NCBI RefSeq assembly: GCF_001280565.1
Contig: NZ_LGRO01000001.1
Coordinates: 434,001-498,000, forward strand
DNA from: Sulfobacillus thermosulfidooxidans
GTDB taxonomy: Bacteria; Bacillota; Sulfobacillia; Sulfobacillales; Sulfobacillaceae
DNA length: 64,000 nucleotides
Reading direction: 5' to 3'
This document shows, piece by piece, positions 1-64,000 of the stretch. The position numbers were made by a program, and so were the translations under genes. Under the pieces are notes generated by a model. That model did not search any database, was not told where the DNA came from, and was given only the letters and a program-made list of their open reading frames with translations. Position 1 is the stretch's first letter. Each line of letters opens with the position of its first letter.

Positions 1-131
1 AAAAGCTCACGCATCTCGCTCAATACAAAGTATTTCAAATAATGAGAACCACCGATGCCTGTTCATGCTTGTTGGGCTTTCGGGGATAAGTTTTTCGGAA
101 AAAACGGAGTTATCTTGAAAAACATATATGA

Positions 132-160
132 TTAAGATGATAGGGTTTATCTGGTATAAT
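132..160 (+). promoter_or_regulatory. Candidate sigma-A promoter of the YeeE/YedE gene
   Basis: TTAAGA at 132-137 and TATAAT at 155-160 are separated by 17 bases. The site lies just upstream of the RBS-supported start at 194, and it argues against the in-frame ATG at 128 being the real start. Bases 1-131 hold nothing I recognise. Confidence 0.5.
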
Positions 161-193
161 TGGTCAAGCATTTCGATAAAGGAGGCAAGTAGG

Positions 194-1447
194 ATGGCCA
201 CGGAAGAACGACACGTATCAAATCTCGATGAACCCATTTCTGGGAAAGCGATAGGGCGACCACCGAACCGACGCATCGTGTCCATCGCCGTAACCGTTCT
301 CGGACTAGGCGTAATTGTTTTGGGATCCTTTCAATCTTGGACTCTCGCGACATTATTCGGTATCGGATGTGTGCTCGGTCTCGGTTTGTACCATACACAT
401 TATGGATTTACGTCATCGTTTCGGCATTTCTTATTAGACCGTCGAAGTGCAGGTCTTCGTGCTCAAATGCTGATGATCCTTATCGCCAATATGCTGTTTC
501 TTCCGTTATTAATACGTGGCGAGGTTTTGGGTCATCGTGTCACGGGATACGTCTTTCCTGTTGGCTTGGCGGTGGTTGCGGGCGCTTTTCTTTTTGGAAT
601 AGGCATGCAACTGGCAGATGCCTGTGCCTCGGGGACTTTATACCATACCGGAGGCGGCGATCGTCGGGGGATTCTTACGATTGGTGGATTTGTTCTCGGG
701 TCGGTATTGGGTAGTGTAAACTTCCCGTGGTGGATGCGTACTCCACATTTACCAGCCATTTCGTTTATTGAATCATTGGGTATCGTGGGCGGTGGGCTTC
801 TTCAACTGCTTATTGTCGGGACGATCTTTTTGGCCGTGTGGTGGCTGGAACGGATGCAGCATGGTCAGGTGCAAGCCCTATTTAATGGCGGTCCCGGTAG
901 GAGAGTAGACGGGAGACGCTATTGGACGCCTGTTCTACAAGGGCCGTGGTCATGGGTGACGGGAAGCGTGATTTTGGCCTTCGGAAATTTCCTGGTCTTG
1001 ATGTTGTCGGGCAAACCATGGGGGATTACGTTCGCTTATGCATTGTGGGGGGCAAAAATTGCCGAAGGGCTAGGATTTCAGGTTACTCATTGGGCGTATT
1101 GGCAGATTCCAGCTAATGCCCACGCGTTACATCAGAGTATTTTTCACGATGTCACGACGGTATTGGATTTTGGAGTAATTGTGGGAGCGTTGCTGGGAGC
1201 GGGTCTCGCTGGAGGATTATTGCAAATGTCCTTAAAACAACTACCCCGCCGGCTACTGGTGTCGGTTTTCCTCGGCGGAATTATGATGGGTTATGGCGCA
1301 CGCATTGCATTTGGATGCAACATTGGCGCATATTTTTCCGGTGTGGCTTCATTCAGTCTCCATGGTTGGCTATGGTTGTTTAGCGCTATGCTGGGAAGCG
1401 CATTAGGAGTAAGATTGCGGCCGATATTTGGACTGGTAAACTGCTGA
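194..1447 (+). CDS. YeeE/YedE-family sulfur-compound transporter
   Basis: A 417-residue polytopic membrane protein of the YeeE/YedE (sulf_transp) family, whose characterised members import thiosulfate or related sulfur species. About ten hydrophobic segments are visible. The two family signatures are present: DACASGTLYH with a cysteine near residue 144, and AFGCNIGAYFSG with a cysteine near residue 375. These are the cysteines expected to relay the sulfur substrate. The start at 194 is chosen because AAAGGAGG sits 8 bases upstream; an in-frame ATG at 128 lies upstream of the promoter. It stands alone, but doxDA lies 4 kb away on the other strand, so thiosulfate uptake feeding thiosulfate oxidation is a plausible link (inference). 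Confidence 0.85.
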   Translation: MATEERHVSNLDEPISGKAIGRPPNRRIVSIAVTVLGLGVIVLGSFQSWTLATLFGIGCVLGLGLYHTHYGFTSSFRHFLLDRRSAGLRAQMLMILIANMLFLPLLIRGEVLGHRVTGYVFPVGLAVVAGAFLFGIGMQLADACASGTLYHTGGGDRRGILTIGGFVLGSVLGSVNFPWWMRTPHLPAISFIESLGIVGGGLLQLLIVGTIFLAVWWLERMQHGQVQALFNGGPGRRVDGRRYWTPVLQGPWSWVTGSVILAFGNFLVLMLSGKPWGITFAYALWGAKIAEGLGFQVTHWAYWQIPANAHALHQSIFHDVTTVLDFGVIVGALLGAGLAGGLLQMSLKQLPRRLLVSVFLGGIMMGYGARIAFGCNIGAYFSGVASFSLHGWLWLFSAMLGSALGVRLRPIFGLVNC

Positions 1448-1992
1448 CATTTAGGCTGTGCTGGAATTCTGAGCGTGGGATTGTGGTCCAAGTGTCATTT
1501 TGGAGGACACGGAATCCGTAGGCTATAGACGCCTCAGCCTTGTAGTAGGTCGGTAGTGACAATAAGTTGTATCCTTTTCGCCTCGCGTCATTCTTCAGAT
1601 GGAGGGGGCTAGACACGACTTGGGGCCTCATCATCATAATCCTCCTTAGGGTGATGGTTTCGATTTGGATGACGCGAGCGTTTGCGCGATGTGACGGTAA
1701 TTGTTGCGGGAATCACTGCGCGGGTTTTCTAAGAGTAAGACCAGCTGATCTTTGGGGCTGGTAAGGAATTTGTCAGGACATGGCACCCTCGTTTCTTTTC
1801 ACCGGGGTGCCCGTTTTTGTGACATGTGGCCCATGTAGGAGAATCAAGAGTGGGGGTGATCACCAAACACGGATCCATCGACCCTCAAATCGGAACCAAG
1901 GGGAATATGGTATGCGCAAAAAGAGCTGCCGCGTAGTGGACCATATGGTCCTGTCGGACTTTCTTAGCATCGTCTATTCTTAAAAACAAAGC
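1448..1992. other. Intergenic region, no gene recognised
   Basis: Only short unsupported reading frames are present. The one clear element is the hairpin at 1782-1818. No ribosome site or family motif was found. Confidence 0.5.
1782..1818 (+). terminator. Rho-independent terminator
   Basis: GGCACCC (1782-1788) pairs with GGGTGCC (1805-1811) across a 16-base loop, followed by CGTTTTT. It probably ends the transporter transcript. Confidence 0.55.
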
Positions 1993-2754
1993 GTGACCAT
2001 AAAGTCAATTCAAATGAGGAGCATTGACTCGCCGAAACGGGTGGATACCATAATGACCAAAGCCGAAATTAAGCATGATCGCATCTCTGTGGGGTTGTTA
2101 GTGTCCAGTGACTTAGAGAATGAAGGATTGTATCGCATGATAAATGCCCACAGTGACATGAACACGTGTTGTCAATGGATCGTGCAGAATAATCAGGAGA
2201 TCCTCAATGCCTTTCCCGGTCATCGTGTCGACGTTGCGGTTCTGATGGTACCGTGGCCTATTCTCGGAGATTTACTCAAACGGATTCATCAAAAATTTCC
2301 TGATTTGGTGAGTATCGTGATTAGCCAAAGTCCCTTCCATTGGAGTGGGATTCTCCAGATGCTTGAATATGGAGTTGTCGGATTGACCCGCTCGACGCAG
2401 AGTGCGGTAATTGTGAGTATGATTCGCCTGGCATATTACCAGATGGGAAGTATAGATATCGACATGGCCCGCCGCATGGCTTCGGTGTTGCCCAAGAGCC
2501 GTTGTACGCGAACTCGAACGTTAACTCAACTCGACTATTACATATGGTCTTTGATGGTGCGGGGATATTCTAATCCTCAAATCGCTCAGCATTGCGGTAT
2601 TACTCTCTCACGAACGAAACATCGGATTCATCATATTTTTAGGTATTTGGGCGTTCGGGATCGCGCAAGTGCTATAGCTATGTACAACACGTATCAGGCG
2701 TTTAATGCCGGTTTGGAGAGGGGAGTAGGACTGGTCGACCATATCGATGAGTAG
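1993..2754 (+). CDS. LuxR/NarL-type response-regulator-like protein
   Basis: A 253-residue protein with an N-terminal receiver-like alpha/beta region (about residues 30-150) and a C-terminal LuxR-type helix-turn-helix (about 177-232: LTQLDYYIWSLMVRGYSNPQ, then a recognition helix around TLSRTKHRIHHIFRYLGV). The receiver looks degenerate: the segment VDVAVLMVPW stands where the phosphorylated aspartate strand would be. No sensor kinase gene lies nearby. The start is uncertain: GTG at 1993, ATG at 2014 and ATG at 2053 are all in frame and none has a convincing ribosome site. It could regulate the flanking sulfur genes, but nothing in the sequence shows a target. Confidence 0.65.
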   Translation: MTIKSIQMRSIDSPKRVDTIMTKAEIKHDRISVGLLVSSDLENEGLYRMINAHSDMNTCCQWIVQNNQEILNAFPGHRVDVAVLMVPWPILGDLLKRIHQKFPDLVSIVISQSPFHWSGILQMLEYGVVGLTRSTQSAVIVSMIRLAYYQMGSIDIDMARRMASVLPKSRCTRTRTLTQLDYYIWSLMVRGYSNPQIAQHCGITLSRTKHRIHHIFRYLGVRDRASAIAMYNTYQAFNAGLERGVGLVDHIDE

Positions 2755-2856
2755 AGTGAGCCCTTGGGCGATTATTCCTGCCGGAGCGCGAAGAGAATAG
2801 GAAATTCATCTTCCGTAAAGCGGTGTGCAGGCAACCGTTTGCGCCGATGTCGTTGG

Positions 2857-4473
2857 TTATGAATCGGCGGTTACGCCCTTGTTGATTCGGATAAGGATCA
2901 TCTCAAGGTGACGAGTCACCAATTGACGAGCGGGAAGCAGTGCCAACCCTTTTAACCGCGCCAGACGAAACGTGACCGTCAGCACAATGCGGGTGCCTTG
3001 GGGGCTCGGGGTCAAAGCCGCGTCATAGGTGTAATAATCAAAAATATTACTCTCGATAAGCGTTCCGTGAATTTGATAATGGACGCGGTCAACGTGATCG
3101 GCGACAGTCCATTGCATGGGATATCCCAAAAACGAGGCGGTCCACCGCGTGGTTTGACTTTCCCCGTGCGAGCTGAGAATGGTCACGACGGAGACAATTT
3201 CGCGGGAATCCACAATAAGAGCGGGAAAATCCGTCATCCTATGAAAAACTTTTTCCAATAAAGCTGGCACATCGCCGTGAACACTTACCGTAACCATCCC
3301 GTCAGCCTCTGGCTTTTCTGATGGCGAGGTTGTTAAGGGGGTGGGTTCGATGGCAAAAGTGGGATGGGTGGAAACGTGAGACGTCGGGATCTTTGCAGAA
3401 AATCTTGATAAGCGGACCTCATCAGGCAAGGGTGTTCCGTGGGTTAAGTGTCTGACCAGGTACTGCGCGGTGACTGGGGCCAACAAAATGCCATTGCGGC
3501 AGTGTGCGCCCACAACCCAGACTTTCTGGAAATGGGGCACATGGTCTATGATTGGGACTCCATCTGGCGCACAAGGACGCAAACCAGCCCATGATTCGAT
3601 CAGTTGGGCCCGGTCTAATACCGGACAAAGATCCCTGGCAGCTTGACCTACCTGTAAGATCGCTGACAACGTGGGAGTCTGGTCAAAGCCCGCTGTGGGT
3701 TCTTCCGTGCTTCCGGCTAATATCTGGCCTCCGGATTTCGGCACGAGATAAACATTTTCGCCAAAAACCGTCATGGACGTGGCCCTTTGCGCTGCCTGGC
3801 GAAATAATACACGCTGGCCTTTCACGGGGGATATCGGAAGGTTCAGCAAGGAATTAATCCAGGGGCCTGAGGCTACCAAAATAGTGTCTGCAGTAAATTG
3901 TCCCTGTGTGGATTCGACCCGTCCCTCATCGATGCGCGTGACGGTCACGCCTTCTAATATCTGAGCGCCTTGTAATATGGCGCCTTGGGCCAGTGACGCA
4001 CTTAACTGCGAGGCATTCACGTGCCCTCCGGGTGTCCAAATTCCCCAGTCGATGTCCGGACGCAGACCCGGGATGGCGTCATGCAATTGTTTGCCATCCA
4101 TGGTTCGGACGGTTAATCCGTGACGTTCCTGCCATTCCCGCTGGTGTTGCAGCGCAACATGTCCCGCTGTTGTTTCGGCTACCTGGATGATACCACGTGT
4201 ATCCAGATCAAGATGGATTCCACCGATGTCTTTCAGTTCCCATTGCCATTGTTGATAACGTGGAAAGGCCTCTAACCCCCATTTCAACAGAAGGCCTGGC
4301 TCATGAGCTTCTACTTGAGGAGGCAACATGCCCGCGGCGCCATAAGAGGTTCCCGAGCCCACTGTATGCTGTTCCAATAATGTGACTGTTAATTGAGACC
4401 GGGTAAGTTCATAAGCTAGAGCCGTTCCGATGATGCCGCCGCCAATGATCAAGATGTCCGCATGCCATTTCAT
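2857..4473 (-). CDS. ThiO/DAO-family FAD oxidoreductase fused to a C-terminal SRPBCC domain
   Basis: A 538-residue protein. Residues 1-370 form a D-amino-acid-oxidase/glycine-oxidase (ThiO) fold: the FAD dinucleotide motif GGGIIG is at 11-16, GTSYGAAGMLPP follows, and WAGLRPCAPDGVPII and VWVVGAHCRNGILLAP form the C-terminal FAD-binding part. ThiO normally ends near 370 residues. Here a further ~145 residues (about 393-538) look like a SRPBCC/polyketide-cyclase-like hydrophobic-pocket domain, which is unusual. The ribosome site CGAGGAAT lies about 9 bases before the ATG. Glycine oxidases supply dehydroglycine for thiazole synthesis, but no thi genes are adjacent, so the substrate is open. doxDA lies upstream on the same strand, separated by an inverted repeat. 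Confidence 0.8.
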   Translation of the reverse strand: MKWHADILIIGGGIIGTALAYELTRSQLTVTLLEQHTVGSGTSYGAAGMLPPQVEAHEPGLLLKWGLEAFPRYQQWQWELKDIGGIHLDLDTRGIIQVAETTAGHVALQHQREWQERHGLTVRTMDGKQLHDAIPGLRPDIDWGIWTPGGHVNASQLSASLAQGAILQGAQILEGVTVTRIDEGRVESTQGQFTADTILVASGPWINSLLNLPISPVKGQRVLFRQAAQRATSMTVFGENVYLVPKSGGQILAGSTEEPTAGFDQTPTLSAILQVGQAARDLCPVLDRAQLIESWAGLRPCAPDGVPIIDHVPHFQKVWVVGAHCRNGILLAPVTAQYLVRHLTHGTPLPDEVRLSRFSAKIPTSHVSTHPTFAIEPTPLTTSPSEKPEADGMVTVSVHGDVPALLEKVFHRMTDFPALIVDSREIVSVVTILSSHGESQTTRWTASFLGYPMQWTVADHVDRVHYQIHGTLIESNIFDYYTYDAALTPSPQGTRIVLTVTFRLARLKGLALLPARQLVTRHLEMILIRINKGVTADS

Positions 4474-4820
4474 TTACAATATTCCTCGAATAATCTTTTG
4501 TAATGGGACGAACGGGACACACTTTACTCGACAAAAGTGCATGGAAAACCGAATGCACTTTTAGAGAATGGCCCTCACGACCCATAATGTTTTTCCTTTT
4601 TTTGTTTATTTAATCATAGGGGTTCGTGGGGGCTTCTTCCATGTGCACATGGAATTATACAAATGGACTGTGTGGACCGTATTGCTGCCGGGCTTTCGGA
4701 TGGGTAACCATTGAACTGCTGTAAACTACTCCCAATACTTGCTCCTTTATGCTTTACGACTCCTCTATTATGGCGGCTCGCATCATTTTTCTTGTGTTCG
4801 TTCGATCGCGCAGTATACAA
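4474..4820. other. Intergenic region between doxA and the ThiO-like gene
   Basis: No supported gene. It contains the hairpin at 4533-4562 and, presumably, the promoter of the ThiO-like gene, which I could not identify with confidence. Confidence 0.5.
4533..4562 (-). terminator. Perfect 10-bp inverted repeat, likely doxDA terminator
   Basis: AAAAGTGCAT (4533-4542) and ATGCACTTTT (4553-4562) are exact inverted copies around a 10-base loop. The arms end in A and T runs, so the structure can terminate in either direction. It lies downstream of doxA and upstream of the ThiO-like gene. An operator role is the alternative. Confidence 0.5.
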
Positions 4821-5366
4821 TCACGGATGAATCGGCACCGTGGTCTGCCATGTCAGGCCACTAACATCTTCAACTTTAACAATCGCATCGCGTTGTCCCT
4901 TTAGGGCCATTTGAGCTCGATTGTCGAGGGGAAGTTGGATCGTCGCTTGCGCGGACAAGGGAACGACCAAACCCCACGGACCGGTCGACACTTTTTGAAA
5001 GAAATATTTATTATGAATAGCAGACGGCGTAAGATGCGCCAACTGTTTGGGTCCCCATACTTCAGCCGGTGTGGCCGAAGTCTCTCCTTTCACCATGACT
5101 TGCACCACAAACGATCCATAGGTGTCGGGACCATTCGGTCGGTAGATTGTCAGTGCTAATCGTTGGGGACTTAACGCGGTCCTCGTTAAGACTAATTTTG
5201 GCGTTTTATTGTAGTTGACCAATTTGCCCCATAATCCGTGGTGTTCAAATTGATAGGCCCATAATGTCAGAAATATTGCTACGATTAACATCCATACACT
5301 TTGTTTTTTGACCTTCGACTGTGGTAACGGATGCTCTTGATGGGTAACATTGTGCGATTCTTGCAT
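4821..5366 (-). CDS. doxA: Thiosulfate:quinone oxidoreductase small subunit DoxA
   Basis: A 181-residue protein with one N-terminal membrane anchor (VWMLIVAIFLTLWAY) followed by an extracytoplasmic beta-rich domain typical of DoxA. With DoxD it forms the membrane thiosulfate:quinone oxidoreductase that oxidises thiosulfate to tetrathionate and passes electrons to quinone. The start at 5366 is chosen because AAAGGAGG lies 8 bases before it; an earlier in-frame ATG at 5393 precedes that ribosome site. The gene follows doxD after 34 bases and must be co-transcribed. The separate DoxD and DoxA genes match archaeal and Sulfobacillus organisation; many bacteria carry a DoxDA fusion. Confidence 0.85.
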   Translation of the reverse strand: MQESHNVTHQEHPLPQSKVKKQSVWMLIVAIFLTLWAYQFEHHGLWGKLVNYNKTPKLVLTRTALSPQRLALTIYRPNGPDTYGSFVVQVMVKGETSATPAEVWGPKQLAHLTPSAIHNKYFFQKVSTGPWGLVVPLSAQATIQLPLDNRAQMALKGQRDAIVKVEDVSGLTWQTTVPIHP

Positions 5367-5400
5367 CGCAGTAGCCTCCTTTGATTTCAGCATGATGAAT

Positions 5401-5967
5401 TTAGGTCAAATGAAGATCGAGTGAGGCCAGATGGAGATGCCCATCCCAATACTTGTGAATCAAATGATCTAAACCAAAGGACCCCGATCCTACAAAGAGC
5501 AGAATCATCGAACCGATACCTTCAACGGTTCCAATCTGAAACTCATCAATACAGGCCGTCCCTAACCAGCCATTGCCAAACAACATGCCAAAGGACAGCA
5601 AGGCTCCGCCCAGAGCGGCTAATCGGGTAAGCGTACCGGTTAACAGAAACAGTCCGACGATAAACTCAATCCAGGTAAACGCAATGAGAAAAGCCCAAGC
5701 CCAATGCGGATGAAGAATCAGCCATTGAATCATCGCGCGAATGGGCGGCAGGGCATGCGGCATCATGGTACTGAATTTATGTCCAATATTGCTTTTGGCA
5801 TACCAATCTAATTTGCCCGGGGCGTTCAGATAGCGCCGGGCCCAAGCGGTCAGAAACTGAAAACCTAAAATAAAGCGTAAGGGCCAGAGATAGGATGTGG
5901 GAATCCACGTCGTTTCCGTTCCCTTTGGTGTGGTTTCGGTCGTATCGTGGGTTTGTTCCGATACCAT
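5401..5967 (-). CDS. doxD: Thiosulfate:quinone oxidoreductase large subunit DoxD
   Basis: A 188-residue DoxX/DoxD-type membrane protein with about four transmembrane segments (PLRFILGFQFLTAW, WAWAFLIAFTWIEFIVGLFL, LAALGGALLSFGMLFG, GSMILLFVGSGSFGL). It is the membrane subunit of thiosulfate:quinone oxidoreductase. The start at 5967 has AAAGGTGG at suitable spacing; the upstream in-frame ATG at 6018 does not. A perfect CRP/FNR-type palindrome is centred about 60 bases upstream of the start. doxD and doxA form a two-gene unit on the minus strand. Confidence 0.85.
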   Translation of the reverse strand: MVSEQTHDTTETTPKGTETTWIPTSYLWPLRFILGFQFLTAWARRYLNAPGKLDWYAKSNIGHKFSTMMPHALPPIRAMIQWLILHPHWAWAFLIAFTWIEFIVGLFLLTGTLTRLAALGGALLSFGMLFGNGWLGTACIDEFQIGTVEGIGSMILLFVGSGSFGLDHLIHKYWDGHLHLASLDLHLT

Positions 5968-6019
5968 AATGATTCCACCTTTCGCATGTGCCTTAATATT
6001 GCTTAGCGCGCTGATCACT

Positions 6020-6037
6020 ATGTGAATTTATTCACAT
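6020..6037 (-). promoter_or_regulatory. CRP/FNR-family operator upstream of doxDA
   Basis: ATGTGAATTTATTCACAT is a perfect palindrome containing TGTGA-N6-TCACA, the textbook binding pattern of the CRP/FNR superfamily. It lies about 53 bases upstream of the doxD start. Which family member binds it, and whether it activates or represses, cannot be read from the sequence. Confidence 0.6.
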
Positions 6038-6476
6038 GTATATCGTACAAGGGAATGACTCATCCACCATAGGGCCGTGTGGCCTATTTGCACAGGGTCA
6101 TATGGGGCAGTCATCGTGGGACACGTTTACCGAATTATTCGCAGAGGGGTCAACCCATGGGGGAACCCTGAGCCATTAACAAGGACCGAGTGTTTTCTTA
6201 AAATTGCAGCAGTGTCACACATGGCACCCATTCGGTGATTTGGCCGACCGCCGAATTCGGCAGGCTTCGCCGTGAGCACATTGCTCTTAAAGACCAAAAA
6301 AGAACGTGCATCGTATCGACGTACCTATTTCCCGGTTTCATTACACATACAGTTCCACGTGTGGCAACTCGACTGCTTCTAACTGGGCCGGGCCAACATG
6401 GCGCATTTAACGAATTATCAATAGTAGCTATTTACAAGGACTGGCGCTGATTCCCTAGATTCCCGGGCAGGACGCC
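6038..6476. other. Intergenic region, no gene recognised
   Basis: Nothing supported. It may contain the lost 5' end of the adjacent GGDEF pseudogene, whose membrane or sensor region is mostly missing. Confidence 0.4.
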
Positions 6477-7789
6477 ATGTCTGATGTCTTGACGTCCATT
6501 ACTATTGCGGGATTTACCGTCGCCTATATTGTCGAACGCGCTGACAGAATGTGGCAATGGGAAGAAGATATCTATCGAGCTGAGCATGACGCGTTAACCG
6601 GGGCCCTCACACGATATGGTCTCAAAACATGGATGACCCAATTGTCCGCAGGTGCTCGATCTGCGGGCATGATTATGGCGGGCGATCTTGACGATTTCAA
6701 ATGGTTCAACGACACCTGGGGGCGATGTTGGAGACCAAGTATTGCAGGCTTTTGCCCACCGTATTCGGGCGGAGCTCCGGGCCGAAGACGCGTTAGTGCG
6801 TCCGGGCGGGGGTGAGTTTACTGTCTGGATGCCCAATGTCGCTCCTAGCGATGCGTCCGGGAATGTCGAACGGTTACACAATGCCGTGACGAAGGAATCC
6901 TGCACACTCACAGCGAGATCATTTGAGTTGGGCGTCTCGGTTGGATGGGCGGTTGGAACGCTTTCCGACGACACAGCACACATCGCCGACCAAAATTTGC
7001 TCCGAGCGAAACGTCAAGGCAAAAATCGCATCATCCATACGTCGGAGCTGTCAGAAATGACGGGTCCCCACACGACACCGACTGCACAAATAGGATGGTT
7101 AGCGGATGCTGCTCGGGCGTTATGCGCGCAATGGTCTACGGCGGCTGTACTGACCAGGCACCATTGTTGCCGTCAATGCGTCGTATGAACAATTGACGGG
7201 GCGATCGTGGGAAATGTTGGCTGCCCAGAAACCGGGAATTAATAGTGCGGGGAACACGCCTTCCCAAGTCTATGATGCGTTGTGGCAGACTCTCCACGAC
7301 GGTCAAGTGTGGACTGGGCACTTAAAAAATCGCCGACCAGACGGCACTCCATGGTGGGCCTATGAGACGCTCGTACCCATCGTTATCGGATCGCAAGTGG
7401 TCGGCTATTGGGGCACGGTGCAGGAATGTCCGGCACAGAGCCCAAAACTTGTCGCATCGCCCATATCGAGTGAGGCGTCGGGGGTCAATCCAGCTGACAC
7501 GGATTTTCTAAACCATCTCACGTTTCATGCGGTTTTTCAGCCAGTCGTCAATTTGCAGAGCGAATTGGTGATTGGACAGGACGCCTTAATTCGTCTCCGA
7601 TATCATGGACGGGTATTGTCTCCCCTCGACGTCTTTGCTGAGGCGAAAAGAACCGGAACACTTGTGCAATTAGATGGCATCTGTTTGCAAACCATTGCTC
7701 AGGCGATAAGAGTGCGAGGTCCCTGGCTCTTAAGCCCCCAAATGCTTCTAGACATCCCGGACGTCATGCGATACAATCCCCCATCGTGA
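6477..7789 (+). pseudogene. Broken GGDEF-PAS-EAL cyclic-di-GMP signalling gene
   Basis: Three successive frames carry one ancestral protein. The first (6477 to about 6718) has the GGDEF N-terminal half, AEHDALTGALTRYG and GDLDDFKWFNDTWG. The second (from about 6718 to about 7150) continues with GDQVLQAFAHRI and RPGGGEFTVWMP, in which the GGDEF loop is altered to GGGEF. The third (from about 7155) starts with a PAS-like stretch, TIVAVNASYEQLTGRSWEML, then an EAL start FHAVFQPVVNLQ, and stops at 7789 before most of the EAL catalytic residues. The first shift falls in a run of five G near 6717-6721. The altered loop, two shifts and truncation make activity unlikely. Confidence 0.75.
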
Positions 7790-7858
7790 CCATCGCGAAA
7801 AATTTTGGCATCATTTACCTGAGGACAGGATGGAGATGACAGGAGTGAGTCGAAAACG

Positions 7859-8080
7859 ATGACCCCCGCATGGAAAGCCCAGGGCATTCAAGAAGCGTTG
7901 GACATCCCGAAGGCCGCGGCGGTGGCGCGTCGGCATGGACTCCCGATTCGGCTGGTCCACAAAGGGGTGCAGACCGCGACCCAGCGCGGGACCCCAGAGG
8001 AAGCGCGGGCCTTAAAGTGTCAAGGACAATTTAAATTCCTCAAAAACGACAATTCAAACAGGCCAAAAACGGCAGGGTAA
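7859..8080 (+). CDS. Small hypothetical protein, possibly a mobile-element remnant
   Basis: A 73-residue frame with a fair ribosome site (AGGAGTGAG, about 10 bases upstream) encoding a basic helical protein (DIPKAAAVARRHGLPIRLVHKG). Its 3' end runs into IS21-like terminal repeats, so the natural C-terminus is probably lost. I recognise no family. Confidence 0.25.
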   Translation: MTPAWKAQGIQEALDIPKAAAVARRHGLPIRLVHKGVQTATQRGTPEEARALKCQGQFKFLKNDNSNRPKTAG

Positions 8081-8139
8081 ATTCCCCAGAAACGCCAGCG
8101 CTAATTCCCCAAAAACGACAAGGTAAATTCCTCAACAGC
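8032..8139 (+). repeat. IS21-type multiple terminal repeats (isolated end)
   Basis: Four imperfect copies of a motif close to AAATTCCYCAAAAACGACA begin near 8032, 8080, 8103 and 8125. The same motif in the same orientation occurs four times at about 33986-34075, directly ahead of an istA-like fragment. Multiple short direct repeats are typical of IS21 ends. No istA or istB follows here. Confidence 0.4.
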
Positions 8140-8149
8140 AAAGCAAATC

Positions 8150-8180
8150 AAAATCCCCAGGGATGGCTCCTGGGGATTTT
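8150..8180 (+). terminator. Strong rho-independent terminator
   Basis: AAAATCCCCAGG (8150-8161) and CCTGGGGATTTT (8169-8180) pair perfectly over 12 bp with a 7-base loop and flanking A and T runs. It can act in both directions. Confidence 0.65.
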
Positions 8181-8194
8181 GTAGGCGATGGGTT

Positions 8195-8565
8195 GGGTTA
8201 CGAAGGGCGGCTGCCTTGCCATCTCGTTAAGATCTCCGCTGCCCGAACAAGCAGGTACGCTCTGGGGAATCCCCATATGCCGGATTCGTGGCCTATTCCA
8301 TCCGGTCGTAGGCGCTTTCCGTCCACCTCATTTGCTGGGGGCGGTGCGGCAGGCGCGGTGGCGCGGGCCCTTGGGCCAATGCTCGGTCCACTCCAGGTCA
8401 ATTCACCGCGATCGTCGGAATGTGTTGGGCAATCTGTTTCCCTAAGCTCGGGGTCGTTCGATACGCCCCGTGACGAGTCACCAACAAGAGATGCCGCGGG
8501 CGCCCCTAATCGGTCACCATCGCGAGCCACTGGGCACAGTGGCCACGCCATCGGCCAATGGCCAT
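8195..8565 (-). pseudogene. Decayed coding remnant, family unknown
   Basis: Reading from an ATG at 8565 with GAGGAGAAATTC just upstream gives a frame with several in-frame stops: MAIGRWRGHCAQWLAMVTD, stop, GRPRHLLLVTRHGAYRTTPS ... GKQIAQHIPTIAVN, stop, and so on. The ribosome site and the protein-like stretches between stops suggest a dead gene, probably a transposase. The rest of the gap 8181-8896 shows nothing I recognise. Confidence 0.3.
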
Positions 8566-8896
8566 GAATTTCTCCTCGCTCGAAGCGTCCTTACCCGGCG
8601 GAACAGTGCCGTCATGACACTACGTGTCGCTTCAGGACCCCGAGCGGGGAGAAATGTATATGGCCAAACTGTCCCTTTTTATTTGACCATATACACCCGA
8701 TGGGGGCGCTATTCATCGCGCCTTGCGTCGACGTTACGTCCCATGAGAGCAACTCGGGCAGCAATATAAGATCGAGCATGCCAGGTTGACTCCCTTACTA
8801 GCGTAACAGATTTGTTTTGAAAATTCTTGCCAAAGACATCTTTAAGATGGTTCTTTTCAGTTCCTTGGGAAGGTGTTGTAAACGTTGCGCGACTGG

Positions 8897-10333
8897 TTAC
8901 CCCTCTTCTTCCTGTTCTTCTGACAACGCGGTGATTCGATTGTCGACGACTCGATTGGTAGAGTGCAGTAATGGATTAGTTGATGAACCGAATCTATTCC
9001 ATACAAATCCAATGCCGATATAGCCGAGGAACATATAGGGTAGTATATTATAGGGATAGGCGGGAATGGGATATATGCTGCCAATAATCGGGATTAATAG
9101 AAAGGAAATCGCCCCAAAAGAGCGCATAAGGCTACCTATCCACGGTCGACTTTGCTTCCGATCAATTAGAGGGCTAGCCAGTGATACTAGTAAATAAGAG
9201 ACCAAAAATCCGTACGTAGCAAACGTTCCAAAGTACCCGTAGGCGTTCAATGGTTTCGCCTCTGCCAGGCCAATTAAGGCTAGGATTATTATGATGGACG
9301 CAATGACAATCGCGATATGGGGCGTTCGATTGACGGTGTGTGTTTGCCCAACCCAATCATGGATATGTCGGTTTCGTCCCATTGCAAAAAGAATACGCGC
9401 TCCAGCGTTCAGTGATGCCAAAGCACAAGAAAACAGGCTAATCATCGCTCCTAAGTCAATTAACAAAGAAAATGCCCCCAGATGATAACTGGTTGCCATA
9501 GTATTCAGCGGAGCAGTGCTTTGCGAAAGGGATACGAGGCCTCCCGGGAACGCTAGAACTTCAAAATAAGCCATCAAGGTAAAAAATATTCCTGCGACTA
9601 ATACACTGATAATAACGGCAGCAGGAATGGAGCGGTGCGGATTTTTGGCCTCTTGTCCCAGTGTCGTCGAGCTTTCAAATCCAACAAATGAAAAGACGCC
9701 TAACACCAACCCTAGGGCAATGCCTGATGAATGAACGTGAATCAAAGAAATTTGAGCGGCATCCCAGAGAGACTTGTGACGAAAAAGAATTATCATACTA
9801 AAAATACTAATGAGCAATACGGAACTGAACTCCATAATTAAAGCTGTCAATGACGAAATGCGGATGTCTTTGTAAGCCAACATGGCGGCTACAAAAAGTC
9901 CAATGATTTCGACGAGGAGGTACGAAATGTGAATATGAAAGTGTCCAAGAATTTGAACAACAAAAATCGAAAAACCTACTAAAAGAGCCATCGCTGTACT
10001 CAAATAAGCGGCTAGCATGGCCCAACCGCCGAGAAATCCTGGCGTTTGTCCTAGCCCTTCAAAAATGTAGTCATACAAAGCACCAGCAGACGCGTGACGT
10101 TGAGCAAATGCTGCAATATTTAATCCGACTAACAAGAGTCCTAACGTCGCGATTACGTAGGCCAGCCAGGTTCCATTGCCAGCACTTGCGACCACTAAAG
10201 GAATAGATAGGACAGGGGTTAACGTGGGCGAAATGTTAGCAATGGATTGGGCTATTGTTTCAGGGAATGCCAGATAGTTTTGATGCAGTTCACGGTGACG
10301 CGATGGTGGGGGCGCGATGTTCACTGTTTGCAT
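8897..10333 (-). CDS. APC-superfamily amino acid/amine permease
   Basis: A 478-residue protein with about 12 membrane segments, typical of APC-family cation- or proton-coupled amino acid permeases. The family signature GFESSTTLGQEAKNPHRSIP lies in the middle of the protein. Its ribosome site AAGGAGGA sits about 10 bases before the ATG. It lies 60 bases downstream of the glutamine synthetase-like gene on the same strand and is probably co-transcribed with it, which suggests import of the amine or amino acid handled by that ligase and by the FAD oxidoreductase and glx genes beyond. The specific substrate cannot be read from sequence. Confidence 0.85.
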   Translation of the reverse strand: MQTVNIAPPPSRHRELHQNYLAFPETIAQSIANISPTLTPVLSIPLVVASAGNGTWLAYVIATLGLLLVGLNIAAFAQRHASAGALYDYIFEGLGQTPGFLGGWAMLAAYLSTAMALLVGFSIFVVQILGHFHIHISYLLVEIIGLFVAAMLAYKDIRISSLTALIMEFSSVLLISIFSMIILFRHKSLWDAAQISLIHVHSSGIALGLVLGVFSFVGFESSTTLGQEAKNPHRSIPAAVIISVLVAGIFFTLMAYFEVLAFPGGLVSLSQSTAPLNTMATSYHLGAFSLLIDLGAMISLFSCALASLNAGARILFAMGRNRHIHDWVGQTHTVNRTPHIAIVIASIIIILALIGLAEAKPLNAYGYFGTFATYGFLVSYLLVSLASPLIDRKQSRPWIGSLMRSFGAISFLLIPIIGSIYPIPAYPYNILPYMFLGYIGIGFVWNRFGSSTNPLLHSTNRVVDNRITALSEEQEEEG

Positions 10334-10393
10334 AGAAGTGAAATCCTCCTTATATTAAGAACTAATCCAGACCATTTATCGAGTTGTGAGCAG

Positions 10394-11716
10394 TTATTGA
10401 AGCAAATAGCGTTGAATTTCCTGGGGTGATACGGTTTGGTGATATTCGTCCCATTCTGCGCGTTTATAGGCAAGAAATCCTTGCACAAAGGTGGAACCGA
10501 AGGCGTCCGCGAAGAGCGGATCGGCTTCCAAGGCATCTAAGGCACGATCGAGAGAACTGGGAAGCCGGGCTATTTGACGGTGGAGGATATCTGCTGGGTC
10601 GAGATCGTACATGTTGTCCTTGGAGGGTTCGAGTTTAGGCAGTTGACGTTGTATGCCGTCTAACCCGGCTACTAATAAAGCTGCTACTCCTAAATAGGGA
10701 TTCGCCGCGGCATCCATCGCCCGGAATTCCAGGCGTCCAGGACCCGGAACGCGAATGAGGTGGGTTCGATTATTAGCCCCGACGGTAATGGTTGTGGGTG
10801 ACCATGTGGCTCCTGAGAGGCTGGTGGGACTGCTTAACCGTTTATATGAGTTTACGGTGGGTGCGACAAAGGCCGTGAGGGCGGCTGCATGCGACACAAT
10901 TCCGGCAATAAAATGATGCGCCATCGAACTCAACCCCCATGGGTCATGCGGATCATCAAAGAGATTCCGATTGGTTTGGGTATCCCATAAGGATAAATGG
11001 ACATGAGCGCCACTGCCGGTTAGGCTGGAGAACGGTTTCGGCATAAAGGTCGCGATGAGGCCCTCTTGCTGGGCTACCCGTTTCACCCAAAACTTGAGAA
11101 AACTAAATCGATCCGCAGTCACGAGGGCGTCATCATACACCCAATTTATTTCAAATTGGCTGGGCCCATCTTCATGATCCACTTGATAGACATCTATGCC
11201 GGTTGCTTCCAGCCCCTCAATGACCTTCGTTAAAAAAGGCAAATGACGGCCGAGAACATCGAGTTGATAGCAAGTTTTGGGGAAGCGATCATAGTCATCC
11301 GCTGGCACAATGTGACCCGGATCAATTTCTCGTACCAGATAAAATTCCGCTTCAATGCCAACTTTGGCTTGCAGTGCCTGGTGACGAAAATCGTCGCAAA
11401 CTTTTTCCAGGAGGTTGCGCGTACAAAAGTGCCATGGCTGATCATTTAACATGAGGTTCCCAATAGTCCAAGCAGTGTCTGGCATATCTTTTAAAGGAAT
11501 CCACCGTGACAAATCGGGTCGGACGGTTAAATCCGGGTCATGGGGACCCTGCCCAACACTCCCGATGGCAAAGCCTGCAAAACCTGCCCCCGTTTCTCGT
11601 AGAGCAGCCAAATGCGATTTGGGGACGAGCTTGGCTCGGAGGATCCCGTGCAAATCCACAAAGGACAAAATAATCTGCTGAACCGAGCTTTCGAAGACGT
11701 TTTGAAACATTGACAA
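10394..11716 (-). CDS. Type III glutamine synthetase-like ligase (GlnT / gamma-glutamylmethylamide synthetase type)
   Basis: A 440-residue glutamine-synthetase-fold enzyme. Landmarks are the metal/glutamate motif VGIEAEFYLV (119-128), the ATP/metal region GSGAHVHLSLW (234-244), NSYKRL (289-294) and the arginine-rich NRTHLIRVPGPGRLEFR (316-332). It lacks the adenylylation-loop tyrosine region of classical GSI-beta. Relatives of this length include rhizobial GlnT and gamma-glutamylmethylamide synthetase, which ligate an amine to glutamate using ATP. Proximity to glxBCD homologues and an FAD amine oxidoreductase favours an amine substrate (inference). A TTG at 11716 preceded by GGTGGTGA at 7 bases is the likely start; ATG at 11710 is the alternative. 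Confidence 0.8.
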   Translation of the reverse strand: MSMFQNVFESSVQQIILSFVDLHGILRAKLVPKSHLAALRETGAGFAGFAIGSVGQGPHDPDLTVRPDLSRWIPLKDMPDTAWTIGNLMLNDQPWHFCTRNLLEKVCDDFRHQALQAKVGIEAEFYLVREIDPGHIVPADDYDRFPKTCYQLDVLGRHLPFLTKVIEGLEATGIDVYQVDHEDGPSQFEINWVYDDALVTADRFSFLKFWVKRVAQQEGLIATFMPKPFSSLTGSGAHVHLSLWDTQTNRNLFDDPHDPWGLSSMAHHFIAGIVSHAAALTAFVAPTVNSYKRLSSPTSLSGATWSPTTITVGANNRTHLIRVPGPGRLEFRAMDAAANPYLGVAALLVAGLDGIQRQLPKLEPSKDNMYDLDPADILHRQIARLPSSLDRALDALEADPLFADAFGSTFVQGFLAYKRAEWDEYHQTVSPQEIQRYLLQ

Positions 11717-12107
11717 TTTTTTTCACCACCGTTTCTATCTAAAATTATTAAGAAAAACCAACATAACGTCGCGAAAACTATAACTTTACCAACATTTCGT
11801 CAGCTTAGTTTGCATTATATTGGGAGAACTTAAAAAGCGTCAAGGGCATCGGACGGCTCGTTAAGCATTTCAGGCAACAGCATAAAAATATCGTTACGGT
11901 GAGTCTTTGCGGAGGGGTGCGGTCGAAGATTGTATCGTTGAGGCTATGTAAAAGGCCGCGATTCAGCGTCTTGAAACAGGATAGGTAAGAGGCATGTCAG
12001 TGGGACATGATCACGTTAAGTGGGGGATCGTGTCTGTCGTTTACCAAATGAAATCGGGGTTCCATCCGGGTGATATAGATGGACGCCGGGACCATCGACG
12101 AGGTGTG
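11717..12107. other. Regulatory region upstream of the ligase-permease operon
   Basis: No gene is supported. The AT-rich 130 bases next to the ligase start contain the paired direct repeats described separately (11757-11801). The remaining part shows nothing I recognise. Confidence 0.45.
11757..11801 (-). promoter_or_regulatory. Direct-repeat operator ACCAACATnnCGTC, 31 bp apart
   Basis: ACCAACATAACGTC at 11757-11770 and ACCAACATTTCGTC at 11788-11801 match in 12 of 14 bases. Their 31-bp phase is close to three helical turns, so both would face the same side of DNA. They lie 40-85 bases upstream of the ligase gene. A partial copy, ACCAACGTTATG, lies near 15067 upstream of glxB. The local Lrp- or IclR-type regulator is a candidate binder (inference). 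Confidence 0.4.
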
Positions 12108-12330
12108 TTATTTAAGAATACCGGCATAGTGCATTTGCCAAGGCGAGAAGGAATGAGAGAGCCCTAATCGTCGCCCAAACGCGCGTTGGTTGCTCTCTCC
12201 ATACCGTGCCTTAACCACTTTGACGCCGCGTAAGCGATAAAAGGGTTGCGGCCCTAAGCGGAAAAGTTCGAATCGTGGTAGATGTTTCTCGGAGGCCGCC
12301 CTTGGATCGCGACCGCCGGCATTGCCGAAT
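12108..12330 (-). other. Possible 3' remnant of an unidentified gene
   Basis: A minus-strand frame ending at 12108 has a protein-like tail (LPRFELFRLGPQPFYRLRGV followed by VVKARYGESN) but no start of its own; upstream it runs antisense-free into the IclR gene in another frame. Probably the end of a lost gene or transposase. Weak. Confidence 0.2.
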
Positions 12331-13107
12331 TCACGAATTTTGTGAGACCACGGTCTCAACATGCTGCGCCGCGTGATGAAGCTGTTGGACCAAATCAGGA
12401 ATTTTGTTGGCGGTGATGCGGGTATCTGGTCCTGCAATCATAAAACTTCCCCAGGCCCGGCCTTGAAGGAGAACCGGAACCGTCACGCCCACGGTATGCG
12501 GAGTGACTTCACCGACACTGATAGCATATCCTTGGCGTACAATGCGGCGACACTCGCATTGAATAGCTGCGGCGTTTACCGCGGGATTAACCTTACAGAG
12601 CCGAGTAATAATAGCCCTCTGTTCTTGCTCGGGAAGAAAGGCTAAAATCACCCGGCGGGAAGCCCCAACGGTTAATGGTAAGCGCATCCCCAATGTTTCC
12701 GTGAGGCGCAATTTTTCGGGACTTTCGACAATGACTGCATAGGTGCCGTAATCTCCCTCACGCAGTGTAAAAATTGCCGTTTCGCGCGTGTTACCCACAA
12801 TGTTATGAAGAATGGGCTGCACAATCGGAACGAACGGAAATTTTTGCGCGGCGATTTGTCCATAGGTAATGAGTCGGAGCCCCAGATACCATCGCTTCGT
12901 CTGAGGATCTTGATAAGCCCATTCTTCTCGCGCTAATTGTAGTAACAATCGATGGACTGTGGGAAGGGCTAAGTGAGCGCGACGACTCAATTCTGTTGCA
13001 CTCGCTCCGTTCATGAGTGACGGATCGGCCAAGAGATCCATGATCTGCCGCAAGCGCGAGATTACACCGGTGTCAGCAGCGCCCGATTGTGCCGATGTCA
13101 AATTCAA
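12331..13107 (-). CDS. IclR-family transcriptional regulator
   Basis: A 258-residue protein with an N-terminal winged helix-turn-helix (about 15-80: SATELSRRAHLALPTVHRLL) and a C-terminal IclR effector domain (about 85-250). It starts with TTG, supported by AAGGAGGG 5-6 bases upstream. It is divergent from the FAD oxidoreductase gene. The 113-bp shared region carries a good plus-strand promoter and a perfect palindrome between that promoter and the oxidoreductase start, the classical layout of a regulator acting on its divergent neighbour. The effector is unknown. Confidence 0.85.
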   Translation of the reverse strand: MNLTSAQSGAADTGVISRLRQIMDLLADPSLMNGASATELSRRAHLALPTVHRLLLQLAREEWAYQDPQTKRWYLGLRLITYGQIAAQKFPFVPIVQPILHNIVGNTRETAIFTLREGDYGTYAVIVESPEKLRLTETLGMRLPLTVGASRRVILAFLPEQEQRAIITRLCKVNPAVNAAAIQCECRRIVRQGYAISVGEVTPHTVGVTVPVLLQGRAWGSFMIAGPDTRITANKIPDLVQQLHHAAQHVETVVSQNS

Positions 13108-13129
13108 AATTCCCTCCTTGCCATAGCGG

Positions 13130-13159
13130 TTGACAAAACTCCTGTTTCCTCTCTAAAAT
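13130..13159 (+). promoter_or_regulatory. Promoter of the FAD oxidoreductase gene
   Basis: TTGACA (13130-13135) and TAAAAT (13154-13159) with an 18-base spacer are a near-consensus sigma-A promoter, about 60 bases before the ATG at 13221. Confidence 0.65.
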
Positions 13160-13188
13160 GTGCCAATATCTCTTTAAACGAGAGGTTT

Positions 13189-13205
13189 ATCTCATTATAT
13201 GAGAT
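13189..13205 (+). promoter_or_regulatory. Palindromic operator in the IclR/oxidoreductase divergon
   Basis: ATCTCATTATATGAGAT is a perfect inverted repeat (7-bp arms, 3-base centre) lying downstream of the promoter and overlapping the leader of the FAD oxidoreductase gene. A repressor bound here would block transcription. The divergent IclR protein is the natural candidate. Confidence 0.5.
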
Positions 13206-13220
13206 TCAGGAGGTGTTGTC

Positions 13221-14405
13221 ATGGTTTATCAGGCGGATATTCTCGTCGTCGGGGCAGGGGTCATGGGGACAAGTATAGCGTGGGCATTGGCGGAAAAACA
13301 CATGGGTCGCATTGTGGTCCTCGAACGGACGGCGTTGGCGGCCGAAGCGACCGGACAATCCAGTGGGGTATTACGCTGTCATTATGGGATTCCGATATTG
13401 GCCATGATGGCGAACCAAGGGTTGGAATGGTTTAAACGGGCGAGGAGGGATTATGGGGTAGACGTCGGATACCGTCAAACCGGCTATATCGTTGGCGTGG
13501 GAGCGGAAGATGAAGCCGCATTCCGGGCGAATATCGCCATGCAGCAAGGCCTAGGCATTGGGACGCGTTTGATAGATCCTGAAGAGGTACAAAAAGTATG
13601 GCCAGACATGAATCTAGCAGACTTGGCGGTGATGGCCTTTGAGCCGGACAGCGGGGTTGCTGACCCGACGTTAACCGCTACGGCGTTTTATGAGCTAAGC
13701 AAAAATCTCGAAGTACAATACTATTTTGGTCAGCAAGTCAACCAGATATTAACGAAAAACGGAGACGTTTGGGGTGTCCGAACTCAAGATGGATCCGAGT
13801 GGATGGCTCCGGTGGTTATTGTTGCCGCGGGAGCCGATACACCGGTGATTTTTCAATCCTTGGAGATCCCTGTTCCGATCCGTCGTCAACGGGCGCAATT
13901 GATATTCATCAATCCGGGGGTGAATGTGGCTCATCGGCCCGTGTTTTCGGACTTGGTTCAATTACAGTATGGCCGACCCGAAATGAATGGAACGCTTCTG
14001 GTCGGCAACAGTGATCATCGTGTTCCAGAATGGATCGATGACAGTCCCTGTCCTCACGGAGTCACAGAGAGTTTTGTCCATGGGTTAATTGAGCGAGTGC
14101 TCCAGCGATTCCCCACCTGGGATAACGCGCAATTTCTGGGCGGCTATAGTGGATGTTATGAAGTCACGCCCGATTATAATCCGATTATCGGACCAACGCC
14201 GGTTCCCGGATTGTTTGTGGCGGCTGGATTTAGCGGGCACGGGTTTAAATTGAGTCCCGTGATAGGGCCGATGCTGGCAGATATTGTGAGTGCTCCCGAA
14301 CAGTTTCCCCAGTTGGACAGTTATGTGTTTCGGCTCAGTCGTTTTCAAGAAGGGGATTTATTGGTGAGTCAACACCCGTATGGTCAAGCGAGTCAAATGC
14401 GGTGA
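13221..14405 (+). CDS. Single-subunit FAD-dependent amine oxidoreductase (sarcosine/N-methylglutamate dehydrogenase-like)
   Basis: A 394-residue DAO-superfamily flavoprotein. The FAD motif GAGVMG is at 11-16, and the SoxB/MgdA-like second motif TGQSSGVLRCHYG follows near 50. The C-terminal FAD-binding part GLFVAAGFSGHGFKLSP is near 332-348. It belongs to the group containing sarcosine oxidase beta subunits and N-methyl amino acid dehydrogenases. No alpha, gamma or delta subunit genes accompany it, unlike soxBDAG or mgdABCD. AGGAGG precedes the ATG by 7 bases. Flanked by a GS-like ligase and glxBCD, it may oxidise an N-alkyl amino acid such as N-methylglutamate or sarcosine; the substrate is inferred. 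Confidence 0.8.
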   Translation: MVYQADILVVGAGVMGTSIAWALAEKHMGRIVVLERTALAAEATGQSSGVLRCHYGIPILAMMANQGLEWFKRARRDYGVDVGYRQTGYIVGVGAEDEAAFRANIAMQQGLGIGTRLIDPEEVQKVWPDMNLADLAVMAFEPDSGVADPTLTATAFYELSKNLEVQYYFGQQVNQILTKNGDVWGVRTQDGSEWMAPVVIVAAGADTPVIFQSLEIPVPIRRQRAQLIFINPGVNVAHRPVFSDLVQLQYGRPEMNGTLLVGNSDHRVPEWIDDSPCPHGVTESFVHGLIERVLQRFPTWDNAQFLGGYSGCYEVTPDYNPIIGPTPVPGLFVAAGFSGHGFKLSPVIGPMLADIVSAPEQFPQLDSYVFRLSRFQEGDLLVSQHPYGQASQMR

Positions 14406-14440
14406 GGGATCAAAACGTGGTATCATGATATCCAAGACGG

Positions 14441-14965
14441 ATGACCCTCTATCAAAGCTTGATTTGGGAATCAGCCCACAAAGGGGACGAAACCTTGGAA
14501 CTCGATGATATCGATCGGCAAATCCTGATGCTGCTGCATAATGAAGCGCGGATGCCGTTGCAGGAGCTGGCGACGCGGATCGGCTTGTCACGGGCTGCTG
14601 TCCACGATCGCGTGAAAAAACTGATTCAATCCGGGGTGATTCGGGGATTTGAGTTACGTGTCGATCCGGATCTTTTGGGTTATCCCGTGTTAGCGTGGAT
14701 TGGACTACTGACGGTACAAGGCACGGAAGCGTATCGAACGTTGGAAGATTTAAGCCACATTCCCGAAATTGAAGCGGCTTATGTCGTAACGGGCCATTAT
14801 GATTTTTTAGTTAAGGTGCGTGCCCGAAGTAATGCGCATTTACAACAATTGTTGTTTGAAAAAATCGACCAAGTGCATGGATTTCAGCGATCTGAAACCA
14901 TGGTTGTCTTATCGGCGGCAGTCGACAAAGGCACGTTAGATCCGAAATTATACCAATCGGTCTAA
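14441..14965 (+). CDS. Lrp/AsnC-family transcriptional regulator
   Basis: A protein with the Lrp helix-turn-helix (LDDIDRQILMLLHNEARMPL then ELATRIGLSRAAVHDRVKKL) and a C-terminal RAM/AsnC ligand domain. From the ATG at 14441 it has 174 residues. A TTG at 14495, preceded by AAAGGGGA, would start right at the usual Lrp N-terminus and give 156 residues; I consider that start equally or more likely. It lies 35 bases after the FAD oxidoreductase gene and is followed by a strong terminator, so the two are probably co-transcribed. It likely senses an amino acid linked to this nitrogen module. Confidence 0.85.
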   Translation: MTLYQSLIWESAHKGDETLELDDIDRQILMLLHNEARMPLQELATRIGLSRAAVHDRVKKLIQSGVIRGFELRVDPDLLGYPVLAWIGLLTVQGTEAYRTLEDLSHIPEIEAAYVVTGHYDFLVKVRARSNAHLQQLLFEKIDQVHGFQRSETMVVLSAAVDKGTLDPKLYQSV

Positions 14966-14991
14966 TCGGTTTAATGATTTTTGACATGATG

Positions 14992-15027
14992 ACACGCGGT
15001 CTCCGGGTGGGAGAGCGCGTGTTTTTA
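14992..15027 (+). terminator. Rho-independent terminator after the Lrp gene
   Basis: ACACGCG (14992-14998) pairs with CGCGTGT (15016-15022), continued inward by TCTCC/GGAGA pairing, and is followed by TTTTTATTT. It separates the oxidoreductase-lrp unit from glxBCD. Confidence 0.7.
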
Positions 15028-15087
15028 TTTCAATTATAGTCATACTGTCGTTAATCATATATATTGACCAACGTTATGCTTTAATAA

Positions 15088-15117
15088 TTGACTTTTTTCC
15101 GACGATATGATTATATC
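15088..15117 (+). promoter_or_regulatory. Candidate promoter of glxBCD
   Basis: TTGACT (15088-15093) followed after 18 bases by TATATC (15112-15117). It lies 40 bases before the ribosome site of glxB. A partial ACCAACGTTATG motif like that upstream of the ligase gene lies at about 15067. Confidence 0.4.
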
Positions 15118-15157
15118 TAGCGTATTAAATGTTATATTGCGGAAAGGAGTTCATGCG

Positions 15158-16075
15158 ATGTGTGGTATTGCGGGCATCATGGTCAAGTCCGCTGATAGGC
15201 CATTGAGTCATTCCCAGGATATTGGTCACTCCTTGTTTCAAATGCTGACAGCCCTGGCCAATCGAGGGCCTGATTCAACAGGCGCAGCCGTTGACGGAGA
15301 CGCGGGATTAATGGTGACGGTATGGAGTGACACGGGGACATTTTTGCGTGTGCAACAAATTCTGACAGAGCTCGGCATTGAGGGGACCTGGAGTGGCGGC
15401 ACGAAGGATGCTAGCGCGCTGTTTCATTCGCCATCCATGCCCTCGGTCGACACGATAGAAACCCTGCGCCAAAAATTATTGCCGCAGGACGGGGTGGGCG
15501 TATCAGCTTCTCTCCGCTTAATGAAAGTTGTGGGAAATCCAAAACGGCTGAACGCGTTATTTGGGATGAGTGCGATGCAAGGAACCGTCGCCATTGGCCA
15601 TACGCGAATGGCCACCGAAAGCCATATCGATTTGGCCCACACGCAGCCATTTTCGATGACCATTCCCGCGGTCACCATTGTTCATAATGGGCATATTACG
15701 AATTATGAACAGTGGCGACGACGACTGATGCGTCGGGACTTTCATTTTCAGAGTGTGAATGATTCAGAAGTGATTGCCGCTTATTTATCCTATCAATTAT
15801 CCCGGGGATTGTCCTTAAAAGCAGCTCTTGATGCCATGCTTATCGATTTAGATGGGTCCTATAGCGTGCTCGCCCTGACAAACAATGAAATTGGCTATGT
15901 TCGGGATGGTTTTGGATTTAAACCCCTGGTGATAGCAGAATCAGACCGTGCTGTCTTTATAGCCTCTGAAAGTCAAGCAATCCGCCAATTGGGAGTTTCT
16001 GACCTATCTATTCATGAAGCATGGCCAGGGGAGGCGCGAACATGGATAACACAACCCATGGTGTTATGGAATTAG
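15158..16075 (+). CDS. glxB: Class II glutamine amidotransferase domain protein (GlxB/MgsA-type)
   Basis: A 305-residue N-terminal-nucleophile amidotransferase homologous to the glutaminase domain of glutamate synthase. The catalytic cysteine is residue 2 (MCGIAGIMV), which also fixes the start at 15158 with GGAAAGGAG 8 bases upstream. Class II landmarks ANRGPDSTG, GHTRMATES and the VHNGHITN segment are visible. It is the first gene of a three-gene set (15158-18092) with overlapping ends. In the N-methylglutamate pathway MgsA/B/C make N-methylglutamate; in rhizobia GlxB/C/D accompany GlnT. The set corresponds to a split glutamate synthase large subunit. Confidence 0.85.
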   Translation: MCGIAGIMVKSADRPLSHSQDIGHSLFQMLTALANRGPDSTGAAVDGDAGLMVTVWSDTGTFLRVQQILTELGIEGTWSGGTKDASALFHSPSMPSVDTIETLRQKLLPQDGVGVSASLRLMKVVGNPKRLNALFGMSAMQGTVAIGHTRMATESHIDLAHTQPFSMTIPAVTIVHNGHITNYEQWRRRLMRRDFHFQSVNDSEVIAAYLSYQLSRGLSLKAALDAMLIDLDGSYSVLALTNNEIGYVRDGFGFKPLVIAESDRAVFIASESQAIRQLGVSDLSIHEAWPGEARTWITQPMVLWN

Positions 16076-16758
16076 ACTGTAGTCATTTATCGTCACGGGA
16101 CATCAATCAAACAATTCGGCAACGACTGGCGCGCGGTGAGAGCCAATTGACGTTACAACGCGTCAAGGGCCAACACAATATCGGAGTCGGCATTACGACC
16201 CCCGCATCGTTTCACGTGTATGGAGATCTCGGGTACTATGCTTTTGCCATGTGCGATGGCATTGAAGCCCACATTCACGGGAATGTGGGCTGGGGGCTGG
16301 GTGAAAATCTGATGGGGGGTCTGATTGTCGTGGCAGGGCATGCCGGTTCGAGTACCGCTCCGACCTTACGCGGCGGCACGATAGTGGTGACAGGCAATGC
16401 TGGTCCGCGCACGGGGATTGCGATGAAAGGCGGCCTGCTCATTGTTGGCGGGAATATCGGGTACATGAGTGGTTTTATGATGCAAAAAGGAACCATGATC
16501 GTGTTGGGCGATGCAGGTCCGGGACTAGGGGACTCTATGTATGCGGGGCGCATTTTTATTGCGGGCCAGATTGCGGATTTGGGTCAAGATGCGTACGTGG
16601 AATCGGTGACGAAGGCGGAACACGACGAATTGAAGGAATTATTAGAACCATATACGGATATGCTGAGCATCCCGAAAGTATTTCGTAAAGTGGTCAGTGC
16701 CGGAACCCTGCATCATTTTGACAAGAAGGAGAGAGCGCGATGGAAAACGGCTTTATAA
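16042..16758 (+). CDS. glxC: GXGXG-domain protein (GlxC/MgsB-type)
   Basis: A 238-residue protein consisting of the right-handed beta-helix GXGXG domain of glutamate synthase: repeated glycine motifs such as GNVGWGLGENLMGG, GGTIVVTGNAGPRTGIAM and GGNIGYMSGFMMQKG. It has a structural or channel role between the amidotransferase and FMN subunits. The start at 16042 is chosen because GGGGAGG lies 7 bases upstream; an in-frame ATG at 16021 precedes that site. It overlaps the end of glxB by 34 bases and the start of glxD by 19, indicating translational coupling. Confidence 0.85.
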   Translation: MDNTTHGVMELDCSHLSSRDINQTIRQRLARGESQLTLQRVKGQHNIGVGITTPASFHVYGDLGYYAFAMCDGIEAHIHGNVGWGLGENLMGGLIVVAGHAGSSTAPTLRGGTIVVTGNAGPRTGIAMKGGLLIVGGNIGYMSGFMMQKGTMIVLGDAGPGLGDSMYAGRIFIAGQIADLGQDAYVESVTKAEHDELKELLEPYTDMLSIPKVFRKVVSAGTLHHFDKKERARWKTAL

Positions 16759-18092
16759 ATCCGAATCAAATTTGGACGCCAGAGGTCATCGAAGAAATTC
16801 AAGAAAAGGCGGAGTTGGGACGATATCGCATTCGCGGGATGGGACGGGCTCACCGCGTCCCGAATTTTGATGATTTGGTCGTCGTCCCAGCGGGATTAAC
16901 CCGTATACCGCTCGAAGGATATCGGGAGCGGTGCGAGACGCGCACGGTGTTGGGAACGCGTCACGCGACACAGCCTATTGTGTTAGACATTCCCATAACG
17001 ATTGCGGGTATGAGTTTTGGAGCCTTGTCTTTGCCCGCGAAACGCGCTCTCGGTTTCGCGGCTACACAGATGGGCACGTCGACGACAACAGGGGATGGCG
17101 GGATGCATCCGGAAGAACGGCAATCGTCGAAAACTTTGGTGTACCAGTATTTACCGGCACGATATGGACAAAGCCCTTATGACATGAAGCGGGCAGAAGC
17201 CGTGGAAATCGTCGTCAGTCAGGGGGCCAAACCGGGTGCGGGAGGATTGTTGCTCGGTTACAAAATTTCTTCCGATATTGCTCAGATGCGCGATTTGCCC
17301 CCCGGCGTCGATCAACGCAGCCCTGTACGACATCCAGATTGGATGGGACCGGATGATTTAGTGATCAAAATTGAGGAGATTCGGGAAATCACGGAATGGC
17401 GGATTCCCATTTATGTCAAAATCGGTGCTAGTAGGGTATATGAAGATGTCACATTAGCGGCCAAGGCGGGAGCCGATGTGGTAGTGGTTGATGGGATGGA
17501 AGGAGGGACGGCCGCATCGGTGGAGATTCAAACGGAGCATACCGGAATTCCCACATTAGCGGCCGTGGTGGAGGCGCATGCGGCGCTGAGGGATTTAGGT
17601 CTCGAAGACGATGTCCAACTCATTATTTCGGGAGGTATCCGAAGCGGTGTGGATGCGGCGAAGGCCTTAGCCCTAGGGGCAACAGCTGTATCGGTTGGAA
17701 CAGCAACTCTATTAGCGATGGGGTGTAATGATCCGCGTTATGCGGAAGATTTTCATAAACTCGGCACCGCGCCCTATTATTGTCATGCCTGTCATACAGG
17801 AAAATGTCCCGTGGGTATTACCACGCAGGATCCTGTTCTCACAGCGCGTCTTGACGTAGACGAAGCCGCGGAGCGGATCGCCAATTTTCTTTATGCCATG
17901 ACGCTTGAAATTCAAACTGTCGCCCGATCCTGTGGCAAATCTAATGTCCATCACTTGGATGCCACGGATTTGCGATCCTTAACGCTCGAGGCCTCGCTAA
18001 TTACTGGGATCCCCCTTGTCGGACAGGGACGCCGAAATTTGCATGACGAACCAGAACGAGTCCTCGAACCTATAATGAGGGATCTGGGGTGA
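16740..18092 (+). CDS. glxD: FMN-dependent glutamate-synthase-type subunit (GlxD/MgsC-type)
   Basis: A 450-residue protein corresponding to the FMN-binding central domain of glutamate synthase (TIM barrel). Typical features are GMSFGALSLPAKRALG near 85-100, TTTGDGGMHPEE, GAKPGAGGLL, KIGASR and ADVVVVDGMEGGTAA. The iron-sulfur motif C-x2-C-x4-C (CHACHTGKCPVGITTQ) is near residues 348-363. The ATG at 16740 has AAGGAGAG upstream and overlaps glxC. The three proteins together should form N-methylglutamate synthase or a related amine-transferring glutamate synthase. Its stop codon overlaps the start of a small cysteine-containing frame (TGATG). Confidence 0.88.
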   Translation: MENGFINPNQIWTPEVIEEIQEKAELGRYRIRGMGRAHRVPNFDDLVVVPAGLTRIPLEGYRERCETRTVLGTRHATQPIVLDIPITIAGMSFGALSLPAKRALGFAATQMGTSTTTGDGGMHPEERQSSKTLVYQYLPARYGQSPYDMKRAEAVEIVVSQGAKPGAGGLLLGYKISSDIAQMRDLPPGVDQRSPVRHPDWMGPDDLVIKIEEIREITEWRIPIYVKIGASRVYEDVTLAAKAGADVVVVDGMEGGTAASVEIQTEHTGIPTLAAVVEAHAALRDLGLEDDVQLIISGGIRSGVDAAKALALGATAVSVGTATLLAMGCNDPRYAEDFHKLGTAPYYCHACHTGKCPVGITTQDPVLTARLDVDEAAERIANFLYAMTLEIQTVARSCGKSNVHHLDATDLRSLTLEASLITGIPLVGQGRRNLHDEPERVLEPIMRDLG

Positions 18093-18285
18093 TGGATCCC
18101 ATTAACGGGTTGATTGTGCAACGACAATGCGGACATCGGGATGTGCTCAGGTGCAAACCCCCTGGGATTTTGTGCGCACCATTGCAGAGCAGGAATTGTG
18201 TATACGGTGCCAAGCTCAACGAATGCTGAAAAAATCACGGCCACGGACTTATTCTTCAGCGAGGAGCTTTTGGGGATTCGAATAA
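18092..18285 (+). pseudogene. Small Cys/His-rich gene coupled to glxD, frameshifted
   Basis: An ATG overlapping the glxD stop (TGATG) starts MDPINGLIVQRQCGHRDVL. After a one-base shift near 18148 the neighbouring frame continues sensibly: QVQTPWDFVRTIAEQELCIR then CQAQRMLKKSRPR and ends at 18285. The combined ~64 residues carry CGH and C-x2-C pairs, suggesting a small zinc-binding protein. It is either a recent pseudogene or a sequencing error. Confidence 0.35.
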
Positions 18286-19030
18286 CCGTGCTCTGGCTCG
18301 GCGGCTATGGCCGTGACGATGTGTGCCAGTCGTCCCACAGGGCATTCGCCGGCAGTAATGACTCCTAAAGATTTCGACGGATCCCACGCCATGAGTTGAG
18401 CACAAGATACCGGGCACCGGGTTTTCTCCTCTGAAATGCCGCTCCATGGGCCATGCATTGCATGTCCAAACGGAAACAGACCAAAATACCTCGAAACACA
18501 CAACATGGAACGTTGCAGTTAGGTCGACACCGCGCATTGGTCACGATTTTGGACATCGGATGGATTGGAAAATCCTGGCGGATGAGGATGACGCGGTCGA
18601 GAGTTTCCGTGGTGATGATTGGCGACCTCGCTCAGCCCGAATTCTCATTTTGAAGCGCAACGTCGAGGGATAGGAGGGCAGCATTCCCTGGAAGTGGTTT
18701 AGCATTTATGTGTTAACTCTAGGCGTGGACAGAAAGTCAAGATCCATATGCTTGCTACCCTGCCTGGAATCAGAGAACACCCCTACTGGGTAATAGATAT
18801 TTCGCATTTGGTGGGGGGATTACAACGATCGCTATCCCCGGCCTCGAAACGAAACATGCCTTTGCCCTGAGCGGATCGCCAATCTTTATCATAATCGGAT
18901 GACATGGACGGGTATTATTCTCTGCATTTTCCGCCTATCGACCCGCACCGGTAGTTCACTATGCCACCTGACACTAAACTTGAAATTAGGTAAGGGTGTC
19001 TCCTGAAGCATTCCAAATAAGAGTAAGTTG
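18286..19030. other. Region without recognised genes
   Basis: Both strands contain only short frames without ribosome sites or motifs I recognise. It separates the glx operon from the minus-strand imidase/asparaginase unit and probably consists of decayed sequence. Confidence 0.4.
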
Positions 19031-19067
19031 TTAAAAGGGACTCCCCTTTTGGGACAGTCCCTTTTAA
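19031..19067 (-). terminator. Perfect 12-bp inverted repeat, likely terminator
   Basis: TTAAAAGGGACT (19031-19042) and AGTCCCTTTTAA (19056-19067) are exact inverted copies with a 13-base loop. It lies about 145 bases beyond the 3' end of the deacetylase-type gene and could end that transcript or anything reading the other way. Confidence 0.55.
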
Positions 19068-19210
19068 CTTCAACCCAAACAAACATGACGAAGACAATGT
19101 CCGTTGTTCTCACTCTTTCCGCACCGCATTGCTCTCTTTACTTTCCGATATTAAGGGATTTCATCGGTGTTGACGCAATAATGCAGTGGCCAAGCCTACT
19201 TTACCGATTC

Positions 19211-20092
19211 TTAGAGTCGCGGATACCGTAGGTTAAAATCATCAGCAATTTCGTTGAATGTTACCCACTCAATACCATCATGGCTATTAATGTATTCAAT
19301 TAGTCGCTCGTGCATCAAGAGTACTTGCGGTCGACCACTTACATCTGGATGAATTGTCATAGGAAATACTGCGTAATCATATTCACGATACACCCAGTCG
19401 AACTGGTCCCGCCACATCTGCTCAATATCTCGAGGATTAGTAAAGCCGTAACTGTTCGGCGATTTCTTAATGAACATCATTGGAGGCAAATCATCTAAGT
19501 ACCAGTTTGCAGGAATTTCAATTAAATCAGTTTCCTGCCCTCGTATTAGAGGTTTCATCCATTCTTGTGCAGGTTTGGTATAATCAATTTTGGTCCATGT
19601 ATCTCCCACACGAACACGATACGGAACAAAGTCTCGGTGCATCAAACTGTGGTCATACTTAATACCGTACTTAACGAGAAGTTCATTGGTAACATGAGAG
19701 AATTCCCACCAAGGTGCAGCATAACCAGTGGGCTTTTTGCCAGCCACGTCTTCTATGAGTTCAATAGATTTTGCCAACACGGCTTCTTCTTGTTTTTTAG
19801 ACATAGCAATGGGGTTTTCATGCGAATACCCATGACCGGCTATCTCGTGGCCGGCAGCAGCAACCTCACGAATTTGTTCGGGAAACGTTTCAATGGAATG
19901 GCCTGGTACAAACCATGTTGTGGCAATGTTGTATTTGCTAAACAATTTGAGCAAACGAGGAACACCAACTTCTCCAGCAAATAATCCTCGCGAAATATCA
20001 TCAGGAGAGTCTTCCCCATTGTATGATCCAAGCCAACCTGCCACTGCATCAACATCAATTCCGTAAGCAACCTTTATTTGTTTTTGTGTCAT
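19211..20092 (-). CDS. Polysaccharide-deacetylase-fold hydrolase (HpPgdA / cyclic imidase-like)
   Basis: A 293-residue NodB-homology protein without a signal peptide, so cytoplasmic. Metal-site motifs are YGIDVDA (10-16, aspartate pair) and [12 protein letters not shown] (81-92, H-x3-H). Length and the conserved AAPWWEF segment fit the subgroup that includes the intracellular HpPgdA-like proteins and cyclic imide hydrolases (imidases) rather than secreted chitin or peptidoglycan deacetylases. GAGGAGG precedes the ATG by 8 bases. It is the last gene of a three-gene unit with an MFS carrier and an asparaginase, which supports an imide or amide substrate (inference): the imidase would open a ring to a half-amide. 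Confidence 0.75.
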
Positions 20093-20181
20093 TAAAGTAA
20101 CCTCCTCAAAGTGTTATGATGCAAATCGGTGGGTGAACCCATGAACAGTTAGACAGAGGTGAAAATTGAGAAGTGAATAAA

Positions 20182-21513
20182 TCATGTGGATAAATTTTCT
20201 AAAACTTGACCAGGAGGGATACGTTTTAAAGCAAACATTACAATGCCCGAAAGGGCTAACGGGATGGCCCCTCCTACTAAAGCAGCCATAAGAATACCTA
20301 GATGACTACTAAGCAATAGAGAAAATGATAGAGCACCTAGGATACCACCGACAGGACCCATTGCATTGATAAACGCGGTTCCAGTGCCTCTGACCCGTGT
20401 CGGGTATGATTCACTCATGAAGATGAATAAAGCGGAATAGGCCCCATTAAGAAAGAAGCTACCAATGCTTTGAAAAACTAATACACTTATATAACTATGC
20501 GCAACATAAAGCATACCGGCAAACGATAATCCACCCAAAATCCATGCTACTCCAATAGTTTCTCTCCTTCCAATGTGATCGCCCACCCATCCATGGGCTA
20601 CATAACCGACATATCCCACTGCATTTGCGAGTACTAGTAACCACAACGAATTACCAAAGTTAAGGTGTTTTCCTTCCGTTAAAATAGTTGTTGCTAAGAC
20701 GTTAAAAACTTCTATTGCAAACCAATTTAATAAGAACCCCAGTCCCAAAAATACAGTTGTCCTGAGCATACCACCTTGAAAAAGTTGGGCATAAGTAAAG
20801 GATCGCGTGCGTTTTGTATCAATTCCATATTGTGTTCCATACTCCTCTGCTTCTTTGAGTTGACCAGATCGGAGGAGATTTCGAATTTGGACGACATGTT
20901 GATAGCGAGGAGATTCTTTAAGTTTCGTTCCAAGTAATACAATAATGACAGCCGGAATCGTTCCAATCGCAAACATTCCGGGCCAACCGACCGTACCTAC
21001 TAACAGCGCTGTGACAGTGGAAGCTATCATTACCCCAATTGGCCATCCTCCTTGAATAAAGGAGTAGAGTAATCCTCGATTTCTTGCCCCATAAATTTCT
21101 GATAAATAAGTAGTATTCACGGCTTGTTCTGAATATCCGAATCCTGAAAAGGCCCTAACGATAATGAGATAAAGAGCACTTGGAATTACAGCGGTAAGAG
21201 CTGTTAAACCAGAGCTGACCGCTACACCTGCTGTAGTAACGATTAATGCACGGCGTCTCCCGAGATAATCGGTTAGAGGTCCTACCGTTAATGCAACAAT
21301 GAATGTTCCAAATGCTACCCACGTGGCAATTTGAGCACTTTTTGTTGTTGACCAATGAAATGTCTGAGCCATTTGAGGTAGTAAAGTTCCAAATAGAATA
21401 AAATCAAAAACGGAAAGGGTCCATGCGACTAACGCAACAATTGATGAGTATGTTACATCCCGAGATGTCAGTGTGTCTCGAGGAACCTGGATGCGGTCGC
21501 TTACGCGTTCCAT
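20182..21513 (-). CDS. MFS transporter (sugar/organic-acid porter type)
   Basis: A 443-residue protein with 12 predicted membrane segments. MFS signature motifs are present: GPLTDYLGRRRALI after TM2 and GWVGDHIGRRETIG after TM8, plus ESYPTRVRGTGTAF. AGGGAG lies 8 bases before the ATG at 21513; a GTG at 21522 is upstream of that site. It lies between the asparaginase and imidase-like genes on the minus strand (24-base gap to the former), so it probably imports the amide or imide substrate of this unit. Confidence 0.85.
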   Translation of the reverse strand: MERVSDRIQVPRDTLTSRDVTYSSIVALVAWTLSVFDFILFGTLLPQMAQTFHWSTTKSAQIATWVAFGTFIVALTVGPLTDYLGRRRALIVTTAGVAVSSGLTALTAVIPSALYLIIVRAFSGFGYSEQAVNTTYLSEIYGARNRGLLYSFIQGGWPIGVMIASTVTALLVGTVGWPGMFAIGTIPAVIIVLLGTKLKESPRYQHVVQIRNLLRSGQLKEAEEYGTQYGIDTKRTRSFTYAQLFQGGMLRTTVFLGLGFLLNWFAIEVFNVLATTILTEGKHLNFGNSLWLLVLANAVGYVGYVAHGWVGDHIGRRETIGVAWILGGLSFAGMLYVAHSYISVLVFQSIGSFFLNGAYSALFIFMSESYPTRVRGTGTAFINAMGPVGGILGALSFSLLLSSHLGILMAALVGGAIPLALSGIVMFALKRIPPGQVLENLST

Positions 21514-21537
21514 AATTACCACTCCCTATGGATAGTT

Positions 21538-22509
21538 TCAATAAAATGGTTGAAAATGCTCAGCCAATTGATTTATTGGGATGCCGTTTCCGAGTAACAA
21601 CGACAAATATAATCTAGCTTTAGATGCGGGAAGATGCCCAGCAAATATTGCGCCACGTTGCTGTAAATCGGCCCCTCCTCCGTTCCCATAAACGGGTCGA
21701 GCTGGACCTTCTCGACAGCGGGACGTGATAACGACCGGAATATTTTGTTCTGTTAATTGACTTACAGCATGCGCTACTGAGCGATTGGCGTTACCTAATC
21801 CGAATCCTTCGAGGACGATACCTTTCACGCCATTACGAGCCATGTGAAGTAATAAATCTCCTGACAATCCTAGCATCATGGGAAGGACGGCTATCGATTC
21901 CATCCAGTGACGTTTTAAAGGAGGTAGGGATAGCGAAATTGGCTTATCTTGAAAAATTGAAAGTGCATCAGATTCATCGAACGCAGCAATGACACCGCTA
22001 GCACTTGCATATGGTTGAAGAGATGTAGTGTGACGTTTGATGGCCCATAATCCTGATAGTACTTGAGAACCAAAAACGATGAGGCTGCGCGAAAACTGAA
22101 ATTTTGATTGACGGGCAACGTATATCGCATGACGAAGGTTGCGAGGGCCATCGGTGTCGGGAATGTCTGCGGCACGTTGAGCACCGGTAAAAACGACGGG
22201 CACATTTGTGTGATTGAAGAGGTAGACAGTCCAAGCGGTTTCTTCCATGGTGTCCGTTCCTTGAGAAACTACGATGCCTTGACAATTCGGAAGATGAGTT
22301 AATGACTCAATTGTCGTTAATAACCTATTGAGAAACACAAAATCAAAATTATAACTACCCTCTAAACTCAACTCGTGAACAATTAAATCGGAGGAGGAAG
22401 TCGTTAACTCTGATGTTAGTACTGAACCCGGTATTTGTGCTTGTACTATGCCGTGGTTCGTGCCAGTAGATGCAATGGTCCCTCCTGTGGTAATAATATG
22501 AATGGCCAC
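21538..22509 (-). CDS. Asparaginase-family amidohydrolase
   Basis: A 323-residue protein of the bacterial type I/II asparaginase family, hydrolysing L-asparagine or a related amide to the acid plus ammonia. Catalytic motif one, TTGGTIAST, is at residues 7-15 and motif two, SQGTDTMEETA, is near 83-93, both intact, as is GTGAQRAAD-like FTGAQRAADIPDTDGPRN. No signal peptide is seen, so it should be cytoplasmic. A GTG at 22509 is the preferred start (AAAGGA about 9 bases upstream; family proteins begin this close to TTGGT). It is first in the minus-strand unit and is preceded by two GntR-type palindromes. Confidence 0.85.
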   Translation of the reverse strand: MAIHIITTGGTIASTGTNHGIVQAQIPGSVLTSELTTSSSDLIVHELSLEGSYNFDFVFLNRLLTTIESLTHLPNCQGIVVSQGTDTMEETAWTVYLFNHTNVPVVFTGAQRAADIPDTDGPRNLRHAIYVARQSKFQFSRSLIVFGSQVLSGLWAIKRHTTSLQPYASASGVIAAFDESDALSIFQDKPISLSLPPLKRHWMESIAVLPMMLGLSGDLLLHMARNGVKGIVLEGFGLGNANRSVAHAVSQLTEQNIPVVITSRCREGPARPVYGNGGGADLQQRGAIFAGHLPASKARLYLSLLLGNGIPINQLAEHFQPFY

Positions 22510-22552
22510 CAAAATCAATCCTTTTTGATTTTCGGTTTGAATAAGATAGTAT

Positions 22553-22568
22553 ACATTGTATACAATGT
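22553..22568. promoter_or_regulatory. GntR operator 1 in the asparaginase/gntR divergon
   Basis: ACATTGTATACAATGT is a perfect 16-bp palindrome with the GTATAC core expected of FadR/FCD-subfamily GntR proteins. It lies close to the asparaginase start. Confidence 0.65.
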
Positions 22569-22598
22569 CGTCAATGCATTTTTTTGTGATTTATTACA

Positions 22599-22610
22599 AT
22601 TGTATACAAT
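22599..22610. promoter_or_regulatory. GntR operator 2 in the asparaginase/gntR divergon
   Basis: ATTGTATACAAT is a perfect 12-bp palindrome sharing TTGTATACAA with operator 1. The two centres are 44 bp apart. It lies just upstream of the gntR gene, indicating autoregulation as well as control of the divergent unit. Confidence 0.65.
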
Positions 22611-22641
22611 GTGTGAAGAGTAGAAGGGAGAGTGGTGAACT

Positions 22642-23304
22642 GTGGACATAGATAAGCGCCCATTACAACAAGAAATTTATGAAAAAATCAAAAAACGGAT
22701 TATTTTGGGTGAGTACATGATGGGACAACAGTTAGTGGAACAGCAACTGAGTCATATTTTTAAGGTAAGCCGTATCCCCGTTCGCAGTGCATTGTCGATG
22801 TTGGAAAATGAGGGATTAGTGGTCAACATACCGTATCGTGGACACTTCGTGAAACCTCTTACGGTAAATGATATACAGGAAATCTATCAATTTCGTTATG
22901 TGATAGAAGCGTTTTCGGCAGAATTGGTTTCAGAATCTAATATTTCTCTCATTGTTGAGCAACTCGAGAAAAGTCATCGAGAATATTGTTCTACTAATCT
23001 ATACTCTGTTTTAGAATTGGCAAACAAGGATTTAGAATTTCATCAAATTCCTATTCAAGCTGTTAATAACTCTAGACTTCATAAGGCATGGAGCAATTTA
23101 CAAGATGAGGTTATGCGGGTCTTATGCCTAGCTTCACATCCTCAAACGAATGACCTTACGAATGTTGCTGCAGAGCACGAAAAAATCCTTTTAGGTTATC
23201 GAAACCTCAATCTAACAATGATTCGTGACAGTTTGAAAGAACATTTTAAACAGGCTCAACAGCGAGTAATTAAACAATTAGAATACATTATAAATTTGTC
23301 ATAA
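22642..23304 (+). CDS. GntR-family (FCD/FadR subgroup) transcriptional regulator
   Basis: A 220-residue protein with an N-terminal winged helix (about 8-75: EIYEKIKKRIILGEYMMGQQ then SRIPVRSALSMLENEGLV) and an all-helical FCD ligand domain (about 80-215) containing histidines that can bind metal, as in FadR/VanR proteins. It starts with GTG, with GGGAG about 11 bases upstream. It is divergent from the asparaginase-MFS-imidase unit. Two palindromes with the core TTGTATACAA in the intergenic region make autoregulation and control of that unit very likely. GC is lower than in neighbours. Confidence 0.85.
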   Translation: MDIDKRPLQQEIYEKIKKRIILGEYMMGQQLVEQQLSHIFKVSRIPVRSALSMLENEGLVVNIPYRGHFVKPLTVNDIQEIYQFRYVIEAFSAELVSESNISLIVEQLEKSHREYCSTNLYSVLELANKDLEFHQIPIQAVNNSRLHKAWSNLQDEVMRVLCLASHPQTNDLTNVAAEHEKILLGYRNLNLTMIRDSLKEHFKQAQQRVIKQLEYIINLS

Positions 23305-23347
23305 GTAATGTAGAAATATAGTGGTTCCCAAAAACTAGAGAGATATT

Positions 23348-23890
23348 ATGTCGAAACAAAACGTCATACGGCCATGTTCAAAGCTCAAGTGGTTCTTGTA
23401 ATGCTCAAAAAAGAAAAAACGATAGCTCAATTTGTCGCCGAATACAACATCCATCATAGTCCACAGCATCGTTAGAAGTGCCAAGCGCTTGTGAACGCTC
23501 CGTATTTGTTCACAAGGACCAAGCTCTATACGGAAATTGGCCAACGGGCCGCCCAAGTCGAGTGGCTCAAAAAATCTGGTCTCGACCCTAACCCGCGATC
23601 AACGGGCGACCTCAAGTATCGTATCGATAACATTGATACCGCTCGGCCCTTTGACGGATCCCGGCGGATGACGGCCCAGTTGAATCCGGAGGGTTACGCC
23701 GTGAACCGTCAGCGTGTGTAGCGCGACCATGCGGGAGTTGGACATTGAGGGACTCGCGCCGGGTCCCCAGACGAGTATCCGCCAGCCGCAGCACCCCGTG
23801 TATCGGTATTTGTTGAAGGGGGGCACGCCCGCGTATCCTCATCATGTCTGGGGTATTGACGTGACATATATCCGGCTGGCGCATCGCTAG
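23348..23890 (+). pseudogene. IS3-family transposase, decayed and truncated
   Basis: OrfA-like text is readable: MSKQ, a one-base loss, TAMFKAQVVLVMLKKEKTIA then QFVAEYNIHHSPQHR-stop-K where the family has R-W-K. OrfB-like text follows: LYTEIGQRAAQVEWLKKSGL, PFDGSRRMTAQLNPEG, MRELDIEGLAPGPQTSIRQP and HVWGIDVTYIRL, ending at a stop at 23888-23890 just after the first catalytic aspartate. At least three frame disruptions are present, and the remaining DDE residues are gone. Confidence 0.8.
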
Positions 23891-23989
23891 GTGGGGATTT
23901 TGTGACGACGTTCACCTCCTTGCTCTTCGCGCCAGGGCCTGCAAATGCCGCCAGGGGGCCGCTGTTTTGTCGGGACCCTCATATTATCG

Positions 23990-24501
23990 ACTCGCGTCAC
24001 AGCAGCCCCACCGTCACTGAAAACGCTTCCACATAAATTATTTCCCTCGTCAAGATGGTTTGACGCTTACCTCAATAGTGGGTCATCCGACCCGACGGCG
24101 AATGTGCGCGGTATGATCGGTTGTTGCAGAAGGCGCCGCGGAATTTGCAGCTCGTAGGAATAGGGGTCAACGGTCATATTGGGTTTAATGCACCGGGCAC
24201 GTAGTGGACCACCCGGACTCGGCGGGTTATACTCCCGACCGATACTCTGCAACGCAACCAACTGCACTTTCCGAGGTTAATGCCGAAGGAAGCACTGACA
24301 ATGGGAATTCAGAACATACTTGATGCGCACCAGATTTTGTTGGTTGCATTTGGGGCCGCCAAACGCGATGCGTTAACGCAAGCTCTCGCGGAATCAGTAA
24401 CCGAGGCGTGCCCAGCCAGCACTTTGCAAATTCATCCCCATGTGACCGTGATCGCTGATCGCGAGGCATTGGGTTCCTCATGCGTAAAGTTTCTTCTGTG
24501 A
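23990..24501 (+). pseudogene. nagB: nagB (glucosamine-6-phosphate deaminase) relic
   Basis: Three frames together carry the C-terminal two thirds of a Nag[11 protein letters not shown], then [20 protein letters not shown] followed by [14 protein letters not shown], then MPKEALTMGIQNILDAHQIL, LVAFGAAKRDALTQALAESV and ACPASTLQIHPHVTVIADREA. Glucosamine-6-phosphate deaminases carry exactly these motifs. Frame changes and a stop after GFNAPGT show it is dead. The N-terminus is absent, cut by the IS3 relic. Confidence 0.65.
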
Positions 24502-24964
24502 TTGTTGGAGGGTGTTGTGCCATCATACAGCGATCGTGGTCACGCCGGCGTCAGTACCTATTTGAACCAATGTTAAGATGAATATCCACGGATTAATTTG
24601 TAATTTTTCACATTGCTCGAATGAGGTTCTCACTGTACGCTAAGGTAAAAGTTGTCCAAATACTATCCATTATGTTGTTGTTTACCTTATCTTATGGCGG
24701 TTGTGCATGATCTTAGACAATTCTGCAGTTCTGTTTATTTTTGTCCCAAGATGTCTAGACATCTTGTCATATTGAAGGATAAATGCAGAGCCCGAGCGCA
24801 GCATAGCGGATGTGCGAGGCTTTTATATGGTTTAGAAGTAGCTTGCAGTCGTTGATTTGGATGGCTAAGAGGCTGACTTTACTAGGGAGTATTGGGTAAA
24901 TCAAGACCGTAGTCCATGTAGTCACGGCAGCTCTTACAGCGTTAGCCCCTGGGGAGGAGATCTG
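24502..24964. other. Upstream region of the aminotransferase gene
   Basis: No gene recognised. The notable element is the 18-bp palindrome at 24748-24765, about 200 bases before the aminotransferase start. Confidence 0.45.
24748..24765. promoter_or_regulatory. 18-bp palindrome with a GntR/HutC-like core
   Basis: AAGATGTCTAGACATCTT is a perfect palindrome. The centre GTCTAGAC resembles operators of HutC-subfamily GntR proteins such as NagR/DasR, whose sites contain TGGTCTAGACCA. A HutC-type regulator is encoded at 26423, and a dead nagB lies just upstream, so either could explain it. Confidence 0.5.
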
Positions 24965-26359
24965 ATGTCATTAAGAATTGATATGCAATCCCATCCAACA
25001 CTGCACGATTTAGATCGCGCACATATTTGGCATCCCCTGACTCAACATCAGATATTTACTGAGGGATCTACGCCGTTGATCATTGTGGGAGGACACGGGT
25101 CGACTGTCATTTCTCAAGATGGGCGGGCATTTCTTGATGCGGCAGCAGGACTCTGGTGCGTCAACGTGGGCTATGGACGTCAAGAGCTGGCCGAAGCCGG
25201 GTCGAAACAATTATACGAATTAGCCTACTATCCTCTCATCCAAAGCCATCCCCGGGCCATTGAATTAAGTACGCGTCTGGCCGGATACCTTCCCGACACG
25301 CCGCATATCTATTTTTCCAATTCCGGATCGGAAGCCAATGAAGTGGCATTTAAAGCCGTTCGGCAATACTGGAAACAAAAGGGAAAACCCAGCAAGATAA
25401 AAATTTTGTCCCGCTTTCGCGGTTATCATGGGACAACCCTGGGAGCTCTCGCGGCCACGGGACAACCGGAACGGCGACGAGACTACGAACCCTTACCCCC
25501 AGGGTTTTTGCAAGTCAGTCAACCCTACTGCTATCGATGTCCCTTTCAGTTGTCCTATCCGTCATGTCACCTCCAGTGTGCCGAGGATTTCGCACGACGC
25601 ATCGAGATCGAAGATCCCGACACGGTGGCCGCGATAATCATAGAACCCGTCACCGCCGGAGGCGGAGTCATTGTGCCTCCCGTCGACTATCTCCAACGTG
25701 TCGAGGGGATTGCGCACGAGTACAATGTGAAACTCATTGTGGATGAGGTTGTCACGGGCTTTGGGCGGCTGGGATCGATGTTCGCCCATACGCCATATGG
25801 AATCCGGCCGGACATTATTACGATGGCCAAAGGCCTGGCCAGTGGGTATATGCCCATTTCTGCCACTGCATTTAGTCAAGACATTTTTGATACGTTTCTG
25901 GGCGAAATGGATAGTGGGCGGCATCTCCGACACGTCAATACCTTTGGGGGTCATCCTGTCGCCGCGGCGGTGGCCTTAGCTAATCTAGAGGTGATTGAAT
26001 CGGAACATCTCTGTGAACGAAGCCAACAAGCTGGCCAACAGTTGCTGCACCAGTTACAAGATGCCTTGGCCAATGTCCCAGCCGTGGGCGATATTCGCGG
26101 CATGGGGTTATTGGTAGGCGTAGAACTCGTAACAGACCGACAGACTAAGAAGCCCGTCTCTAACCAGGTCATGCGGGCGATTACGCAATACGCATTACAA
26201 CGCGGGATCATTCTCGGGAAAGCTTCAGACGTTGAGCATCAGCGTAATAATGTTTTAATGTTCGCCCCACCCCTGGTGATTACCGATGACGAGATTACCC
26301 AATTGGTGACCATCATTCGCGAAGCGATTATCACCGTAATGGAAAATCCCAGGATCTAA
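24965..26359 (+). CDS. Class III (omega) aminotransferase
   Basis: A 464-residue PLP-dependent class III aminotransferase. Visible features are HIWHPLTQHQ near the N-terminus, SNSGSEANEVAFKAVRQYW (PLP phosphate site), the GYHGTTLGA motif, IIIEPVTAGGGVI, LIVDEVVTGFGR and the PLP lysine in TMAKGLASGYMP (K289). The insert YCYRCPFQLSYPSCHLQCAE is typical of omega-amino-acid/taurine:pyruvate-type aminotransferases. AGGAGA precedes the ATG. It is followed after 63 bases by a HutC-type regulator and then a symporter and amidohydrolase, suggesting catabolism of an omega-amino compound; the amino donor cannot be assigned from sequence. Confidence 0.85.
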   Translation: MSLRIDMQSHPTLHDLDRAHIWHPLTQHQIFTEGSTPLIIVGGHGSTVISQDGRAFLDAAAGLWCVNVGYGRQELAEAGSKQLYELAYYPLIQSHPRAIELSTRLAGYLPDTPHIYFSNSGSEANEVAFKAVRQYWKQKGKPSKIKILSRFRGYHGTTLGALAATGQPERRRDYEPLPPGFLQVSQPYCYRCPFQLSYPSCHLQCAEDFARRIEIEDPDTVAAIIIEPVTAGGGVIVPPVDYLQRVEGIAHEYNVKLIVDEVVTGFGRLGSMFAHTPYGIRPDIITMAKGLASGYMPISATAFSQDIFDTFLGEMDSGRHLRHVNTFGGHPVAAAVALANLEVIESEHLCERSQQAGQQLLHQLQDALANVPAVGDIRGMGLLVGVELVTDRQTKKPVSNQVMRAITQYALQRGIILGKASDVEHQRNNVLMFAPPLVITDDEITQLVTIIREAIITVMENPRI

Positions 26360-26422
26360 TGGACACTGAATGACCGCCCATGCTATTTGCCATCGTGGGA
26401 TCGCCCATCCAAGGAGGTTATC

Positions 26423-27229
26423 GTGAAAGCCTTTTCGTCTCACATTCCCTATTACTATCAAATAAAAGAAGATATTATCCAGCATATCGCCCAAGGCCAT
26501 TGGTCAGCTGGAGACCAATTACCCTCAGAGCCCGAGTTAGCGCATCAATACCAAGTGAGTCGCGCAACGATTCGGCAAGCCTTAGCAGAACTGGCCCAAG
26601 AAGGCTATCTCATACGGGAAAAAGGGCGCGGGACGTTTGTATCCCATCCCATTATTGTCGATAATGCCCAGGTTTTTACGACGTTCGAAGATGCTGCACT
26701 GAGTCAGATTGTAAATCAAACCCATTTAGTCCAGATGGATGTCCTTGTTCCTCCGGCCAAGGTGGCTCACGAGCTCGATTTATCTCCCGCGGATCGCGTC
26801 TATGAAATAACAACCGTCCGCGGCACGCAGGATGAAAAACTTGCCGTGCGCACCTCCCTGATCCCGGAAAAATTTGCGCCGGACTTGATGAGGCAATTAA
26901 CCCGGTCTCATTACAATGCCGACGTGTACCATATTCTTCAGGAACAGTATGGACTGGTCTTGACAGGGGCCGAGCAAATCTTTCAATCCATCGCGGCGAC
27001 TACCAAGGAGGCCAAACTGTTAGGTATTCGGCGCGGAGTCCCCCTCATGCTGTGGCAAGGTCTCATCTATGCGACGGGACCAACAAAACTGGCCCGGGTA
27101 CGCACCATCTTTCGGGGCGACCGCTTTTCGTTTACGATCCGGCAAGGAAAAAATATCCCCGTCACCTCGCTCTCAAACACGACGATTGGGACAGGAATTC
27201 TCGACATGATTGATGGCCGCATTTGGTAA
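26423..27229 (+). CDS. GntR-family (HutC/UTRA subgroup) regulator
   Basis: A 268-residue protein: N-terminal winged helix (QIKEDIIQHIAQGHWSAGDQ, then SRATIRQALAELAQEGYL and KGRGTFVSHP) and a C-terminal UTRA ligand-binding domain (about 90-240). The start is GTG at 26423, with AAGGAGG 5 bases upstream; translation from the earlier ATG at 26387 would run through that ribosome site. It sits between the aminotransferase and the DUF3311-symporter-amidohydrolase genes and probably controls them, possibly through the palindrome at 24748-24765. Confidence 0.85.
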   Translation: MKAFSSHIPYYYQIKEDIIQHIAQGHWSAGDQLPSEPELAHQYQVSRATIRQALAELAQEGYLIREKGRGTFVSHPIIVDNAQVFTTFEDAALSQIVNQTHLVQMDVLVPPAKVAHELDLSPADRVYEITTVRGTQDEKLAVRTSLIPEKFAPDLMRQLTRSHYNADVYHILQEQYGLVLTGAEQIFQSIAATTKEAKLLGIRRGVPLMLWQGLIYATGPTKLARVRTIFRGDRFSFTIRQGKNIPVTSLSNTTIGTGILDMIDGRIW

Positions 27230-27405
27230 TACGTCGTTTCAATTTGAGTCCTTCACAAGGTTTATCAACCCACTAATAACAGATACGGCCTTTACATTGA
27301 ACCGTTTCCAGGGATGTTATATCGGCACTCACGACGTACGTTTTCAGATCTACAAAATGTGGCAGAAAGTGCGACGTCATGGTGGATGTGATGGGAGTGA
27401 AAAAT

Positions 27406-27621
27406 ATGCGGACGTTTTGGCGAATCATTATCGGGATTGGACTGCCGTTTTTTGCTATTGTCGGATTGTTTCCTTGGTATGACCGCACTTATCCATTAAT
27501 AGGCGGGTTCCCATTTGTTTACTTTTGGATTGTTCTATGGTTTCCGGTGACGACTTTATGCTTATACGTAGTTTGGCGCCTCGATACGCGGATGGACGAA
27601 AAGGAGGGTAAATCAGAATGA
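27406..27621 (+). CDS. DUF3311 small membrane protein
   Basis: A 71-residue protein with two membrane segments (FWRIIIGIGLPFFAIVGLFP and FVYFWIVLWFPVTTLCLYVV). Small DUF3311 proteins regularly precede SSF symporters and are thought to be accessory subunits. GGGAG lies 8 bases before the ATG at 27406; an in-frame ATG at 27379 is upstream of that site. Its stop overlaps the symporter start (ATGA), so translation is coupled. Confidence 0.75.
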   Translation: MRTFWRIIIGIGLPFFAIVGLFPWYDRTYPLIGGFPFVYFWIVLWFPVTTLCLYVVWRLDTRMDEKEGKSE

Positions 27622-29036
27622 AACTATTAGTGTTTGGTGTGATTATGATGACTAGCTTGGCATTGGCCTATTATGCCCGCATTAAACGACGCCATGATAC
27701 GTTAAGTGAGTTTTTTGTCGCCGAGCGGTCTTTTGCCAGTTTGTTATTCTTTTTTCTCGCCGTGGGGGAAATTTATAGCATAGGCACCTTAGTGGGGTTT
27801 CCAGGAGGAATTTACGCAGGCGGCGCTACTTATGCGGTATGGTTTATGGGATACATTCTGCTAGCTTATCCAATTGGCTACTTCATTAATCCGTTGATAT
27901 GGCGAGCAGGAAAGCAGTATCAATCGGAGACGGGGCCGGACTTGTTACAAAGCCATTTTAACAGTAAGGGCTTGGGTATCCTAGCGGCCATTTCGGGATT
28001 GGTGTTCATTATCCCGTGGGGTCAATTACAATTTGCTGGGTTGGAGGTGGTATTGCATGCCTTTAAAGTTTCTTTATCCCCGATGATGACGTTGTCCTTG
28101 GCTGGGCTTTTGGCTCTCATTTATATCGTCCTATCAGGAATGAGAGCCGTAGCTATGGTGGCCGTTCTCAAAGACATTTTCATGATATTGGGAATAATTA
28201 TCATTGGATCGGCCGCCTGGTTTGCAGCCCATGGTGCAGGAGCAATTTTTACTCAATTAATAGTCTCAAGGAAGGCTGCGGTAGTCGTTCCTGCCCACGC
28301 CGTGCCTTTTGTGTTGTCCACCATTGTCTTTCAAGCGATGGGCTTCTATGCATCTCCGTTTGGCTTGCAGTATGTATTTACAGCACGGTCATCACGAGCG
28401 GTTGCCAAAGCGCAGGTCTTCATGCCTTTATATATGCTGATGTATGTTTTTTTGATTATTGCGGCGTTTTTTGCGGTGTTACACATTCCTGGTCTAGCCA
28501 AAGCGCCAGACTTGGCTATTATTATGGCGTCAGCGCATCTTTTACCGGGATGGCTACAAGGCGTCGTAGTCGCGGGAGCCGCGTTATCCGCCATCGTAGT
28601 TTTGACGGGCCTCAGTCTCACGGTTTCGGCAATAGTATCCAAAAATGTGCTGCGACAGTTAATTAAACCAGGGGCATCTGAGCAGCAGATCAAACGCTGG
28701 GCGCAGGTTGTAGTGGGAGTGTATTTAGGGATTAGCTTGCTGCTGACAGTTCTGGCGCCTCATCTCATGCTGAACTTAATCAATACGGCCTATTATGGGT
28801 TTACTCAATTTTTTCCAGCTATTTTGGCCGTGTTGTTTTGGCCTCGGGCAACGGCTATTGGGGTCGGGACTGGTCTAATAGTGGGAGATATTATTGCCCT
28901 GAGTTTATATTTTGCCCATGTATTGCCATGGGGACTAAATTTGGGACTGATTGCTCTCCTAGGGAACTTTATCGTAACAGTCGGGGTGTCACTATTGACG
29001 CGAGCACAACAGGCCAAAAAAGAGGTGGTAGCATGA
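27618..29036 (+). CDS. SSF-family sodium:solute symporter
   Basis: A 472-residue protein with about 13 membrane helices, of the solute:sodium symporter family (pantothenate/monocarboxylate-type). Landmarks are TLSEFFVAERSFASLLFFFL near the N-terminus, GFPGGIYAGGATYAVWFMGY and GQLQFAGLEVV. Its start overlaps the DUF3311 stop and its end overlaps the amidohydrolase start, so the three genes form one coupled operon. The substrate is presumably the compound cleaved by that amidohydrolase. Confidence 0.85.
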   Translation: MKLLVFGVIMMTSLALAYYARIKRRHDTLSEFFVAERSFASLLFFFLAVGEIYSIGTLVGFPGGIYAGGATYAVWFMGYILLAYPIGYFINPLIWRAGKQYQSETGPDLLQSHFNSKGLGILAAISGLVFIIPWGQLQFAGLEVVLHAFKVSLSPMMTLSLAGLLALIYIVLSGMRAVAMVAVLKDIFMILGIIIIGSAAWFAAHGAGAIFTQLIVSRKAAVVVPAHAVPFVLSTIVFQAMGFYASPFGLQYVFTARSSRAVAKAQVFMPLYMLMYVFLIIAAFFAVLHIPGLAKAPDLAIIMASAHLLPGWLQGVVVAGAALSAIVVLTGLSLTVSAIVSKNVLRQLIKPGASEQQIKRWAQVVVGVYLGISLLLTVLAPHLMLNLINTAYYGFTQFFPAILAVLFWPRATAIGVGTGLIVGDIIALSLYFAHVLPWGLNLGLIALLGNFIVTVGVSLLTRAQQAKKEVVA

Positions 29037-30610
29037 CAAAGCTCTTGGTTGAAGCCGAGAAAATTATTGATTCTGACGGTTCTATCGCGAAGGTTTTGGC
29101 GGTACAAGATGGGAAGATCGTGGGCAAGGGAGCTAACGCCGATTTCACCACATGGATAGATGCGCAGACTCAACGCATCCGAATTGACCGCGGGGTAATC
29201 TTACCGGGATTTGTTGAGTCGCATGCTCATTTACTCATGATGGGACAAGTTAAAAGCCAAATCGACTGCGGAACACCGCCCAATCGATGCATCGATGACA
29301 TTTTACGGCAAGTGACCCAAGCAGCAGAGACGGTAGGACCTGGGAAATGGATTGTTGGGTTTCACTATGATGAATCGTTGTTAGCTGAAGGGCGTCCTCC
29401 AACTGTTGATGAATTGACGGGGGCCGCACCTGATAATCCGGTTTACTTAGTTCACAATTCAGGACATTTGGCAGTGGTCAATCGTCTAGCATTAAAAATT
29501 GCAGGAGTGACGTCGAAGACATCGGTGCCCGGTATTGAAAAACGTAAAGGTGAGTTAACCGGATTGTTACAAGAAGCAGCGGCCCTCGAAACGATTTCTC
29601 GTCATATTCCTAAACCTCATTTAGATGAATATAGGCGTTTTATTCGATTAGGGAGCGAGGACTGCCTAAAAGTTGGGGTGACGTCGATGACGGATGCGGC
29701 GATGGGATTAGGAGATCCGGACGCCAGTCAAATGATTTGGCACGCGTACCAAAAATCGAGTGAGACGGGGGATTTGAAGGTGCGAGTACAATGTTACGCC
29801 CGCGTGCTGTCCAAAGAATCATTTGTTCCGGAACCGCTAGTCAGTGCAAACTTGTGGGCGGGTGGCGTGAAATTGTTTGCAGATGGGTCCATTCAAGGGC
29901 ATACCGGGGCACTCGAATTGCCATATTTTGATCGGCCCGGAGAGAATGGAATGCTCCTTTTCGAACGCGATGAATTAGCCGACGTATTTTCTTATTTTCA
30001 CCAGCGGGATCGCCAAATTATTATCCATTGTAATGGCGATCGGGCTATTCAAACGGCCTTAGATGCGTTTGAAAAGGTTTTAACGCAATATCCCAAAGAA
30101 CACGTTCGACACCGAATTGAGCATGCTCAAACAGCCACGAGAGAGCAATTGGCGAGAATGAAGCGGTTGGGTATTTTGCCGTCGTTCTTTGTGAATCATG
30201 TTTATTATTATGGAGACAGACATCAAGCAGTGTTTTTAGGACCTCAACGAGGAGCACGTATTAGCCCATTAAAGGATGCTCTGAATTTAGGTCTTCAGTT
30301 TTCTGTGCATTCCGATTGTCCGGTCACTCCGTTAAATCCTCTTCATACCATGCAGATTGCGCAAAACCGAGTGACTCGTGACGGGAAAGTGCTGGGTGCC
30401 ATGCAAAAAATTTCAGCACCTGAGGCATTGCACACGTATACCGATTGGGCAGCCTATCTAGGGTTTCGAGAAAGATATGTTGGTAGCTTATCGCCAGGGC
30501 GTTGGGCAGACTTTGTCGTCATAGACAAAGATCCATTGGAATATTCGGATGTGGTCCCAACGGTGTTGTCCACATGGATGTCCGGAGAATGTAAATATAC
30601 GGTGTCTTGA
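29033..30610 (+). CDS. YtcJ-type amidohydrolase (amidohydrolase family 3)
   Basis: A 525-residue metal-dependent hydrolase. Motifs are GFVESHAHLLMMG (HxH metal pair near residue 64), IIHCNGDRAIQTALDAFE, RIEHAQTATREQ, HSDCPVTPLNPLHTMQIAQN and the C-terminal GSLSPGRWADFVVIDKDPLE. The family hydrolyses N-substituted formamides and related amides in characterised members. The start is ATG at 29033, overlapping the symporter stop (ATGA) with GAGGTGG 4 bases upstream. Uptake and hydrolysis of an amide feeding the upstream aminotransferase is a reasonable model, but the substrate is not determined. Confidence 0.85.
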   Translation: MTKLLVEAEKIIDSDGSIAKVLAVQDGKIVGKGANADFTTWIDAQTQRIRIDRGVILPGFVESHAHLLMMGQVKSQIDCGTPPNRCIDDILRQVTQAAETVGPGKWIVGFHYDESLLAEGRPPTVDELTGAAPDNPVYLVHNSGHLAVVNRLALKIAGVTSKTSVPGIEKRKGELTGLLQEAAALETISRHIPKPHLDEYRRFIRLGSEDCLKVGVTSMTDAAMGLGDPDASQMIWHAYQKSSETGDLKVRVQCYARVLSKESFVPEPLVSANLWAGGVKLFADGSIQGHTGALELPYFDRPGENGMLLFERDELADVFSYFHQRDRQIIIHCNGDRAIQTALDAFEKVLTQYPKEHVRHRIEHAQTATREQLARMKRLGILPSFFVNHVYYYGDRHQAVFLGPQRGARISPLKDALNLGLQFSVHSDCPVTPLNPLHTMQIAQNRVTRDGKVLGAMQKISAPEALHTYTDWAAYLGFRERYVGSLSPGRWADFVVIDKDPLEYSDVVPTVLSTWMSGECKYTVS

Positions 30611-30648
30611 CAGTATCGGGATCGCGGGGAAGACGTTCATGTTGGCAT

Positions 30649-30695
30649 TAGGGAGCATAATCTACCGACGGTGACGCTCCCTAGACGGACCTTTT
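30649..30695 (+). terminator. Terminator of the symporter-amidohydrolase operon
   Basis: TAGGGAGC (30649-30656) pairs with GCTCCCTA (30676-30683), followed after 7 bases by TTTTT. It lies 40 bases after the amidohydrolase stop. Confidence 0.5.
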
Positions 30696-31335
30696 TATTC
30701 ATCTGTTTGGCTATAAACATTCCAATCTTGTTCGAGTAGCTGTCCAACTGGGATCTTCACGATACGATTTAGGCGATGGGTGTCGTTTGGCCAAGGTTTG
30801 ACTCAGGAGTGTATGCTTTTCTGGAACACTGGTGTGGGCGGCTGTTGTCGTTGCTGTATACAGAGTCGCCGAATTGCATCAGCAAGATCCCCAATTAAAA
30901 AGAACTTTTGCAGTTTTTTCGACGCTTAGGATCATAATTTTTATGATGTTACCGCACCAGTCAGTAACCCACTCCTTCGCAGATCCTGCCGACGGGTCAA
31001 CCCGCGGCTTGGATCCCATCATATCTATACCAGTCAGTTGAACATTAACCAAAGGGTGGAAACATAGGTGTTTGAATCGATTTCAATCATCGATTACGAA
31101 TATCTTGTTTAACCATGTTTGGCCAAGAGATTGTATAATGAGAATTACGTCTGGATTAATACAAACAAATTATTGCCTAATATAATTATATCCATTATTG
31201 AGTGTGTATGAAGAGATTCAAGCTTCTTAGCGACGGTGGGATACACATAGGTCAATTATGGTATAAGGGAAGGTGGGAGCAAACGCGTTTACATGAAACA
31301 TTTGCAAACTATTCTAACTTTATAGGGGGTTCAAC
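30696..31335. other. Region upstream of the restriction-modification gene
   Basis: AT-rich in its second half and probably holding the R-M promoter. An isolated TATAAT at 31134-31139 lacks a convincing -35 partner. No gene recognised. Confidence 0.4.
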
Positions 31336-33798
31336 GTGTCAACCCAACTGCAACCAACGGATCTTGTTGAGCTCGCTAACGACTTTGCGTACAAGGCAAA
31401 CGAAACGTCTATCCTAAACGAGAAACGGCAAAAGGGCCAGTTTTTCACTCCACCGACTATCGCTAAATTTATGGCTAGTCTTGTGACATTTAATAGAAAC
31501 AAGATCAAGGTCCTAGATCCAGGGGCAGGGATTGGGATTTTAACGGCTTCTTTAGTGGATAGAATTATTTCGGAAAACAGAAGTGTAGATATGGATGTCG
31601 ATTTGTTTGAGATAGATCACACAGTGCTACCATATCTCGAACAGACCTTAAAAAAATGCGAAGAAAACATGAAAATCGTGGGCCGTACCTTTCGGTATCG
31701 CATTATTCCTCGCGATTTCATTTTAGAAAATTCTGCTCTATTTACATACGATCTTTTTAATACGGCAGTACCCAATACAGAATATGATATTGCGATTGCT
31801 AACCCACCCTACTTTAAGGTGGGCATAGATTCTCAATATGCTCAAATTATGGGTCGATATGTCAAAGGTCAACCCAACGTGTATTTTATGTTTATGGCCG
31901 TAGCAGCGGAGTTACTTCGCCCAGGGGGCCAATTAGTATTCATCACACCAAGAAGTTACCTGTCTGGCCTATACTTTGAACGTTTTAGACACGAATTTTT
32001 CACTATTATGGTTCCAGACCGGATCCATTTGTTCGAGTCTAGAAAAAACATCTTTTTGAATGAAAAAATATTACAGGAAAACATCATATTGAGTGCATAT
32101 AAGGCGGTAAAAAAAGACGAAAGTATTGAAATCAGCGTGTCTACCGATTCAGACTTGTCACGTGTCAAGGTTCGCTCGGTAAAACGGGAGCTGGTAATGG
32201 ATAATACCTACGAAGATTGCGTTGTTCGAATTCCTACTACTAAACACGATGAGCGAATTGTCACCATGTTTGACACATGGTCGGATACACTGGCTTCATT
32301 AGGCATCGAAATTTCGACGGGTCCAGTCGTAACTTTTCGAGCAACTGACTCAATTCAAAACTATAATCCTAATCTTAACTATCCTATGATTTGCATGCAT
32401 CATATTAAACCTATGAAAGTAGACTTTCCCATTCACGGCAAAAGAAACGAAGGAATTAGTAAAAAAACAAAGGATCATAAACTGCTTCTTAAAAACAGCA
32501 ATTATGTCCTATTAAAGCGATTTTCAGCCAAGGAACAAAAGCGACGAGTCGAAGCTGCAGTCTTCCTCAAAAATTCGTACGACCATCCATTAGTTGCTTT
32601 CGAAAATCACGTGAATTATCTATACAGAGTCGATGGAGAACTGACGGATGCCGAGACATATGGTTTGGCTGCATTTTTGAACTCCACCCTTGTTGATTCT
32701 TATTTTCGCATTATCAATGGCAGCACCCAGGTTAACGCAACTGACATCCGCGCATTGCCCATACCCCCTTGGCGCGCAATTGTCCGTTTAGGAGAGAAGT
32801 TTTTGAAAGAAGAAGTGTCAGTTCAGAATATCGATTCCGCGTTGAAAGAGGAGTTGAATTTAGTGACAGATAAAATTCAAGAAGCAATTGACATCCTATC
32901 AGTTTTGGGATTACCTCGACGACAGCAGAACGACCGTTCGGCACTGGTACTCTTAGCTCTACTCAACGTTAAGCAGAACAGTTCTTGGGCGGATGCCGAA
33001 AGAAGACTGTTGAGAATCCACGATATGTTGGTTTTTGCATCCAACAACTATCAAAGACACTATGCTGAAAATAGTCGCGAAACCTTCCGACGGCAAACTA
33101 TTCATCAGTTTGAACAAGCAGCACTTGTTGAGAGGAACCCTGACGATCCAACTAGACCTACAAACAGTGGTAACACAATGTATGCTATTACCTTCGAAGC
33201 GTTAGAGGTTATTAAATCCTATAATACTGCTGAATGGGCAGACAAGGTTGAGTCCTTTTTGGAACAAAACTCTGCATTAAGTGAGAAATACGCCATGAGA
33301 AGGCAGGTACATCGCGTGCCTGTACATTTATCCAATGAAGTGGTATTAAGTTTATCACCTGGAAAACACAATTTACTACAAAAAGCTATTGTAGAGGATT
33401 TTGGCGCCATATTTGCCCATGGAGCAACCATTTTATACCTAGGAGACACCGAGAAGAAGATCCTCCACATGGAAAAAGGCATGCTATCCACAATAGGCAT
33501 TGAAGAATTTAACCACGACAAATTGCCAGACGTAGTGATGTACGACGAAGACAGAAATTGGTTGTATCTTATAGAAGCTGTCACATCACATGGACCTGTG
33601 TCGCCGAAACGGTATAGCGAATTAGAAAAAGTACTATCAGGATGTAATGCTAGCCGAATATATATCAGTGCATTTCTCGATATGGCAGAACTTAGACGCC
33701 ATATTGGAAACATTGCATGGGAGACGGAGATTTGGGTGGCCGAATTTCCCGAACACATGATGCACATGAACGGAGATAAATTCTTTGGACCAAGATGA
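31336..33798 (+). CDS. Fused Type II restriction-modification enzyme (Eco57I/PstI-like methylase + BsuBI/PstI-like endonuclease)
   Basis: An 820-residue bifunctional protein. Residues 1-530 form an N6-adenine methyltransferase: SAM motif LDPGAGIGILTA near 60-71, catalytic NPPY at 156-159, and a target-recognition region after 300 ending in NATDIRALPIPP. Residues ~540-640 match the helical N-domain of BsuBI/PstI endonucleases (HDMLVFASNNYQRHYAENSR, FRRQTIHQFEQAALVERNPD). Residues ~690-820 match the catalytic part (LPDVVMYDEDRNWLYLIEAV, TSHGPVSPKRYSELEKVL, HMNGDKFFGPR). PstI and BsuBI normally use separate R and M genes that recognise CTGCAG, so the single polypeptide is notable. GTG start with AGGGGG upstream. 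Lower GC than its surroundings suggests transfer. Confidence 0.85.
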   Translation: MSTQLQPTDLVELANDFAYKANETSILNEKRQKGQFFTPPTIAKFMASLVTFNRNKIKVLDPGAGIGILTASLVDRIISENRSVDMDVDLFEIDHTVLPYLEQTLKKCEENMKIVGRTFRYRIIPRDFILENSALFTYDLFNTAVPNTEYDIAIANPPYFKVGIDSQYAQIMGRYVKGQPNVYFMFMAVAAELLRPGGQLVFITPRSYLSGLYFERFRHEFFTIMVPDRIHLFESRKNIFLNEKILQENIILSAYKAVKKDESIEISVSTDSDLSRVKVRSVKRELVMDNTYEDCVVRIPTTKHDERIVTMFDTWSDTLASLGIEISTGPVVTFRATDSIQNYNPNLNYPMICMHHIKPMKVDFPIHGKRNEGISKKTKDHKLLLKNSNYVLLKRFSAKEQKRRVEAAVFLKNSYDHPLVAFENHVNYLYRVDGELTDAETYGLAAFLNSTLVDSYFRIINGSTQVNATDIRALPIPPWRAIVRLGEKFLKEEVSVQNIDSALKEELNLVTDKIQEAIDILSVLGLPRRQQNDRSALVLLALLNVKQNSSWADAERRLLRIHDMLVFASNNYQRHYAENSRETFRRQTIHQFEQAALVERNPDDPTRPTNSGNTMYAITFEALEVIKSYNTAEWADKVESFLEQNSALSEKYAMRRQVHRVPVHLSNEVVLSLSPGKHNLLQKAIVEDFGAIFAHGATILYLGDTEKKILHMEKGMLSTIGIEEFNHDKLPDVVMYDEDRNWLYLIEAVTSHGPVSPKRYSELEKVLSGCNASRIYISAFLDMAELRRHIGNIAWETEIWVAEFPEHMMHMNGDKFFGPR

Positions 33799-33985
33799 CG
33801 GCTTCCCACGCCCGAGCAAGAATGGAAGTGAGACGGGATTTTAGGTGGCTACCATCGTCATCGTCGGAAAAAGACGCATTACGATATTCGTTAACCGCTA
33901 GTTAGATTTCTCCGGAAAATAATTCCCAGCCCTGAAAAAAGAACAATGCAATCTGTTACGATGGGTATGTGTCAACGACAGGTTT

Positions 33986-34430
33986 AAAATCCCCAAAACG
34001 CCAACGCAATTTCCCGCAAAACGGTAGGGTAAATTCCTCAAAAACGACCGTTGAATTTCCTCACAATCGACAGGATTATCGGGATGTTATGAGGCACTAT
34101 CCGAATACCGAGGCGATGCGAGACATGGCGTATGATCTATCCCCCGAGGAGTGTCGCAGGATCATGATGATGCACGAACAGAAGCCAACGATTACAGCGA
34201 TTCAAGCGGCCACCGGTCGCGATCGCAAAACTATTCGTAAAGTGGTCACCGAACAAAAACACGGGCACGACCTGACCCGTCGTACCCGTGAGAGTCAACG
34301 CGATCCATACAAAGAGTATATCGAAGAACGGTGGAACCAGGGATTTCAGCGGTTTAACCCCCAATATCTAAACAAATCGTCTGATCGCATGGGATTGCTC
34401 ACGATAACGATGAGATGGTATTGATTGCCA
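33986..34430 (+). pseudogene. istA: IS21-family left end with truncated istA
   Basis: Four direct repeats of the AAATTCCTCAAAAACGAC type (about 33986-34075) are followed by the N-terminus of an IstA-like transposase. It has a helix-turn-helix (TITAIQAATGRDRKTIRKVV) and RDPYKEYIEERWNQGF, and stops near 34420 where unrelated sequence begins. The DDE core is missing, so it is inactive. The readable frame continues back through the repeats to 33969, but protein similarity begins only around 34085. Confidence 0.55.
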
Positions 34431-34599
34431 TAAGCATGGGGGCGGGGAGCTTCCTGCGCTCGCGACGCGGAGGATACCGCCCGGAGCGGCCGGGCGTCCC
34501 AAGTCCGCTATGCCGTGGCTTCGCAGCGCTTGGGACCCTCGGCCCTCCGGGCCATAATGCGTCGACAAGAGCGCAGAAGCGCTAACAACGCACGGCCCG

Positions 34600-35533
34600 A
34601 ATCGTCGGCGCGGTGCCCATGCGATATTGGGCATCATATGGAGCCGGAGCCCCATCATGCCAACGTCCATGCAAGCGGCGCTCATGGTCAAACCGGATCC
34701 CCTCGGTCGTTACCGTATACGCCTCGGCCCCTGTCTGAAATCCCTAATTTCGCCAGCATTCGGTTTCGAGCCCACGGTGCCAGGATTCGCTGGGCGCATT
34801 CTTATTCGGGGTGGCCACGGGAATGCGTTCATGCGTCATCCCTAAGGCCTGACATCCCGTGGCCCACGCTTGGGCCACAAATTGGGGCCCATTGTCGGTC
34901 CGAATGACCGGGACCGTCTTCCCCCAATCCGCTTGACGGGCTCGTACCGCGCCTTGCAAGGCGCGGAACGCCTGAACAGCGGGACAATGAGACCCAATAT
35001 GGTAGGCGAGAATGGACCGAATCAAAGACATCGATGACGTGACAGAGGTAAAAAAAGCGATCTTCGCCGGCGATGTATCCGTATTTCAAATCCATTTCCC
35101 CCAGTGGACTGGGGCCCGTGACCACGCGATGGGCGGCGATGACGCGAGGCGGCCGGTTGTCGGGAGACCGCAAGCGTTGTCCCGGCAAGAGGCGATAGAC
35201 CGTCTTTTTATTGATGATCAGGTCGTGCTCCCGACGGATCCCTGTGGTCCATTGGCGATAGCCATAGCATTGTCCCTCGCCGGCGGTAATCAACGCATTC
35301 GTTTATAATCGCCAACGGGTGCATGGAGCATGGGGATATCGGACTTCCCACGCCGTGCTGACCGAACAAGTCCTCGCCTCACCATCCTTGGGGGCCTGAC
35401 CAAAGTCTCCGCTGTCCTCCCCCAAGGATGGAACCGATTCCACTGGTTTCCTATGGCCACGAGTTTTTGGTGTCCATGCTATGGACGCAAGTCCATGCGA
35501 TCGGTATGTTCTAAATGTGCATTTTCGTCTCAT
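34600..35533 (-). pseudogene. IS3-family transposase OrfB, frameshifted
   Basis: Minus-strand frames together give an OrfB. The first (about 35340-35080) reads MLHAPVGDYKRM then GYRQWTTGIRREHDLIINKK and PLGEMDLKYGYIAGEDRFFY. The second (about 35030-34745) reads VIRTDNGPQFVAQAW and NKNAPSESWHRGLETECW. The third (about 34735-34610) reads TGAEAYTVTTEGIRFDHERR and LHGRWHDGAPAPYDAQYR. All three catalytic regions can be recognised, but at least two frameshifts break it. The 5' part up to 35533 may be the OrfA and spacer. Confidence 0.75.
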
Positions 35534-37632
35534 AACCCTGCTTGGGTTCTGGCGATCTGACGAACCCTTTCGAACACGTCATGAATTTCGAACGGACAGG
35601 CTACGGTTTCAGCCCACCAGCGTCCCTGAATGACCTTACTGTTACCCAATTCACTGGGAGGTTTTATTCCTGTGTTACGCCGGGTGAGGACCGCTTCAAA
35701 ATTCTCGTCTGGGGATTCTCCCATAATGTATATGTTTAGGCTCTTAAGGCGGTCTCTTTGCTTCTCGAATTCCCTGTTACGATATCTGTTAGCTGCGCTA
35801 GTGGTCACGTATTGTGCCCTCTTCAATTCGGTCCATATATTCCCAGATCCGGGCTTTAAACTATCACCGTCGACGAGCATGATCCATGGAATTTTAAAGC
35901 CGTTCAGGTCCCTTATGGCTGATCCGGCGTTCGCTTTTCCCCCGAGGCTCAAAATTGTTAACCCCAGAGCCTCAGGGGGTTCGAGGTAAATTTTTTGATA
36001 CCACTCCGGTAGAGCACCGAGTTCTGTGTCACCATCGACGAGTAGTACCGCCGTACTAAATAACAAAGCGGGCCAATTCGGGGAGCGTCCCCAGCGGTCT
36101 TGACGTTGGTAGACCATCTTTTGGGTATCTCTTTGGGTTCTTCGCGAGGTGCCGTGGATTGCCGATTTTGGGAGTTGCATAATTTCGGTGCATTGTGTGG
36201 AAGAATGGCGATAGACACGGCGAACAGTATGTGGGTGGGAGGGCTCGATAAGATACGGCGAATGCGTAATGAGGATGATTTGTGGAGGAAAAGGTTTCGT
36301 AGCACGGTCTTCCAATAACTTCCGAAGTCGAATCAACGCCTGAGGATGTAAAGACCGACCTGGCTCGTCTAAGAGTAGTACATGTGCATTGGAACTAGTT
36401 AACGCAGCACTAAGGTATGCGATCTCGACGGAACCTGATCCACTCCAATGAACAGGAAAACTGTGGATTCCATCTCCCGTTTGCACGAGCGTAATGTTAA
36501 CTTCTGCATGGTCACGGTTACTCAAGGGTTCCATCGTGACGTCAAGGTCATGGGTGGAAAGAGTTTTGAACGTCTCTTGAATGCGACTGAAGCGGTCTCT
36601 CTCAGGGTCTCGGCCTATCTTGAGCGCCAGCAAATACGGTCCAATATGACGACTCGCAAGATTCTTTGTGTGACACCACCATTCCGATTCAGAATATCTT
36701 TGTTTGGGTGGACTCAAAAGGTCTTCGGTTATAATACATCGCCTCAACAAGTAAGCCAGCACGCGTTCAAATGTTGGGTTACCGTTAGGTTCGACCTCAA
36801 GTTCGCGCAAAAATTTCTGCCATGGTGGGTACGCTGTCGCTACATCGTCGTTCCTAAGGCCTGTGTTAACAATCTGATTAGACCCTGCAGATACTAATGT
36901 TTGAACCGTGCTCCAGAGAGATTTCCAATCGAGTGACAAAGTGAGATTTTGGAGGTTTTTGTCTCCTTGCAGCATTTTTAAAAGGATCGTTTGAGTTTTT
37001 TCTGGTAGACATTTAATCCAAACGCTAGCTAATGAGGGATTGCTGTAACTCGAGAGTTGAGTCGGAACTGTTTGGCAAAGGCCGGCATACGGGTTTAAGA
37101 GATGTACCCACTGTCCCTCTGCAACCTTCGGACGGTAATAGATAACCGTATCCCGCAAACCGGTTTGTTGGCAGCCTAACGTACCGGACCATGCCGACTG
37201 GTATATTTTCCCCGAGGCTGATTGAAATAATATGTCAACAAATTTCATCCAACCCGGCAAGGTACCAGTCAGATTTTCAGTAGGCTTCAATGCCCGCCAG
37301 ATCTCCTCACGATTAGCCAGGGCCATTTGAAAATAGGTAGCGATTACTTGACCTTCAGAAGGTTCAGTCCACTCCACATCGATTTCAATTCGACTAGGGC
37401 GATCAGGATTGCGTTTCCAGGCATCAAGCCTCTCTCGCCAATCCACTGGTTCCGCCCCTCGTAACCGTTCCTCGTGAGTTACTAAACCCAGCAAAGTATC
37501 TATCAGACGGAAGAGATTGGTTTTTCCGACTCCGTTCGGTCCAACGAGAATTGTGGGCCTTGGTGAAGAAAAATCCACAGCAAGGTTATCGAATGACAAC
37601 AGATTTTCGGCGCGAAATCCTCGTAACCGCAT
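35530..37632 (-). CDS. OLD-family ATP-dependent nuclease (AAA + TOPRIM)
   Basis: A 700-residue protein. An ABC/SMC-like ATPase domain occupies about residues 1-480: Walker A GPNGVGKTNLF near 31-41, an ABC-signature-like WSGSGSVEIAYLSAAL and Walker B LLLDEPGRSLHPQ near 430, then ILITHSPYLIEP. A TOPRIM nuclease domain follows with LLVDGDTELGALPEW (near 535) and IMLVDGDSLKPG, giving the acidic triad. OLD proteins act in phage interference; class 2 members pair with a UvrD helicase (Gabija). No helicase is adjacent, so this is a solitary class 1-like protein. The start at 37632 has TGGAGG 6 bases upstream; the in-frame 37659 start lies before it. It is flanked by IS debris in a defence-rich region. 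Confidence 0.8.
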   Translation of the reverse strand: MRLRGFRAENLLSFDNLAVDFSSPRPTILVGPNGVGKTNLFRLIDTLLGLVTHEERLRGAEPVDWRERLDAWKRNPDRPSRIEIDVEWTEPSEGQVIATYFQMALANREEIWRALKPTENLTGTLPGWMKFVDILFQSASGKIYQSAWSGTLGCQQTGLRDTVIYYRPKVAEGQWVHLLNPYAGLCQTVPTQLSSYSNPSLASVWIKCLPEKTQTILLKMLQGDKNLQNLTLSLDWKSLWSTVQTLVSAGSNQIVNTGLRNDDVATAYPPWQKFLRELEVEPNGNPTFERVLAYLLRRCIITEDLLSPPKQRYSESEWWCHTKNLASRHIGPYLLALKIGRDPERDRFSRIQETFKTLSTHDLDVTMEPLSNRDHAEVNITLVQTGDGIHSFPVHWSGSGSVEIAYLSAALTSSNAHVLLLDEPGRSLHPQALIRLRKLLEDRATKPFPPQIILITHSPYLIEPSHPHTVRRVYRHSSTQCTEIMQLPKSAIHGTSRRTQRDTQKMVYQRQDRWGRSPNWPALLFSTAVLLVDGDTELGALPEWYQKIYLEPPEALGLTILSLGGKANAGSAIRDLNGFKIPWIMLVDGDSLKPGSGNIWTELKRAQYVTTSAANRYRNREFEKQRDRLKSLNIYIMGESPDENFEAVLTRRNTGIKPPSELGNSKVIQGRWWAETVACPFEIHDVFERVRQIARTQAGL

Positions 37633-37659
37633 AGGAATCCTCCATCGAATTATTTTCAC

Positions 37660-38172
37660 TTAATCATGGTTTATCCTACAGAAATAACTCCAAAACTGTG
37701 CGGAAGTCTCGTCGAGATTATGAGAGTTGCTCCACATCCGATTAGGCCGTCTAATAGGGAATAGGTTGAACACCTGGTCTACCAAAAATCATGCACCGAA
37801 AAGCTCCATGTTCTGCGATTGATGACTTGTTACGAACTAGGAGGTTGAACAGCGAGTTCACCCAATTCATGGACATCTTGCCACGAAAGGAGGGAGCACA
37901 TCGGCATGATAGCCATGAGGCCCCCTCCTTCCGAAAAATTGTGCGTGATATTGCCATTGTACCAGAGCTTGACCTGTTTTTCTTGTGTGTATGCAGTTTC
38001 CCGGGATCGCGGCCAGGTTGGCCGCGATGGGGTCCAATCGGCCGTCGACCTCTGAATGCGTGCCGGAAACCAATTTTATGGAGAAAATTCTTTACGCATG
38101 GGTTGCCATTTCGCGTTCCCCAATGATTTCCCGACGGCGGGCATGCTTTGCCTATAGCATTAAACTCCTTTT
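37660..38172. other. Region without recognised genes
   Basis: Between the OLD gene and the first IS256-like 3' fragment. It has long but motif-free frames on both strands and probably consists of mobile-element debris. Confidence 0.35.
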
Positions 38173-38483
38173 CCGCACGTGATGGATGAACGCCGTGGGA
38201 TTTATCCCGAGGGTCTCGACGGCACTGGCGTGTCAATCGTGTTCGTGAAACCCAATGTGGCCATGCAAATCGCGTCCACGAACCCCTTGGAGCGGTTCAA
38301 TCGGGAAGAGGACCAGCGATGAGTGGGACATTTTCCCCGGTGGTCTGTCAGTCGAACATCCATGGAAAAACTGCCACCCGAGGCGGACGCGCCGCAGAGA
38401 TGACGTGCAGAAGACGACAAACAACGCGCTGAGACAGCTCTCAGGAAACCGAAGCTTTTTACACCACTTGACAAGACGTGATC
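38173..38483 (+). mobile_element. IS256-like 3' fragment, copy A
   Basis: The end of a mutator-type (IS256-like) transposase reads FVKPNVAMQIASTNPLERFN then REEDQR-stop-VGHFP, comparable with the family's ...LERLNREIRRRTRVVGIFP. It continues to a terminus GCTTTTTACACCACTTGACA typical of IS256 right ends. The same segment recurs at 41698-41923 and 46579-46889. Confidence 0.6.
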
Positions 38484-38724
38484 GATAGACTGACTAAGAG
38501 GTTGTTTCTCACAAGATGGTGAAAACGAATGATAAGCTGAACACCTAATCCAAAAATGATTGCTTGGATTGATGTTCTTTCCTAATGTCTTTGTTATAAA
38601 ATTAGATGTATTCTACGTCCATTTTTTAATGATGTATGTTGAACCCTTAGGAAATGTCTAAACGAGAGAAAGGATAAGACGGGTTTCCTCAATATGAATA
38701 GGCGTATTCTTTGATGATGGAGGG

Positions 38725-38736
38725 CCGAACGTTCGG
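38725..38736 (+). promoter_or_regulatory. TetR operator CCGAACGTTCGG
   Basis: A perfect 12-bp palindrome 25 bases upstream of the tetR start. A partially matching AACGAACGATCAGT lies at about 39382, before the next gene, 10 of 14 positions agreeing with GCCGAACGTTCGGT. This indicates autoregulation and control of the downstream gene. Confidence 0.5.
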
Positions 38737-38760
38737 TCATTCTTTTTTCGAAAGGACATC

Positions 38761-39363
38761 TTGCGTGTGAAAACCGATTACAGCCAAGACCATGATCCGA
38801 AGTCTCGCATTTTAGCCGTAGCCCTGAATTTGTTTGATCAATATGGCTATGCGGGTACGAGTATGGAAGCTATCCGGATTGCCGCAGGATTTCGTACCAA
38901 GTCAAGCCTTTATGCCCACTTCTCCAGTAAAGAGCGCATTGCGTCAACGTTGTTTGATCGTATTCTCCAAGAAGAAAACCATGCGTTAGCGCCTTATTTT
39001 CGATCAGAAACGGAAGCCACTATGGATGATGTGTTGAATATCATCGAACATCTAATGGTCTGGGGATTACTGCATCAAGCGGCTTACCGATTCTGTTTTA
39101 TCCAGTGGCACACGGAAATTCCTTTCGCCCATGAGGGTCACGATGCCATTGAAAGGTTGGTAACGTGGGCGACTTTCGTCTTAACGCGTTGCCAACGGGA
39201 AGGCCAAAGGATTCGCCCGTTGTCAGCAGAATTTTTAGTCAAAGCCTGTCAGGGAGTGATCAACCACATGATTGTAACCAGTCCCCAGTCCTTGTCTTAT
39301 GACGAAGCACGGCGATGTGCTCACCACACACGGGAATTGTGTCACGCGATAATTGGCACATAA
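38761..39363 (+). CDS. TetR-family transcriptional regulator
   Basis: A 200-residue protein with the TetR helix-turn-helix at about 15-65 (RILAVALNLFDQYGYAGTSM, IRIAAGFRTKSSLYAHFSSK) and a helical ligand domain. It starts with TTG at 38761 (AAAGGA about 6 bases upstream); GTG at 38767 is an alternative. A perfect CCGAACGTTCGG palindrome lies just upstream. It precedes an NAD-dependent epimerase-like gene by 48 bases, with a related half-site between, so it probably controls that gene and itself. Confidence 0.85.
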   Translation: MRVKTDYSQDHDPKSRILAVALNLFDQYGYAGTSMEAIRIAAGFRTKSSLYAHFSSKERIASTLFDRILQEENHALAPYFRSETEATMDDVLNIIEHLMVWGLLHQAAYRFCFIQWHTEIPFAHEGHDAIERLVTWATFVLTRCQREGQRIRPLSAEFLVKACQGVINHMIVTSPQSLSYDEARRCAHHTRELCHAIIGT

Positions 39364-39411
39364 AAATGTGCTTCAAAAATGAACGAACGATCAGTAAGGA
39401 GAGGGTAGAAG

Positions 39412-40362
39412 ATGCATGTGGTCATCTTGGGAGCGAGTGGTCGTTTAGGACAAGCGGTGGTTCAAACATGGACGAATGGATCACAATGCTTGCCTTATTC
39501 ATCTGCCGCGGGGGTGTTAGGTGTCTCGTCTGATCTCATTACCGCGGTGACGCGAAATCCGGCGCATGTTCATGCGATACAAGGTGTTGAGTGGGCGGTT
39601 TTGGATCCTATGGACCGTTCCAGTCATCATGCACTATTTGAGCGAGCAGATATCGTCATTGACGCCTGTAATCAGCGTTATGATGATTGGAGTCAGTATC
39701 CGGAGATGATTCGCGTGACGTTAGAAGCCTTGGAAAATACGGGGGCCCGGTATGTTTACATCGATAATATTTATCTGTATGGGATTCCTCCGCGTGATCA
39801 GCTGGTGACGGAGACCGTACCGCGACGCCCGATCAGCCAAAAAGGCGCGATCCGTTTCGCTATTGAAACCCAACTTGTGATGCAAATGCAACAAGGACGG
39901 CCCATCGTCATTGTCCGGTTTCCGGATTTCTACAATATTGTCACCGATTCTCTTCCGCGGTATCTGCGGTGGTTTGGGCCGCTCGATCAGCCGCATCAAT
40001 TTATTGACACGAGCGACGCGGCACGCGCTATTAGGTTGATAGCAGAAGACGATGGCGCTTATCAACAAATTTGGCACGTGGCAGGAGACGAACCCATTAC
40101 TGGACAGACCATGCAGGGCATGGTGCAGGAACTCTGGGGTGTCAAAGTTCCTTGCCGCATCTTTGGGCCGCGATTTATTTCACTTCTCGGCATAATCAAT
40201 CCTCTGGCCCGTGGGTTGAAAGAAACGCAATATTTGTGGACAACTCCTGTGATTTTGAACACGGAGAAGTTCGCGAGCCGTTATCATGGTCATTTCGTTA
40301 TCCACTCGCATCAACAGGTTTTGCATGCCATTCTCCAAGCGAGGATGAAAGACCGGGAATAA
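39412..40362 (+). CDS. NAD(P)-dependent epimerase/dehydratase-like (extended/atypical SDR) protein
   Basis: A 316-residue Rossmann protein with the N-terminal nucleotide motif GASGRLGQ (residues 7-14), an acidic DACNQRYDDW region, and YIDNIYLYG where extended SDRs carry the active-site strand; the catalytic Y-x3-K is not clearly retained (ETVPRRPISQKG follows), so it is atypical. TAAGGAGAGG precedes the ATG. It is the second gene of a unit with tetR. The ending abuts an IS1634-like transposase remnant 4 bases after its stop. Substrate unknown; NmrA-like redox sensing or nucleotide-sugar metabolism are alternatives. Confidence 0.7.
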   Translation: MHVVILGASGRLGQAVVQTWTNGSQCLPYSSAAGVLGVSSDLITAVTRNPAHVHAIQGVEWAVLDPMDRSSHHALFERADIVIDACNQRYDDWSQYPEMIRVTLEALENTGARYVYIDNIYLYGIPPRDQLVTETVPRRPISQKGAIRFAIETQLVMQMQQGRPIVIVRFPDFYNIVTDSLPRYLRWFGPLDQPHQFIDTSDAARAIRLIAEDDGAYQQIWHVAGDEPITGQTMQGMVQELWGVKVPCRIFGPRFISLLGIINPLARGLKETQYLWTTPVILNTEKFASRYHGHFVIHSHQQVLHAILQARMKDRE

Positions 40363-40365
40363 ACA

Positions 40366-40704
40366 ATGACAGGCGAAGATATCGTAGACAAGCCACAAAG
40401 CGCGTCCGAGCGCATCATCGGTAAAATCGGCCGTGGTGCGGCCGGATCCCAACAACAAGGCCACATCGGTCCACTGACATGGTGCATGGACGCGATACAG
40501 GGGTCGACGCGCGGTGAGCCAATGGACGATGAGTGCGAAAAGTCGTTCGCCGGGGGACAGGTGGCCACGCGGCGAATCCCACGCAACGGTCTGATTCACG
40601 GCCTCGACGAATCCGATTTCCTCACAGAGGGTCCGGATGACCGGTCCGGCTCCCACAACCATGGGTGTCAGCATGGGTGTGTTTATAAGCGATGACTTCG
40701 CCAT
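40366..40704 (-). pseudogene. IS1634/IS4-type transposase, 3'-truncated
   Basis: From an ATG at 40704 with AAAGGAG upstream, the frame encodes the DUF4277-like N-terminus common to IS1634-type transposases: VVGAGPVIRTLCEEIGFVEA then SPGERLFALIVHWLTARRPL and DDALGRALWLVYD. It is cut at about 40370, right beside the preceding gene, so the catalytic domain is missing. The open frame runs on antisense into the neighbouring gene, but that part is not transposase. Confidence 0.65.
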
Positions 40705-40832
40705 GCGAGACACCATCTCCTTTGCGATCAGCCCAAAAAAAATAATTTTTTTTGCTCTCACTACGTGCGGAAGGTAAGTTGTAAGGTAAGGGGGATTTTC
40801 TGGAATATGCTCAACATCGGAGCCTTGCGTTC

Positions 40833-41075
40833 CTACTCAATGATTTTAGCAAAAACTACAACATCATCGTGATCTGTCCCATGATCTCCATAATAGGCCC
40901 AGGATGTGGGACTCGTTTGCTCAGGAATAGCTGCATGGTGAGTCCAGCGTTCAATGAGGCTCATCACGCGTTCAACGGGCGACTCGCCGGGATGCACCGG
41001 ATCGGAACCGGTGGCGATACAGCATCGGTCACCTTGGGGCGGGATCGAGCGATAAACAGACCATTCGAGAACCAT
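40833..41075 (-). CDS. Small hypothetical protein
   Basis: An 80-residue intact frame with AAAGGGA about 10 bases before its ATG. The sequence looks protein-like (GESPVERVMSLIERW, DHGTDHDDVVVFAKIIE), but I recognise no family. It lies among IS remnants and could be a short survivor of the accessory region. Confidence 0.4.
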   Translation of the reverse strand: MVLEWSVYRSIPPQGDRCCIATGSDPVHPGESPVERVMSLIERWTHHAAIPEQTSPTSWAYYGDHGTDHDDVVVFAKIIE

Positions 41076-41379
41076 GTGTCGTTATCCCTTTCTTCTTTTA
41101 GTTAGATTGTAGCAAATCCGGGCATCTTGGGATGCACCCGGATTTCATATGGGAATCACAGAGTGTTAGGTGAGGTCGAGCCGATGCGAGGTACCCGAAC
41201 GTCATCCGAACTTTTTCAGGGTATTCTGGATATTCGCCATCGTCTCCTTCGCTTTTGCATACGTCGGTGTGATTTACCAGGGAGATCGGAAATCTCTTAC
41301 GCGGCATCCCCTCAAATTCTGGATCCTTTCCACAGATTACTCCGTGACGTTGGTTGTATCGCGTTCGGCTGGGCTTGAC

Positions 41380-41697
41380 AAGACTGTGCGCATTGACCCG
41401 CCTTGCATACTCCCACGATGGGGCCCGTGAATGAGCCCATCGCAAATCGTTTCTGCTAATGTAGGATCCGGAAATAGGGCATGCCATTGAATTAGGGCGA
41501 CTGGGCCTGCCATGGCGATCCCCTTGGCTTGATAGCGGTCATCCACGATTTCCAACACATCCTGACTTTCGGCCTGCGTGAGCGTGGTCCATTGCCCATC
41601 CCTCGAGCAAGAGGCCCCGATCCGCTTTTCCAAGGAGACGAGCCTCAGGATGATACCCCAGACGATATTGTGGGGCCAAGGCTGTTCCCACATGACC
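41380..41697 (-). pseudogene. istB: istB (IS21-family helper ATPase) C-terminal remnant
   Basis: The minus frame reads TLTQAESQDVLEIVDDRYQA, then FPDPTLAETICDGLIHGPHR and GSMQGGSMRTVLSS. This matches the IstB C-terminus, in which ...LEDRY...[29 protein letters not shown] is usual. Upstream parts are scrambled over frames and its 5' side is cut by an IS256-like fragment at 41698. Sequence 41090-41380 beyond it is not recognised. Confidence 0.6.
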
Positions 41698-41945
41698 ATG
41701 GGAAGCAAATCGCGTCCACGAACTCCTTGGAGCAGCTCAATCGGGAAGAGGACCAGCGATGAGTGGGACATTTTCCCCGGCAGGTATGTCAGTCAAACAT
41801 CTATGGAAAAACTGCAACCCGAGGCGGACGCGCCGCAGAGATTACCTGCAGAAGAAGAAAAAACGCGCTAAGGCAGTTCTCAGAAAACCGAAAGCTTTTT
41901 ACACCACTTTACAAGACGTGATCTGCTTTACAAGACGTGATCTGC
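41698..41945 (+). mobile_element. IS256-like 3' fragment, copy B, with a 19-bp tandem duplication
   Basis: It shares with copies A and C the segment from GCAAATCGCGTCCACGAA to ACAAGACGTGATC. The terminus is duplicated: TTTACAAGACGTGATCTGC occurs at 41908-41926 and again at 41927-41945. The fragment ends directly upstream of a carboxymuconolactone-decarboxylase-family gene. Confidence 0.6.
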
Positions 41946-42048
41946 GATCTAGACTGGGTAAGATCGATATGCGAAGACGAGGGAAGAAGGGATTATCATC
42001 GAGGACGTAGAACATTTCCAAGAACGGCGCATTCGTGAGAATCGTCAT

Positions 42049-42357
42049 ATGGCGGAGGCTGATCGGTTCTTTCAGCAGTTCGGTGACCTAGAGAGATTAG
42101 TATACGCCAATGGATCCCTAGACGAACATATGAAGGAATTGATGGGACTCGCGATCTCGATTGCCACACGATGCGACGAATGTGTGATGTACCACATGAC
42201 CCGTTGCGTGGAACTTGCAATTGACCGGGCCAAAATTCTCGAGTCTATCCATATCGCGGTCTTGGCCGGAGGCTCACTAACATTTCCTCAGGCTCGTGTG
42301 GCGTTCCGTGTTTTGGATGACTCCGTGCCATCGATTACCGCAACTGAATCCGAGTGA
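42049..42357 (+). CDS. Carboxymuconolactone decarboxylase/AhpD-family protein, 5' end possibly lost
   Basis: A 102-residue protein with the CMD/AhpD redox signature RCDECVMYHMTRCVEL (C-x2-C-x3-H). The ATG at 42049 has no ribosome site. Reading in frame upstream to about 41962 gives further family-like sequence (EDVEHFQERRIRENRH) with no ATG, GTG or TTG before the stop at 41961, where the IS256-like fragment ends. The IS junction therefore appears to have removed the original start. Family members act as peroxidatic or aromatic-acid enzymes. Expression from ATT or ATC near 41989, or from 42049, is possible but unproven. Confidence 0.65.
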   Translation: MAEADRFFQQFGDLERLVYANGSLDEHMKELMGLAISIATRCDECVMYHMTRCVELAIDRAKILESIHIAVLAGGSLTFPQARVAFRVLDDSVPSITATESE

Positions 42358-42583
42358 CCCTGCGTGGAAGCGAGTTCCCAACTAATGGGATATGAGCTCT
42401 GCAATTCTCGAAAATTCAGCCTGCATCGATCTGGTGAGATCAGTCGTCCTGATGATGCCCACTCGCTAAATCCACCACCAAGCACACAGCCCCAACTCCC
42501 AGCAGGCTGTGTGTTTTGGTTTCCCGATGGCGGATCCCGCGCTTAGATCCCGAAAGTCGAGGAGATGAACGTGTCGAGCTGTG

Positions 42584-42790
42584 TCAAGATCGCGGGATCG
42601 AAGATGCCACAATACCGGCTGTGATCAGCAAGATGATCAGATCGCGGATCTTGTGCTTGATGAGGAAGATAACGGCCATGACTCCGACTGCGAGTGGGAA
42701 GAGCGTGGCGAGCTGGGATGCAATAAAAGTGGTAAATCCTGTAATTGGGTTGCCGACGACAGCGATGAGAGGAATAAGTGCAGAAAACAT
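42584..42790 (-). CDS. Small two-helix membrane protein, C-terminus possibly frameshifted
   Basis: A 68-residue protein with two hydrophobic segments (MFSALIPLIAVVGNPITGF, LATLFPLAVGVMAVIFLIKH), a short basic loop and a third hydrophobic stretch (RDLIILLITAGIVASS). GGAGG lies 8 bases before the ATG at 42790. It stops after IPRS, but a one-base shift would continue with GIFDPAILTQLDTFISSTFG to 42543, a more natural membrane-protein end. The size and topology resemble small pilin or conjugation-channel proteins, but I cannot assign a family. Confidence 0.5.
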   Translation of the reverse strand: MFSALIPLIAVVGNPITGFTTFIASQLATLFPLAVGVMAVIFLIKHKIRDLIILLITAGIVASSIPRS

Positions 42791-42867
42791 AGGAATCGCC
42801 TCCATTGGGGGGGTGCCCATCCCAGTGCCGGGTTATGTGACACAGTGTACCTCGTTCACGGATGATA

Positions 42868-43230
42868 GGTGTCTCAGGAAATTTCCTCCGAACCATCGGC
42901 AGCACGGACTCGCGGAGGTGTCTGGGAAATTTTCCGGTCCCCCAAAAAGACGCTGCCGACTTCGGTCCCGTGCCGAACCGCTTGGCGCTGGGGATCATGC
43001 CGGCCTTTAGGCCCGGCCAGTTGCTCAACCTCTGCGGACATCCTCTCTGGCAAGACCCGCAATCCCACCCGAGCCGACAGGGCCCACAATCCGTCTTCGG
43101 CATCCCGCAGGATGTCCACCCCCGGCACCGTCACCGACTGTTCGGGAAGCGATTTTTTCTTTATACGGGTCGTTACGAGCGATTCCTCCTGAAGATGGGT
43201 TAAGCACTCTCTATTCAACCCAAGAGCCCT
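42868..43230 (-). pseudogene. IS256-family (mutator) transposase N-terminal remnant
   Basis: Minus-strand text such as LRVLPERMSAEVEQLAGPKG, RHDPQRQAVRHGTEVGSVFL and GDRKISQTPPRVRAADGSEE matches the N-terminal part of mutator-type transposases. It stops at about 42874 without the DDE region. It may derive from the same element whose 3' end is found three times nearby. Confidence 0.6.
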
Positions 43231-43273
43231 CAGGATCGCTCGTGTCAATTTCCACGAAAAATGGGGCATTCTC

Positions 43274-43650
43274 CCGCCGTACTGGATGTGATGCTTATCT
43301 CACCAGTTCAGCCATGCATAACCAAAAATCTAGCAAATACTATGGCGGGAATCCCACGAATGTTTAGCGTGGCCTTGATTTGTCTTGATATTGGTCAGGA
43401 CGTGATTAATTATTGCGTCTATGAGCGCATCAACAACACTATGACTTTGCATGGCTGTGTCAAACTTAGCCTGTCCCCTGAAGGACGTGACGACCTGTAA
43501 GTGAGTCTGAATCACATTCCATTTTACAAATTCAGCTCCAAATACTCCAATGGACGCCAGCGTTGTGTCTTGATTGCAGTGTCGCCTGCGTGATATGCCC
43601 AGTATCCGAAGTGAAGCGTGTGGAAGCTAATGATATCGACTTAAAGCGTG
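43274..43650. repeat. 377-bp duplicated segment, copy 1
   Basis: Matches 51418-51794 over 377 bases in the same orientation, with only a handful of substitutions and no gaps. Neither strand shows a gene I recognise. On the minus strand a protein-like stretch (QVVTSFRGQAKFDTAMQSHS, VVDALIDAIINHVLTNIKTN) is open, but it needs a frame change to continue. Immediately right of copy 1 comes an IS605-like remnant; copy 2 is followed by different sequence. Confidence 0.8.
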
Positions 43651-43985
43651 GGAACGTATCGTGGCGTGGTTGTCAACGCACCGACGATGTAACACCACAT
43701 CTGCGAGAGTTGGCGACAAAAGGTAGGGAGCAGCGCTCAATGTGCTTAGACTATTGGGGTATTGGGGTGTTACAAGCTCCCGTCTTTAGTTATCTTAAAT
43801 CGAAAGGTGAAAATCGTTGCAAAAAGTCGGTTCGTTCTGGGCTCGGGTATCAGTGGGGGAACAATGCGACGCGGTGTTCTACCCATGTGGACACAAGCGG
43901 GGCACTCCCACTATCGTATCAACGCTCCAAAAAAATTAAATTTTGGAGAAATAGGAAGGAATTTTTCCGTCGCATAGCGAAATAA
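43651..43985 (+). pseudogene. IS605/TnpB-like 3' remnant
   Basis: About 80 bases (43664-43745) resemble 63170-63255. In one frame both give VVN-PTM-HH-CES text, reminiscent of the zinc-finger end of TnpB proteins (C-x2-C ... C-x2-C). Stops interrupt it. The remainder to 43985 is open but has no motif I recognise. Weak assignment. Confidence 0.3.
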
Positions 43986-44036
43986 GCGACAAAAGACTGT
44001 GGCCAGACGGCTGACCCAAGAAAGGGACGACGTATT

Positions 44037-44195
44037 GTGCGTATTCGGTTACGCTTTTCAGGATCATTGTCCGTGCCTATTGCCTATCATCAGGTCTTGC
44101 AACGTTCTCTATATTCCCTTGTGCCCGATGACATGGTGAGGGCATGGCGGGCCATGAAGGGATTCCGCCCGTTTACGGTTATCGAATGTCTCTAA
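44037..44195 (+). pseudogene. cas6: Truncated cas6-like stub
   Basis: A 52-codon frame starting with GTG (AAAGGGA upstream) reads VRIRLRFSGSLSVPIAYHQV then LQRSLYSLVPDDMVRAWRAM and KGFRPFTVIECL, stop. Cas6 endoribonucleases begin with this pattern (MRxxLxF...LPxxYxxxLQxxIYxxL). Only the N-terminal region survives, and no repeat array or other cas gene is visible in the window. Confidence 0.4.
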
Positions 44196-44218
44196 AAGTC
44201 GTAAGATATTGACATCAG

Positions 44219-44305
44219 TACTTTCCGGAGTTCCACGCCGTATTCAAGGAGTGGGATGGGAAAGCGGCGCTCACCGTGTTGGATGGCATGCCGACGCCAG
44301 ACTGA
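44219..44305 (+). pseudogene. IS110-like transposase fragment
   Basis: YFPEFHAVFKEWDGKAALTV then LDGMPTPD, stop. This resembles the middle of IS110-family transposases (YFPEF...F..W.GK.AL..L...P.P). Only 28 residues remain. Confidence 0.35.
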
Positions 44306-44333
44306 CCTCAATTAACCGAGGAGGGCCAACCTA

Positions 44334-44594
44334 ATGAACATGATTGATGCATCACATTTATGTAATGAGGCGTTGGGCGACCAAACAGTCTACCTCCCAA
44401 TTGATGGGCGTGTTTGCGGATTTTCCGGAAAGGCGGTCACGCTTAACCGCGTATTCGTCGCCCCGTTATCCAAGACAAGCGATGTGATCTCAATGGAGAT
44501 CAGGATTAACGGCCATGAAACATTTTACCTGTCACTTCGAAAGATCACTGGGAACATCTCTGAAGATGGAAAGGATATGGGGTTGCACGGCTGA
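44334..44594 (+). CDS. Hypothetical protein
   Basis: An 86-residue protein with a strong ribosome site (GAGGAGGG) before its ATG. It looks like a small soluble beta-rich protein (VYLPIDGRVCGFSGKAVTLN, SLRKITGNISEDGKD). No family recognised. It ends with TGATGG, where a second short frame begins but is broken by a TAG after 15 codons. Being directly upstream of the XRE-ImmA gene, it may belong to the same accessory unit. Confidence 0.5.
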   Translation: MNMIDASHLCNEALGDQTVYLPIDGRVCGFSGKAVTLNRVFVAPLSKTSDVISMEIRINGHETFYLSLRKITGNISEDGKDMGLHG

Positions 44595-44784
44595 TGGCAG
44601 GCCGAGGACAACATTGCGTTGCATTTCACATTAAGGATTAGGACTTGCACAAAGACGGCAAGGCCTATAACGCCTACGAGAACATTACATAGCGACCTGA
44701 CGCGAAATGCGATTGCGGGGCGACCTCAACAATAGTATTTGTCAAAATATTTGTGTAGAGTTGTGCAAAAAAGGGGGGGTTACC

Positions 44785-45963
44785 TTGGGCACCACGGCTG
44801 CGGTGAATCCTGCAGCGTTGAGGTGGGCGCGCGAACAATCTGGAAACATTAGTGTCGATGACGTTGCCAGAAAGCTCAGAGTCCCCGTAGCACGGGTTGC
44901 TGATTGGGAAAAGGGGGTCTCATTCCCGTCCTGGTCCCAACTATCTTCGCTGGCGAAATGGTATCGATTGCCCACCGTATACTTCTACATGGACTCGCCC
45001 CCTTCAGATAGTCACTCTCCCCCCGATTTCCGCTCTTCGTCCGGGGCCGGGCAAGATCGCAGGCCATGGCTAGCGGCCGAGCTGCGGCGACTTCATAATG
45101 TGCGGAATGTGGCCATCGAACTCCGTGAAAGCTTGGGACGTAACCCATGTGCATTTGGGGCCCGTATTTCGCTACAAATGGATGTCGAGAAGGCAGCAAC
45201 ACTTATTGTTGATGCGCTTAAACGAAGAACTACGGTTCCCGAACCTGGTAGGGAACGCGCCAAACCCGACTTGTGGTATGCCAGATGGAGACGTGCATTA
45301 GAAGACACGGACATTATCGTTATGCAAATGCGGGAACGAGTGGCTGTCTCAGAATTTCGAGGACTATCCGTTTCGTATTCTGTTGCCCCTGCCATCTTGG
45401 TTAACCAGAGGGATGCGATTTCAGGGCGGCTGTTTACGATGTTGCATGAAGTGGTGCACATCGCGCTGAATCAGGCCGGCATTTGTTCGCCACAGTACGA
45501 CACGGAAGAATCGGGTAAGGATATCGAACGTTTTTGCAACCGTGTGGCAGCAGAGGTATTAATTCCTCGGAGCGTGTTTTCCGCAGCGGTGGTCCGAAAC
45601 TTGGATGCCGATCCCTTGGCAGCAAGTGCAACCATTTCAGCACTCACTGGAGCCAGCCGCGAATCTGCTCTGGTGCGTGCTGTCGAACTTGGCTTGTTGA
45701 ACCGTCAAAAGTATTACAAGGCGGTTGAAGAAGTCCGAGGAACGTATACCGAAAATGTGCGGCGAACAACTGGTGGCCCCCCTCGTGACCGACTGGCGAT
45801 GAGTCGGGTAGGCTACGCCTTTGGGGAACTCGTTTTCGAAGCGTTAGCTGCAAAGAAAATTACGGCCATCGAAGCTAGCCGCTATCTCGACAACTTGCCT
45901 GTCAGGTATTTACCGGATGCCGAAATGATTGTACGGCAACATTTCGAGGGGTCACATGAGTAG
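44785..45963 (+). CDS. XRE-ImmA/IrrE-type metalloprotease regulator
   Basis: A 392-residue COG2856-type protein. An N-terminal XRE helix-turn-helix (ALRWAREQSGNISVDDVARK, VPVARVADWEKGVSFPSW) is followed by an ImmA/IrrE zinc-peptidase domain with LHEVVHIAL (HExxH near residue 221) and a downstream FCNRVAAEVLIP glutamate motif. Such proteins cleave or bind repressors and act as the antitoxin or regulator partner in toxin-antitoxin-like pairs. The start is TTG at 44785, supported by AAGGGGGGG 5 bases upstream; the frame is open further up to 44707 without a better site. Its end overlaps the next gene by 8 bases. Confidence 0.85.
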   Translation: MGTTAAVNPAALRWAREQSGNISVDDVARKLRVPVARVADWEKGVSFPSWSQLSSLAKWYRLPTVYFYMDSPPSDSHSPPDFRSSSGAGQDRRPWLAAELRRLHNVRNVAIELRESLGRNPCAFGARISLQMDVEKAATLIVDALKRRTTVPEPGRERAKPDLWYARWRRALEDTDIIVMQMRERVAVSEFRGLSVSYSVAPAILVNQRDAISGRLFTMLHEVVHIALNQAGICSPQYDTEESGKDIERFCNRVAAEVLIPRSVFSAAVVRNLDADPLAASATISALTGASRESALVRAVELGLLNRQKYYKAVEEVRGTYTENVRRTTGGPPRDRLAMSRVGYAFGELVFEALAAKKITAIEASRYLDNLPVRYLPDAEMIVRQHFEGSHE

Positions 45964-46435
45964 TCTCTATTGCATCGATTCATCGGCCCTTTTCGATTTA
46001 GCACGCGTCTATCCCCCAAGTATATTTCCGACATTATGGAATAAGTTGGGCGACTTGGTTCAATCAGAGAGGCTTCTGGCCCCCGAAGGCGTTCGGGACG
46101 AACTGCTTCGGGGCAAACCCGATGACGTGGTCCGAATATGGGCAAACGATCAGGCTAGCATGTTCGTGCCGCATGCATCACTACAGTCGGCTGTCACGGA
46201 CGTTTTGCGTATGGCTCGACTGGATGGCGTGGATTTGAATCGGGTCGATCAATCTAATGAGGCCGATGTCTGGGTTGTGGCTCTGGCGTATAGTGGATGC
46301 CCTCAACGCATTGTGGTTAGCCACGAATCTATTAAGGGACGGAATACGCCTCAAATTCCTCGTTTGTGTCAGTGTGTGGGAATACCCCACATGCGTGCGA
46401 TTGAGTTCATGTCCCAGGAGGCATGGACATTTTAA
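45956..46435 (+). CDS. DUF4411 PIN-like protein (putative toxin)
   Basis: A 159-residue protein of the DUF4411 family with a PIN-like fold. YCIDSSALFDLARVYPP near the N-terminus supplies the first acidic residue, LLAPEGVRDELLRG the glutamate, and NEADVWVVALAYS with VVSHES the later acidic residues. PIN domains are usually ribonucleases. GAGGGG lies 4 bases before the ATG at 45956, and the gene overlaps the XRE-ImmA gene. COG2856-DUF4411 pairs are a recognised putative toxin-antitoxin arrangement; which partner neutralises which is not shown by the sequence. Confidence 0.8.
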   Translation: MSSLYCIDSSALFDLARVYPPSIFPTLWNKLGDLVQSERLLAPEGVRDELLRGKPDDVVRIWANDQASMFVPHASLQSAVTDVLRMARLDGVDLNRVDQSNEADVWVVALAYSGCPQRIVVSHESIKGRNTPQIPRLCQCVGIPHMRAIEFMSQEAWTF

Positions 46436-46578
46436 CTCAGAACTGACCCCACAGGGTTTCCCACAATGAGTCGATTTGGCCTTGATATACCTTCGTCCCA
46501 TGTGCTGGTCACGAGCCGAAGGACTACAATAACAAGAACCCCAAGACCCAATGGCGATAACTACGCCACGCACTATGC

Positions 46579-46889
46579 ATTGCGTGATGGGTGAAAGCCG
46601 TGGAATTTATCCCGAGGGTCTAGATGGCACCTGCGTGGTAATCGCGTCGGTGAAACCCAATGCGGCCATGCAAACCGCGTCCACGAACTCCTTGGAGCGG
46701 CTCAATCGGGAAGAGGATCAGCGATGAGTGGGACATTTTCCCCGGCAGGTATGTCAGTCAAACATCCATGGAAAAATTGCAGCGCCAGGCGGACGCGCCG
46801 CAGAGATGACCTGCAGAAGACGACAAACAACGCGCTGAGACAGCTCTCAGGAAACCGAAGCTTTTTACACCACTTGACAAGACATGATC
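46579..46889 (+). mobile_element. IS256-like 3' fragment, copy C
   Basis: Closely similar to copy A (38173-38483) along its whole length, from the segment GGAATTTATCCCGAGGGTCT to the terminus CACCACTTGACAAGACATGA. It reads NSLERLNREEDQR-stop in the transposase frame. The fragment stops 15 bases before the end of the DUF6602 gene. Confidence 0.6.
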
Positions 46890-46904
46890 CATCCTTGCTA
46901 TTCT

Positions 46905-47720
46905 TTACGGAAAAAAATCAAAATTGGACCTTTGTACGTTGGCCAAATACGGTATTACATTCATCCAACTAGCGGAAACGCCAGATAGTGCAACGGTTAG
47001 GTGGCTAAACAGCATTAGCAAGTTGCCGTCTTGGCCTGTGGAGACCAGCCATTTTTTCGTAGGATCTTGCGCACGATGGGCGTCGCTTAAAAAGGTTATA
47101 GGACTATTGTCAAACTGTACAAATCCTTTACCAAGAATCACAATCAGATCAGCTAATGGACTTGGGATGTTCATTCGGGATTTTAAATCTGGTGCCATAC
47201 TCGGCATTGTGATGTTGTTGTTTTGCACATAACGATTTATCCAGCCATACACGGTACTCATATTTGCTGGACCGTCGTACGCCACAATGCAGGAGAAGAT
47301 ACCTGGAGGTTGATACCCGGTATAAAAACTAGTTACCATGTTTCGCTGGAGGGATTTGGTGTTGCGGATCGAATTAAATGCTGCTGTCAATTCTCCTTCC
47401 GTTAGCGCAGATTTCACTTCAATAGTGGCCACAACGGACTCGACAAAAAACCCGTTAATGCCGCCGCCGAAGTCAAGCTTTGGGTAGTTTTTCTTGTATA
47501 GCACAATGTCTACTTGATTTCGTTGCTGGTTAGGTTGTGAATCACAATCAATAATCTCACCGTTTCCGAATCCGATGAGTTCCGACAAATGACTTTGCAG
47601 GAACTCTTTGATAAAAGCTTCTCGGGGGGTTCCCTTATGTAGCGAGTGCCCCGAATTATCTGGGATTCTTGAGATCGCCAACAGTTTGTTCTCGTATGCA
47701 TTGATGTGTTCAACTAACAT
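46905..47720 (-). CDS. DUF6602-type protein, putative PD-(D/E)XK nuclease
   Basis: A 271-residue protein. The N-terminal half resembles DUF6602: KGTPREAFIKEFLQSHL, FGNGEIIDCDSQPNQQRNQV then DIVLYKKNYP and VVATIEVKSALTEGEL. The pattern E...D-I-V...I-E-V-K is the PD-(D/E)XK nuclease signature (glutamate in GEII, aspartate in QVDIV, E-x-K in IEVKS). The C-terminal half is unassigned. The start at 47720 has GGAGGAG 6 bases upstream. The gene lies in the accessory region next to IS256-like debris; a defence role is plausible but unproven. Confidence 0.65.
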   Translation of the reverse strand: MLVEHINAYENKLLAISRIPDNSGHSLHKGTPREAFIKEFLQSHLSELIGFGNGEIIDCDSQPNQQRNQVDIVLYKKNYPKLDFGGGINGFFVESVVATIEVKSALTEGELTAAFNSIRNTKSLQRNMVTSFYTGYQPPGIFSCIVAYDGPANMSTVYGWINRYVQNNNITMPSMAPDLKSRMNIPSPLADLIVILGKGFVQFDNSPITFLSDAHRAQDPTKKWLVSTGQDGNLLMLFSHLTVALSGVSASWMNVIPYLANVQRSNFDFFP

Positions 47721-48217
47721 AATAATCTCCTCCACCGTGATGACTTTATTATCATTTCTGGTTGTCTCTCTTCGAACGCTATAGACTTTGGGGTGAACGG
47801 TCGACTCGCTATCCGTCTATAAACGCTCTCATTTAGCTTTCTAACGACATAATAAGGCCAAGCCGTTCTTTTGGGATCGCATGAGGAGTGTTTGACGGCG
47901 ACTGTCCATAATTTAATCACCTACCCAAAGGGGCTGTCGGTTCTGTGAGATGTGAAAAGGTAAGCGCGGCGATCGTTAATTCATCGTATTCATTTATTTG
48001 ACTTCTTTAATAATAAATACATCTGCATTTCGGCTAGTCGACTATAATAAAATAAAAAGAAAATAACGGGTCCGCACCGCGTACCCCGATTTCAGGGTGA
48101 TATAATGATCCGCGCAGTCCTTCCGAGGAAATCGGCGCGGGAGGGCATATTGACAAGTGTCAAACAATTATAGCCAAAACAGCATAATATGCGACAGTAT
48201 GCATTAGGGGGTGTCGT
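47721..48217. other. AT-rich intergenic region upstream of the hsdM stub
   Basis: No gene. An inverted repeat TTGACA-AG-TGTCAA at 48150-48163 lies 54 bases before the hsdM stub and may be its operator. A TATAAT occurs near 48102. Confidence 0.35.
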
Positions 48218-48373
48218 ATGCCGCGACGTCGAAAAGCTGAGACAAATCATGTCGAGCTGGGGTTTGAGAAAACGCTTTGGCAGGAGGCGGATAAGCTTCG
48301 CAATAATGTGAATGCGGCTTATTTGTGGGCCCAAAAGAATCTTGTGCTTTGCGGTGTCTTGTCACACCCATGA
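48218..48373 (+). pseudogene. hsdM: hsdM stub (Type I modification subunit N-terminus)
   Basis: A 51-codon frame reads MPRRRKAETNHVELGFEKTL then WQEADKLRNNVNAAYLWAQK. Type I N6-adenine methylases start this way (ARRRK...LGFE..LW..ADKLR.NMDAAEYKHV). After NAA the sequence departs from the family and stops, so only the first ~35 residues are original. A strong terminator follows at once. Confidence 0.55.
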
Positions 48374-48374
48374 G

Positions 48375-48401
48375 CCCGCCGGTCTCGGTGGGTTATTTTT
48401 T
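48375..48401 (+). terminator. Rho-independent terminator after the hsdM stub
   Basis: CCCGCCG (48375-48381) pairs with CGGTGGG (48386-48392, one G-T pair) around GTCT, followed by TTATTTTTT. Confidence 0.65.
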
Positions 48402-48916
48402 AAACAACTCAACTTTCTCAGGTAAAAACTGAGCCTTTTGCCTTGAGCTATGCCGCTTTGCGGGCTTTTTGAGCGGAGCTTGACTTCTGGAGGCCGTCGA
48501 TCCGGTCGCGGAGTGGGGCCGGAAGTTTTTGCAGGCACGCTTGATGGAGTGCTTCGACTGGGCCGGGTGTCAAATCCAGCGTATCGTGCCGCGCCGCCTC
48601 GAAGGCGGCCATGAATCTGATGCCAGATGATGGACCTGGTTGCCGCGAGCATCCCGTGGTAGAAGTACTTGCAGCGCCCGCAGCAGGATTGGACCGGCAT
48701 TCCCGCGCTCGATGTCCAGGCTATGTGCTGGAAAACGTATCCCGCTTTCCCCGCTCTAAGACGTGACGGCAGGAAACCCGGCGTTAATTGACCGGGTCTC
48801 CTGACTGTATATGCCAAACAGGTACCTGCAACTCGTTTGGCGACTATAATGGAGTACGAATAGTTGGCGTTTGGACGAGCATGATGTAAGACCCGGTAAT
48901 CTTGAGGAGAGAGGTC
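48402..48916 (-). other. Unidentified coding remnant
   Basis: The minus strand has protein-like text with a possible zinc-finger (PVQSCCGRCKYFYHGM) in one frame and a helical C-terminus (PGPVEALHQACLQKLPAPLR) in another, implying a frameshifted gene ending near 48450. I do not recognise the family. Confidence 0.25.
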
Positions 48917-49844
48917 ATGGACTGTATCATTTGTCTGACTCCCTTGTCAAACAACGGCACAATCGAACACGTGATACCAGATTCAATTGGAGGAACGTTG
49001 ACATTCCAAGATGTCTGTTCTAGTTGCAATAGCCTGTTGGGAACCCATGTGGATTCGCTGTTGCTGAACAACTTTTTCGTTGCTACCGCGAGGGCAAGGC
49101 TTCGTATACCAGGCAAAGGCGGCGATGTACCCAACCCGTTTGACTATGTGATATTGACCGACGATCATGGCAATCAATATCGATATCATTTGGACCCTGA
49201 GGGAAACCCGGACCGTTTGGAACTGATTCCGAGGAAAGAAGCCAATAGCTAGTGACCACACCGTTCGATTTTGGTTTGATGGCCAAGATGAGCGGCTAGA
49301 TGAGAAGATGGATCGATTTATAGAGCGGCAGAAGAGAAAGGGCGTCAAGGTCACGGAAACCGACAGGGTTTCCTTCCATGAAGACTTCCCACGCCTTAAC
49401 ATGACAATGCAAATGAGCATGATCGACTGGCAACTCGCTATCTTAAAAATTGCATATGAATTTGCTTATCTGCATATAGGACCTTCATACCTGAACGATG
49501 CAGTTGCAGTGAGACTCCGGACGTTGTTGAGAGAAGCGCCAGTGGATCAAAAACGCCTACAAGCGGCCAACATTTCAGGTACTATTCAATTCGTGTCTAA
49601 TACTGAAAAGCAGGTCAATCCTCTTAAATCCTTCTGCTCACCAGATACTCTGCTCGTAGCGTTTGTCCCGAGTGGCGGAGTAGGCTATGTATACGTGAAC
49701 ATTTTTAATCTCTTTGAAGGACGAATCGTCGCTGTGGAAACGGTGGAGCCCACAATTTCCTCATGGATTTATTTTCGCGACCTTAAGCGCGAGATCGAGT
49801 TCACAGGAAACCTTGGCGAGTTCTTCGCGACGCATCGGCCTTAG
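48917..49844 (+). pseudogene. HNH endonuclease gene with one frameshift
   Basis: The first frame (48917-49252, ATG with GAGGAGAG 5 bases upstream) has a zinc/HNH module: MDCIICLTPLSNNGTIEHVI, PDSIGG and CSSCNSLLG, i.e. C-x2-C, the EH catalytic pair and a second C-x2-C. A one-base shift near 49230 leads into the second frame, which continues SDHTVRFWFDGQDERLDEKM and runs to 49844 (RFIERQKRKGVKVTETDRVS ... GTIQFVSNTEKQVNPLKSFC). The combined length, about 308 residues, is reasonable for a stand-alone HNH nuclease. The HNH part could still be made alone as 111 residues. A sequencing error or a recent mutation would explain the shift. Confidence 0.65.
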
Positions 49845-50340
49845 CGGGCTCTAGCGAGATCTTCAGAGTGCATAGTATATACAGAGAGTTTTCAATCTAC
49901 TTATTGAGGAGTTTACCGCGGGGTTATTACAGTACGCTTGCCTCCGATCAATGGTTGCGTACAACTCTTTGCTAAGGCATGCAAATGGCTCAAAGCATGT
50001 GGTGTTTCGCGTGCGGTGGCTTCACAAGGTTTTCGCTCTTGTTAGAAGCTGTCGAGAGTTTGTAGTCCCGATGCCACTCCCACGCCTCATTTGGGCCTCA
50101 TTTGGGTTATACGTTATACAATGCATATCCCAACGGGGAATAACCGCTATTTGAGCCATTTCATTGCCGAGTGGAATATATGTGGCCACGACCCCGTTAG
50201 GACGCCTTAAACTGCGAAAACTCCGATTGCTCCGGGCACCACGCTCCTCGTTGTAAGGAGGATTCTGCAGAAATGCTCCCGACATGGTGATATGATACAA
50301 GCGTCCTCAGAAGAAAAGAAGAAAAAGGATGGCCAGAGAT
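49845..50340. other. Region without recognised genes
   Basis: Only short frames without ribosome sites or motifs on either strand. Confidence 0.35.
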
Positions 50341-50712
50341 TTAGAGGAGAGAGGTTTTGACGTGGGTGAGATAACGTTGAGCGTCTTGGAGATCGGCATC
50401 CGTCGGAATCCAGCTCTCGTAGCGGGCTCGTCGGGAGAAATGTTCCAAGAGCAAATCGGCGCGGATAGCGGACTTTTGGGAGATCCAAATTTGCCGTAAA
50501 CGCTTGTTGCGGGTCTGGTGGTCGAAAGAGGCTGAATAGGACTTGTGCTGAAACTGATGTTCGACTCAATGCACAGCGGCATAAAACATCAGGGTCATCT
50601 GCCACGGTCGGCTGGCTTCCCCGCATTGAGGATCGCTGTGTAAGGTGGCTAAATGCTGCGCCAGTTGTTCATTGGCCGTGACTTGGGTGGCATGTGAGGT
50701 CCTCGTGCCCAT
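50341..50712 (-). pseudogene. HEPN-like small protein interrupted by one TGA
   Basis: A single minus frame from ATG at 50712 to TAA at 50341 (123 codons) is open except for one TGA at 50566-50568. Text before it: HATQVTANEQLAQHLATLHS, RPWQMTLMFYAAVH; after it: VEHQFQHKSYSASFDHQTRN, LEHFSRRARYESWIPTDADL. The stop falls where related small HEPN-type proteins have W or L (FYAALHWVE), so TGG to TGA is likely. The alpha-helical pattern with FYAAVH and RNKRL resembles HEPN-domain proteins found with nucleotidyltransferase toxin systems, but no partner is adjacent. Confidence 0.5.
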
Positions 50713-51417
50713 ACGGCGGTAGCAAAAAAGTTTATTCTTCTTGCCGTCTCGCGACGGATAGAGGGGGCAAACAACGTCCCAGGGGAGTTATATATTGACA
50801 GGTCCCCTCGATCCCGGAACCGGAGGGTGATCAAGGGGTTGCGAGCTATCCGTTTCGGCAGGACCTTACCTCATTCTGTGAGACCTACGCGATCAGGCGA
50901 TTTGTCTAGATATTGGGTAAAGAAAACATCAAACATCACAGGAGAAAAGTTACTGGAGAGCTGTTGTCACAATTTTTCTACTTGAGGCCGACGCCGTTTT
51001 ACTTTCGCAGGCCTCCGAGCGACTTCTCAGTATAAATGCTCACACCATGGTGTTCGCTAGTTGATAAAATTTTGACGCAATTCGTCTAGGCTAACACCAA
51101 TTTTTGGGAAGGTACTGGATTTATCATCCAGCAACACGATGTAGGTGGTGCCATCTACTACCACAGGGTTCCTAAAAAAGAGCATAACACCCGAGTGAAG
51201 AAGTCCTTTTGTTCCGACGTATTTAGTCCCCGTTGACTATCAGGAGTCAACGGAATTCCGATCGTCCCATCCGGAATAAACGTCGTGGCTTCGGTGCTCT
51301 CGCGTTCTTGTTCTGCCCAAACCCTAACCTAATCCCGTATGCCCAGGAGATCTATCGGATGGAAGTATGTGATGTGCAAGGCCCATGCTAGAAGCAAGTC
51401 GAGACGAGCGATATATT
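50713..51417 (-). other. Mostly empty region with a possible decayed minus-strand gene
   Basis: About 51333-51063 on the minus strand reads EATTFIPDGTIGIPLTPDSQ, then after a frame change NPVVVDGTTYIVLLDDKSST and IGVSLDELRQNFIN. This looks like a broken small-protein gene of unknown family. The rest shows nothing. Confidence 0.25.
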
Positions 51418-51794
51418 CCGCCGTACTGGATGTGATGCTTATCTCACCAGTTCAGCCATGCATAACCAAGAATCTAGCAAATACTATGGCGGGAATCCCA
51501 CGAATGTTTAGCGTGGCCTTGATTTGTCTTGATATTGGTCAGAACGTGATTAATTATTGCGTCTATGAGCGCATCAACAACACTATGACTTTGCATGGCT
51601 GTGTCAAACTTAGCCTGTCCCCTGAAGGACGTGACGACCTGTAAGCGAGTCTGAATCACATTCCATTTTACAAATTCAGCTCCAAATACTCCAATGGACG
51701 CCAGCGTTGTGTCTTGATTGCAGTGTCGCCTGCGTGATATGCCCAGTATCCGAAGTGAAGCGTGTGGAAGCTAATGGTATCGACTCAAAACGTG
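51418..51794. repeat. 377-bp duplicated segment, copy 2
   Basis: Same orientation as 43274-43650 and nearly identical without gaps. It ends 50 bases before the terminator of the rhamnose mutarotase gene, so the duplication reaches to the border of the conserved rhamnose locus. Confidence 0.8.
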
Positions 51795-51844
51795 CGAAAA
51801 TTAAGGGATACACAGGCAATATATTGTGCTTGTAAGGATGACCT

Positions 51845-51880
51845 AAAACGGCACACCAAAAGAAAGGCATGCCGTTTTGT
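51845..51880 (-). terminator. Terminator of the mutarotase/MFS transcript
   Basis: AAAACGGCA (51845-51853) and TGCCGTTTT (51870-51878) are perfect inverted arms with flanking A and T runs. It lies 14 bases beyond the rhaM stop. Confidence 0.6.
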
Positions 51881-51893
51881 TTGACAGTCAAAA

Positions 51894-52205
51894 TTATCCG
51901 TGAAAATGGAATACTTCAGGAATGATGTGCATAGAATTTCCCTGCTCGTCAGTCATTAAAATGTCAGCCATGTACTCCTGCCATTTTTTATTGGTCGGAT
52001 GGCTAGACAAAATTTGCATGGCTTCAGTAAAATCACTGACCTCCATATAGGCGAAGAGGGTATTTCCGTACATGAAGATACTATACGTCTGTATCCCTAC
52101 TGCCTTAAAAGCCCGTAGTAGTTCTGGATAGACATGCTGATGGCGAATTTGATACTCTTTTTCGGTTCCAGGATGGATCTTTAAGACAAATCCCACGCGT
52201 TGCAC
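51894..52205 (-). CDS. rhaM: L-rhamnose mutarotase
   Basis: A 103-residue protein, the usual RhaM length of about 104. It interconverts the anomers of L-rhamnose in the cytoplasm. Family features are VGFVLKIHPGTEKEY, the catalytic-site histidine and tyrosine in HQHVYPELL, GIQTYSIFMYG, LFAYMEV and the tryptophan in KKWQEYMADI. A GTG at 52205 is preferred, with GGAGGTG six bases upstream; the ATG at 52220 overlaps that ribosome site. It follows the MFS permease gene by about 30 bases and shares its transcript, next to the divergent L-rhamnose catabolic operon. Confidence 0.85.
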   Translation of the reverse strand: MQRVGFVLKIHPGTEKEYQIRHQHVYPELLRAFKAVGIQTYSIFMYGNTLFAYMEVSDFTEAMQILSSHPTNKKWQEYMADILMTDEQGNSMHIIPEVFHFHG

Positions 52206-52236
52206 AGGTTCCACCTCCATAGTAACGGGGAAATAT

Positions 52237-53574
52237 TTACGCCATAGATTTCACTGGATTAATTTCTTCGAGGGTCTTGCCACTTGTTCGAGGTCCAAAT
52301 AGACCTCCTACGATGAGGTTGTAGGTGAACATGAGGGTAATCATCAAGGCAACTGCCTTAAAGCCTCCAATAGCGGCCGTCACAACCGGGAGGTAAAAAC
52401 TCCAAATGCCTAATATGAGACGCATAATCGACCATAAGAAACCTTGGGCAGTATTGCGAATTTCAGTAGGAAATAATTCCACGGACCAAATTCGTTGTAA
52501 TGGCCATAAACCGATACCTTGCCCGACGCCGAATAAGATAACGTTGGCATACGCGACAAACGGATTGGTGATGGGAGCAAATAACAAGATAAAGAAGGCC
52601 AGGGCACATAAGAACGAGCTAATCGCATAAAGCACGCGTCTATCAATGCGATCATTTAGTGGCATAAAGACAAACACGACCGCTAAAATGGCTAATAAAA
52701 AATAGAGAATTTCCATCAGGTCAGAGGTTGTGGCCTTTGTTGCACCAATTGTTTTAAAAATGTAGGGGAAGAAGAATCCGTATGTGCCCGCAGGTATACC
52801 CCATAATACATAAATTGGGGTGATAAACAGTAACCTTTTTACGTTTGTCCGTTGAAATAAATCTTTGAAACTCATTTTAGCGGAGGTCGCTGGTTGTGGA
52901 GCGAGGGGGACAGTAATTTCCTGTTCTAAAAAAAGGTTTTCAGTTTTTCCATGGCTATACGCCCAGCGAGGTGATTCGACGAGGGAACGCCGTAATAAAT
53001 AAGTTGCCAGAGCGACAATGAATAGACTTCCAAATAAAAGACGCATGCCGAGTAACCCGAGGGGATTAAGTGCCAAGGCTAATAAGAGAATGACAATGGG
53101 ACCCACATACCAAAATATGTTTGTCATTCCCATCAATTTCCCTCGGGCTCTTTTGGGGGCATACTCGGCTATGAGAGACCATGAAGTCGGAACGTCTGCT
53201 CCCACTGCAAAACCCATAACAAGGTAGCCGGAAATTAACATGAAGGGACTTAAAGCAAAAATTACGAGGAGGGTGCCAAACATGTAAAGAAGCAAATCGA
53301 TATTGTAAATGAATTTGCGGCCAAATCGGTCACCTAAAAATCCGGCAACAAAAGCTCCTAGGGCGGTAGAAATGCCATTAGAGCTGAAGGCTGCAATGAG
53401 CCCGACAAGGGATAGACTCATATGAAAATATTTAATCCATAATAGTAATGCCACACCGCCGGCTACGATGGACCCTGCATCCAAATAATCCCCCATGCCG
53501 GATAGAACCGTCCACCACCAATGTTTCCCGGTTAATTGCGAATCGTCAATGTTCGTAAATACGGAGTGGGACAT
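52237..53574 (-). CDS. MFS sugar transporter (probable L-rhamnose permease)
   Basis: A 445-residue protein with 12 predicted membrane segments. MFS motifs are GFLGDRFGRKFIYNID after TM2, AEYAPKRARGKLMG after TM4, PLNDRIDRRVLYAI after TM8 and ELFPTEIRNTAQG. AAGGAGG lies before the ATG. It is co-transcribed with rhaM and lies beside the IclR gene and the L-rhamnose catabolic operon, so it probably imports L-rhamnose; this is inferred from context. An AGTTCATAACGAACT palindrome lies upstream. Confidence 0.8.
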   Translation of the reverse strand: MSHSVFTNIDDSQLTGKHWWWTVLSGMGDYLDAGSIVAGGVALLLWIKYFHMSLSLVGLIAAFSSNGISTALGAFVAGFLGDRFGRKFIYNIDLLLYMFGTLLVIFALSPFMLISGYLVMGFAVGADVPTSWSLIAEYAPKRARGKLMGMTNIFWYVGPIVILLLALALNPLGLLGMRLLFGSLFIVALATYLLRRSLVESPRWAYSHGKTENLFLEQEITVPLAPQPATSAKMSFKDLFQRTNVKRLLFITPIYVLWGIPAGTYGFFFPYIFKTIGATKATTSDLMEILYFLLAILAVVFVFMPLNDRIDRRVLYAISSFLCALAFFILLFAPITNPFVAYANVILFGVGQGIGLWPLQRIWSVELFPTEIRNTAQGFLWSIMRLILGIWSFYLPVVTAAIGGFKAVALMITLMFTYNLIVGGLFGPRTSGKTLEEINPVKSMA

Positions 53575-53624
53575 GATTCTGCCTCCTTAGATAAATGGCA
53601 ATAAAGTTCACAAATATGAAAATT

Positions 53625-53639
53625 AGTTCATAACGAACT
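53625..53639 (-). promoter_or_regulatory. Palindromic operator upstream of the MFS-rhaM unit
   Basis: AGTTCATAACGAACT is an inverted repeat (AGTTC-N5-GAACT) about 50 bases before the MFS start. The half sequences AGTTCATAA and ATAACGAAC both recur at 54663-54692 upstream of the catabolic operon, suggesting one shared regulator, probably the adjacent IclR protein. Confidence 0.5.
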
Positions 53640-53709
53640 GTATAATATATTCGCTATTAGTCGCACAATTCCTTCTTATATGACTAGCGCGCGAAAATTT
53701 TTTACAATG

Positions 53710-54492
53710 TCATGATTGCGGTGTTCGCCATGCTTCTGGGTCTGTGGCTCCACATTCTTGAGCAATGAGATGGCTGTAGCGAGTAATCGTTTGAACCATG
53801 CGGTCTCGATGAGAGGGACTAAATCGGTCTTTTGGGACCGAAATACTTAAGGCCGCCATGACGTGGTTGTTCATTCCCAAAATAGGAACAGCGACACACC
53901 GAATATCCGGGGAATATTCGCCCCAGTCTGTGGCATATCCGTCTATTCGAGTGACATCAAGTTTCTCTAACAGTTTTTGCAGGGTAGGGGTGGTGATAGA
54001 CGTATAAGTGGGCAACTTATCGGGATATAGTCGGGTGACCTCGGTTCTTGGCAACGCGGCTAGGATAGCTTGGCCAATGCCGGTAGCATAGGCTGGAAGA
54101 CGAATCCCGACATGAGACGCTAACTGTAAAGGATGGCTGGACTCAACTTTTGCGACATACATAACGTTGCCTTGGTCCAAAATGGCTAATTGAACTGTCT
54201 CGTTTAACTCGTTGCGAATAGTTTGTAAGTACGGCCACGCTACAGGAACAATTTGAATACCTTGAGCCCATGTCGATGCCCATTCCCATATTCTGCTGCC
54301 CAAACTGTAACGCTTGGTTACGTGATTATATGTTAGAAGCCGTTGTTGGGTCATTGTTGTCAATAATTCATGTAGGCTGCTTTTGGGTAATTGGCTCGTT
54401 TCCAGCAGCTCCGAAAAGGTTAAGCCGGGAGGATGAGCAGATACTATTTCTAAAATGTCTGCGACGCGAAGTGCAGATTTTACGGAATTCAA
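53710..54492 (-). CDS. IclR-family regulator of the rhamnose locus
   Basis: A 260-residue IclR protein: N-terminal winged helix (SALRVADILEIVSAHPPGLT, SQLPKSSLHELLTTMTQQRL) and effector domain (about 80-250). The start is TTG at 54492 with TAGGAGG 6 bases upstream; this matches the family N-terminus, while the long open frame to 54810 runs through the divergent promoter region and is not coding. It sits between the MFS-rhaM unit and the divergent catabolic operon, and shared motifs occur before both, so it is the probable rhamnose-responsive regulator. Confidence 0.85.
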   Translation of the reverse strand: MNSVKSALRVADILEIVSAHPPGLTFSELLETSQLPKSSLHELLTTMTQQRLLTYNHVTKRYSLGSRIWEWASTWAQGIQIVPVAWPYLQTIRNELNETVQLAILDQGNVMYVAKVESSHPLQLASHVGIRLPAYATGIGQAILAALPRTEVTRLYPDKLPTYTSITTPTLQKLLEKLDVTRIDGYATDWGEYSPDIRCVAVPILGMNNHVMAALSISVPKDRFSPSHRDRMVQTITRYSHLIAQECGATDPEAWRTPQS

Positions 54493-54662
54493 AGCTAACC
54501 TCCTAAAGAAAATCATCGGTATATTTGTATAGATATTAAAAAGGCAAGTCGAATTTGTGATTGTTATCTTACCATATGTGTTGGAAAGCCCTAAAGCGAT
54601 AGAGCCAAAACTTTTATCTTGTATCCCAGCAGGAAATATATCGATGATGTCGAATAGAATAT

Positions 54663-54692
54663 ATAACGAACCAAAGTTCATAAATAAGAACT
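54663..54692 (+). promoter_or_regulatory. Operator-like motifs upstream of the rhamnose catabolic operon
   Basis: ATAACGAAC (54664-54672) and AGTTCATAAATAAGAACT (54675-54692, arms AGTTC and GAACT) lie immediately before the first catabolic gene. They share nine-base blocks with the operator at 53625-53639. Confidence 0.45.
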
Positions 54693-54705
54693 GGAGGCGT
54701 TGGAT

Positions 54706-55494
54706 TTGTACAATGTTTGGGTTGAAGAGGTTGCCGATTTGGGTAAAGTTCCTGGGCCGGAAATATTTTGGATGGCGCGTTTTGGAGAATGGTTGCCCCT
54801 GAAGATTCATGTTCTTTTAATAGTCGGTGAGGGACGTACCATTTTAGTGAATACAGGTCCGCCGTTAGATTATTTGGATCACATGAACAGCGTGTGGCGT
54901 GAAGAGTTGGGGGATCAGGCCCATATTACTGTGCAGCCATCTCAACATATCGAAACCGTGCTCAGCCGTCATGGCATATCGTGTGAACAGGTCGATACCA
55001 TCATTGTCACCCCGTTACAGGCGTATGCGGATGGTAATATTGATAAGTTTCCGAACGCTACGATTTGTCTTTCACGTACCGGATGGGTTGATTTGTGTGC
55101 TCCGCGATTTTTCGATCCACGACGCCATATGGCTATTCCAGATCGGTTACTTCAATATCTGATGTTTACGGCGTGGCCAGAGAAACGGGTTCGTCTGTTA
55201 AAAGATGAAGACTATATTGCACCGGGACTCCACACGATCTGGGTCGGAACGCATCATCGGAGTTCTTTGGCTGTCATGGTGTCCACGGCTCGGGGCCTGG
55301 TGGCGTTTAGTGACATCGTTTTTTACTATGAAAATATTGAAAGAAATCATCCGCTGGGAATTCAGGAGAGCATGGAAGAATGTCGCATTGCTTACCAGAT
55401 GCTGAGAGATAAAGCCGACGTCGTCGTTTCCCCGTACGATCCATCGACTATGACGCGATTTCCGCAGGGGGTCATAAGCGTTGCCACCGAATAG
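54706..55494 (+). CDS. Metallo-beta-lactamase-fold protein lacking the HxHxDH motif; candidate lactonase
   Basis: A 262-residue protein resembling AHL-lactonase-type MBL-fold hydrolases: LIVGEGRTILVNTGPP near 40, VDTIIVTPLQAYADGNIDKF where the family has VxLTHLHxDHxGN, WVGTHHRSSLAVMVSTARGL where GHTPGHQ is usual, and AFSDIVFYYEN. The first three zinc ligands of HxHxDH are replaced (T-P-L-Q-A-Y-A-D), so it cannot bind zinc in the standard way. Start TTG at 54706 (GGAGG 8 bases upstream); TTG at 54700 is too close to that site. It is first in the rhamnose operon, where the pathway requires an L-rhamnono-gamma-lactonase that no other gene supplies. Confidence 0.75.
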   Translation: MYNVWVEEVADLGKVPGPEIFWMARFGEWLPLKIHVLLIVGEGRTILVNTGPPLDYLDHMNSVWREELGDQAHITVQPSQHIETVLSRHGISCEQVDTIIVTPLQAYADGNIDKFPNATICLSRTGWVDLCAPRFFDPRRHMAIPDRLLQYLMFTAWPEKRVRLLKDEDYIAPGLHTIWVGTHHRSSLAVMVSTARGLVAFSDIVFYYENIERNHPLGIQESMEECRIAYQMLRDKADVVVSPYDPSTMTRFPQGVISVATE

Positions 55495-55530
55495 ACTGGT
55501 ACGGTGAATTCAAGGAGAGGGCGAACAGTG

Positions 55531-56526
55531 ATGAAAACGTTAACGTGGACTGCTAATGAGACGATGAGCATTTTATCGGTTCCCGAGTCGATGCCGGAGC
55601 CGGGATGGATTGCATTGCGGGTCGCGGGGGTAGGTATTTGTGGCTCTGAGCTTTCTGGTTACTTGGGACACAATGAACTACGAAAACCGCCGTTAATCAT
55701 GGGGCACGAGTTTTCCGGAGTGGTTGAGGATGTCGGTGACGGGGTAACAAACGTTAAAATTGGCGATTTAGTCACCGCCAATCCCTTGGTAACGTGTGGA
55801 AAATGCCTCCATTGCTTGCAGGGAGAGCGGCAACGTTGCGACTCGCGCCGCATTATTGGGATTGATTTTCCGGGGGCTTACGCGGAGCGTGTTGTGGTTC
55901 CGGCTCATCAATGTTATTTGGTAAAAGAGCCCATTGACGGGGCCCTTGTTGAGCCGCTGGCGTGTGCCGTTAGAGCCGTCGGACTCGCCCGGTTAAAAGT
56001 CGGGGATACGGCGGTCGTCATCGGAGCCGGCATCATAGGACTGATGACAGTACGGTTACTGGAATTATCAGGGGCTGGACGCATTGTCGTTGTCGAACCG
56101 AATGACAAACGCTTAAAGATAGCCCAACTTTGGGGTGCGACTGAAATAGTGCCTAATCTGGATGCATTGGTCACAGATAATCGCACCAAGGGTGTGGATT
56201 GTGTGATCGATGCGGTGGGCTTGTCGGTGACCCGGCGGGATAGTTTGAATGTACTCCGTCGAGGAGGCCGAGCGGTCTGGATTGGACTTCATGAAGCTTT
56301 AACCCATCTCGATGGGAATCAGATCGTTCGTGACGAACTGGAAGTGCGCGGTAGCTTTTGCTATACCGATGATGAATTCATCCGTGCAGTGCGTTTGATT
56401 AATTCGCAACGATTTCTTCCTTTAAACCGTCAATGGCTCGATGTCAGATCTGTCGAAGAAGGGCCTACGGCGTTTAAAGAATTAGTCAGTGGCTCCCCAT
56501 TTGCCAAAATCATCCTAACTTTTTAG
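55531..56526 (+). CDS. Zinc-dependent MDR dehydrogenase (probable 2-keto-3-deoxy-L-rhamnonate dehydrogenase)
   Basis: A 331-residue medium-chain dehydrogenase. Catalytic zinc residues are in [13 protein letters not shown] and [15 protein letters not shown], the structural zinc cysteines in [15 protein letters not shown], and the NAD site is [15 protein letters not shown]. It most likely oxidises 2-keto-3-deoxy-L-rhamnonate to the 2,4-diketo compound. Such an MDR-type enzyme has been characterised from Sulfobacillus thermosulfidooxidans, whereas proteobacterial pathways use an SDR protein. Start ATG 55531 or the adjoining GTG 55528 (AAGGAGAGG upstream). It is followed by the hydrolase for its product. 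Confidence 0.85.
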
Positions 56527-56613
56527 AGTTTGGACGTGTCTCCGTGACTCGTCACCATGCACTCACTTCCATTCATTAAACGCTGAAATTATTGGCATAC
56601 AGGGGGTTAAGAG

Positions 56614-57510
56614 ATGAAGCTGGCCAGTGCCCTCATTAAAGGGCGTGAGCAGGTGGTCTGGGTTGCCTCGCAGGGCTATGTATCGTTAGTGGACTTAGCA
56701 GCATATTACGGGAAAAAAATCAATCCTTTCACCATGGAGCAATTGATGCAAGATGCGGACCGATTTCATTATTGCCAAGACCTAATTCAAAGAGCTCTCA
56801 CGGATCAACTGGTGTGGGATACCCCGATTGATAAATTATTGGCGCCTGTGCCTTATCCAAAAAAAATTCTATGCGTGGGGCTAAATTATCGTCCTCATGT
56901 GCGAGAGTCTCAAATGGAAATACCAGAGTATCCGGTATTATTTTCGAAATATCCCAACGCTGTCGCGGCATCCGGCGATTTGATTCATCCGCCTCGGGAT
57001 GCTCGAGAGATGGATTACGAGGCGGAACTCGTTCTGATTATCGGGCGAACGTGTTCGCACGTCACGGAAGACACCGCTTTGGATCATGTATTCGGTTATT
57101 GTAATGGCAATGACATTTCGGCTCGCGACTTGCAATTCCGTACGGGGCAATGGGTATTAGGCAAGAGTTGCGATGGATTTGCGCCGATGGGTCCTTATGT
57201 CGTAACGTCTGAAGATGTTTATGATCCCGATAATTTAGAGATTATTGGGAAACGAAACGGGGAAATCGTTCAACATGCCAACACCCGCGAAATGATTTTT
57301 TCATGCCGATATCTTATCAGTTACATTTCTCATTATATGACGCTCCATCCCGGTGATGTGATATTTACGGGCACTCCTGAAGGGGTGATTTTGGGACAAC
57401 CCATCAGTGACAGAAACTGGTTAAAACCTGGCGAAACTCTTACGGTATCCGTCGAAGGACTGGGAGAATTGATAAATGAAATGGGAACACCGAAAGATGA
57501 CAACCAGTAA
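56614..57510 (+). CDS. Fumarylacetoacetate-hydrolase-family enzyme (probable 2,4-diketo-3-deoxy-L-rhamnonate hydrolase)
   Basis: A 298-residue FAH-family protein. Visible are CVGLNYRPHVRES, the metal ligands in REMDYEAELVLIIG, GYCNGNDISARDLQ, the GKSCDGFAPMGPYVV segment and the TGTPEGV signature. In the diketo-hydrolase branch of L-rhamnose degradation this family cleaves 2,4-diketo-3-deoxy-L-rhamnonate to pyruvate and L-lactate. Genes for the preceding dehydrogenase and the following SDR and dehydratase flank it on the same strand. The ribosome site is weak (GGGGG about 8 bases before ATG), as is usual inside this operon. Confidence 0.85.
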   Translation: MKLASALIKGREQVVWVASQGYVSLVDLAAYYGKKINPFTMEQLMQDADRFHYCQDLIQRALTDQLVWDTPIDKLLAPVPYPKKILCVGLNYRPHVRESQMEIPEYPVLFSKYPNAVAASGDLIHPPRDAREMDYEAELVLIIGRTCSHVTEDTALDHVFGYCNGNDISARDLQFRTGQWVLGKSCDGFAPMGPYVVTSEDVYDPDNLEIIGKRNGEIVQHANTREMIFSCRYLISYISHYMTLHPGDVIFTGTPEGVILGQPISDRNWLKPGETLTVSVEGLGELINEMGTPKDDNQ

Positions 57511-57540
57511 GGAAGTGTAAGAGAAAAGGGGGTTCACATC

Positions 57541-58302
57541 ATGGCATTGACAGGAAAAGTGGCGGTTGTCAGCGGGGCCTCCCGTGGTATTGGTCGTGCG
57601 ATCGCCATACGCATGGCCCAGGAAGGGGCCCGGGTAGTCATTGATCATCCCGGAGATGATGACGCCGCGTTTGAAACAATGTCGGAAATTAAAAAATTTG
57701 GTGGTGAAGTGATTAGTGTTCAAGCCGATGTATCAAGCTCCACAGAGGTGGAATTTCTGTTTCGAAAAACTCTGGAAACATATCATACTGTAGACATTTT
57801 AGTTAATAATGCCGGAATTTGTCCGTTTGTCGATTGGTTTGAGGTGACCGAGGATTTATGGGATCGTGTCCACGCCATTAATTTAAAGGGGACGTTCTTA
57901 TGTTCCCAATATGCCTCGAAAATCATGCGCGACCATCATCACGGTGGAAGAATCATTAGCATCAGTTCTATTTCGGCCTTAGTGGGAGGCGGATTACAAA
58001 CCCATTACACTCCCACCAAGGCGGGAATTCGATCCCTTATGCAATCGTTGGCCATTGTCCTGGGTCCTTATGGTATTACCTGTAATTCTATTCTCCCCGG
58101 CAGTATCCTAACCGATATCAATCGCGAGCATTATGCGGATAAGAAAATTTTCGAACGGGATGTGAACCGAATTCCCTTAGGCCGCTTAGGGAATCCGGAT
58201 GACATCGCTGGGGTCGCGGCCTTTTTAGCTTCAGATGATGCCCGGTATATTACCGGAGCCGATATCCTGGTCGATGGGGGACTGTTTGTGAATTTACAGT
58301 GA
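57541..58302 (+). CDS. SDR dehydrogenase (probable L-rhamnose 1-dehydrogenase)
   Basis: A 253-residue classical short-chain dehydrogenase: cofactor motif GASRGIG (13-19), ILVNNAGIC, catalytic serine in ISISSISAL, YTPTK (Y-x3-K) and the C-terminal ITGADILVDGG. The residue after the second beta-strand (VVIDHPGDDD) favours NAD over NADP. In this operon it would oxidise L-rhamnose to L-rhamnono-lactone, the first step. It could alternatively be a second KDR dehydrogenase; the presence of the MDR enzyme makes the first role more likely. AAAGGGGG lies before the ATG. Confidence 0.85.
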   Translation: MALTGKVAVVSGASRGIGRAIAIRMAQEGARVVIDHPGDDDAAFETMSEIKKFGGEVISVQADVSSSTEVEFLFRKTLETYHTVDILVNNAGICPFVDWFEVTEDLWDRVHAINLKGTFLCSQYASKIMRDHHHGGRIISISSISALVGGGLQTHYTPTKAGIRSLMQSLAIVLGPYGITCNSILPGSILTDINREHYADKKIFERDVNRIPLGRLGNPDDIAGVAAFLASDDARYITGADILVDGGLFVNLQ

Positions 58303-58344
58303 ACGGTCATAAAGAGAGGGTCATCACAAGGAGAGGGATTTTAC

Positions 58345-59538
58345 ATGAAAAATGCACTGAAAATTGTGCAATTACGAACGTATACATTATCGCAAGCGGG
58401 GGGTGACTATCATGCTCAACATGCGGATCACTGGATTGTGGGAGAAATTGCAACCCCCATGTCCATTTACCCACAATATCGTTCCCGTCGGTCTTCGTGG
58501 GGCCTCGATGTTTTAGGAACGATCGTCGTAGAAATTGAAGCCAGTGACGGTAGTCTGGGATTTGGCGTGAGTACTGGAGGACAAATTGCTTCGTGGATTA
58601 TCGAACATCATTTGTCTCGATTCATTGTGGGGCAAAGTCCATGGAATATTGAGATGATGTGGGATCAAATGTACCGGTCAACTCTTTTCTATGGTCGAAA
58701 AGGGGTGGTCATGAACGCCATATCGGCCATTGATTTGGCTCTCTGGGATTTGCTGGGCCATATTCGCCAAGAACCGGTCTATGCCATGCTCGGAGGGGCG
58801 GTGCGTGACTCGCTACAATTTTATGCTACCGGGCCCAGGCCTGACGTCGCCAAAACATTGGGGTTTATTGGCGGTAAACTCCCCTTGCAATATGGACCGG
58901 CCTCGGGTGAAGAAGGATTACGCAAGAATATTTCGGCGGTTCGTGAAGCGAGAGAGCACGTTGGGGATGACTTCTGGTTGATGCTTGATTGCTGGATGGC
59001 GTTGGATTTACCCTATGCGATGCAATTAGCCGAAGCCATGATCCCCTTTCATGTTAAGTGGATTGAAGAATGTTTTCCACCTGACGATATCTGGTCTTAT
59101 CAGGCATTGCGCCAGGTGCTGAATGGGAACATGTTGGTCAGTACGGGAGAGCACGAAGCGACGCGTTGGGGTTTTCGATTATTATTCGATCATGCGGCCG
59201 CCGATTTTATCCAGCCGGACGTCACCTGGTGCGGCGGACTAACGGAATTAATAAAAATCGCAGATTTGGCGGAAAGTCATGGGGCATGGGTTATTCCGCA
59301 TGGTTCGAGTGTATACAGTTACCACTTTGTTATCACGCGCAATAGCAGCCCGTTTGCCGAATTTTTGATGATGCATAAAGATGCGACGCAAGTCGTGCCG
59401 ATGTTTTCGCCTCTATTGTTGAATGAACCTGTTCCCCATAATGGGCACATGAAGCTTTCTGATAACCCGGGCTTTGGTGTCGAACTAAATCGAGAAATTT
59501 TAAGACCGTTAGGTCACGTTTCCTTGGCGCTGCCTTGA
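58345..59538 (+). CDS. L-rhamnonate dehydratase (enolase superfamily)
   Basis: A 397-residue mandelate-racemase/enolase superfamily protein closely resembling L-rhamnonate dehydratase (RhmD). N-terminal specificity region: SIYPQYRSRRSSWGLDVLGT. Metal-ligand regions: LMLDCWMALDL, WIEECFPPDDIW and VSTGEHEATRWG; catalytic histidine in IPHGSSVYSYHF. It converts L-rhamnonate to 2-keto-3-deoxy-L-rhamnonate. AAGGAGAGGG precedes the ATG. It is the last of the five rhamnose catabolic genes before lutABC, about 140 bases downstream. Confidence 0.9.
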   Translation: MKNALKIVQLRTYTLSQAGGDYHAQHADHWIVGEIATPMSIYPQYRSRRSSWGLDVLGTIVVEIEASDGSLGFGVSTGGQIASWIIEHHLSRFIVGQSPWNIEMMWDQMYRSTLFYGRKGVVMNAISAIDLALWDLLGHIRQEPVYAMLGGAVRDSLQFYATGPRPDVAKTLGFIGGKLPLQYGPASGEEGLRKNISAVREAREHVGDDFWLMLDCWMALDLPYAMQLAEAMIPFHVKWIEECFPPDDIWSYQALRQVLNGNMLVSTGEHEATRWGFRLLFDHAAADFIQPDVTWCGGLTELIKIADLAESHGAWVIPHGSSVYSYHFVITRNSSPFAEFLMMHKDATQVVPMFSPLLLNEPVPHNGHMKLSDNPGFGVELNREILRPLGHVSLALP

Positions 59539-59559
59539 CGTCCGTCTGAACCCTATGGA

Positions 59560-59585
59560 GTTTGGAAACATTATAACTTCCAAAC
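59560..59585. promoter_or_regulatory. Inverted repeat between the dehydratase and lutA
   Basis: GTTTGGAA (59560-59567) and TTCCAAAC (59578-59585) are perfect inverted arms with a 10-base spacer. There is no T run, so an operator or attenuator-like hairpin for lutABC is more likely than a terminator. Confidence 0.4.
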
Positions 59586-59677
59586 CGAACAATGTGTCGC
59601 CGGTTATTCGATGTTAATAATCGCTAAAAAGATATTCGTATCGCATTCATGCGGAACAGAGAAAGAAGGATGATCGG

Positions 59678-60514
59678 TTGCAAAAACGTGTGCAATTGTT
59701 TGTGACCTGCTTGGTAGATCTTGTTCATCCCCAAGCGGCGATGGCGGCTGTCCATGTGCTGGAACGGCGACACGTCTCCGTCGAATTTCCGGAGAATCAA
59801 ACGTGTTGTGGTCAATTTAGCTATAATGCGGGATATCACCACGAGGCTGCGATCTTAGCGAGGCATTTTTTGACGGTTTTCGAAGCCGGAAGTGACGGCG
59901 AACCGCCGGACATTGTGTCCCTATCGGGGTCCTGCGCCGCGATGGTTATCCAAATTTATCCGCAATTATTATATGACGAGGCTTTAGCGGAGGGTGAACC
60001 TGAAGAGATGGCTGAAAGCTGGAAACACCGGGCCGTGCAATTGGGCCAACGTCTCCAGGAATGGACGCTGTGGTTGGGACAGCATTTTCCTTCGGAATCC
60101 GTGACGACACCGAAACTCCCTGTGGCCTATCATTTGGGCTGTCATATGCGTCGTTTGTTGCCAAGTGCGAAGGACACGGCACAAATTTTGGGGCACTACG
60201 GCATCGAAGCCATAGAACCTGACGATGCGGACCAATGTTGTGGGTTTGGTGGAACGTACAGTTTTACGGAACCGATTATCTCGACCACGTTAGCGGATGA
60301 GAAATGGCAACACCTCGATCAATTACGCCAGAGTACGGGGGCCCTGTGCTTGACCAGTGCGGATCTGGGATGTCTTCTCCATCTGAAAGGCCGTTTCATG
60401 CGGCAAGGCTATACATTCCCAGCGTGTCATGTCGCGGAATTGGTGGATTTGGCAGATCGCAAACGTCTGACCGCGGAACGGATTCAAGCGACCGGATTCC
60501 AAGGAGGCCGATAA
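59678..60514 (+). CDS. lutA: L-lactate oxidation protein LutA (LldE)
   Basis: A 278-residue protein with two CCG (cysteine-rich) domains, of the LutA/LldE group. First domain: FVTCLVDLVHP and NQTCCGQFSYNAG. Second: YHLGCHMRRLL and DQCCGFGGTYSFTEP. These bind iron-sulfur clusters. LutABC oxidises L-lactate to pyruvate and feeds electrons to the respiratory chain. It starts with TTG (AAGGA about 7 bases upstream) and its stop directly abuts the lutB start. Following the rhamnose genes, it would consume the L-lactate released by the diketo hydrolase. Confidence 0.88.
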   Translation: MQKRVQLFVTCLVDLVHPQAAMAAVHVLERRHVSVEFPENQTCCGQFSYNAGYHHEAAILARHFLTVFEAGSDGEPPDIVSLSGSCAAMVIQIYPQLLYDEALAEGEPEEMAESWKHRAVQLGQRLQEWTLWLGQHFPSESVTTPKLPVAYHLGCHMRRLLPSAKDTAQILGHYGIEAIEPDDADQCCGFGGTYSFTEPIISTTLADEKWQHLDQLRQSTGALCLTSADLGCLLHLKGRFMRQGYTFPACHVAELVDLADRKRLTAERIQATGFQGGR

Positions 60515-61966
60515 ATGGCGGGACAACTCCCTTATGATCATCGTCCCTGGCCGCAAAGACGCACCCAGGCGTTGCACGATGACACGATGCGTCACACGAT
60601 CGGTTTTGTGACACGACGCTTTACCGTCGCCAAACGAGACGTGTACCGCCAACATCCAGAGCTTGAAGCTTTCCGCCTTTTGGCCCTTCACGAAAAGCGG
60701 CAAGCCATTCGTGATCTCCCGGAACTCCTCGAGACACTCCGAGAGCGGATTGAAGCGCATGGCGGACATACCTATTGGGCGACGAATGCCCACGACGCCG
60801 TTCAACGTGTGCTGAACATTGCGCATGATGAGCAGGTCCGTTTGGTGATCAAAAGTAAATCGATGGTGACTGAAGAAATTGAATTAAACCGATCCCTGGA
60901 GCAAGCCGGCATTATGGTCCGGGAAACCGATCTCGGAGAATACATCATCCAATTAGCGAACGAGAAACCGTCTCATATCTTAGCGCCTGCTGCTCATCGG
61001 AACCGTCATCAAATCGATGAATTATTCGCACAGGATGCGGCCCGGCACGGGATGATGCCACCTTCAAGCGATGACATTCCCGATTTGACCGCGTATGCCC
61101 GGCAACGATTACGGCAAGAGTTTCTGACCGCCGATATGGGCGTCACGGGGGGGAATTTCTTGGTGGCTGAAACCGGGACCCTCGTTCTTATTACCAATGA
61201 AGGCAATGCCGATATGGTGACCACATTGCCGCGCATTCTCGTGTCGATTGTGGGCGTCGAGAAAATTGTCCGCGACTGGACCTCGTTAAATCACATCATT
61301 CAACAGCCGGCGATGAGTGGGATTGGTCGTCATCTGTCGTCGTATACGACCTTCGTTCAGGGCCCCAAAGAGGTGGGATCTGCCGATGGCCCGGAGCAAT
61401 GGCATGTTATCTTGGTGGACAACGGGCGCATGGCTTTGCGGGATACGGCATTTGAGGAAGTGTTAAGCTGTATCCGGTGTGGCGCATGTTTAAATGTCTG
61501 CCCCGTCTTTCGTGAAGTGGGAGGGCATGCATATGGCAGCGTGTATCCGGGCCCCATTGGCATCGTCGCAACCCCGTTATTGACCGATTTCACGATGTTG
61601 TCGGAGTTGCCTTCTTCGCTGTGCACGCTGTGCCATGCGTGCGAAGAAGCGTGTCCCATGGAGATCCCCTTACCCCAATATATTGTGAAGTTGCGGCAGA
61701 TCAAGGTTAGACGCAAAATGACGCCGGGTCTGTGGGATTGGACGATGAGAACATGGGCTCGCTTTTGGGCAACACCCGGGGGATATCGGCGTGCGGTGCG
61801 TATCGCTCGCTTGGCTGCGCGCTTATCTGGTCAACAACAAGCTCTGCACGTGGCACCCGGCATATTTGCGGGATGGTTTGAAACCCGAGACATGCCCGCT
61901 GTGGCCAATCAAACTTTTCATGAATGGTGGCGAAAGCGGCATCGACCCATAGCAACAGGTCCATGA
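60515..61966 (+). CDS. lutB: L-lactate oxidation iron-sulfur protein LutB (LldF)
   Basis: A 483-residue protein. The N-terminal LUD domain spans about residues 70-290 (TAYARQRLRQEFLTADMGVT, GTLVLITNEGNADM). Two ferredoxin-type motifs follow, CIRCGACLNVCPVF near 318-331 and CTLCHACEEACPME near 369-382, and a DUF3390-like C-terminus (TPGLWDWTMRTWARFWATPG) completes it. AAGGAGG precedes the ATG, which begins on the base after the lutA stop. It is the electron-transferring subunit of the L-lactate-oxidising complex. Confidence 0.9.
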   Translation: MAGQLPYDHRPWPQRRTQALHDDTMRHTIGFVTRRFTVAKRDVYRQHPELEAFRLLALHEKRQAIRDLPELLETLRERIEAHGGHTYWATNAHDAVQRVLNIAHDEQVRLVIKSKSMVTEEIELNRSLEQAGIMVRETDLGEYIIQLANEKPSHILAPAAHRNRHQIDELFAQDAARHGMMPPSSDDIPDLTAYARQRLRQEFLTADMGVTGGNFLVAETGTLVLITNEGNADMVTTLPRILVSIVGVEKIVRDWTSLNHIIQQPAMSGIGRHLSSYTTFVQGPKEVGSADGPEQWHVILVDNGRMALRDTAFEEVLSCIRCGACLNVCPVFREVGGHAYGSVYPGPIGIVATPLLTDFTMLSELPSSLCTLCHACEEACPMEIPLPQYIVKLRQIKVRRKMTPGLWDWTMRTWARFWATPGGYRRAVRIARLAARLSGQQQALHVAPGIFAGWFETRDMPAVANQTFHEWWRKRHRPIATGP

Positions 61967-61984
61967 CGGGAGGATGATGCGGTA

Positions 61985-62578
61985 ATGCCTGTAACGCAAC
62001 AATTTGATTACCAATGGCAAAAGAATGGGGCAAAAATTTATCATATTGCCAACGCGACGGAGTTGCCCGAAGTCTTGCAACAGATTATCCCGTATGATGA
62101 TCGGAATAACGCGAGGGCCAACACGATTGTGGTCACGGGACTGCCAGACGCGTGGGGACAGGTTCTGCGACGACTCTGGGAGCCTGACCAACTGGTTGTG
62201 TGGAAATCGGACGAAGATGCCGAAGCATTTTGCCGGAACTGCGCCCAAGCGAGCGTAGGCATTACCGGGTGTGCATGGGCGGCGGCCGATACCGGGAGCG
62301 TGACTCTGTATGGGACCCGCGCTAACAGCTTGCTCCCGAGTTTATTGCCCCCGGTTCATGTTGTCATCTTATCAGCCTCACAGATATTTCCAACCTTTGC
62401 AGAAGGGTTGGCCTATGTACAGTCCTCACTTCAAGAGGGTCCACACTCCGTTTCGCCGCCGTTCATCAAGATTATTGCGGGTCCCAGCATGACAGGGGAT
62501 ATCGAAGGGCAGCTCATTACGGGCGTTCATGGGCCCAAAGACCTTTATGCCATCGTGATCGAGAAGAGTTTGGTCTGA
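61985..62578 (+). CDS. lutC: L-lactate oxidation protein LutC (LldG), LUD domain
   Basis: A 197-residue LUD-domain protein with VGITGCAWAAADTGSVTLYG near 90-110 and the C-terminal signature AGPSMTGDIEGQLITGVHGP. It is the third component of the LutABC complex. It lies 18 bases after lutB, with GGGAGG upstream of the ATG. The three genes are certainly one transcript. Confidence 0.9.
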   Translation: MPVTQQFDYQWQKNGAKIYHIANATELPEVLQQIIPYDDRNNARANTIVVTGLPDAWGQVLRRLWEPDQLVVWKSDEDAEAFCRNCAQASVGITGCAWAAADTGSVTLYGTRANSLLPSLLPPVHVVILSASQIFPTFAEGLAYVQSSLQEGPHSVSPPFIKIIAGPSMTGDIEGQLITGVHGPKDLYAIVIEKSLV

Positions 62579-63060
62579 TGACGCACGTTTAAAAGGCCAA
62601 GGTTTTGATAAGGAGAGATCAGGACAGACATCCATACGGGGGCGTCTTATGAAGCTGTTTTTGAAGTCAACGGGAGAATAAGCCTAATTCCTACGATAAC
62701 TGAGGTTCTAGAGGATTGGAGTGTGAAGCTCATGCTCCTCATCAGAGTGTCACAGACATTGTAAACCAACACCGTTAGATTCCTGCACGTTTCACCCATC
62801 ACGTCCGAAGAGAAGCGACATTAATTGTTGTCAGCGATAAAGTATTTCATGAAGTGGACGAGTTGGGCGAATACCCATCGGCCTTCGCCTCCGTAACAAA
62901 TCACGTCCCTTTTATCAGATATCGCGGCGTGGGAACTCCGGCGTTTGAGGCCGCCGCTCCCTTCTTTTCTGGTATAATGGGATCTAGAGACAACCGTTGA
63001 TACAACCGTTGATAAAGGCACTCCACCGTGGCCTGTGACATCTGGATCTACGGGGTTGCA
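62579..63060. other. Region without recognised genes
   Basis: Mostly featureless. A tandem pair of CAACCGTTGATA lies at 62991-63014, directly before the IS605-like remnant. Confidence 0.35.
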
Positions 63061-63268
63061 GATAGTAGGCCTTTTCTGCGTAAAAGATACAGGCCGCTTC
63101 ACGATGTCTGCCGACTGTGGAAATTCAGTCCGAACGGCCGACGCTATGCGGGCATTGTCGCGTGTAGTTGGGTGGTCGTCAACCCGCCCACGATGCAACA
63201 CCACGTCTGCGAGAGCCGACGACCAAAGGTAGGAGCATCGCCCGATGCGCTCAAACTACTGGGTAGTT
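63061..63268 (+). pseudogene. IS605/TnpB-like 3' remnant, second copy
   Basis: 63170-63255 closely resembles 43664-43745. The frame GRRYAGIVACSWVVVNPPTM then QHHVCESRRPK looks like a decayed zinc-finger end of a TnpB protein (C-x2-C lost in part). No catalytic part is present. Confidence 0.3.
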
Positions 63269-63325
63269 GACCGAATGGAACACGATCTCTGACAATGCAT
63301 TAAAAGTTCCCACGCAGTTCAATGC

Positions 63326-63610
63326 GTGCTCAGGCAAGATGTTCTTAGGGTGATTGACATTCTGGGAACGATTGGTCAAGGACTACGTCACCCCCGGTAC
63401 CAACAACAATCTTCCGTGAATACGACATTTTGGGAGGTGCATGCTTGCCAGGATGAACTCCGGCATTATGCCTTATGTCGCACGGTCCTTCTGAAAGAAA
63501 CGCCAGCGGATTCCTATCAACATATTTTGGAGATTGGTCAAGACATTGCGGGATCGGAAGCGAGCATGTATGACGGCATCTACCAAGAAGCTTTGTCGCA
63601 AAGGATCTAA
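63326..63610 (+). CDS. Hypothetical protein (possible gene remnant)
   Basis: A 94-residue frame with GTG start and no clear ribosome site. The text is protein-like (VLRVIDILGTIGQGLRHPRY, HILEIGQDIAGSEASMYDGI) and ends 45 bases before a strong hairpin, so it may be the surviving C-terminal part of a gene whose 5' end was replaced by the IS605-like remnant. No family recognised. Confidence 0.35.
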   Translation: MLRQDVLRVIDILGTIGQGLRHPRYQQQSSVNTTFWEVHACQDELRHYALCRTVLLKETPADSYQHILEIGQDIAGSEASMYDGIYQEALSQRI

Positions 63611-63655
63611 TTAGTTTCTGAGCAAACATCACGAAATAGAGAGTGCAGAGCGAGA

Positions 63656-63681
63656 AAACCCCCGGGACTTCCCGGGGGTTT
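63656..63681. terminator. Bidirectional rho-independent terminator
   Basis: AAACCCCCGGGA (63656-63667) and TCCCGGGGGTTT (63670-63681) are perfect 12-bp arms with a 2-base gap, placed between two converging genes. Confidence 0.65.
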
Positions 63682-63716
63682 GGCAAGGGGTACATAATAA
63701 AGAGCAGGACACGCAT

Positions 63717-64000
63717 TCATACGGAAGAGATGTCTTCCAAACTCCGTCCGTTGGTCCGTGGGCCCATAATACCAATAACCGAAGCCACAATAGCCATCGC
63801 GAGCGAAATGAATGCAAAAACGCCCAGGACGCCAAAGGATTTCAATAAGGCCACGATGATAAATCCGACGAGCGCCGAACTTAACCGGCTCCAACTATAC
63901 GTAAAGCCCACACCGGTTGCTCGAATGCGTGTCGGATACAATTCGGCTTGATAGGAATGAAACAACGTGCTAAACCAGTTATTAAGGAGCGTAATGACAA
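63717..64000 (-). CDS. MFS transporter, C-terminal part (runs off the window)
   Basis: The last ~94 residues of an MFS carrier; the frame stays open to the window edge. The motif AELYPTRIRATGVGFTYSWS (the after-TM10 region of sugar/organic-acid porters) is followed by two membrane helices (LVGFIIVALLKSFGVLGVFA, LAMAIVASVIGIMG) and GPRTNGRSLEDIS, close in style to the MFS protein at 52237. The N-terminus and any regulation lie outside the window. Confidence 0.8.
   Translation of the reverse strand, partial: VITLLNNWFSTLFHSYQAELYPTRIRATGVGFTYSWSRLSSALVGFIIVALLKSFGVLGVFAFISLAMAIVASVIGIMGPRTNGRSLEDISSV

Follow-up and report, generated by a model that had tools for sequence, protein, structure and literature searches.

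A metallo-beta-lactamase-fold protein without the HxHxDH motif, proposed as the L-rhamnono-lactone hydrolase of Sulfobacillus thermosulfidooxidans

The first gene of an L-rhamnose operon of Sulfobacillus thermosulfidooxidans encodes a protein, here called MBLx, which is predicted to adopt the fold of metallo-beta-lactamase-type lactonases and in which most of the usual metal ligands are replaced by other, strictly conserved residues. From its sequence, its gene context and its modelled structure, we consider that MBLx is probably the aldonolactone (L-rhamnono-lactone) hydrolase of the pathway, with a rebuilt and probably non-dimetal active site; the lactonase activity, the substrate, and the absence of metal are all points that we infer. 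Positions given below refer to the window, i.e. the whole stretch of 64,000 nucleotides that was analysed.

The gene and its operon

The open reading frame of MBLx occupies 54700/54706-55494 on the forward strand of the window and gives 264 residues when read from 54700. The likely translation start is the TTG at 54706, because GGAGG, the likely ribosome-binding site (54693-54697, forward strand, read from the sequence), lies 8 bases upstream of it and because the N-termini of the homologues correspond in the alignment to the residue encoded there. A misread frame or a wrong start was ruled out by the ORF calls, the spacing of GGAGG, and the homologue starts. Residue numbers (E21, H185, Y246, etc.) are counted from 54700.

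MBLx heads a run of genes on the same strand. Ten bases separate it from the next one, a Zn alcohol dehydrogenase of the MDR type identified by profile match (55504-56526), and an enzyme of this type has been characterised in S. thermosulfidooxidans, as described in PMC5674754. Downstream, all on the forward strand, lie a fumarylacetoacetate-hydrolase (FAH) family protein, likely a 2,4-didehydro-3-deoxy-L-rhamnonate hydrolase (56614-57510; NF053535, E 6.2e-63, below the cut-off), an SDR, likely L-rhamnose 1-dehydrogenase (57541-58302; NF053807, 340.6 bits vs a cut-off of 400), the L-rhamnonate dehydratase (58345-59538; NF011968, 640 bits, above the cut-off of 393), and LutA/LutB/LutC-like lactate oxidation genes (59678-60514, 60515-61966 and 61985-62578, together 59678-62578; profiles and ORFs). 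The last of these is presumably LutC, a label that we give by position, and its place is kept in the synteny comparison. On the reverse strand are a divergent IclR-type regulator (53710-54492; profile match), whose start near 54492 we place from homology and an upstream AGGAGG, an MFS sugar transporter (52237-53574; profile match), and an L-rhamnose mutarotase, RhaM (51894-52220; PF05336, E 1.1e-25). This gene set is that of the diketo-hydrolase route, which converts L-rhamnose into pyruvate and L-lactate, and all steps of the pathway except the lactonase can be assigned within the cluster from sequence.

The earlier note had stated that all known lactonase families are missing. This is true of the cluster and, for SMP-30 (PF08450) and PF10282, of the whole genome, where profile searches found neither; it overlooks three Amidohydro_2 proteins encoded elsewhere in the genome. 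Since these three are unlinked to the cluster and none of them (0/3) matches an NCBIfam lactonase model, and since SMP-30 and PF10282 are absent, it is unlikely that the lactonase is supplied from elsewhere in the genome. A hidden second lactonase in the cluster was rejected as well, with Amidohydro_2 found in 0/23 of the Sulfobacillia loci that contain MBLx. In the relatives, the SMP-30 and PF10282 matches lie on contigs other than that of the dehydratase (compared by eye), and among the PF04909 (Amidohydro_2) matches listed, one (G005:C79) shares its contig, where over 14 kb separate it from the cluster.

Fold and altered metal site

The match of MBLx to Pfam Lactamase_B is below threshold (E 0.0094), that to DUF6839 is also weak, and the Pfam search found no match to PF04909 or PF08450 in the protein. 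The NCBIfam AiiA model gives an E-value of 2.8e-8 with 33.3 bits, far from its cut-off of 375, and the NCBIfam matches among 75 family members are to lactonase models only. The profile of the alignment of these 75 sequences matches the AHL lactonase of Pseudomonas poae (8x78, E 1.6e-15), AiiB (3.3e-12), and AiiA (1.3e-9). The AlphaFold2 model of MBLx, computed with the 75 family members as input, has a pLDDT of 96.6 and a pTM of 0.93, and can be superposed from end to end on AHL lactonases and 4-pyridoxolactonase (Z 27-31, rmsd 2.1-2.7); its top structural neighbours are lactone hydrolases without exception. The structure prediction, compared with AiiA-type lactonases as the earlier note had suggested, therefore bears out the AHL-lactonase-like fold claimed there, and the model places MBLx in the alpha-beta/beta-alpha metallo-beta-lactamase fold.

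The best match in both sequence and structure is 8x78 (Z 30.7, rmsd 2.1 over 249 residues), which shares with MBLx a D-I-V-[YF]-x-Y-x-N-I-E-R stretch. At 21% identity, 8x78 retains THMHFDH, the later ligands, and the Tyr three residues past the bridging Asp, whereas the MBLx family has TPLQAYA, Tyr246, and Phe208. The lactonases AiiA, AiiB, GcL and AaL and 4-pyridoxolactonase also resemble MBLx in fold over the whole length (Z 27-29). Unlike MBLx, all five are metal enzymes with HxHxDH; for GcL this is described in PMC11423328. In pentose pathways, the SMP-30 sugar lactonases perform the class of reaction proposed here for MBLx, according to PMC9795676, and no sequence relation between them and MBLx was found. 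The Haloferax pentonolactonase is placed in SMP-30 as well, and so is no precedent for a lactonase of the metallo-beta-lactamase fold.

The site was analysed in the alignment of 75 family rows, from which the named loci L062, L063, L109, L129, and L137-L140 were excluded as lying on short contigs, truncated, or frame-broken; the 107 altered rows of a larger alignment contain the same sequences fetched twice. Where metallo-lactonases have THxHxDHxGN, MBLx has TPLQAYADGN (T104-N113, 55009-55038, forward strand), with P105, Q107, and Y109 invariant. The ORF translation and the alignments thus confirm the earlier reading of HxHxDH as P-L-Q-A-Y-A, and the motif is altered in 75/75 rows. The later GHTPGS segment is replaced by H185-H186-R187-S188-S189 (55252-55266, forward strand), and the metal-binding His position is taken by H185 in the MAFFT family alignment and by H186 in the profile alignment to GcL and AiiB. 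Asp205 (55312-55314, forward strand) is aligned as the retained counterpart of the bridging Asp of metallo-lactonases. The earlier description of GHTxGH as altered is therefore right as to the letters, but a His still stands at the metal-binding position and an Asp at the bridging one. The last His ligand has become Tyr246 (YDP for HDx; 55435-55437, forward strand), so that only two of the seven usual metal ligands are kept (one His, 185 or 186, and Asp205) and five are replaced.

Three residues past the bridging Asp, at a position that we take to be Tyr194 in AiiA, the alignment shows an invariant Phe, Phe208 (55321-55323, forward strand). The GcL counterpart is Tyr223, a tyrosine conserved in nearly all such lactonases according to PMC11423328. 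Near the N-terminus, Glu21 (54760-54762, forward strand), in the invariant VxGPE motif, is unchanged in 75/75 rows, and the residues invariant throughout the alignment include E21, P105, Q107, Y109, R142, H185, H186, R187, S189, D205, F208, N212, E223, E227, and Y246. Because the metals and the conserved Tyr both appear to be lost, AHL-lactonase chemistry is not transferable to MBLx. Neither metallo-lactonase nor AHL lactonase is a proper label for MBLx, since it lacks HxHxDH, the full set of later ligands and the Tyr, and scores below the family cut-off; in operon position and modelled fold it nevertheless appears lactonase-like.

Conservation and distribution of the family

The altered site is common to all close homologues (about 36-90% identity), archaea included, and HxHxDH occurs only in relatives at about 32% identity or less. 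A motif-free search found a homologue in 28 of 61 relatives; TP-x-Q-x-Y and HHRSS are carried by 26/26 of the aligned homologues with at least 42% identity, whereas 12/12 of those at about 32% or less retain HxHxDH. Among 300 archaeal genomes, the strong matches are altered in 7/7 cases, and HxHxDH is found in 6/6 of the checkable weak matches (8 fetched). In a tree of 99 sequences, built by a quick method with the site columns removed and with long branches reported among the canonical rows, a single branch (SH-aLRT 98) parts 81 altered from 18 canonical rows. The dN/dS between MBLx and its nearest relative is 0.06, which shows purifying selection.

The earlier note had pointed out that homologues retaining HxHxDH would make MBLx a decayed copy. 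The loss of HxHxDH taken alone, and a truncated copy in one relative, G002, would fit such decay of a metallo-lactonase; the dN/dS value, the 81 rows which share the altered site and fall on a single branch, and its occurrence in both bacteria and archaea contradict it, and the motif is absent from every aligned homologue above about 32% identity. We therefore regard decay as ruled out for practical purposes, and the altered site, being conserved and confined to a single branch, as due neither to chance nor to decay.

Some copies differ in other ways. The G002 copy (G002:C51:836-1615, L024) lies on a contig of 4.5 kb and is cut short by an in-frame TAA, so that the part with Tyr246 is lost. 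At L034:9226-10868 (also L072), a tandem second copy adjoins the main one, with 49% identity to MBLx and the same altered site. In the Vulcanisaeta drafts L137, L138, and L139 (at about 7.4-13 kb of each locus), MBLx and its neighbours are frame-split at differing places, a pattern that suggests assembly indels and no biological change, and the G168 copy is intact.

The distribution of MBLx follows that of L-rhamnonate dehydratase. In the 61 relatives, own genome included, a dehydratase with at least 59% identity is present in 25, and MBLx (at least 49% identity) in 23 of these 25 vs 0 of the 36 others (Fisher 8e-15, kinship ignored). In the two exceptions, the dehydratase lies near a contig end and the position of MBLx would fall beyond the edge. 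Both genes are on the same fetched stretch in 21 of the 23 loci, the other two being contigs of 3.0 and 4.5 kb. Five of the 300 archaea have a dehydratase at 61% identity or more, and MBLx is present in all five, vs 2/295 of the rest, a comparison whose Fisher test likewise ignores kinship; in both of these extra genomes, a dehydratase homologue with 34-40% identity lies within about 4 kb. The link is not one of mere neighbourhood, since MBLx and the dehydratase are apart in four of the five archaea (in G132 by 1 Mb, otherwise on separate contigs). A Zn dehydrogenase adjoins MBLx in 5/5 of them.

A scan of named genomes used the patterns TPLQAYAxG[NG] and VPGPE[VI][FY]W, which favour the altered motif, a bias of which the counts from the 61 relatives and the 300 archaea are free. 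Of the 80 named loci, 34 have a member of an enolase-superfamily dehydratase cluster and 47 an SDR; a further cluster, in which the protein tested is an alpha-L-rhamnosidase, has members in 14. The profile matches in the operon, the synteny and co-occurrence in the relatives, and the archaeal counts indicate that MBLx is encoded with the non-phosphorylative L-rhamnose pathway.

Other phyla fill the same slot differently. In 8 proteobacterial dehydratase loci, chosen as environmental isolates among 23 plasmid records in which a close dehydratase was found (L179 and L180 being unannotated and analysed by tblastn only), MBLx is found in 0/8 and Amidohydro_2 in 6/8, annotated as amidohydrolase family in five. 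These Amidohydro_2 proteins, of a family unrelated to MBLx, have as neighbours L-rhamnonate dehydratase, an SDR and IclR, and in most cases also FAH. We take the LRA2-type L-rhamnono-gamma-lactonase to be a member of the amidohydrolase family. Of 87 other loci of the MBLx family, part of which are named duplicates of the same places, two (L111 and L115) have an amidohydrolase related to those. At L115, from Acidobacteria, MBLx, an Amidohydro_2 protein that looks secreted, an MFS transporter, and a dehydratase of 64% identity follow in a row, and a simple one-for-one swap is weakened there because MBLx and Amidohydro_2 lie together. A comparison of displacement in Actinobacteria found a close dehydratase in 1/396 genomes, namely the centre genome itself.

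The family is also found in other sugar contexts. Nocardioides, Pimelobacter, and Herbidospora have members in genomes without a close rhamnonate dehydratase. In Acidobacteriaceae (L110, L114, L115, L123, L124, L129, and L140), the gene is paired with a 2-hydroxyacid dehydrogenase and a glycosidase resembling apiosidases, and in most cases also with an HpcH/HpaI aldolase, which suggests use on another sugar, e.g. apiose. In five actinobacterial loci (L112, L116, L118, L126, and L130), the members have a HHRAS/TPLQLY variant, and their clusters also contain a Zn dehydrogenase, a hydrolase of the FAH family, and an IclR regulator; a search of three of these genomes (L116, L118, and L126) found no close dehydratase. 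In Ignavibacteria (L089, L099, and L106), the family adjoins an SDR and a nickel-dependent racemase-like (LarA) protein. To judge from the gene neighbourhoods, other lactones are the probable substrates of the family in Acidobacteriota with apiosidase and aldolase neighbours and in those Actinobacteria that have no close dehydratase.

Proposed mechanism and alternatives

We propose that MBLx descended from metallo-beta-lactamase-fold lactonases and that its active site was rebuilt, the dinuclear metal centre having gone with five of its seven ligands and an invariant polar set having taken its place. Water would be activated by His185 or His186 together with Asp205, the carbonyl oxygen would be held by Arg187 with Tyr109/Tyr246, and the sugar hydroxyls might be bound by Gln107, Glu21, Glu223, and Glu227. 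These roles are suggested by the invariance of the residues, rather than by geometry.

A different metal site would also account for part of this pattern. One His of the old site and Asp205 are invariant, as are several acidic and His residues, so that MBLx could be a metal-dependent lactonase with another, probably mononuclear site, in which new ligands, e.g. His186, Tyr246, Asp247, and Glu223, join the retained His and Asp205. We nevertheless think this rather unlikely, as the four ligands of the first motif have become P, Q, Y, and A/T/S, and Tyr, Gln, and Pro are poor substitutes for His and Asp. It is unlikely, too, that MBLx catalyses another step, such as isomerisation of the 1,5- to the 1,4-lactone, or acts on another lactone or ester of a sugar pathway, with the ring opening spontaneously or by another enzyme. 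The apiosidase, aldolase, and FAH neighbours and the genomes without a close dehydratase are in its favour, as is the spontaneous opening of lactones, which is faster in heat and hence possible in thermophiles according to PMC9795676. The lactonase-like fold throughout, the tight co-occurrence with a pathway otherwise missing only its lactonase, and the amidohydrolase that occupies the slot elsewhere all speak for ring opening by MBLx instead.

Pseudoenzymes often retain their fold and bind ligands. The loss of most ancestral metal ligands would agree with a non-catalytic lactone or sugar sensor or an accessory protein, but this is very unlikely in view of the many polar residues newly fixed across bacteria and archaea, the separate IclR regulator in the cluster, and the lack of any fused DNA-binding or signalling domain. 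The hydrolase reading itself is weakened by the three genomic Amidohydro_2 proteins, which could supply the lactonase, by spontaneous lactone opening, by the members without a close dehydratase, and by L115 with both MBLx and Amidohydro_2. Of the options raised by the earlier note, a metal-independent or differently metallated lactonase still appears best supported by the conserved site, the modelled fold, the first-gene position, and the co-occurrence with the dehydratase; a sensor or spontaneous opening appears less so.

More tentatively, the proteins marked by VxGPE, TPxQxY, HHR[SA]S, D, and YD may form a family of metal-free aldonolactonases, an old lineage of the metallo-beta-lactamase fold that serves oxidative pathways of rare sugars (rhamnose, probably others) in bacteria and archaea, with catalysis by side chains replacing the dinuclear metal centre. 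In the open literature we found no paper naming MBLx or a metal-free metallo-beta-lactamase-fold lactonase, and a prior mention is possible. The automatic label "N-acyl homoserine lactonase family protein" borne by distant relatives could mislead if extended to the MBLx family, whose members are unlikely to be quorum-quenching enzymes. If our reading is true, MBLx would be the lactonase that had been missing from the L-rhamnose pathway of several Thermoproteota and of Sulfobacillus-type bacteria, and would represent a natural experiment in which a member of a superfamily defined by its metal site has abandoned that site.
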